A stretch of DNA of 24,874 nt, taken from positions 1-24,874 of the IMG/VR virus record IMGVR_UViG_3300023180_000373; one strand, 5' to 3'. Below the pieces are notes generated by a model. That model made no database searches and had not been told where the DNA came from. It was given only the letters and a program-made list of their open reading frames with translations. Positions within the stretch are counted from its first letter, which is position 1. Every line of letters starts with the position of its first letter. The DNA is from a virus. The translations under genes and the position numbers were made by a program. Of the stretch, positions 1 to 24,874 are shown piece by piece.

Positions 1-831
1 CAGCACGTCAGAAAGCTGCTCTGGAGTGAGAGTCTCAAGACTTTTTCGAGCATCACCGGAGGTGACACTATCAAAAGCACTCTTCGCATACTCCGTCACC
101 GCCTGTATCTGGGCTGGACAAATGTCTTTCGCTTTGCAGAAGCGACAGTGCGAACCCATCGTGTAGCTGTGCGGTTGATCCTGTACACGTTGCACCGCCG
201 CTTTTAGCTCTTCTGCAAAAGCAATCAACTCTTCAGCTGTAACCCGGCGTGTGCGCACCGCATCTTCAGAGATGCTTAGCGGCCAAAGCTCACTGGTGCG
301 GGGTTGCACGATACTGATGTACATCTCCTCTAGCTCACTCTTCAGGTAATCCCGAACACGTACACCGGAAGGAACGCGTGATAGCACCGCGCCTAGCAGA
401 TAGTACATCAGTTGGCTGTTCGGGCTACCATCTTCATCTACATTTACATAGACACCCGCGCCATGCTTGTAGTCCATGATGTGCAGATACTGAGGAGAGT
501 AGATTTCCGTATCGCACGTACCCCACATATCTTCCAAACCAAGTGGAGCCAGTGATACCTGTGTCTCCCACTTGATCGTGCTAGCGGGATGACTGGCAAA
601 CGAGTTGACGGTGCTAACATAATGCTCAGCACATCGCTTTGCTTCCTCACTAATCTCCATCGCCAGACGTGGAAACTTACCCGTGCGGCCCAGCACTTCG
701 TTGATGCTGTGCTGGTTGGTTCCTTCTTCCGCGTAGGAAGAGGTTGTATCCGGTGCTTTATCCCATAGCGCAGGAGCACCGGAGCACTTCATGAATATAC
801 CGGCTTTACTCGCCGACAGTCGTGCATGCAC
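1..831 (-). CDS. DUF2800-like PD-(D/E)XK nuclease, 3' end beyond the window
   Basis: Partial gene: 277 codons are visible, open to the left edge with no stop. The N-terminus HARLSASKAGIFMKCSGAPAL and the following SSYAEEGTNQH match the usual opening of DUF2800 phage proteins. These belong to the RecB/Cas4-like PD-(D/E)XK nuclease superfamily. The catalytic-type pattern ETQVSL, then GTCDTEIY, then IMDYKHG is present, and near the visible C-terminus CRFCKAKDIC gives a Cas4-like cysteine cluster that may hold an Fe-S centre together with the early cysteine. The start chosen is GTG at 831, because AGGAG lies 7 nt upstream and it begins just at the conserved N-terminus; the first ATG (position 792) would cut that motif. 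It overlaps the upstream gene by 26 nt. The role is probably DNA end processing in replication or recombination. The family is well supported; the exact activity is inferred. Confidence 0.85.
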   Translation of the reverse strand, partial: MHARLSASKAGIFMKCSGAPALWDKAPDTTSSYAEEGTNQHSINEVLGRTGKFPRLAMEISEEAKRCAEHYVSTVNSFASHPASTIKWETQVSLAPLGLEDMWGTCDTEIYSPQYLHIMDYKHGAGVYVNVDEDGSPNSQLMYYLLGAVLSRVPSGVRVRDYLKSELEEMYISIVQPRTSELWPLSISEDAVRTRRVTAEELIAFAEELKAAVQRVQDQPHSYTMGSHCRFCKAKDICPAQIQAVTEYAKSAFDSVTSGDARKSLETLTPEQLSDVL

Positions 832-1204
832 TTTCCAACTCCTGTTTAATGGCTTGAAAATGTTGTGGAGGAACAAGAGCAATCTTACGTTGACCGCAAT
901 GCTTCTCCAGAATGTTACCGACTTCCTTTCCCGTGATCACGGGAATCTTGCTGTTGACAAAGTTGATGAAGCTGCGTTTATCTTGAGAGTCGCCTGACTT
1001 TTCTGGAGCACTGGCCGGTGCACCCGTCAATGGTGCGAATGTTCCGTCTGGCGACTCTTGAGATTGAGTATGCAGATTGTCGTTTGTCTTGTCAATAGGA
1101 AAAGGAGTTTTATCTCCATCCCATTCCGCCATCAGCACCTTTAGCGCCATTAGCGCCTTGAAGTCCTCTGGCTTGTTGGTGTCAAACTCAAACTTGAGAA
1201 TCAT
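806..1204 (-). CDS. Small phage protein of unknown function (132 aa)
   Basis: I do not recognise a named family. The N-terminal third (MILKFEFDTNKPEDFKALMALKVL) looks like a compact alpha/beta segment. The middle, about residues 40-75, is rich in S, P, T and Q and probably a disordered linker. The C-terminal 55 residues (KRSFINFVNSKIPVITGKE, then LEKHCGQRKIALVPPQHF) resemble a short helical domain often seen at the ends of phage recombination or replication accessory proteins. The gene sits between the DUF2800 nuclease, whose start it overlaps, and another small protein whose 3' end overlaps its start by 17 nt, so it is translationally coupled in the leftward operon. A role beside the nuclease is inference from position only. 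Confidence 0.75.
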   Translation of the reverse strand: MILKFEFDTNKPEDFKALMALKVLMAEWDGDKTPFPIDKTNDNLHTQSQESPDGTFAPLTGAPASAPEKSGDSQDKRSFINFVNSKIPVITGKEVGNILEKHCGQRKIALVPPQHFQAIKQELESACTTVGE

Positions 1205-1466
1205 GTTGCCCCGTTTGAATCTGATGAAAGGTCTTCATACCACGCAGAAACTGCAACGCTTCTCCACCACTCTTGTTGTCCACAAATCGCTTGTTGGTCG
1301 CGACATTGTATATACTGAAGGTATATCCATTTCGTAACCAGCCGACACGATGCTCAAGCGGCAGATCCTCATTCAACTCTGCACACAGCTGGTGCATGCG
1401 CACGGACGGCAGGTTTCCGGAGGGAGAACCTTTGTGTGCCGTAGTCAGATTGTGATTCAGGTTCAT
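1188..1466 (-). CDS. Hypothetical phage protein (92 aa)
   Basis: Unrecognised. It is basic and soluble, with no membrane segment or cysteine cluster; its two cysteine-poor halves are joined by a central stretch (EHRVGWLRNGYTFSIYNVATN) that looks like beta structure. The ATG at 1466 overlaps the stop of the preceding small gene (ATGA arrangement), and AAGGAG lies 8-9 nt upstream, so this start is well supported. The end overlaps the next gene by 17 nt. Tight packing in the leftward early operon is the main evidence that it is real. Confidence 0.7.
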   Translation of the reverse strand: MNLNHNLTTAHKGSPSGNLPSVRMHQLCAELNEDLPLEHRVGWLRNGYTFSIYNVATNKRFVDNKSGGEALQFLRGMKTFHQIQTGQHDSQV

Positions 1467-1585
1467 TCTTCTTTCTCCTTGTGTTTGCGTTTACGAGAAT
1501 ACTTCAACTCCGGTTTCTGTTTCTGCGCGAACCGGGTCCGCATTAGCAGTGCTAATTTAGCACCGAGTTTTGGTTTGTATTTCAT
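1463..1585 (-). CDS. Very small basic protein (40 aa)
   Basis: The reading frame stays open upstream to 1738, but that part is antiparallel noise over the zinc-ribbon gene. The likely start is ATG at 1585, one base after the stop of the zinc-ribbon gene (TGAGATG), giving MKYKPKLGAKLALLMRTR and so on. The product is strongly basic: its second half is nearly all K, R, Q and E. Its stop overlaps the next gene's ATG (ATGA). No family is recognised; nucleic-acid binding would fit the charge but is a guess. Confidence 0.5.
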   Translation of the reverse strand: MKYKPKLGAKLALLMRTRFAQKQKPELKYSRKRKHKEKEE

Positions 1586-1586
1586 C

Positions 1587-1832
1587 TCAATATTCCTCTT
1601 CCAAGTCGGCTGGATCTCCTTGCGGTTGATCCAGACCACAGTGATCACGGTATGTGTAGCAGCACGCTTCGCAAAGTCGTCCGGCATACACGTTAAAACT
1701 ATAACGTTCCTCAATCTCAAACAGATCTCGCTTTCCACATCGAGAACAAGTGATGAGGCGTTCCATCTCCTCCTCTTCTCGCCGTTCTTCTTCCAAGATC
1801 TCCGCGTGAATCTCTTCTTCTTCGACAGTCAT
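1587..1832 (-). CDS. Acidic protein with a zinc ribbon (81 aa)
   Basis: The first 25 residues are almost entirely E, R and M (an acidic helix), followed by CSRC at about residues 29-32 and CEAC about 21 residues later. That is the four-cysteine arrangement of a zinc ribbon or knuckle. The tail is again acidic (ending LEEEY). ATG at 1832 has AAGGAG 5 nt upstream, an ordinary Shine-Dalgarno spacing. It lies between the 158-aa gene and a 40-aa basic gene in the leftward operon. The function is unknown; small zinc-ribbon proteins in phage early operons are often protein or nucleic-acid adaptors, but nothing here specifies the partner. Confidence 0.7.
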   Translation of the reverse strand: MTVEEEEIHAEILEEERREEEEMERLITCSRCGKRDLFEIEERYSFNVYAGRLCEACCYTYRDHCGLDQPQGDPADLEEEY

Positions 1833-1845
1833 GATCTTCTCCTTT

Positions 1846-2322
1846 CTATACGGGGATTTCGATGACTACATCCGGATCTTTCGGACCATAGTAGGCACCG
1901 GATGATTCGAGCGGACGCAACTCTTTATTCATATGATCCAGTTCCGGTACCCAAAGTACATAGTTTAGGTCATCCCATTGATGGGAATCGTTACGCGAAT
2001 GAACATCAGTGCCTTCAATAAAGGCATAGTGCTCAACACCCAAAGCCCGAAGTTCATCGCAAGCCAGCTTCAGGTCTGACGCATTTTCTCGAATATACAG
2101 GTACTGACCTTGCGCATAAAGCTCTGGTAAGCCCTTAAAAGTGCTAATGCGTGTAAAAAACCGAAACGGAGGAAGTGGTTTGTTTTCAAGATTCAAATAC
2201 TCAAACGGTATTTCAAGCTCAAGTAGCGCATCACTCCAATCTTGGTAAAATGCCTGTAGATCGGCATCGCACATCGTATGAATCGCTAACTGGGTAAACG
2301 GGGATAGTTTTGGAAACTTCAT
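1846..2322 (-). CDS. Hypothetical phage protein (158 aa)
   Basis: No family recognised. It is a soluble protein with many aromatic residues (FYQDW, PPFRFFTR, QYLYIREN, YVLWVPELDH), suggesting a compact alpha/beta fold, without an obvious catalytic motif. ATG at 2322 is preceded by AGAGG at a normal spacing and lies 8 nt after the stop of the helicase gene, so it is almost certainly co-transcribed and possibly coupled with it. It may be an accessory to the helicase, but the only evidence is adjacency. Confidence 0.7.
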   Translation of the reverse strand: MKFPKLSPFTQLAIHTMCDADLQAFYQDWSDALLELEIPFEYLNLENKPLPPFRFFTRISTFKGLPELYAQGQYLYIRENASDLKLACDELRALGVEHYAFIEGTDVHSRNDSHQWDDLNYVLWVPELDHMNKELRPLESSGAYYGPKDPDVVIEIPV

Positions 2323-2330
2323 TCAGACCT

Positions 2331-3614
2331 CTACGCTAATTTAAGTTCAGATAGCATCTCGGTTTTGCGAGCGAGCGTTTCCGCTACGGCTTCGTCGATC
2401 GAGTTCGCTATCACAAGAGTACGCACATGAACCGGTCGAGTCTGACCGATGCGGTGTGCGCGTTTCGCAGCCTGTGCATTGACCGCCGGTGTCCATGACT
2501 GCTCCAGAAACAGCACATCGGATGCGGCAGTCAACGTGACTGCGGTGGATGCTGCCGTTAATTGGGCAGCAATCAAACGGACGTTTGGGTCCGTTTGAAA
2601 ATCATCGATCGCTTTAACACGGTCTTTCTCTGTCGTGCCACCCAGAATCAGCCGCGAGTTCGGAATAGCGTCAGCTATTCGGGCTAGCGGCATACGGTGG
2701 TGACCGAAGACGATCAGCTTGCGACCGGAATTCAGAAAGTCGGTGATCCAGTCAATCGCATAATAAGTTTTTGCTTCTGCTAGCATGCGTCGCAGGTTGG
2801 CTAACTTTCCGACCGAAGTCATTGCATCCTTTGCCATTGTCTGACGCAGCACATTCCGCAACTCTTGCTGGGCTAAGTGTCCTTCCTCTGAGCGCAGGTA
2901 ATCCTGTAGCTCAGCATTCTGTTCACAATATATATTGGAGAAGCGCAGCTGCGGCAGTTCGAGTTCCACGTCACGCAGTGTCTTACGGGAAGCGGTTTCA
3001 TCGAGTATGCGACGCAGTTCAAAAGAGTTTCGTGTACCGACAACCTTGTCGAAAGATTTACCGTAAGCACTGGTAAAGGTGCGCAGCTTACAGAAGTATT
3101 GTTGAAAGCCGCGAAACTTCTTCTGACTGGGTGTCAGGTATTGGTGAAAGAGACTGGCGAGATGCGGATAAAGCTCACTGGGATTATTCGGTGCGAGTGT
3201 GCCACTGAGTACCCAGACGCGGCCAGCATGTCGGGCGATGCCTTCGGGACCGTAGACGTTCTTGGTCCGTTTAGCTGTTGGATTCTTCAGGTAGTGCCCT
3301 TCATCTAATATAAGGACTTCTGGCTTAAACTTAGCGATCTCGTTGCGTAGCGACTCACGACGTAGCATGTCGTAAGACTCTACAATTGATTGCCCCTCGT
3401 ATCCCCAAAGGGATAGTTCACGTTGCCAGTTTGTCCGTGCAATCGCAGGACAGATGACACATACGCGGGACACCTTTAAATCACGTAGGGCAGTGATCGA
3501 CACCGGTGTTTTACCGGTGCCCATCTCCCAAAGCAGTAAACGATGTTTGCCTTGGGTCAAGTATTGCACTCCCTTCCGTTGATACGGAAAAAGTGATGAC
3601 GATTTGTCAATCAA
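2331..3614 (-). CDS. SNF2-family (superfamily 2) helicase/ATPase
   Basis: A 427-aa two-RecA-domain DNA translocase. Visible motifs: Walker A MGTGKT at residues 31-36; motif II as DEGH at 104-107, where a canonical SNF2 protein has DEAH; motif III SGTL around 137-140; and motif VI AKRAHRIGQTRPV at about 383-395, the typical SNF2/Swi2 signature. Phages often carry such short single-chain SNF2 proteins in replication or recombination operons. The start is TTG at 3614; there is no in-frame ATG before Walker A. The element CCTAGTGAG lies 6 nt upstream in place of a purine-rich ribosome site. It is the first gene of the leftward block that begins at the operator-bearing promoter near 3700, back to back with the repressor. 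The ATPase call is firm; the substrate is unknown. Confidence 0.92.
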   Translation of the reverse strand: MIDKSSSLFPYQRKGVQYLTQGKHRLLLWEMGTGKTPVSITALRDLKVSRVCVICPAIARTNWQRELSLWGYEGQSIVESYDMLRRESLRNEIAKFKPEVLILDEGHYLKNPTAKRTKNVYGPEGIARHAGRVWVLSGTLAPNNPSELYPHLASLFHQYLTPSQKKFRGFQQYFCKLRTFTSAYGKSFDKVVGTRNSFELRRILDETASRKTLRDVELELPQLRFSNIYCEQNAELQDYLRSEEGHLAQQELRNVLRQTMAKDAMTSVGKLANLRRMLAEAKTYYAIDWITDFLNSGRKLIVFGHHRMPLARIADAIPNSRLILGGTTEKDRVKAIDDFQTDPNVRLIAAQLTAASTAVTLTAASDVLFLEQSWTPAVNAQAAKRAHRIGQTRPVHVRTLVIANSIDEAVAETLARKTEMLSELKLA

Positions 3615-3620
3615 TTTGAC

Positions 3621-3629
3621 CTCACTAGG
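3621..3629 (-). promoter_or_regulatory. CCTAGTGAG start-proximal element of the SNF2 gene
   Basis: An exact copy of the nine-base element lies 6 nt before the TTG start. No other purine-rich sequence is in ribosome-binding position. It is the only copy paired with a gene outside the 10-14 kb module. Confidence 0.6.
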
Positions 3630-3649
3630 AGACTGTGTTACGAATTTAA

Positions 3650-3671
3650 GACAGCAAAAATCTTTGCTGTC
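3650..3671 (-). promoter_or_regulatory. 5'-leader hairpin of the SNF2 operon
   Basis: A perfect 9-bp inverted repeat, GACAGCAAA / TTTGCTGTC, with loop GATT in the transcript. It begins about 7 nt after the predicted start site of the leftward promoter, so the mRNA would open with this hairpin. There is no T-tract, so it is not a terminator. Confidence 0.55.
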
Positions 3672-3684
3672 GTATGAAAGGTCT

Positions 3685-3716
3685 ATTGTACTGCGACTCG
3701 CAGGACTGTCAAGACC
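3685..3716 (-). promoter_or_regulatory. Leftward promoter with 21-bp operator (copy B)
   Basis: The -35 TTGACA (3712-3707) and -10 TACAAT (3690-3685) are separated by 16 bp, a near-consensus sigma70 promoter reading into the SNF2 gene. A 21-bp element spanning 3716-3696 covers the -35 box and recurs at three other leftward promoters. Within it the + strand has CTGCGA-C-TCGCAG, a perfect local palindrome. It sits between the divergent repressor and helicase genes, where a phage operator would be expected. Binding by the XRE protein is inferred. Confidence 0.75.
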
Positions 3717-3746
3717 TTATTTTATATTAACCAATATGAGGACACA

Positions 3747-4178
3747 ATGAGTAACGCGAACCGCGCCGTGCTTGGCCGAATGCTGCGGGAAGAACGGCTC
3801 AAACTAGAAATGACCCAAGACGAGTTTGGAAGTTTGATCGGCACCGATAAGAAGAAAATCTCACGACTGGAGCGGGGCATGCAGTTTCCCGATGAGATTC
3901 TGATTCAGCTGCTGAAAGAGCGAGGAAGCGAAAAAGTCGATCAGATATTAGAAACGATGTGGGAGATTCGTCGCATCGAAGAAGGCACCCGACGCTTCGG
4001 CATTGCTGCCGGGCCGACGGAAAGTTATGCGCGAGAAGACTTGACCAGTTTTCGCGACACGCTTAATTTCATGATCCCTGCTCTCTCGAAAGAAATCAAA
4101 GATCTGCGCGACGAAATCAAATATTTGCGCACCGAACTCCATTCAATACCTCAGATGGAGCTTCGCGAAACCGCATAA
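3747..4178 (+). CDS. XRE/Cro-CI-type repressor-like protein
   Basis: A 143-aa DNA-binding regulator. Residues of about 6-58 form an XRE helix-turn-helix (LGRMLREERLKLEMTQDEFG, then LIGTDKKKISRLERG). The C-terminal third (about 105-138) is a charged heptad-like helix suited to dimerisation. There is no S24 peptidase domain, so it is not a LexA/CI-type self-cleaving repressor. GAGGA lies about 6 nt before ATG 3747. It is the first gene of a rightward pair with the integrase (14-nt gap) and diverges from the SNF2 operon, whose promoter operator lies in the shared intergenic region. It is the best candidate to bind the 21-bp elements; whether it represses or activates cannot be read from sequence. 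Confidence 0.85.
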   Translation: MSNANRAVLGRMLREERLKLEMTQDEFGSLIGTDKKKISRLERGMQFPDEILIQLLKERGSEKVDQILETMWEIRRIEEGTRRFGIAAGPTESYAREDLTSFRDTLNFMIPALSKEIKDLRDEIKYLRTELHSIPQMELRETA

Positions 4179-4192
4179 ACAAGAAGAGTGTC

Positions 4193-5251
4193 ATGCCACA
4201 ACCGCGTAAGGATACTTACTTTCGTAAAGACCGAAACGCGTATTATGGCAGGTATCGAACGGATACAGGTGTTGTTCATCGCAAACTTCTGGAGCTAAAA
4301 GACACTACTGCGCTAAGCAAGATTGAGCTTACGCAGAAACTGGCCGAACGGTACAAAGAAGAACACCCGACACTTACTCCACTGACTCCTGTTACCCTTG
4401 CTCAAGCAGCTGAGCTATGGTTAGCAGCCGTTGCCGTTGCCCCCCGAACACGGCGAGATTATCGTCTCGCCGTTACTTCATTTCTCTCCGTCTTACCGAA
4501 AACACGTCTTAACGAGTTACGCGCAAGCGACAGCGGTTACCTGATTCGCGAGCTAACGGCAAATGGACGCAGCAATGCCACCATTCATTCTTATCTACGC
4601 ACCACTCAGATCTTTTTGCACTGGTGCGCGGAGCAGGAATGGATGCCGCTACTCAAGCTGCGAAAACCGGCACAGGAAAAAAGAGAAGCACGCGTCTACT
4701 CGGCAGAAAACATTCAACGCATTCTGGAGAAACTGGCAGAAGACAAGCGAACCAATCTCTTTCGCATGATTCTGCTAATGCGGTACACAGGTATGCGAGC
4801 GGGTGAAGTCTGGTCCCTCCCTCTGCGTCACATTCAGCTAGCTACGAAAGAGTTGCACCTACGTGCGGTGCCGGAATTAGCGTGGAAACCGAAGAAAGGA
4901 AAGGAAGCTACTCTGCCGATCGTCGAGAAACTGGCGACGTTTCTAAAAACAGATCTCGCCAGTCGTGGAGAGCAGGAACGCTTTTATCTGGATAAGGGAA
5001 ACGGAGAACCCGCTTACGTCGGTGTAGCTCAGATGTCGCGAGCACTGCGTCCGACGCTAATCGCGCTAGGAATTTACCGGCAGCAAAAGAGTCTGCACGG
5101 TTTTCGGGCTGCGGTGATTACGATGTTATTACAGGAGGGAGTTCCACCGGTGGTGGTGCAGAGCATCGCACGACACGAAGATCTGAGCACGACGATGCGC
5201 TACTACAGTCGAGCGGAAGAGAATACGCGAGCAGCACTGGAGCAGCTGTAG
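4193..5251 (+). CDS. int: Tyrosine-recombinase integrase
   Basis: A 352-aa site-specific recombinase that would insert and excise the element. The N-terminus looks like an arm-type or AP2-like DNA-binding segment (residues 1-60), followed by a SAM-like core-binding domain (about 68-155) and the catalytic domain (about 165-352). Catalytic residues seen: R202 (YTGMRAGEV), a lysine in WKPKKGKE (about 232-237), H302 and R305 (LHGFRAA), H328 (ARHEDLSTT) and a tyrosine at 337 or 338 (MRYYS). The second His box reads ARHED rather than the commoner LGH, an acceptable variation. Length is normal. It follows the repressor by 14 nt and its stop codon touches a cluster of four AGGCTGCA repeats. Confidence 0.95.
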   Translation: MPQPRKDTYFRKDRNAYYGRYRTDTGVVHRKLLELKDTTALSKIELTQKLAERYKEEHPTLTPLTPVTLAQAAELWLAAVAVAPRTRRDYRLAVTSFLSVLPKTRLNELRASDSGYLIRELTANGRSNATIHSYLRTTQIFLHWCAEQEWMPLLKLRKPAQEKREARVYSAENIQRILEKLAEDKRTNLFRMILLMRYTGMRAGEVWSLPLRHIQLATKELHLRAVPELAWKPKKGKEATLPIVEKLATFLKTDLASRGEQERFYLDKGNGEPAYVGVAQMSRALRPTLIALGIYRQQKSLHGFRAAVITMLLQEGVPPVVVQSIARHEDLSTTMRYYSRAEENTRAALEQL

Positions 5252-5288
5252 GCTGCAAAAGGCTGCAAAAGGCTGCATCAAGGCTGCA
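5250..5288. repeat. Four AGGCTGCA direct repeats at the integrase 3' end
   Basis: AGGCTGCA occurs at 5250, 5260, 5270 and 5281, that is with a 10, 10 and 11 bp period, one helical turn. The first copy overlaps the integrase stop codon and the last two overlap the end of the convergent zinc-ribbon gene. Phased short repeats next to an integrase are typical of arm-type integrase or excisionase sites; an attP here is possible but no core with crossover symmetry is evident. Confidence 0.5.
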
Positions 5289-5487
5289 GACTAGGAACAT
5301 CCGGTGTGCTAGCATCGTAGAGCACCACCCATTTCCCGTTCTTTAGTTGCACCTGTTCGGTTTCGCAAATAGTACAAGAAAGGTACGAATTCTCTCCGTC
5401 TGTAGCAATTACCAAGGGTTCGCCACAGTGAAAACAGAAATCCGTGATACCGGTAGACCAAAGGGTCAGGCCAGACACTAGCTGCAT
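5278..5487 (-). CDS. Small zinc-ribbon protein (69 aa)
   Basis: CFHCGEPL at about residues 18-25 and LSCTICE at about 35-41 give a C-x2-C ... C-x2-C zinc ribbon. The remainder (LKNGKWVVLYDAS) looks like a beta strand followed by a short tail. It is the last gene of the leftward nrdJ block and converges on the integrase, overlapping two of the AGGCTGCA repeats. No specific family is recognised; similar single-ribbon proteins are common phage accessory proteins. Confidence 0.65.
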   Translation of the reverse strand: MQLVSGLTLWSTGITDFCFHCGEPLVIATDGENSYLSCTICETEQVQLKNGKWVVLYDASTPDVPSLQP

Positions 5488-5539
5488 GCTAACTCTCTGT
5501 GTAGAAAAAGATAGAGGAGAATACGGGGAGTACGGAGTG

Positions 5540-5559
5540 GACGGTGCCTAAGCACCGTC
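5540..5559. promoter_or_regulatory. Hairpin in the 5488-5677 gap
   Basis: GACGGTGC / GCACCGTC is a perfect 8-bp inverted repeat with a 4-nt loop (CTAA on +). The gap between the zinc-ribbon gene and the HTH gene holds this hairpin, a second ACGGTGC arm copy near 5571-5577 (reverse strand), and a CCTAGTGAG copy, but no convincing gene. No T-tract follows directly on either strand, so it is more likely an RNA-processing or regulatory structure than a terminator. Confidence 0.45.
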
Positions 5560-5560
5560 T

Positions 5561-5569
5561 CCTAGTGAG
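5561..5569 (+). promoter_or_regulatory. Orphan CCTAGTGAG element, rightward
   Basis: An exact copy of the nine-base element found before leftward genes, here on the opposite strand and 2 nt after a hairpin. Only a 23-codon GTG frame follows (GTG inside the motif to TGA near 5638), so no gene is assigned. Confidence 0.35.
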
Positions 5570-5677
5570 GGCACCGTTCGCTTTGCCAATCAAGGAGTAC
5601 AGCATTACACTGCACTTTGCGAATAATGCGCGTTGAGATCTAACCCTTACATGAATGCGGTTTGCTTTCAACTTCTT

Positions 5678-6010
5678 TTAGCTTTTGCGCGGACGACCCG
5701 GTTTGCGTTTTACTTTCGCTTTCGGTTTTAGCGGGGGCTTCACGCGACCGGCAGATGTTCTTCGCCGATTCGGTTCATAGTTCGGTGGCGTCTTTACCCG
5801 TAAAGGTACACCGGAATTCGGTGTGCGTCCGTTGTGCATGATAAAGGCAACGTCTCTCTGACGAATCAAGCGTCGCCCCTGCAAGTAGACGACCGGCACC
5901 ATACCCCGATCGACCCATGAACTGACGGCGACCTGAGTTGCACCCAGCAGAAAAGAAGTTTCTTCGATCGTAAATAGCGGCTCGATGGAATAGTCGATCA
6001 GGTCTACCAT
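5678..6010 (-). CDS. Excisionase/MerR-like HTH protein with C-terminal AT-hook
   Basis: 110 aa. Residues of about 11-58 (LFTIEETSFLLGATQVAVSS, then WVDRGMVPVVYLQGRRLIRQ) follow the winged-helix pattern of the HTH_17/excisionase group. The tail (about 80-110) is proline- and lysine-rich and ends KRKPGRPRKS, with the GRP core of an AT-hook that inserts in the minor groove of AT-rich DNA. An HTH domain plus AT-hook suggests an architectural DNA-bending protein. Near the integrase it could be the recombination directionality factor; a transcription regulator is the alternative. The domain is supported by sequence, the role by position only. Confidence 0.75.
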   Translation of the reverse strand: MVDLIDYSIEPLFTIEETSFLLGATQVAVSSWVDRGMVPVVYLQGRRLIRQRDVAFIMHNGRTPNSGVPLRVKTPPNYEPNRRRTSAGRVKPPLKPKAKVKRKPGRPRKS

Positions 6011-6042
6011 CTGACGAAACGACTTCTCCAGCTGAGCTTTAT

Positions 6043-6276
6043 TTACTTTCCCGACTTGTCTCCGGATAAATAGCTCTCAGCCGTGTGCTTGATTAGCAGC
6101 ACTTCATCATCGGTGAACCGGTAGTTCTCTGCGTTCTGCGGATCTTTTAGCACCCGCTCCCAAAGTCTCTGCCACGGTACCATCAACGTATTCAACCGAG
6201 TCAGCTGAGCTTTCAGTTCATCGGTGATGTCGAGCTTGAGAAAGTCAAAGATGTTCGCGTTGTTCTCCTCAGTCAT
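6043..6276 (-). CDS. Hypothetical phage protein (77 aa)
   Basis: Unrecognised mostly helical acidic protein, opening MTEENNANIFDFLKLDITDE. There are no cysteines, membrane segments or catalytic motif. Its start overlaps the 3' end of the 72-aa gene by 8 nt, which supports translational coupling in the leftward nrdJ block. A 32-nt gap separates it from the HTH gene downstream. Confidence 0.65.
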   Translation of the reverse strand: MTEENNANIFDFLKLDITDELKAQLTRLNTLMVPWQRLWERVLKDPQNAENYRFTDDEVLLIKHTAESYLSGDKSGK

Positions 6277-6487
6277 TCATTCTCTCCATTTCAATGGTTT
6301 TCAGTTTCTCCAAGTAAAGCACGGAGTCCATTAGCTCTTCCTGAAGATGATTGATCCAGTCCAACTTGGATAGATCGTTACGGTCTAGAGTTTTTCCGTA
6401 GGCTTGATAGCCGCTAATCGAGCGAGATCGAAAACGGTCGATGATTCGCAGCACATGCGAATCGGAAATTGTCAGTTCCTGTGGCAT
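6269..6487 (-). CDS. Small helical phage protein, possibly MazG-like (72 aa)
   Basis: The segment YGKTLDRNDLSKLDWINHLQ followed by EELMDSVLYLEKLK matches a short helical protein common in phages, usually unnamed. The EE-x2-D spacing in that helix resembles one half of the metal-binding motif of MazG-type nucleotide pyrophosphohydrolases, but the second half is not seen, so enzymatic activity is uncertain. It overlaps both neighbours (the start overlaps the stop of the 99-aa gene by 1 nt). Confidence 0.65.
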   Translation of the reverse strand: MPQELTISDSHVLRIIDRFRSRSISGYQAYGKTLDRNDLSKLDWINHLQEELMDSVLYLEKLKTIEMERMND

Positions 6488-6786
6488 CAGTGCACTCTCG
6501 CAGTATCAGTAGCTTCGGCGAGAACATCCAAGCGATTCAATTCTGAAAGAGCTAGCTGTTCGGGATTTGCGTCTCCGTCGCGAATCATATCTTCGAATTC
6601 CACCAAACACTCTGCCCAGAGATCGAATTTATCCTGCAGGGTGAGGGGTAGACGTCCTTCTTTTTCAAGTACATCCGCCAACTCGCGGCTCAGGTACTCG
6701 ATCAGCAGAAACATGATGGGAGGGGTTACGGAGATCAAGGGACCGAGATCTTCGAGTTCGCGGTCAGATAGTTCTTCCAGTCGCAT
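6487..6786 (-). CDS. Hypothetical acidic helical protein (99 aa)
   Basis: Not recognised. It is leucine- and glutamate-rich throughout (MRLEELSDRELEDLGPLISV) and probably all-helical, with one hydrophobic stretch (PPIMFLLIEYLS) too short and too interrupted to call a membrane span. It lies 15 nt downstream of rusA and overlaps the next gene by one base, consistent with one operon. Confidence 0.65.
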   Translation of the reverse strand: MRLEELSDRELEDLGPLISVTPPIMFLLIEYLSRELADVLEKEGRLPLTLQDKFDLWAECLVEFEDMIRDGDANPEQLALSELNRLDVLAEATDTARVH

Positions 6787-6801
6787 ATTACTTCCTGTAA
6801 T

Positions 6802-7161
6802 TCATAGAGCGAATAGCGTAACTTCGCACCGAGGGTTACTCCTATCAGGTGCGTTACGCACAAAGGTTAACTGATCAATCTGGTTGTCGTTGACGAACAG
6901 ACCACCGTGTTCAAGTGAGTCGAGCAAACACTTGCCGGCGTTATCTAAATCAAAGAGACGACGCGAAGCGGGAAACAGGTGAGCGATCATACCCAGTCGT
7001 TCACTTTTCTCAAAACGAGTAGAATGTTCACTGACCAGTTTCTCTACGAAATGTCGATAATCAGTACCTTCCTTACTGATGATTAAGCGGTTGCGGAATT
7101 TACGGTAATAACGATTCAGGCTGATAGGTAGCGGGACCGTCAGAGAGACTACCTTACTCAT
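6802..7161 (-). CDS. rusA: RusA-family Holliday-junction resolvase
   Basis: 119 aa, essentially the length of Escherichia coli RusA (120 aa). The N-terminus VPLPISLNRYYRKFRNRLII followed by SKEGTDYR matches RusA's opening strand and loop, and RRLFDLDNAGKCLLDSLEHG, then GLFVNDNQIDQL carries the conserved acidic residues (DLDN and the D of NDNQ) and the lysine that bind Mg2+ and cut the junction. The enzyme resolves four-way junctions symmetrically in replicating or recombining phage DNA. It starts in an ATGA overlap with the preceding cysteine-rich gene. Confidence 0.93.
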   Translation of the reverse strand: MSKVVSLTVPLPISLNRYYRKFRNRLIISKEGTDYRHFVEKLVSEHSTRFEKSERLGMIAHLFPASRRLFDLDNAGKCLLDSLEHGGLFVNDNQIDQLTFVRNAPDRSNPRCEVTLFAL

Positions 7162-7481
7162 GGAGCATGCTCATCGGCTACGGAGGTCGAAGCGACAGCA
7201 TCATGCCGCGCTAAAAAGCGCAGAGTGGCATCAATGCGGTTCTCTTCTGTCGGTGAATTCAATCCTGCCGCTCTCCACGCTTTCTCAGGCGGACAGGGAC
7301 AGACGCCAACGTGCTGACGGTGATAGAAGCACCACGGCTTTTCGCAAAGCTCGCAGTCTCCGTGCATATAGGTACTGATGCACTGCGCGACTTTACGCAG
7401 TAACGGCACGGTGTTCAGATCGGCGACGATGTCAGCAAGTGTACGCTTACGCATCTCAAGAGTCGCGGTACTTGTTAGCAT
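7158..7481 (-). CDS. Cysteine/histidine-rich phage protein (107 aa)
   Basis: The central part CELCEKPWCFYHRQHVGVCP contains five cysteines and two histidines within about 20 residues and is very probably a zinc-binding module; an additional Cys lies just upstream in VAQCIST. The flanks are helical (RKRTLADIVADLNTVPLLRK). No named family is recognised. The stop overlaps the rusA ATG by 4 nt, so the two are coupled. It begins 41 nt downstream of the nrdJ stop. Confidence 0.7.
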   Translation of the reverse strand: MLTSTATLEMRKRTLADIVADLNTVPLLRKVAQCISTYMHGDCELCEKPWCFYHRQHVGVCPCPPEKAWRAAGLNSPTEENRIDATLRFLARHDAVASTSVADEHAP

Positions 7482-7522
7482 GCGGCCTTTCGCAGAAAAA
7501 AGTTACAGTTCAGGTTACAGTA

Positions 7523-9439
7523 TTAGAGTATATCGCACTGGTTACCCACACAGGCTAGCTCTGGTTGCTGTCCACGCGAGTAGTCTTCTGTTTCGTAGGC
7601 ACCCAACTGCGTGTAGTCGAGTGTCGGAAAATTAGCGGCTTCTCGTTCATACTGCTCGCGGGTAATATCTTCATACGGTGCTAACGGGTAGACGTGATCA
7701 CTCTTGGGTAGAAAAGACAGGCCGGTGATGTGATCAAAGTTGCGATGCACCCACGCACCGACATCCATCCACTCGTCTTCGGCGACGGAGATCGTGGCGC
7801 TAACGGAGTGCTCAGCCCAGTTCTGCTTGACGGTCTTCCAGATTTCCAGTGACTCGATGGCGGTGAAATCATGCCTTGTCTTTGCACCTTTCGGTGCCGC
7901 AATCGGAAAGGCACAGACCCACGTGTTCGCATCTTTTTCGCTTTGCCCGTTTTCCGGTACAAAGGAAACTCCTTGGTCTTTCATCATGCGAAAGAGTGGA
8001 TCGGTTGATGAAATGCGCACGCGGCGTAGATAATACGGGGCATGGCGAGAATGTATTCCCGCGCTAGTTGAGTTGCATGTGCTGGATGTACCTTCAGGTT
8101 TGACCGTGGTAATCGCAGCACTCTGAGCAATACCAAGAGTCGCGGCAGTCTCTTTATTTGTACTTATCGCACACTCTCGCATTCTTTGCAATAGGTCAGG
8201 TGAGTGAGCAAGGTTTGGGTGGTCAAGAATACCGGTCAGACTGACACCCAGCAGACGCTCGCGCTCCGCGTTGGCTTTCCATGCGGGATTTAGCTCATGC
8301 AAAAAGCCGAAGTTGGTTTGCGTGGACTGAAGTGTACCAAGCACCGTCGCAATCTGTACCTTCTGCATTAGGTCGGCAGGTTGGTCGGTTGGTCGCACGA
8401 CTACAGAGGTCAGGTTGCAAAAGGAATTCGCAGGAAGAATTATTTCGCAGCACGGATTGCTGCCTAGACTGTGAATTTCATTTGATAAATCACGCCGGTC
8501 TGGTGCACAAGCCAGAGCAGCACTGCGGTTGAAGATACCACGTTCACCGGTGCCACTGGCTACCAGTGAGGACCATTCAGGCAGGAATTCGGTGGCACTG
8601 GGTTTGCGGTTGTAGACGGCAGAGTTATTGGAGAGTGAACGGTGTGGATGTGTTTCCCAGAAAGCACCGGTTTTCGCAGCACGCATCTCTTCGTCGTGTA
8701 GGTCTGACAGGCTGATTAGCGCCGACCGGCGAACGCCGCCAACGATAATCGACTCGGCGATTTTACAGACAATATCATGCACATCAATGCAGCTGAGCCG
8801 CGAACCCCGTCGTTTGTGCACAAGGTTTCGCACGAAGACAAGCGTATCTCGCAGAGGTTCTGGTCCTGATGCCCGACCGCCGAACGTGTTGAGGGGAGCA
8901 CCGGCTGGACGAATACGGCTGAAGTCCCAGTCCACGTCATAGCCCGTAAACATTGCTACCAGTGTGTTCACCAGTGCCTGTGCCCAGCCTTCCTTGGAAT
9001 CCTGAATCTGAAACGTAGCCTTGTTAAACATCAACTTGGGTACATCGGGAAGCTGGTCAACGTGGTGACGCTCACAGGAAAAGCCGACGCCGGTCCCGTG
9101 CATCAAAAGATACATGACTTCGGCGAATGCGGATAAACGGTCAATCGGAAGATAGGAGCAGTTATAGATTCCGATTGAGTTTTTACGGGCCGCGTCTCCC
9201 GCCGTCCACGCTAAGCGCATGCTGGGCATGACCTGCATATTTAGCAGAGCTTCGTGAATCTCGCTCTGTTGACCCCGTGAGAGTCGGCCTTCGGAGATTT
9301 CGTCGTAGTAGTCTGCAATTCGACCGACTGCTTCGGGCCACGTTTCGCGCCGCCGCTTTTCCGGCACCCATCTGCTATAGGTTCGCATGAAAATAAATTC
9401 TGAAAGTGGGTTCGGAAAATACGTCTCGGTCGCGTTCAT
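7523..9439 (-). CDS. nrdJ: Adenosylcobalamin-dependent (class II) ribonucleotide reductase
   Basis: 638 aa, the monomeric B12-dependent ribonucleoside-triphosphate reductase type. It makes deoxynucleotides without oxygen or a second subunit. Key residues: C94 (IGIYNCSYL) and C341 (SFCNLT) as the redox pair, N328-P329-C330-C331-E332 with C330 as the thiyl-radical cysteine and E332 as the general acid/base, and a C-terminal C-x4-C (C630, C635) for re-reduction by thioredoxin. The family usually has NPCGE; the extra cysteine at 331 is odd. KPEGTSS-type phosphate-loop residues are present (VKPEGTSSTCN). It is the first gene of the leftward block; AGGTG precedes ATG 9439, and its promoter carries operator copy D. 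No activase or NrdR box is visible. The host must provide cobalamin. Confidence 0.95.
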   Translation of the reverse strand: MNATETYFPNPLSEFIFMRTYSRWVPEKRRRETWPEAVGRIADYYDEISEGRLSRGQQSEIHEALLNMQVMPSMRLAWTAGDAARKNSIGIYNCSYLPIDRLSAFAEVMYLLMHGTGVGFSCERHHVDQLPDVPKLMFNKATFQIQDSKEGWAQALVNTLVAMFTGYDVDWDFSRIRPAGAPLNTFGGRASGPEPLRDTLVFVRNLVHKRRGSRLSCIDVHDIVCKIAESIIVGGVRRSALISLSDLHDEEMRAAKTGAFWETHPHRSLSNNSAVYNRKPSATEFLPEWSSLVASGTGERGIFNRSAALACAPDRRDLSNEIHSLGSNPCCEIILPANSFCNLTSVVVRPTDQPADLMQKVQIATVLGTLQSTQTNFGFLHELNPAWKANAERERLLGVSLTGILDHPNLAHSPDLLQRMRECAISTNKETAATLGIAQSAAITTVKPEGTSSTCNSTSAGIHSRHAPYYLRRVRISSTDPLFRMMKDQGVSFVPENGQSEKDANTWVCAFPIAAPKGAKTRHDFTAIESLEIWKTVKQNWAEHSVSATISVAEDEWMDVGAWVHRNFDHITGLSFLPKSDHVYPLAPYEDITREQYEREAANFPTLDYTQLGAYETEDYSRGQQPELACVGNQCDIL

Positions 9440-9486
9440 GTTGCACCTACAGGAATGAGAGGTTTAAGAAGGGGAAAAAGCTAAAA

Positions 9487-9519
9487 AGTGTAGGGTAAAG
9501 TCGTGCAAGTCTCAAGACA
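9487..9519 (-). promoter_or_regulatory. Leftward nrdJ promoter with 21-bp operator (copy D)
   Basis: The -35 TTGAGA (9515-9510) and -10 TACACT (9492-9487) are 17 bp apart. The 21-bp element covers 9519-9499 and differs from copies A and C at the one base that changes TTGACA to TTGAGA. The leader to nrdJ is about 45 nt, pyrimidine-rich and lacks the CCTAGTGAG element. Confidence 0.7.
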
Positions 9520-9580
9520 AGAAGAGAAAAGAAATGTGTCTACTCAGTAGTCAGTTTTGTCTGTGTATAGGTAGACTGAG

Positions 9581-9596
9581 CCTACTATATAGTAGG
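9581..9596. repeat. 16-bp perfect palindrome
   Basis: CCTACTATATAGTAGG is fully self-complementary and sits 5 bp before the first iteron, at the left edge of the repeat cluster. It could be a dimer binding site or a structural element of the origin. Confidence 0.5.
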
Positions 9597-9600
9597 GAAG

Positions 9601-9912
9601 GGTGACGCTTAGAGGGGTCGGGTGACGCTTCGGTGACGCTTATAAAGCACCTATCCGTCACCCGTAAGTATTTAGTATTATTGAATAAAAACACTCTGGT
9701 GACGCTAGTGACACTTATTTACAACATTTTACGCGTATAGGGGTTTAAGAAAAAGGGGTTAATATGATACGCACGTATAGGGGGAAAAAGTTGCAAATAA
9801 GCGTCACTAGCGTCACCCGCTAAAATTATATAATATAATCAGGAGTTTAAGGGTGACGAATAGTAAAATACAAGTGTCATCTAAGCGTCACCAAGTAGGA
9901 TTAAGCGTCACC
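9601..9912. repeat. Iteron cluster; putative replication origin
   Basis: About twelve copies of GGTGACGCTT or close variants. Forward: 9601, 9621, 9632, 9698, 9707 (AGTGACACTT) and 9852 (GGTGACGAA). Reverse: 9656, 9799, 9809, 9872, 9883 and 9903. The pair at 9698-9716 is almost the inverted image of the pair at 9799-9818. Between and beside them are AT-rich segments (9661-9690, 9821-9839 with two TATAAT-like stretches) and two CGTATAGGGG copies exactly 40 bp apart (9734, 9774). No gene is found in 9440-9994. Iterons plus an AT-rich unwinding region are the hallmark of Rep-dependent origins. The initiator is not identified in this window. Confidence 0.65.
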
Positions 9913-9946
9913 CGATACGTGCGAGGGCAGAGACTAGGCGGGAAAG

Positions 9947-9996
9947 CGCGAAATTTTCCGCGCTTCAGTTCGCGGAAAAATTCGCGGTTTTTTTTT
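9947..9996 (+). terminator. Strong rightward intrinsic terminator
   Basis: CGCGAAATTTTCCGCG (9947-9962) and CGCGGAAAAATTCGCG (9971-9986) form a 16-bp stem with a single mismatch and an 8-nt loop CTTCAGTT, followed by G and nine Ts (9988-9996). The T-tract is on the + strand, so it would stop rightward transcription, yet no rightward gene lies upstream back to 5251. On the minus strand the stem is followed only by CTTTCCC, a poor tract, though it could still weaken read-through from the leftward operon. The tract overlaps the stop codon of the neighbouring leftward gene. Confidence 0.75.
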
Positions 9997-10363
9997 ATTG
10001 ATAAAGCCGAGGTGCTGAACTTCCACTGAAGACTTGTACGCGGTCGATCACTTCGACGGCAAACCAAAGGCTACCATCGTGTGGGTGAGGGAGCACCCAC
10101 GCATCCTGCTTTTCACTGGTCATCGTGGTGACCAGACTTTGTGCAAACGCTTTGTGCTTCTCCGGTACCTCCGTCAGCCCGTGAAAGCTGACGAACTTCG
10201 ATGGCTCTTTTGCTCCGCGAAAGTCTGGCTTTGCGTAGCGCCAGAACTTGTAGGTCGTAATCTCAGCCCACCGTGTACGTGGTGGTTTAGTTGGTCTGCC
10301 TTTTTGGGGTGCAGCTGGTGGTGTGATGGATTGTGTCCGTGTTTCTACGTTTCGTTTGTTCAT
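9995..10363 (-). CDS. Hypothetical basic protein (122 aa)
   Basis: Unrecognised. The N-terminal 35 residues are proline-, lysine- and arginine-rich (PPAAPQKGRPTKPPRTRW), with a GRP core like a loose AT-hook, followed by a compact domain with many aromatics (TTYKFWRYAKPDFRG, GSLWFAVEVIDRV). ATG 10363 is preferred over the in-frame GTG four codons earlier, because that GTG lies inside the repeated CCTAGTGAG element and the same element is out of frame at other genes. It is the last gene of the leftward 14-10 kb block, and its stop overlaps the origin-proximal terminator. DNA binding near the origin is conceivable. Confidence 0.65.
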   Translation of the reverse strand: MNKRNVETRTQSITPPAAPQKGRPTKPPRTRWAEITTYKFWRYAKPDFRGAKEPSKFVSFHGLTEVPEKHKAFAQSLVTTMTSEKQDAWVLPHPHDGSLWFAVEVIDRVQVFSGSSAPRLYQ

Positions 10364-10370
10364 GGTATGT

Positions 10371-10379
10371 CTCACTAGG
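10371..10379 (-). promoter_or_regulatory. CCTAGTGAG element before the 122-aa gene
   Basis: Exact copy, 7 nt before ATG 10363. The upstream bases are pyrimidines (CCCT), so no canonical Shine-Dalgarno sequence is present. Confidence 0.6.
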
Positions 10380-10420
10380 AGGGTTAATAAACGCTAAGCC
10401 CGTGCTAAATTGCTAAGCTC

Positions 10421-10456
10421 AGCATCGAGCATATGCGTTGGCATATGCTCTGTGCT
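10421..10456 (-). promoter_or_regulatory. Intergenic hairpin (copy 1)
   Basis: GAGCATATGC / GCATATGCTC is a perfect 10-bp stem with a 4-nt loop, extended by AGCA / TGCT across a 2-nt mismatch. It lies 4 nt after the stop of the 82-aa gene and shares its flanks (TGCTGAGCTTA and TAGCACAGAG in the transcript) with the hairpin at 12136-12173, while the stem sequence differs. No T-tract follows. Confidence 0.6.
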
Positions 10457-10460
10457 ATTC

Positions 10461-10709
10461 TCAGCCGTGCAGGTAGTCCACGAAAGCGACTAGGCACGCC
10501 CCGCGTGGGCTAATTACATACTGGTCACCGTAGTCATACACGTCCGCACGCATACCTGACCACCCGATAGCGGCCTTGACGCGGCGAATGATTGCGCTCT
10601 GCTTTCCCCAAAATGAATTGGGTAGCTCTATTTCCTTGCGTTCTACCCAACTATAGTTTCCGGACCATCGATCACCAAAAGTGTCCGTTACTTCGATTTT
10701 TAGTTTCAT
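10461..10709 (-). CDS. Hypothetical small phage protein (82 aa)
   Basis: It opens MKLKIEVTDTFGDRWSGNYS and reads like a small beta-rich protein of a type common in phage and plasmid early regions; no function is known to me. The ATG overlaps the stop of the 88-aa gene (ATGA), so it is translationally coupled, and it is the one gene of this block without its own CCTAGTGAG element. It is followed at once by the conserved intergenic hairpin. Confidence 0.65.
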   Translation of the reverse strand: MKLKIEVTDTFGDRWSGNYSWVERKEIELPNSFWGKQSAIIRRVKAAIGWSGMRADVYDYGDQYVISPRGACLVAFVDYLHG

Positions 10710-10972
10710 GCGGCGTGCTCCGTGCTCATGATCTGTGCTAAAGCTGTCTGAAACTGATCATCAGGCAGGACCGTTACATTTAGACCGCCTAACCACTGAC
10801 CAAGATGCTTGGATGTGGTGCGGCTATATCGCTCAGCGGTGCGAATCCATGCTGAGTCAGGTGATTCCTCCCAGTACGCCGCCACCGGCGTTTCATAAGA
10901 GAAAAAGATGATATTGCGTCCAACATGTACTTCCGTTCGATTCGGTCCAAGTAATTTGAGCTTGAATTTCAT
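10706..10972 (-). CDS. Small phage protein, SYxTPVA / SRTTSxH type (88 aa)
   Basis: The patterns FFSYETPVAAYW and RTAERYSRTTSKHLGQWLGG match a widespread group of small phage proteins (I believe DUF8033, not verified). They have an N-terminal beta segment and a C-terminal helix-rich part. The function is unknown. ATG 10972 follows the CCTAGTGAG element by 5 nt and is out of frame with the GTG inside it. It is coupled to the 82-aa gene downstream. Confidence 0.7.
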   Translation of the reverse strand: MKFKLKLLGPNRTEVHVGRNIIFFSYETPVAAYWEESPDSAWIRTAERYSRTTSKHLGQWLGGLNVTVLPDDQFQTALAQIMSTEHAA

Positions 10973-10977
10973 AGTGC

Positions 10978-10986
10978 CTCACTAGG
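10978..10986 (-). promoter_or_regulatory. CCTAGTGAG element before the 88-aa gene
   Basis: Exact copy with the shortest spacing seen, 5 nt to ATG 10972. The internal GTG is out of frame here. Confidence 0.6.
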
Positions 10987-10991
10987 ATTCA

Positions 10992-11051
10992 GGTTGCTTG
11001 TGATGCTCTCACCATGAGAACATCATCAGCAACCCGCATTTTCTGCGGGTT
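10992..11051 (-). promoter_or_regulatory. Two overlapping alternative hairpins, attenuator-like
   Basis: On the transcript AACCCGCA / TGCGGGTT (11051-11031, loop GAAAA) forms an 8-bp hairpin right after the 133-aa gene, and GGTTGCT / AGCAACC (11034-10992) closes a longer imperfect hairpin just before the next CCTAGTGAG. The two stems share the bases 11031-11034, so they cannot both form completely. There is no U-tract. Mutually exclusive pairing or sequential folding could set expression of the 88-aa gene. Confidence 0.5.
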
Positions 11052-11066
11052 GGAGAGTGACACCCG

Positions 11067-11468
11067 CTAAAGTGCCGCTAATTCGTCCGTCAGTTGCTTT
11101 AAAGCCTCACCCATGCTCAGCCCTTCATTTTTCTTTAAATCGTCACCACGGCGATTCTGAGAATCCTCAGAAGCATTCCCACGGTTAAAGCCGTGCGAGT
11201 CGTGCGACATTTTATCATGCCCATAGAATTCACGGTATTGCGTGCGGTTTGTTTTGGAAGGTTTGATTGGCACGTACTCGCCGACGAAGTGAATTGTTAT
11301 CACACCGGCGTTGAACCAGCTACGCACCTTCACCAAGTTTGCGCCGCTATTTTTTAAAAGCTCACGCGCTTTCGCTTGCGCTTCTGGTTCTTCGCCCATC
11401 GCGTCGATGGAAGGAAAGTTTTGATACGTGCCGTGATTGCTTAGAAATGAAATGAATTTGGGTTGCAT
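11067..11468 (-). CDS. Hypothetical phage protein (133 aa)
   Basis: Unrecognised. The N-terminal 70 residues (MQPKFISFLSNHGTYQNFPS, then AGVITIHFVGEYVPIKPSK) look like a small alpha/beta domain; the C-terminal half is polar and probably disordered (HDSHGFNRGNASEDSQNRRG) before a final helix (MGEALKQLTDELAAL). The frame is open up to 11555, but the 29-residue extension overlaps the promoter and leader hairpin, so ATG 11468, 7 nt after the CCTAGTGAG element, is chosen. It has its own promoter with operator copy A. Confidence 0.65.
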   Translation of the reverse strand: MQPKFISFLSNHGTYQNFPSIDAMGEEPEAQAKARELLKNSGANLVKVRSWFNAGVITIHFVGEYVPIKPSKTNRTQYREFYGHDKMSHDSHGFNRGNASEDSQNRRGDDLKKNEGLSMGEALKQLTDELAAL

Positions 11469-11475
11469 GGTGCTT

Positions 11476-11484
11476 CTCACTAGG
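11476..11484 (-). promoter_or_regulatory. CCTAGTGAG element before the 133-aa gene
   Basis: Exact copy, 7 nt before ATG 11468. Here the sequence continues AGAAGCACC to the start codon. Confidence 0.6.
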
Positions 11485-11498
11485 AGGATTGAAGAAAC

Positions 11499-11518
11499 GC
11501 GGCGAAAATCTTCGCCGC
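11499..11518 (-). promoter_or_regulatory. 5'-leader hairpin of the 133-aa gene
   Basis: GCGGCGAA / TTCGCCGC, 8 bp, loop GATT in the transcript. It starts within about 2 nt of the predicted start site of the operator-bearing promoter, the same arrangement and loop as the SNF2 leader hairpin. Confidence 0.55.
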
Positions 11519-11526
11519 ATGGTCCT

Positions 11527-11559
11527 ACTTTATTAACGAGTCTTACGAGTGTCAAGACT
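11527..11559 (-). promoter_or_regulatory. Internal leftward promoter with 21-bp operator (copy A)
   Basis: The -35 TTGACA (11555-11550) is followed after 17 bp by -10 TAAAGT (11532-11527). The 21-bp element (11559-11539) is the most symmetric copy: AGTCTT and AAGACT arms nine bases apart. It lies 15 nt past the 170-aa gene and would drive the 133-aa gene and those beyond. Confidence 0.7.
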
Positions 11560-11573
11560 TTATTGTGAAAAAA

Positions 11574-12086
11574 TTATTCAGCTATGTTTTCAGTAGCTTG
11601 CACCCACCAGTCCGGTGCTGTGCGGCCACGGTTCCAAGTTGCAAAGCGGACTTTCTCGCCCAGATAATAAGCGCGATAAGCGGCCACGTAATCGCTACCC
11701 GTGCGCTTGTATTGTTCAGGCATTGCCTGTGCTGGTGTTGTAAAACCTAGTTCCGGCTGATGTATCGGCGTGATGTAAAGCGCGTCGATCAACATTCCTC
11801 TGCACTTGTGATCTTGCGGTCCGAATCGCGTGCGGTATTCGTTGCAAAGCTCAAAGGCATGACGCCAAAGCCAGCAATAGTTTGACCGGCTTGTTATCAC
11901 CCACTTGGTGCATGGGTGATGCGCGAACGCGGCCTTATACATGCGCGGAGAGCTTTCAGCTGAACCATAAAAATGATGCGCCGTGCTAAGCATCTGACAA
12001 CTTTCGAGAATCATCTTGACGACGTGTTTATCACATAAATCTTGTGCCGCTTGCGCGGCGTCTTTGTCTACCATAAAAATGTTCAT
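11574..12086 (-). CDS. Conserved phage protein of unknown function (170 aa)
   Basis: It matches a recurring phage protein that opens MNIFMVDKDAAQAAQDLCDK, then HVVKMILESCQMLSTAHHF, continues with HHPCTKWVITSRSNYCWLW and ends with QAMPEQYK ... AYRAYYLGEKVRFATW. Many His, Cys, Tyr and Trp residues are conserved in such proteins, which suggests an enzyme or metal-binding fold, but I know of no demonstrated activity. Start ATG 12086 lies 8 nt after a CCTAGTGAG element, whose internal GTG is out of frame. It is upstream of the internal promoter at 11540. Confidence 0.8.
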   Translation of the reverse strand: MNIFMVDKDAAQAAQDLCDKHVVKMILESCQMLSTAHHFYGSAESSPRMYKAAFAHHPCTKWVITSRSNYCWLWRHAFELCNEYRTRFGPQDHKCRGMLIDALYITPIHQPELGFTTPAQAMPEQYKRTGSDYVAAYRAYYLGEKVRFATWNRGRTAPDWWVQATENIAE

Positions 12087-12094
12087 GAGTGCTT

Positions 12095-12103
12095 CTCACT
12101 AGG
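12095..12103 (-). promoter_or_regulatory. CCTAGTGAG element before the 170-aa gene
   Basis: Exact copy, 8 nt before ATG 12086, the longest spacing in the set. The internal GTG is out of frame with the gene. Confidence 0.6.
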
Positions 12104-12135
12104 ATAGTTAGGGAAACGCTAAGCACAATAAGCTC

Positions 12136-12173
12136 AGCATCGAGAGCACGGCTTTCGCCGTGCGCTCTGTGCT
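12136..12173 (-). promoter_or_regulatory. Intergenic hairpin (copy 2)
   Basis: GCACGGC / GCCGTGC with a four-base loop (GAAA in the transcript), extended by GAG / CTC and AGCA / TGCT. It lies 4 nt after the DUF7192 gene's stop. Its flanks match the hairpin at 10421-10456 while the stem differs by compensating changes, which points to selection on RNA structure. GAAA is a stable GNRA tetraloop. Confidence 0.6.
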
Positions 12174-12177
12174 AGGC

Positions 12178-13110
12178 TCAGTCTGCTTTTTTCAGTAAGC
12201 CAGATTGATCGAGTATAGTTTTTAATCGATCCACGGCGCTACGTGCATCGGCTACTAGCTCGCTTTCTCCCAAACAGATATCGAATTTCTTATCTATTAG
12301 TTGGCGGTAAATCGATTGACCATACCCCCAACCGTTAGAGCGTGGACTGATAAACTCATGAAATTTTTCTGCTGGTAATTTTTCACGTGCAGAGAAAAAT
12401 CCGCGCCGAAACGCGGATGGGTGTCCGATCAAGCTTGCTAAGCGTTCAGGCAAGATCTTTTCACCAGCTGACTTTGCAGGAAAAGAAAAAATAGCGTGCG
12501 AACCTTTTGCACCGCGTTTGCCTTCTGCAAATTTACCGCTTGATGTAGTTTGACTGTAAACCGTGATTTCTACTTGATAGCCGTGAGACTGTAGAATTTC
12601 AGTCAACGCCGTGGCAATCACGCCGCGCCACATTAACTGATTGGCCTGATAAAACGCGCTACAAGAGATATTTAAACCAAGACGCACAATCTTGGAACGC
12701 TTCGCCGGTGTGTCGCGTTCTGGGTATTGGTACCAGTGGTTTTCCTCACCAGCTAAAAACGCGTCGATGTCAATCTCATCGCCCTCATCTTTTAGCTCAC
12801 ACTCTTGAACCTTGCGCAGACTTGCAACGGTGCCTTCAATCTCTTTGCACATCTCCGCCGCTTTCGCGGCTCCCTCGCTCCAACCATTGCGCATTAAATC
12901 TTCCCACTCTTCTTTGGTTTTAGTGCCGTGAAAATCTAAGCGGCCGGATTCACCGCTTGAATTGAAATCATGCTTTTCACCGGCTAACACGTGGCCTTCG
13001 CATCGGTCAACATAACCAGAGATCGCCGTAAAATTTATCCAGTCTTCGCGGCTTGCGGCGGTGCCAGTAAACCGCTTAGATCCTTTGATTTCTTCAATCT
13101 TGAATTGCAT
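12178..13110 (-). CDS. DUF7192-like phage protein
   Basis: 310 aa from ATG 13110. The segment LMRNGWSEGAAKAAEMCKEI followed at about residues 150-190 by KIVRLGLNISCSAFYQANQL, then MWRGVIATALTEILQSHGYQ, fits DUF7192 phage proteins (NGWxEG and the VRL-NIS-RG-A-L-LE-GY pattern); the family name is from memory. These resemble a VWA-like or Rossmann-like beta-alpha fold without clear metal ligands, and are often next to MoxR-type ATPases, as here: the stop of the AAA+ gene is 25 nt upstream. The C-terminal part is helical. An ATPase-effector pair is a reasonable but unproven idea. Confidence 0.7.
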   Translation of the reverse strand: MQFKIEEIKGSKRFTGTAASREDWINFTAISGYVDRCEGHVLAGEKHDFNSSGESGRLDFHGTKTKEEWEDLMRNGWSEGAAKAAEMCKEIEGTVASLRKVQECELKDEGDEIDIDAFLAGEENHWYQYPERDTPAKRSKIVRLGLNISCSAFYQANQLMWRGVIATALTEILQSHGYQVEITVYSQTTSSGKFAEGKRGAKGSHAIFSFPAKSAGEKILPERLASLIGHPSAFRRGFFSAREKLPAEKFHEFISPRSNGWGYGQSIYRQLIDKKFDICLGESELVADARSAVDRLKTILDQSGLLKKAD

Positions 13111-13117
13111 TTTGTGT

Positions 13118-13126
13118 CTCACTAGG
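13118..13126 (-). promoter_or_regulatory. CCTAGTGAG element before the DUF7192 gene
   Basis: Exact copy, 7 nt before ATG 13110, in a 25-nt gap after the AAA+ gene. It continues ACACAAA to the start codon. Confidence 0.6.
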
Positions 13127-13135
13127 TTGTTAAAA

Positions 13136-14356
13136 TTAAGCGCGTGCGTTGCCGATCGTATACAACATGCCTTGCACGTCTTTAGCGTGTCCGCGCCAGA
13201 TCAAGCCGGTGCAAAGATCTTTCAAGCATACACCTGCACCGATTAACTTAGCACCATCACGCACGGCGCGGCTGGATACCCATACGCGATTAGCTGAGCC
13301 GTTGCGTCGCGCAGACCGTACAACGTGTAGCCATTGCTCTTTGGTTGGCACGTCTGAACCGCGTAGCGTGTCCGCGCTTTCATCGGCTTTAGCGGCACCA
13401 ATTAGCGCCGCTTCGAACGCTTCATCTACAGGCCAATGAAGAAAAAAGAATCTATCAAGAGTTGATGCGTCGATTTGTTGCGCGGCACTGTATTCGGCGT
13501 CTGCGCCGTTGCCAACAGTATTTGCACCGGCAATGACGATACAGTCAGCATGCTTTTCAATCACGCCGTCCGGTGTGACGGCAAACCCGTTATCAAGCGC
13601 GGCGTTCAATGACTTCAATACATTGTCATTGGCGCAGTCAATCTCATCTAAAAGAATCACGCCACCGTCGCGATACACGCGAATAAATTGCGATTCGTGA
13701 TACTCGCCGCGTGCGTCGCGAATACCGAACAAATCGCCCTTACTAGACTGGCGCGAAAACGCTACAAAGCCGAAAGACAATTCAAGCGCGTCCGCTACGG
13801 CTTTAGCGGCGCTTGTTTTACCTGTACCGGCGGGACCATAAAGCCAAACATTTAGCCGCGCCGTGGCTAGCTGCAGCAATTGCGAAAAATACTTATGCTG
13901 GATTCCTACGTTTTTGAAGTCACCGCTAACTTGCTTGACTTCGATTTGTTTGATTGCTGGCGTTGCGTGTTGCTTGATCAAATCAATAACACGCGTCTCA
14001 TCAAGCTCAGCTTTTGGTGCCGTAAAACCAGTAGCTTGCAGTGCTTGTGCAATGGCTTGTGTAAGTTGATTGTCTGCGCTATTTGTGGCCGGTTGCGTTG
14101 CTGGCGGTGTTGCTGGTATTTCTTCGATTTTCTCGCCGCTAATCAAAGCGTGCGCGGCGTTTTCAGCTGCATCAAAATTATTTAAAACATACGGTTGGAT
14201 AACTTTAATGCAATCAATTTTACTCAGGTAATTTGTGGCAACCGAATTGCCTTTAAAATATCCAGTTTTACGCACGGCGCGGCGTAAATCGTTTAGATCT
14301 AAACTGGCAAGATCAGTGAATGAAGAGATTGTCTGGTTATCGAGTTCAATTTGCAT
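13136..14356 (-). CDS. MoxR/CbbQ-type AAA+ ATPase
   Basis: 406 aa from ATG 14356. An N-terminal helical region of about 80 residues and a proline/threonine linker (about 80-95) precede the AAA+ core: Walker A GPAGTGKT at 174-181, Walker B VILLDEID at 233-240, and a sensor region IVIAGANTVG followed by STLDRFFFLHW, with the arginine finger in LDRF. This is the MoxR/dynein-related class, chaperone-like ATPases that usually work with a VWA-like partner to remodel a target. The DUF7192 protein encoded next is the likely partner. It is the first gene of the leftward block, preceded by a CCTAGTGAG element and the promoter near 14450. Confidence 0.9.
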   Translation of the reverse strand: MQIELDNQTISSFTDLASLDLNDLRRAVRKTGYFKGNSVATNYLSKIDCIKVIQPYVLNNFDAAENAAHALISGEKIEEIPATPPATQPATNSADNQLTQAIAQALQATGFTAPKAELDETRVIDLIKQHATPAIKQIEVKQVSGDFKNVGIQHKYFSQLLQLATARLNVWLYGPAGTGKTSAAKAVADALELSFGFVAFSRQSSKGDLFGIRDARGEYHESQFIRVYRDGGVILLDEIDCANDNVLKSLNAALDNGFAVTPDGVIEKHADCIVIAGANTVGNGADAEYSAAQQIDASTLDRFFFLHWPVDEAFEAALIGAAKADESADTLRGSDVPTKEQWLHVVRSARRNGSANRVWVSSRAVRDGAKLIGAGVCLKDLCTGLIWRGHAKDVQGMLYTIGNARA

Positions 14357-14363
14357 TGCGTGT

Positions 14364-14372
14364 CTCACTAGG
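14364..14372 (-). promoter_or_regulatory. CCTAGTGAG element before the AAA+ gene
   Basis: Exact copy, 7 nt before ATG 14356. It continues ACACGCA, close to the sequence at the DUF7192 gene. Confidence 0.6.
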
Positions 14373-14382
14373 AAAATTAGTT

Positions 14383-14428
14383 GCCGCGAGATTGCGGCGA
14401 AACGGTTGCAACCTGCTTGATCTCAAGC
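14383..14428 (-). promoter_or_regulatory. Leader hairpins of the AAA+ operon
   Basis: Two small hairpins: GCTTG / CAAGC (14428-14415, loop AGAT), close to the predicted transcript start, and GCCGC / GCGGC (14398-14383). Neither has a T-tract. The region 14357-14668 has no gene: it holds these leader structures, the leftward promoter near 14450, AT-rich DNA, and the rightward promoter near 14600. Confidence 0.45.
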
Positions 14429-14441
14429 ATTGCGGTCGATC

Positions 14442-14471
14442 CTTATATATAGTCGCAAGAGTGTCAAGACA
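14442..14471 (-). promoter_or_regulatory. Leftward promoter with 21-bp operator (copy C)
   Basis: The 21-bp element spans 14471-14451 and contains TTGACA at 14467-14462. The -10 box is less clear: TATATA (14449-14444) is 17 bp from an alternative -35 TTGTCT (14472-14467), while TATAAG (14447-14442) is 14 bp from TTGACA. It drives the AAA+ gene. Confidence 0.65.
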
Positions 14472-14589
14472 ATCTTGTGAAAATAATTTTGTGTATCCTG
14501 AAATTTGAATAACTTAAAAGCAGGTAAAGACTGGCTTAAATGCCTAAATGATAAATATTGCATCACGTATTCATTTTGTCGCCGTTATC

Positions 14590-14618
14590 TTGCGACTTTA
14601 CGCAAAATTAAATATGAT
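14590..14618 (+). promoter_or_regulatory. Rightward promoter for the late block
   Basis: TTGCGA (14590-14595), 17 bp, TATGAT (14613-14618), ending about 50 nt before ATG 14669. TCTTGCGACT at the -35 is identical to ten bases of the right half of operator copy C on the other strand, so the two divergent promoters may share a regulator. Confidence 0.6.
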
Positions 14619-14668
14619 TAGCGGCGCTATAGCATAAAATTTAATCATTTATTTACGGATTTAAATGT

Positions 14669-15196
14669 ATGACTAGTTTAAAGCGTGAAAAACGCGATAG
14701 AAAGGGCGAAAACGCTCGCAAAGATTCAATTCAGCGCAGTAAAATTTCGCCGATCGATGTAAACTTAATTGAATCACCACAACAAAGTAATGACGTTTTT
14801 GAAGCTAAACAACAGCTAATAGAACGCGCAAAAAAGAAGCGTTTAGCATTGCTTCAAGAAATGGACGTTCTTTGGGCTGCGGAGCAATATAGAATTCAAT
14901 ATGAAAACGCGAATGCTAAAGAGGACACGCGCGGCGCAGTAACAGCCCTTAACTCTTTACTTGATCGGCTTAAAATATTCGAAAGACTAAGCGCGGAACA
15001 AATCAAACTTAAAGCCGATAAATGGACGCTAACAAATACACGTCAAATGCAGTTAGATTTGGCGCAACATGCCATTCAATCCGGCGACTTAGGATTGGCG
15101 GCGCGAATGATTGAGCAATTATCCAAGCATGCGCCGGAAACGAATGACCTGATTGAGTATGAAAGTCAATTAAATCAGTTACTTGACACTCAATAG
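14669..15196 (+). CDS. Helical phage protein, possible small terminase subunit (175 aa)
   Basis: A highly helical, lysine- and glutamine-rich protein. The N-terminal 35 residues are basic (KREKRDRKGENARKDS). The stretch DTRGAVTALNSLLDRLKIFE followed by a long charged helix and SGDLGLAARMIEQLSKH resembles helices in phage small terminases, and the position upstream of thyX and terL fits. I see no convincing HTH, so this stays tentative; an unrelated structural or regulatory protein is the alternative. It is more AT-rich than its neighbours and lacks a clear ribosome site (only ACGGAT upstream). It is first after the predicted rightward promoter. Confidence 0.6.
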   Translation: MTSLKREKRDRKGENARKDSIQRSKISPIDVNLIESPQQSNDVFEAKQQLIERAKKKRLALLQEMDVLWAAEQYRIQYENANAKEDTRGAVTALNSLLDRLKIFERLSAEQIKLKADKWTLTNTRQMQLDLAQHAIQSGDLGLAARMIEQLSKHAPETNDLIEYESQLNQLLDTQ

Positions 15197-15263
15197 AATA
15201 AGTTCCATATCGTATATTATCGGCCTCATAACGGTAAAGACGTTTTAAAAGCTCATGATTTCA

Positions 15264-15324
15264 GTGACTTAGCGGATTACGGTGCGAACGCTTGAAAAAA
15301 ATGTTCGCACGTGCCGCTAATCAC
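15264..15324 (+). promoter_or_regulatory. Large hairpin between the 175-aa gene and thyX
   Basis: The outer stem GTGA-C-TTAGCGG pairs with CCGCTAA-TCAC (one bulged C). An internal loop separates it from an inner 8-bp stem GTGCGAAC / GTTCGCAC with a 13-nt A-rich loop. It ends 13 nt before a C13 tract. No T-tract follows, so it is not a standard terminator; a packaging-site, RNA-stability or processing element is possible. Confidence 0.5.
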
Positions 15325-15337
15325 GCGCCAGACCACA

Positions 15338-15370
15338 CCCCCCCCCCCCCAGGACCACGACCCCCACCCC
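15338..15370. repeat. C13 homopolymer and C-rich tract
   Basis: Thirteen consecutive Cs at 15338-15350 are followed by CC-rich groups (AGGACCACGA, CCCCCACCCC) to 15370. The complementary strand has several runs of three or more Gs, able in principle to form a G-quadruplex. It is in the non-coding gap 15197-15459 upstream of thyX and terL, where pac or cos sites often lie. An assembly artefact in run length cannot be excluded. Confidence 0.6.
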
Positions 15371-15459
15371 ATATAATTTTTACCTCCCCTGAGCGATTTT
15401 TATACACAGGCAATTTTGTAACGTAATATGTTGCAACTTGTAACTTACAGTGATACAAT

Positions 15460-16095
15460 ATGCACCAAAATAGAGTAGAACTCCTTGAAGTATGCGGTTC
15501 TGATTTCTCTCACGCCCGTGCGGCATGGGCTTCCACGAATGCAGAGATAGACAAGAACCCGAATTACAAGTCACCTGATAAAATAGCGAATCTTTTAAAT
15601 TACTTAGCCGACCATAATCACGGAACACCCTTTGAGCACTCGCTACTCAGCTTTCGTGTAACCGGTGACATCGCTTCCCACATTCACTGCTTAAAGCATC
15701 GCACCGGAGTCTCGATCAATTGCGAGTCTGCTCGATATAAGGAACTAAAAGAGGATCTATACTATCTACCTGATGATTGGCCGGATGAAGAATTCGCAGC
15801 TGCCCAACAGACGATTGAGCACTGCCATGCTCTTTATCATCAGCTAATCGAGCGGTTGGAACCAGTAGTCGGAAGAAAACGAGCAAAAGAGTCAGCCCGG
15901 TTGGTGCTGCCCTATGCACATCAGCTGCGGTGGGTGATGTCGATGAACTTTCGGGCTTTTGTTCACTTTTATACTTTACGGGCTGCATCGGACGCGCAGC
16001 TGGAGATTCAACAAATCGCCGAAGGAATGCTAAAGCTGATTCGTCAAACGGGTAAGTTTCAGCACTCTCTACGCGCACATTCATTGATTGAATGA
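15460..16095 (+). CDS. thyX: Flavin-dependent thymidylate synthase ThyX
   Basis: 211 aa. ThyX methylates dUMP to dTMP using methylene-tetrahydrofolate, with FAD and NADPH. The family's RHR-x7-S motif appears as KHRTGVSINCESARYKE (about residues 78-94): the first arginine is lysine, the HR and following S are kept. Other family features are present: the N-terminal VELLEVCGSDFSHARAAWAS, the HGTPFEHSLLSFRV segment, and MSMNFRAFVHFYTLRAASDA with the later AQ-EI helix. Start ATG 15460 agrees with the family N-terminus, but no good ribosome site precedes it. Its stop overlaps terL's ATG (ATGA), placing a nucleotide gene inside the packaging operon. Confidence 0.93.
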   Translation: MHQNRVELLEVCGSDFSHARAAWASTNAEIDKNPNYKSPDKIANLLNYLADHNHGTPFEHSLLSFRVTGDIASHIHCLKHRTGVSINCESARYKELKEDLYYLPDDWPDEEFAAAQQTIEHCHALYHQLIERLEPVVGRKRAKESARLVLPYAHQLRWVMSMNFRAFVHFYTLRAASDAQLEIQQIAEGMLKLIRQTGKFQHSLRAHSLIE

Positions 16096-17855
16096 TTACC
16101 GATAAGTACAGGGAGATTTTACAGAAGCTCAAAGACGATCCCCTCTTTTACTTCGAGAAAATAATACGGATCGAACGCTTTGGAAGCGGTGAGCTAATTC
16201 CCTTTGTACCAAACGATGTACAGAAAATTCTCCATTATCGGTGTGAAGACCAACTCAAGCGGACTGGTCTGGTTCGACGGGTGGTGCTGAAACCACGGAG
16301 ATCCGGGTTGAGCACGTACTGCTTATCCCGTTTCTACCGTGCGAGCACTTTCTCGCAACAAAAGCGAATCGCGATCGTTGCGCATGATGACGATACCAAT
16401 CTGACCCTCTTTAATATGGTCAGAACGATGGAGAGAAATCATCCTGCCCCGCTAAAACCGAAAGTTGGTTACTCAGGTAAGAGAGAGTTGCACTGGCAAC
16501 AACTGAACACACGTTTTCGTCTCGGTACTGCTGGAGGTTCGGAGATTGTCGGTGACCAGATTTCCTTTCTGCACTGCAGTGAGGTGTCCCGTTGGGGTAA
16601 TTCTGCAAGCGATTATGCTTCTGCTCTGCTCAAGAATGTAGCGATTGCAGACGGGACAGAGGTGCTATTTGAAAGCACCGCACGCGGCGTAGGCGGTTTC
16701 TTCTATCAGATGTTCTGGGATGCTTACGAAAACCAGTCTCGCTCCGGTTACGAAGCAGACTTTTTTCCTTGGTTCGTTTTTGAATCATATACGAAGCCTT
16801 TCATTGATGAAGCGGAGAAGGAGGCGTTTCGCGAGTCCATTGGCAAAGATCCACGCTACGGTGGCGAAGAGGAACTACGCTTACTCGATGAAACCGTAAC
16901 CTACGAAATCGGTGAACAGGGAAACTTAGCGTTCGGAGTAACCCTTGAGAATCTACATTGGCGAAGGCAAGCGATTGACATCAACTGCCAAGGCCGACTG
17001 GAAGACTTTCATCAGGACTACCCGACAACTGCGCGAGAAGCATTCTTAGCATCCGGTCGCATGGTTTTTGAGCGCAACCTGCTGGAGCGCATGCGACAAC
17101 GAATTGACTATGCACCGAAGCCAACGCGTTTCGATCTTCCCGTCAACCGCTTTGCCAATGATACTTCGAGTGCCCTGCGATACCTGATTGAACCGCAGGA
17201 GTTTGGTGAGCTAGAGATATTTCGGGAACCGACTGCCAACGGTGAATATCGTATCGGAGTAGACGTTTCCGAAGGAATTGAAGTCAACGATCGTGATACG
17301 GACTGGTCGGTCGCCACGGTTTTGGATGCTCTATCCTACGAACAAGTCGCGCTACTGCGCACGAAAACGGACCCGGACCTGTTAGCGTGGAAGCTAACGA
17401 CCCTTGCTCAGTATTATAATGAAGCCCTGTTGATCGTTGAACGTAACAATCATGGACTGGTTACACTGCGTTCCCTGCTGGATAAACATCACTACGCTAA
17501 GCTCTATCATGAGATTAAGCTCGATGAACGGGGTATGCGACGGACCAAGCGTGTAGGGTTTCTGACAACGATTCGCAGCCGACCGCAGTTGGTTGATGTA
17601 CTGAGAGAGTTGCTGCGAAACGAGGATCTGCTGGTGCGATCACCGAAGATTCTGGATGAGTTGATGACGTTCGTAGTGTTACCCAATGGCAAGGAAGCAG
17701 CAAATTCTGGCAGTCATGATGACTGTGTAATGTCACTTGCACTAGCTGCTTGGGGGTGCTTAAAAAGCCCGTCGATCTATAGGAATACGGCTTTTGACGC
17801 ACCAAAGCCTGAACCACAAAAACGTAACCTTTTTGCTCATGTTACACCACGGTGA
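16092..17855 (+). CDS. terL: Terminase large subunit
   Basis: 587 aa, the motor and nuclease that packages DNA into the procapsid. The ATPase Walker A variant is KPRRSGLST (67-75), followed by a Walker-B-like segment ISFLHCSEVSRW (about 157-168) with its acidic residue. The RNase H-like nuclease has D in GVDVSEG (about 391), D/E in LLIVERNNHG (about 440-449) and DD in SHDDCVMSLALAAWG (about 541). The protein ends with a basic tail. ATPase and nuclease are both complete, and the length is typical. It is coupled to thyX upstream and overlaps a small acidic gene downstream by 4 nt (GTGA). Confidence 0.92.
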   Translation: MITDKYREILQKLKDDPLFYFEKIIRIERFGSGELIPFVPNDVQKILHYRCEDQLKRTGLVRRVVLKPRRSGLSTYCLSRFYRASTFSQQKRIAIVAHDDDTNLTLFNMVRTMERNHPAPLKPKVGYSGKRELHWQQLNTRFRLGTAGGSEIVGDQISFLHCSEVSRWGNSASDYASALLKNVAIADGTEVLFESTARGVGGFFYQMFWDAYENQSRSGYEADFFPWFVFESYTKPFIDEAEKEAFRESIGKDPRYGGEEELRLLDETVTYEIGEQGNLAFGVTLENLHWRRQAIDINCQGRLEDFHQDYPTTAREAFLASGRMVFERNLLERMRQRIDYAPKPTRFDLPVNRFANDTSSALRYLIEPQEFGELEIFREPTANGEYRIGVDVSEGIEVNDRDTDWSVATVLDALSYEQVALLRTKTDPDLLAWKLTTLAQYYNEALLIVERNNHGLVTLRSLLDKHHYAKLYHEIKLDERGMRRTKRVGFLTTIRSRPQLVDVLRELLRNEDLLVRSPKILDELMTFVVLPNGKEAANSGSHDDCVMSLALAAWGCLKSPSIYRNTAFDAPKPEPQKRNLFAHVTPR

Positions 17856-18100
17856 TTCCGCAATTTCTGCTTAAAGAAATCTCACTGACACCCCCAATGA
17901 GAGTTCCAACTATGGCAATTGAAGAGCTTCATTCGATCTTGGATGATGTTCGGGTTTTCGTGGAGAGATCGCGAGAGCAAGAATATGAGTCTTTTGCAGC
18001 CGTCGAAATGCACAGCAATCTGTTGGATGACATTGAAGAACTGATTGACGAGTACGAAGACGAATACGTTGAAGACGATGACGAGGATTTAGATGATTGA
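17852..18100 (+). CDS. Small acidic protein between terL and portal (82 aa)
   Basis: Starts at GTG 17852 in overlap with the terL stop and ends overlapping the portal ATG by 8 nt. The second half is strikingly acidic (a run of D, E and Y residues ending VEDDDEDLDD). No family is recognised. ATG codons at 17897 or 17912 are alternative starts; the latter begins MAIEELHSILDDV and would skip a less conserved-looking leader. The tight overlaps on both sides support a real gene; a role as packaging or portal accessory is inferred. Confidence 0.65.
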   Translation: MIPQFLLKEISLTPPMRVPTMAIEELHSILDDVRVFVERSREQEYESFAAVEMHSNLLDDIEELIDEYEDEYVEDDDEDLDD

Positions 18101-20381
18101 GCAAGCCCAACCAAGTTATCCCGGTATTGGGCAAGACTCTCTTGCACAATTAGTTCGTGAGAAGTTTGACCGTGCACGGGAATACCGGCAAGCGATTGAA
18201 TCCGATCGTTGGTTACCCGGAGAAGACGCCTATAACGGTATTTTTCCGGATGCTCCGACCTATACGCGAACCAGTGATCGACCACCTTTCATGGCGATCA
18301 CACGTCGTGAAGTCGCCAGTGCACATATTAAGATCAATGCGTTGATGTTTCAGAACGGAGAAATCCCGTTTGTCATTCAACCGACGCGGTATCCCCGTTT
18401 CGTTCCGTCAGATATTCATCAGTTTGCTGATGGCATGGCTGAAATGTCAGACCGTGAACGGCGTCTTTATCTGGATGAACTGCGTAAGGAACTGCCGATT
18501 GACACGATTCTACGAGATCGTGCGAAAAACATTGAAAATCGCATTCGAGATGTACTGGATCGCACGGATTTCACCAATGAAATCTCGAAATGTATACATG
18601 AATTGATACTGCACGGTACCGGAGTCATGAAAAGTCCGGTGCTCATTCATCGTAATTATCCGGTTTATCGTGGTCGCTATGCCAATCGACTACAGAGGAT
18701 CGAGTCAGCCATTGAGCAGGAACTACTTCCGGCCAGTAAATTTGTCAGTATTTTCAATCTTTATCCTTCTCCGGAAGCCGAAAGCCTAGAAGACGTTAGC
18801 TATATTATCGAGCGCAAGCAGCTGTCTTCCGTGCAAGTTCGTCAGATGTTGACGGAACAACGTGGTTTTGATCTGGAAGCCGTTTCTGATGTGCTGGAAC
18901 GTCGGGTCTATTCCAAGGGCAATGAAATAGCGCAGCCGCTAAATCCGCATCAGGAAAGCTACACCGAAGAAGAGAAAGAGTACGAGTTACTTGAATTTTG
19001 GGGGGTATTAGACCAAGACGATCTGGAAGGCTACATCGACACATCCGAGTTGAATAACCTGAGTGTCTTGCCCGTCTGCATCTATGTTCTGGGTGACAGA
19101 ACAGTCAAGGCCACGCTCAGCCCGTATGACGGTATGTTGCCGTATCACTTTGGTTACTGGCAACGGGTACCGCACAGTATCTGGGGTGACGGAGTGTTCT
19201 GGAGCATTCGGGATGTACAGTCCCTGCTAAATTTTAGCATGGCGATGTATGTCGAAGGCAAACAGATTAGCTCTTTACCGATGGCCGGTATGGATGCAAG
19301 CCAGTTAGCGGCGAATGAAGATCCAACGGATCTTTATCCGGGCAAGATCTTTCAGTTTGCTCCGGGTTCGGATGTCGGCAGTGCCTTTAAGCCAATCGTG
19401 ATTCCGGATGTGACTCATGGCCTGATGGATATGATGCAGTTTCTGCAGAGAGAAGCGAATCTTTCCAGTGGACAATCACCAATCGGCATGGGCCAGACCG
19501 CACCTTATCAAACGCGTACCGCGACCGGTATGAGTATTCTGAACACGAATGCGCAGAAACAAACGGCGTCGGTTGTTCAATCGATCAGTAACATATTACG
19601 TGGTGCGATCAACGGAATCTATCGGTGGATCTTAGTGGATACGGATGATCCGAATCTTCATTGTGATGCCGAAGCACTCTGTACAGGTTACGACCGTTTT
19701 GTCGCCGAAGAAATTCACAATCAACAGATGCTTCAGTTTCTGCAGACCGTCATGAACATTCCGGGCTTGACGGAGCAACTGCGCATGGATCGTTTCGCTA
19801 AGCCCATGCTGCGAGCCTTCAACATGAATCCAGATGAGATGCTAAAGACTCCGGAAGAAATGCAGCAATCTCAACTGCAACGTGAAGAAGCAGCCCAGAA
19901 GCAGATGCAGATGGAAGCGCAGAGTAAGGCGCTATTAGCACAGATTGATCAGCAGAAATCAAAGCTCGATGCTGCTCTGGAAGAGAGAAAGTCAATTGGC
20001 GAGCAACGCAGAGATCTTGAGATTCGCAGGATTATGAACCTGATGGAGAACGGACAAGATCCGGGTCCGATTACCGATTTTACAGATCTTAGCGTGATTA
20101 TCCGTGAAGAACTGCAGAAGCAAAAGATGCTGGAAATGCAACGCCGCGAGCAACTTCGTGCGCAGGAAATAGAACGAGATCTTCAATTAGCACAGCTGGA
20201 AGACGCCGAGTATGCAGAACTACAACGCTCACAAGCCCGGTCAGGTGCACCCGCTAACACCGGAAGAGGTGCGAATCCTTCGGCAGAGTCCGATGTGGTT
20301 GCATCTGGAAGAGTACCTGAACTACCGAATTCAACAGGAGTCTCATCTGGCCCTGCAGCCGGTCAACCCCGACCAATGTAA
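18093..20381 (+). CDS. Portal protein (head-tail connector)
   Basis: 762 aa, long for a portal and typical of podovirus-type portals with an extended C-terminus. The N-terminus (KFDRAREYRQAIESDRWLPG, then EDAYNGIF) and the following FMAITRREVASAHIKINALM, then FQNGEIPF fit the usual opening; the core runs to about residue 560. Residues of about 590-700 are a Q/E/K-rich coiled coil (QREEAAQKQMQMEAQSKALL), and the last 60 residues are low-complexity (SGAPANTGRGANPSAES). That tail is overprinted by the next gene in another frame. Portal forms the dodecameric ring through which DNA is packaged. There are no unusual internal stops. Confidence 0.88.
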   Translation: MIEQAQPSYPGIGQDSLAQLVREKFDRAREYRQAIESDRWLPGEDAYNGIFPDAPTYTRTSDRPPFMAITRREVASAHIKINALMFQNGEIPFVIQPTRYPRFVPSDIHQFADGMAEMSDRERRLYLDELRKELPIDTILRDRAKNIENRIRDVLDRTDFTNEISKCIHELILHGTGVMKSPVLIHRNYPVYRGRYANRLQRIESAIEQELLPASKFVSIFNLYPSPEAESLEDVSYIIERKQLSSVQVRQMLTEQRGFDLEAVSDVLERRVYSKGNEIAQPLNPHQESYTEEEKEYELLEFWGVLDQDDLEGYIDTSELNNLSVLPVCIYVLGDRTVKATLSPYDGMLPYHFGYWQRVPHSIWGDGVFWSIRDVQSLLNFSMAMYVEGKQISSLPMAGMDASQLAANEDPTDLYPGKIFQFAPGSDVGSAFKPIVIPDVTHGLMDMMQFLQREANLSSGQSPIGMGQTAPYQTRTATGMSILNTNAQKQTASVVQSISNILRGAINGIYRWILVDTDDPNLHCDAEALCTGYDRFVAEEIHNQQMLQFLQTVMNIPGLTEQLRMDRFAKPMLRAFNMNPDEMLKTPEEMQQSQLQREEAAQKQMQMEAQSKALLAQIDQQKSKLDAALEERKSIGEQRRDLEIRRIMNLMENGQDPGPITDFTDLSVIIREELQKQKMLEMQRREQLRAQEIERDLQLAQLEDAEYAELQRSQARSGAPANTGRGANPSAESDVVASGRVPELPNSTGVSSGPAAGQPRPM

Positions 20382-20469
20382 GGACCATAATTTACGTGTC
20401 GGCAAGATTCAGGCTTTTCGTGAGATTCTGAATTATCCCGACGCATCCTCATCATCTAAAAGAGTATGA
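20212..20469 (+). CDS. Small phage protein overprinting the portal C-terminus (85 aa)
   Basis: Starts inside the portal gene in another frame and shares 170 nt with it, then runs to a stop that overlaps the scaffold ATG (ATGA). The sequence LTPEEVRILRQSPMWLHLEE, then YLNYRIQQE, then LRVGKIQAFREILN fits a recognised type of small helical protein found between phage portal and scaffold genes. A GGAAG lies 13 nt upstream. ATG 20291 is a second possible start but would lose the LTPEEVRILRQSP part. Function unknown. Confidence 0.7.
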   Translation: MQNYNAHKPGQVHPLTPEEVRILRQSPMWLHLEEYLNYRIQQESHLALQPVNPDQCKDHNLRVGKIQAFREILNYPDASSSSKRV

Positions 20470-21446
20470 CCTCCGAAACAGTGGAAGTTACGGAAGAAGT
20501 GCAGAAGGAAACCCCTTCACCCCAAGAATTCTGGAGCAAGCTAATCGAACCCGGTGCCAAGGTGGAAACCCCACCCGAAGTACCAGAGGTAGTAGATGAA
20601 GAACCAGAAGAACCAGAAGAACCGGAAGTTGAGGAAACGAAAACGGTGAAAGCCGAACCGGAAGACCCGTTAGCGAGTGACCCCAAGCTAGCGAAACGGT
20701 TTCGAGATTCACAAGCTTTCATTTCGCAGCTAAAGCAGGAAAATCGCGATCTCACCAATCAGGTGGGAAAGCTCTCCGAGCAGATGAAGGAACTAAGCCG
20801 TTCGATGCAGACTGCGCAGACCCCGCAAAATGCTCCGGTAAAGCAACCTTCGAAGCAAGAAGTAAATGATGTGATGGCGGAAGTGATGGCTTCCCTTCCC
20901 GATGAAGTCAAGGATGAGGTGCAGACCTTTCCGGAGCTTTTCAAGGGAATCGATGCCCTGATCAAGCACCATCTGTCATCTGCGAACAAGGAGATTGAAG
21001 AAGACATTGCTGAAGTCCGCCGAAGTCGTCGTGAACGTGTTGTGCAAAATAGTCTACGCGAACGTCATAATCTGGCTAATTCGCAGCTAGGCATCACCAA
21101 TGCCGCGCAGTTGGACTTGGATGACGGAACTTTCGCCCAGTGGGTGCTAAGTGAACCGTGGCGCAAGAACGTCGTGATGGATTTCGAGAATCCGAAAGGA
21201 TTTGTTGATTTGCTTCGTAGCTTTTTCTACGAGTATCCGGAACTTGCCAAGTCAAGTAATCCACATACACCCCCCGTAGATGAAGAGCAACAGAAAGCAG
21301 ACGCTAAAAGAGATGAACGACGAAAGCAAGCTAGTCATTCGATACCTGCTAAACCTGTTACACGTACTCCTCAAAAGCCGAAAACAGTACAAACGCCTGA
21401 CGATAAGCAATTGTTATGGCAGCAATTAACAGCAAAAGTTAGCTAA
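20466..21446 (+). CDS. Capsid scaffold protein
   Basis: 326 aa. The position immediately before the major capsid gene and the composition fit a scaffold: an acidic N-terminus with EEPEEPEEPEVEE repeats (about 45-58), a coiled-coil stretch (AFISQLKQENRDLTNQVGKL, SEQMKELS), a helical middle and a basic C-terminus (RKQASHSIPAKPVTRTPQKP). The basic end is the usual capsid-binding element. No protease domain is visible, so a separate protease or none would be used. It is coupled to the overlapping gene upstream and 9 nt from the capsid gene. Confidence 0.82.
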   Translation: MTSETVEVTEEVQKETPSPQEFWSKLIEPGAKVETPPEVPEVVDEEPEEPEEPEVEETKTVKAEPEDPLASDPKLAKRFRDSQAFISQLKQENRDLTNQVGKLSEQMKELSRSMQTAQTPQNAPVKQPSKQEVNDVMAEVMASLPDEVKDEVQTFPELFKGIDALIKHHLSSANKEIEEDIAEVRRSRRERVVQNSLRERHNLANSQLGITNAAQLDLDDGTFAQWVLSEPWRKNVVMDFENPKGFVDLLRSFFYEYPELAKSSNPHTPPVDEEQQKADAKRDERRKQASHSIPAKPVTRTPQKPKTVQTPDDKQLLWQQLTAKVS

Positions 21447-21455
21447 GAGGTTAAA

Positions 21456-22556
21456 ATGGCTTATACAGTTAGTAACTACGTCAACGTAACAGGTCAAAAC
21501 CTGTACGGAGACTTGAGCGTGGAAGACGCGCTTACCATTCAGTCGAAGATGTTGCCTGTGGCAAAAAAGCACCTGACTTTCGCACGTTTCGCGCAGAAAG
21601 ACACCAAGGGGCAGAACCAAGGGAACGTCATTCGCCATCGCCGCTACAAGAAATTTCCCCTTTCAGATCAACCACTTGGAGAAGGTGTGACTCCTGATTT
21701 CGACGTGCTCGAATCAGAAGTGATCTCACATACTGTTCGACAATATGGGCGGTACGTGCCGGTGACCGATCTGATGGAAATTCTTGGGCAAGACCCCTAT
21801 ATCAGCATCATTACAGAACGCCAAGCGCAACAAGCTGCAGAGACAATGGACCTGTTGGCTTACAAGCACTTTAGAGCACCTGCTAATGTAATTTACACCA
21901 ACGGGGCATCCCGTGCAGCTGTGAACACCAAGCTCACCGTTAGTGGTAACAACTGTCCACAGTTAGACTCTGCTATTCGTTTTCTTGAGGGCAATGATGC
22001 CGTTAAGATGACCGAAATGCTAGCAGCTACTCCGGACATTGCTACTACACCAATTCGGGCTGGATTCATTGCCATTTGTCACCCGATTTTACGGCAGGAT
22101 CTGGAAGCGATTCCTGATTTTGTACCGGTTGAGAAGTATTCTGATTCCGGTGCTGCAATGGAAATGGAACTCGGAAGCTACAAGGGTGTTCGATTTATCG
22201 GTACTACACAGGCAACCGCGTTCGAAAATTCTTCTGGCAACACTTCAACCGGTGCTGGAGCAACAGGTGGTACTAATGTTGTGGAGAATGCTACTTACGC
22301 CGATGTTTATCCGATCGTAATCTTTGCGAAAGATAGCGTTGGAACTGCCACCATCGGTGGTATGGATAGCATCATTCCCAAGGTAGTTCGACCAACTCCT
22401 AGCGGCACAGACCCCTTGGGTCAACGCGGTACCGTTGGTTATACATTTATGTTTGGAAGCGTGATTCTTAACGAGGATTGGATGGTTAGCATCGAGACAG
22501 CTGTCTCCGCTCTAACTGCTCCAACTGCCGGTACTTACTACGCGTCCAATAGTTGA
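21456..22556 (+). CDS. Major capsid protein, N4-gp56 type (HK97 fold)
   Basis: 366 aa. The N-terminal region MLPVAKKHLTFARFAQKDTK, then the RRYKKFPLSDQPLGEGVTPD pattern and the segment VRQYGRYVPVTDLMEILGQD, then EMDLLAYKHFRAPANVIYTN-like features match the N4-gp56 family of major capsid proteins. The HK97 fold is expected from the family. A T/G/A-rich insertion (about 255-280: SSGNTSTGAGATGGTNVV) probably is a surface loop. AAGAGG lies 6-7 nt before ATG 21456. A hairpin follows the stop. It should be the most abundant structural protein. Confidence 0.9.
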   Translation: MAYTVSNYVNVTGQNLYGDLSVEDALTIQSKMLPVAKKHLTFARFAQKDTKGQNQGNVIRHRRYKKFPLSDQPLGEGVTPDFDVLESEVISHTVRQYGRYVPVTDLMEILGQDPYISIITERQAQQAAETMDLLAYKHFRAPANVIYTNGASRAAVNTKLTVSGNNCPQLDSAIRFLEGNDAVKMTEMLAATPDIATTPIRAGFIAICHPILRQDLEAIPDFVPVEKYSDSGAAMEMELGSYKGVRFIGTTQATAFENSSGNTSTGAGATGGTNVVENATYADVYPIVIFAKDSVGTATIGGMDSIIPKVVRPTPSGTDPLGQRGTVGYTFMFGSVILNEDWMVSIETAVSALTAPTAGTYYASNS

Positions 22557-22564
22557 TTGATTCG

Positions 22565-22597
22565 CCGCTAAGTCGTGCGACTCGCAGAACTTAGCGG
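22565..22597 (+). promoter_or_regulatory. Hairpin after the capsid gene
   Basis: CCGCTAAGT / ACTTAGCGG, 9 bp, encloses a short TGCG / CGCA stem with a 3-nt loop. It lies 8 nt after the capsid stop and 25 nt before ATG 22623, with no T-tract, so transcription probably continues; it may stabilise the capsid mRNA's 3' end after processing. The interior TGCGACTCGCA also occurs in operator copy B. Confidence 0.55.
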
Positions 22598-22622
22598 TAA
22601 TTTCTAGCTCAAAGGAGTTATT

Positions 22623-23072
22623 ATGAAGAATGATAAAATGCAAATGAGTTACGTGCCTCAGACTACTGAGCATAAACTCATTTCTTCGAACGGTACGTTC
22701 GACTTTACGCTTCCTCATGGAGCCATTGTAGAAGATGTAGTAGTTGTTAAGAAAGTATTGGATTCAACGGCAACTACTGCCACTTTGAATATCGGTACAA
22801 CAGCTGCTCTTGGAGGCAATGCTGCGGCGGCGAATTACTACACAGCTACAGCTATCGATATTGATACCACTAATGGTACAGTTGGTGTGGCCAGTATTGA
22901 TGCAGATAAGATGATGGAGCCTGTCGCTAGCAACCGTGTTGTGCGAGTGACTACTGCTAATCTTACAGCTAACAGTGTCGCACGAATTTATGTCTGGGTA
23001 AATTATCGATTTGCCCCTCAAAACTACGACGTAGCCAGTGGACAAGTTTCCACACCTACTCGCGTAGTCTAA
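22623..23072 (+). CDS. Putative capsid decoration or minor head protein (149 aa)
   Basis: Unrecognised by name. A threonine-, alanine- and valine-rich protein with alternating beta-type segments (FDFTLPHGAIVEDVVVVKKV, then VGVASIDADK, then SVARIYVWVNYRF), like the small all-beta proteins that decorate capsids. It follows the major capsid gene with a strong ribosome site (AAAGGAG, 6 nt spacing) and is itself followed by a strong terminator, an arrangement typical of highly expressed head proteins. A decoration role is inference from position and composition. Confidence 0.75.
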   Translation: MKNDKMQMSYVPQTTEHKLISSNGTFDFTLPHGAIVEDVVVVKKVLDSTATTATLNIGTTAALGGNAAAANYYTATAIDIDTTNGTVGVASIDADKMMEPVASNRVVRVTTANLTANSVARIYVWVNYRFAPQNYDVASGQVSTPTRVV

Positions 23073-23080
23073 CCTTTTTC

Positions 23081-23130
23081 GTACAAGCTGAATTGCACCT
23101 TAATTCAGCTTGTACATTTTACTTCTTTTT
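23081..23130 (+). terminator. Intrinsic terminator after the capsid/decoration genes
   Basis: GTACAAGCTGAATT (23081-23094) and AATTCAGCTTGTAC (23102-23115) form a perfect 14-bp stem with a 7-nt loop, followed by ATTTTACTTCTTTTT. This would end most capsid transcripts here. Because the sequence is symmetric it may also work leftward, using the A-poor CTTTTT preceding it only weakly. Confidence 0.85.
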
Positions 23131-23138
23131 ACTATAAT
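23110..23138 (+). promoter_or_regulatory. Possible promoter embedded in the terminator
   Basis: TTGTAC (23110-23115), the end of the terminator's 3' arm, is 17 bp before a perfect TATAAT (23133-23138). The predicted transcript would start about 6 nt before ATG 23151, leaving almost no leader, and no ribosome site is visible there. The -10 match is excellent, the -35 only partial. Confidence 0.5.
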
Positions 23139-23150
23139 AGTGGCGTTTTC

Positions 23151-23645
23151 ATGGATTTCTCATACGCTCCCAATCAGGCCCAGAGTTATTTCAATTCCGG
23201 AACTGGAAAATTCCGGCAACTCCCTGCCAACAAGTCTCTCGCTCCCGAATGGGATGGAGAAACTTCTAACATTCCTCCCGGTTTCGGCGTCATTCGAATC
23301 GAGAACGGACGCGAACAGTTTGAAACCGAAGAAGTCAGTGTCTCCGTCAACGGTTATAGCGTCGTCATTCCCCGTGGATCGGCTCGCATTGTCTCCGCCG
23401 TTCACATCAATCGCTTGATGGAATGCCGCACTACTGAATACACACAGACTCAGTTCTACAAGCCACCTGAAGGTTTTGTTCGTCCACGCTTTCCGATTAC
23501 GGTGATCGTGGAACCAAAGGACATGCCGGTACTGGTAGATAATGAGACTGCTACCGAAGTCAAAGCGGAAAGCAAGGAAGTTCGCGCACCGCGAAAAACC
23601 AAAAACACATTGACAGTAGGCGAAAATGAGCTTGATGCTGGGTGA
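23151..23645 (+). CDS. Hypothetical virion-region protein (164 aa)
   Basis: Unrecognised. The first 60 residues are proline- and aromatic-rich (MDFSYAPNQAQSYFNSGTGK, then RQLPANKSLAPEW). A middle beta-type domain follows (VSVSVNGYSVVIPRG), and the C-terminal 50 residues are charged and probably disordered. It lies between the decoration gene and the adaptor, and its end overlaps the adaptor start by 20 nt. A head or neck accessory role is likely from location. No Shine-Dalgarno sequence precedes ATG 23151. Confidence 0.7.
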   Translation: MDFSYAPNQAQSYFNSGTGKFRQLPANKSLAPEWDGETSNIPPGFGVIRIENGREQFETEEVSVSVNGYSVVIPRGSARIVSAVHINRLMECRTTEYTQTQFYKPPEGFVRPRFPITVIVEPKDMPVLVDNETATEVKAESKEVRAPRKTKNTLTVGENELDAG

Positions 23646-24654
23646 CATTCGTACACGGGCAAAACGGTTATTGCAGGATACTAATGATAGCAATCGCCGT
23701 TGGCCTGATGCTGAGCTAAATGATTATATCTTTGATGCTCAGCACGAATTCATTCGGTTGACAGGATACCCCCTGCACACCACAGGGGTTTCCTTGTCTG
23801 GGTTGACAGCTGAATACAGTATTCCTACTACGCTAATGACGCTAAGACGAGCACGTGTACGCAATCGTGCTGTCGAGATTCCGATTATTAGTCCCGCCGT
23901 GTTGGATGAAAGCATTGTTTTTCTGAATGAACCGGTCAATTCCGATTGGAAATCACAGACCGGACCTATTCGCGCTCTGGTGGTAGAGCACCAATCCTCT
24001 TCTACATTTCGACTTTTTCCGATTCCCTCCGGAACGATCTATACCGAAGTTAGCGCGACGCTAAATTCGACAACCACAATCACCGTTGCTGCCGGTCAAA
24101 CCACAATTAGCGTCGGTATGGTGGTGAGCGGCACCGGCATTCCTACGGGAACCTACGTGGCAAATGTCAACGGGACGACTATTACGTTGAGCAACGCAGC
24201 CACCGTTAGCGGTACTCAGACGCTAACTTTTGTTTCAACCAACATCTTTTCTCCGCAGCTACTGCAGATACCGACGACTGATATTAACGATATTAGCGGC
24301 ACGGATCTCTCCTATGACAGTTCCAATGTATTTCTCGGAACTGCCGTTACTTTACCCAGTATTGAGTTGCAGGGAGTTCGACAACCACCACGCAATGCTT
24401 TGCAGGACTCTGCTGATGGAGACAATGATGTGCCGCTAATTGGCATGGCCTACCATGAAAGCCTTGTCTACGGCTGCGTTGAACGTGCGTATCTAAAAGA
24501 GAATGAGCTAAGAAATGTTCAAAAAAGTGAGGAGTTTCGACGGCGTTTTCTGGAATACGTTGCCGATGCTCGGCGCACTGAGCCAGAGAATCGCATACGT
24601 CGAGTTGGCGGTGCTAATCGTGTGCGAATGAAACTATCGAGTCGGTGGATATGA
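23626..24654 (+). CDS. Head-tail adaptor protein with Ig-like insertion
   Basis: 342 aa. The N-terminus LGDIRTRAKRLLQDTNDSNR, then RWPDAELNDYIFDAQHEFIR is the classic opening of phage head-tail adaptors of the gp6-like type that dock on the portal, and the C-terminus (MAYHESLVYGCVERAYLKEN) matches their final helices. Such adaptors are usually about 200-250 aa; the excess here is at about residues 142-245, with a threonine/glycine-rich beta repeat (GQTTISVGMVVSGTGIPTGT, then YVANVNGTTITLSNAATV). That is an Ig-like or similar surface domain known from other virion proteins. ATG 23626 or 23635 could be the start. The stop overlaps the next ATG. Confidence 0.82.
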   Translation: MSLMLGDIRTRAKRLLQDTNDSNRRWPDAELNDYIFDAQHEFIRLTGYPLHTTGVSLSGLTAEYSIPTTLMTLRRARVRNRAVEIPIISPAVLDESIVFLNEPVNSDWKSQTGPIRALVVEHQSSSTFRLFPIPSGTIYTEVSATLNSTTTITVAAGQTTISVGMVVSGTGIPTGTYVANVNGTTITLSNAATVSGTQTLTFVSTNIFSPQLLQIPTTDINDISGTDLSYDSSNVFLGTAVTLPSIELQGVRQPPRNALQDSADGDNDVPLIGMAYHESLVYGCVERAYLKENELRNVQKSEEFRRRFLEYVADARRTEPENRIRRVGGANRVRMKLSSRWI

Positions 24655-24874
24655 CAGTATCAGTACAGGGAACCGGTGGTGAGACGGTAGTCTTTCAAAC
24701 ACGAAAAATAACAGGGGATGATCTCGAAACCAACGCAGCCTTGTTGGATTTGGATGATATTCCCATTCCTTCTGCCATCAACACTGCCAAAGGCTATACT
24801 ACCTTTAGCCAGTTCTACAACGATCTCCCCGACAACACAGATATTCAAGGGCCACAAGGGCCACAAGGCCCAGC
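24651..24874 (+). CDS. Collagen-like virion protein, 5' part only
   Basis: Starts at ATG 24651 in an ATGA overlap with the adaptor gene and is open to the right edge; 74 codons are visible. It begins MTVSVQGTGGETVVFQTRKI and after a spacer reaches IQGPQGPQGP, the start of a Gly-Pro-Gln collagen-like repeat. Such repeats form trimeric stalks in tail or head fibres. The full length is unknown, so the receptor-binding part cannot be judged. Confidence 0.7.
   Translation, partial: MTVSVQGTGGETVVFQTRKITGDDLETNAALLDLDDIPIPSAINTAKGYTTFSQFYNDLPDNTDIQGPQGPQGP

Follow-up and report, generated by a model that had tools for sequence, protein, structure and literature searches.

Viruses are well known for overlapping genes and for gene ends that shift, and in overprinting two out-of-frame proteins are read from one stretch of DNA. 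In overprinted viral genes the novelty is a new small gene, whereas in the window, the whole 24,874-nucleotide stretch of virus DNA analysed here, the novel part would be the C-terminal tail of the portal, an old and large protein, running over a small old gene. The closest described counterparts of this small gene are HMO-2011 gp50, CRP-2 gp59 and RHph_N3_19 EVB99_108, which lie at the same place after the portal gene, are of similar size and carry the same W...G...L pattern; unlike in the window, the small gene of most HMO-2011-type and related phages overlaps the portal gene little or not at all. The annotated GTG start of HMO-2011 gp50 (L015:5515-5691) is probably too late: starting at the in-frame ATG that follows AAGGA, 13 codons further upstream, would lengthen the protein and extend its portal overlap from 35 to 74 nt.

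According to PMC11784390, T7 gp6.7 is a small core protein of 88 residues, present in 12 copies between the portal barrel and the core. Like the window protein it is a small podovirus protein, and we use it as an analogy only. Its gene lies before the T7 portal gene, not after it. N4 gp58 (115 aa, phrog_2346) is encoded between the gene for the 94-kDa (portal) protein and gp57, adjacent to the coat gene; tried as a homologue, it was rejected (hhalign probability 0.1%, from a single N4 sequence). No publication on the overlap or on the small gene was found in a search that covered few subscription journals, and the accessible text of PMC10386132 holds nothing on either. The overlap is a new, well-documented case backed by an unnamed gene family.

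The portal locus and the small protein

The features of the locus are listed in Table 1. As the first-pass annotation had described, the 85-aa gene begins within the portal gene in a different frame, and both ORFs are present exactly as claimed. Small-gene codon position 1 sits on portal codon position 2. Our best explanation overall, which we consider probable, is that an old hairpin gene and the end of the portal gene form a true dual-coding region, the portal tail having run on through the small gene. The small gene, found in nearly all members of the portal family examined, would encode a helical hairpin and have its own translation start within the portal gene. In the window clade the portal frame continues through it, one base off, as a predicted disordered tail rich in S, G, A, P and N. 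What the sequences show is two intact frames, homologues, a tail predicted to be disordered and constraint mostly on the small frame; that both proteins are translated is inferred.

Table 1. Features of the portal region in the window
Feature	Positions	Strand	Remarks
Whole window			24,874-base virus record; marine phage
Large terminase gene	16092-17855	+	
Acidic 82-aa ORF	17852-18100	+	between terminase and portal genes
Portal gene, 762 aa	18093-20381	+	phrog_332 3e-45; SU10_portal 1.7e-16
GGAAG, Shine-Dalgarno-like site	20198-20202	+	within portal gene; 9 nt upstream of the small gene's ATG
85-aa helical-hairpin protein gene	20212-20469	+	
Dual-coding overlap, 170 nt	20212-20381	+	codes for small-protein residues 1-56 and for portal residues 707-762 with the stop codon
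ATGA	20466-20469	+	small-gene stop and scaffold start shared
Scaffold-like gene, 326 aa	20466-21446	+	between small gene and capsid gene
Major capsid protein gene	21456-22556	+	phrog_1357 1.7e-50

The portal assignment is firm, resting on PF23899 (SU10 portal; 60 bits against a cut-off of 30), on phrog_332 and on Foldseek matches of the portal model to the portals of SU10 (the best, E 5e-19), N4 and T7. The scaffold-like label was given from position and composition, with no convincing family match, and the ATGA that this gene shares with the small gene suggests coupled (stop-restart) translation of the scaffold in the window. The acidic ORF overlaps the end of the terminase gene by 4 nt and the start of the portal gene by 8 nt. 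An ORF of similar size occupies the same terminase-portal position in L021 and L023 (L-numbers such as L006 or L011 denote the viral-contig or named-phage sources compared with the window, L015 being HMO-2011), and in L022 an extra 219-aa ORF (L022:951-1610) lies between the two genes, its end resembling an HNH-type homing endonuclease by eye only.

The small protein, modelled from an alignment of 59 sequences (mean pLDDT 86, with 56 of the 85 residues reaching 90), is predicted to form helices at residues 17-23, 27-47 and 53-81. The portal, modelled with moderate confidence (mean pLDDT 69), is predicted to be disordered over residues 715-762, with pLDDT 28-33 in the blocks from residue 721 on, and this predicted segment matches the overlap-encoded residues 707-762. 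Searches of Pfam, PHROGs, NCBIfam, PADLOC and PDB profiles yielded no function for the small protein, the best database match of its family being that of HMO-2011 gp50 to phrog_1461 (E 9e-4), whose function is uncharacterised there, and Foldseek searches with the small protein returned best E-values of 0.14 in the viral and 1.1 in the PDB library. The small protein may help to assemble the portal or procapsid, or may sit on the portal barrel as a minor virion protein, like T7 gp6.7; these roles are favoured because the gene lies between portal and scaffold, is near-universal and is small. We give even chances to some portal or procapsid role; the hairpin protein may contribute to assembly of the head, most likely as a portal-binding protein. 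According to PMC5155283, head formation by the Stx2 phage Sp5 requires an ORF whose number falls between those for portal and capsid, a parallel that is only a hint.

Distribution of the small gene

Sources were gathered by scanning viral contigs for matches to the small protein, to portal alignments and to a small-protein alignment, and six named phages were added. They comprise 166 portal-carrying sources including the window, some contigs having been fetched twice; 142 were usable, the other 24 being dropped for having no portal stop or less than 260 nt downstream of it. A homologue of the small ORF was found at the portal end in 134 of the 142, and about 1-1.5 kb further on in five of the other eight (L047, L060, L065, L086 and L095), so that the gene need not always lie next to the portal. 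Thus, 139 of the 142 sources carry a homologue at, or no more than about 1.5 kb from, the portal 3' end, and none was found in the available DNA of L028, L029 and L045. The iterative small-protein profile used in these searches was applied only near portal ends and contained L014-L019, not the later named records (L168 on).

In tblastn searches of 50,697 phage records, 12 of 12 records matched by L050 and 8 of 8 matched by L165 had the match at the portal 3' end (weakest E about 1, and one of the 12 a duplicate HMO-2011 record). The same search with the window protein gave no named phage, only three chance-level records (E 4-9), and with the L068 member no records. A search of species genomes for the portal with two peptide patterns found no relative. 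Among 23 named phage records inspected, 20 carry a homologue, with E-values no higher than 0.001 when only the portal end was searched; CRP-3 has one small gene intervening between the homologue and the portal gene. The homologue is unannotated in six of these 20 (HTVC115P, HTVC033P, HTVC103P, CRP-1, CRP-345 and Aeromonas 1233), and in the first five of them it is overlapped by the portal gene over roughly 65-200 nt, illustrating that annotation can lose the small gene where the portal overlaps it.

The window-clade profile matches the non-overlapping small gene of the sister clade with hhalign E-values of 4e-16 and 4.5e-17. Its match to the HMO-2011-like small proteins is weaker (E 1e-4, probability 58%), as is that of the sister-clade profile (E 0.007), and this link would rest also on position and on bridging members: L161-L165 show a 37% match to the window protein (residues 15-74; E 3e-6, calculated against the candidates only), and L165 matches HTVC033P (3e-8) and HTVC115P (4e-5) and, weakly, CRP-1 and 1233 (0.05). 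A lack of homologues was one of the findings that the first-pass annotation named as refuting its reading; homologues do exist, and they form a family that extends through the portal's relatives, including lineages without the overlap. By these sequence comparisons the small gene is real, and a widespread marine phage group gains a conserved gene of the head region.

Selection on the two reading frames

Seven independent pairs were compared across the overlap. Changes in the small protein versus the portal tail numbered 5/45 vs 23/46 for the window and L006, 4/40 vs 13/41 for L111/L114, 6/48 vs 16/49 for L109/L115, 3/48 vs 5/49 for L113/L021, 3/49 vs 10/50 for L022/L125 and 15/46 vs 17/47 for L011/L020, with the opposite direction in L102/L098 (28/46 vs 20/47). 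Portal third positions differed at 36 of 322 sites within the overlap compared to 2145 of 4840 upstream, a suppression found in every pair (P 0.004 or lower, with sites taken as independent), so that synonymous change in the portal frame is reduced; the absence of any such reduction was the other finding that the first-pass annotation named as refuting its reading. The codon periodicity also switches at the overlap. In the four of the seven pairs for which 46-codon upstream portal pieces were compared, third-position changes exceeded first-position changes in 59/59 pieces, whereas first-position changes at least equalled third-position changes in all four overlaps; between the window and L006 the overlap differs at portal positions 1/2/3 by 19/5/2. 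The other three pairs gave 10/10/9, 12/15/17 and 3/2/1, and overall position 1 equalled or exceeded position 3 in six of seven pairs.

In simulations with matched numbers of changes, the small protein was more conserved than neutral in five of the seven pairs (P<0.05), the exceptions being L102/L098 and L113/L021, the latter with just six changes. The dNN/dNS ratio of the small frame was 0.18 (0.00-0.43) for the window and L006, 0.31 for L111/L114, 0 for L022/L125 and 0.53 (0.33-0.79) for group C; in group B it was 0.75 (0.46-1.17), with a portal ratio of 0.72, both intervals reaching past 1. Purifying selection on the small frame is thus detectable for the window and L006 and for group C, and not shown for group B. 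The pooled identity bins excluded the L022-type rows, which have a one-codon insertion. Positive selection on the portal, considered from dNN/dSN values above 1, was rejected, because the ratio is inflated by a comparison class made up largely of sites at the second codon position of the small gene.

The small gene thus dominates the constraint on the overlap in most lineages, and in one subclade (L011/L020/L098/L102) the constraint is shared by both frames or partly shifted to the portal. The first-pass interpretation is partly supported. The small gene is the older of the two and the one under constraint, as proposed: homologues in lineages without overlap place the gene before the overlap, and in most pairs the overlap evolves under the small frame. 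Corrections concern the length and the low complexity of the portal tail, and this subclade, in which both frames carry constraint.

A different account takes the portal frame past about residue 707 as tolerated read-through without a role, only the small gene mattering. We regard it as unlikely. In five of the seven pairs the tail does change no less than would be expected from small-frame constraint by itself, and it is predicted to be disordered; on the other hand, the portal stop lies beyond the small protein's tryptophan in all 16 clade representatives, tail length is similar across clades, and the tail changes less than expected in two subclade-B pairs, L011/L020 (P 0.037) and L102/L098 (P 0.013, with a fitted small-frame constraint of nil).

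The overlapped portal tail is indeed of low complexity, with 67% S/G/A/P/N compared to a mean of 29% in the first 600 residues (16 clade portals). Reading the window small protein one base back with the phage's codon usage gives an expected fraction of 0.56, against 0.67 observed, so that much of the low complexity is the small protein's own codons in another register. This codon shadow is not the whole explanation, since the L021 and L022 types exceed expectation (0.67 vs 0.50 and 0.72 vs 0.51, respectively). In non-overlapping relatives about the same stretch, read in the portal register, has just 31-34% S/G/A/P/N, and it contains 19 stops in six sister sequences and 202 in 41 others; neither the composition nor the open portal frame therefore comes free. 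For the same reason we rejected low complexity as a general shadow of the whole small-gene family, although it holds for the window clade's own small proteins.

Occurrence, origin and translation of the overlap

The depth of overlap was gauged independently of start codons, as the distance from the small protein's conserved tryptophan to the portal stop. In the window clade, where the tryptophan falls inside the portal gene, the values run from -70 to -97 nt; they are +20 to +50 nt in the sister clade and +8 to +54 nt at most HMO-2011-like loci, one subclade of which has -10 to -16. Deep overlap recurs in L068, L070 and L094 (-52 to -82 nt), in L017/L165, and in HTVC115P and L161-L165 (-142 and -133 nt), where the small gene is almost nested. 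From its preferred ATG, the small gene of L165 (L165:4001-4201) has 176 of its 201 nt inside the portal gene.

A conserved portal motif, S[VI]xx.E, located after the last long helix pair begins and found in 16/16 window-clade and 8/8 sister-clade members, served as an anchor. From it the portal stop lies 242-299 nt away (median 278) in the window clade and 125-275 nt (median 256) in the sister clade, and the small tryptophan 154-205 nt (median 193) and 145-322 nt (median 298), respectively. The portal tail, which the first-pass annotation took to have been extended, is thus not longer than that of the sister clade, and with the small gene about 105 nt nearer the portal core, replacement of the tail fits better than extension. 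The tail read from the overlap is a novelty, because non-overlapped relatives have portal-register stops there. An ancestor would have lost roughly 100 nt of portal-only tail, after which the portal frame would have run into the small gene and regained its former tail length, the tail being kept, we infer, for length or flexibility and not for sequence. L132, a sister-clade member with short spacing, a short tail and no overlap, could resemble an intermediate.

Whether the overlap instead is ancestral to a larger group and was lost by the sister clade was considered on a quick portal tree, whose several long branches leave the deeper order unsure. Deep overlap is present in 16/16 window-clade representatives. 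Given the overlap in L068/L070/L094, a gain in a common ancestor with a later loss by the sister clade needs no extra changes, so that the tree does not fix the direction; the deep overlap of L017/L165 also speaks for an ancestral state. Against it, deep overlap is absent from the outgroup rows L014/L018 and from most HMO-2011-like rows, and the branches with good support require two or more changes in its state, within a part of the tree made unsure by long branches. We hold an ancestral overlap to be the less probable course.

Beyond the run-on of the portal tail through an old gene, we tentatively suggest that any reading of a neighbouring gene can serve as the tail, that constraint shifts between the frames by lineage, and that the small proteins are an unrecognised, near-universal family of portal partners. 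If true, a portal-partner family of phages with SU10-type portals would escape gene finders in certain abundant pelagiphages owing to the position of its gene within the portal gene. The repeated overlaps of varying depth also form a natural series in which one can ask how a disordered tail is able to share DNA with an old folded protein, and which of them selection sees.

An ATG or GTG start lies 24-28 codons upstream of the tryptophan in 16/16 representatives. Anti-Shine-Dalgarno pairing at this start is -3.3 kcal/mol in the window, against a background mean of -1.5 (18% of background sites are as strong), and averages -4.3 vs -2.0 kcal/mol for the clade, ranking in the top 20% for 11 of 16 members, with start codons chosen by hand and several members having alternative in-frame starts. 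It is at background level in L106, L125 and L022, and no Shine-Dalgarno sequence was found at the start in L102 and L098. Programmed +1 frameshifting, which would give a minority of portal subunits a hairpin C-terminus, would suit a small frame that is +1 to the portal throughout the window clade and that, in the window, has 7 open codons before its ATG; it is nonetheless very improbable in view of the conserved start position, of the Shine-Dalgarno-like sites in most members and of relatives that carry a separate gene, in frame 0, +1 or +2 relative to the portal.

An open +1 frame alone proves little about the small gene, as it arises in 15-85% of synonymous reshuffles that keep the portal protein and codon usage fixed (62% for the window). 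What exceeds chance, in the comparisons made here, are the homologues in many lineages, the suppressed synonymous change in the portal frame and the switch of codon periodicity at the overlap. That the small ORF is an untranslated accident of portal codon usage is scarcely credible, however common such open frames are by chance, given the homologous stand-alone genes in relatives, substitutions that follow the small frame and a confident predicted fold.

A search with the group I intron model RF00028 found none in the window. The same model matched L022:5532-5743 and L141:2750-2961 (E 8e-19 and 1e-18, respectively), and in L022 the intron interrupts the major capsid gene, whose reading frame breaks there and resumes after it.
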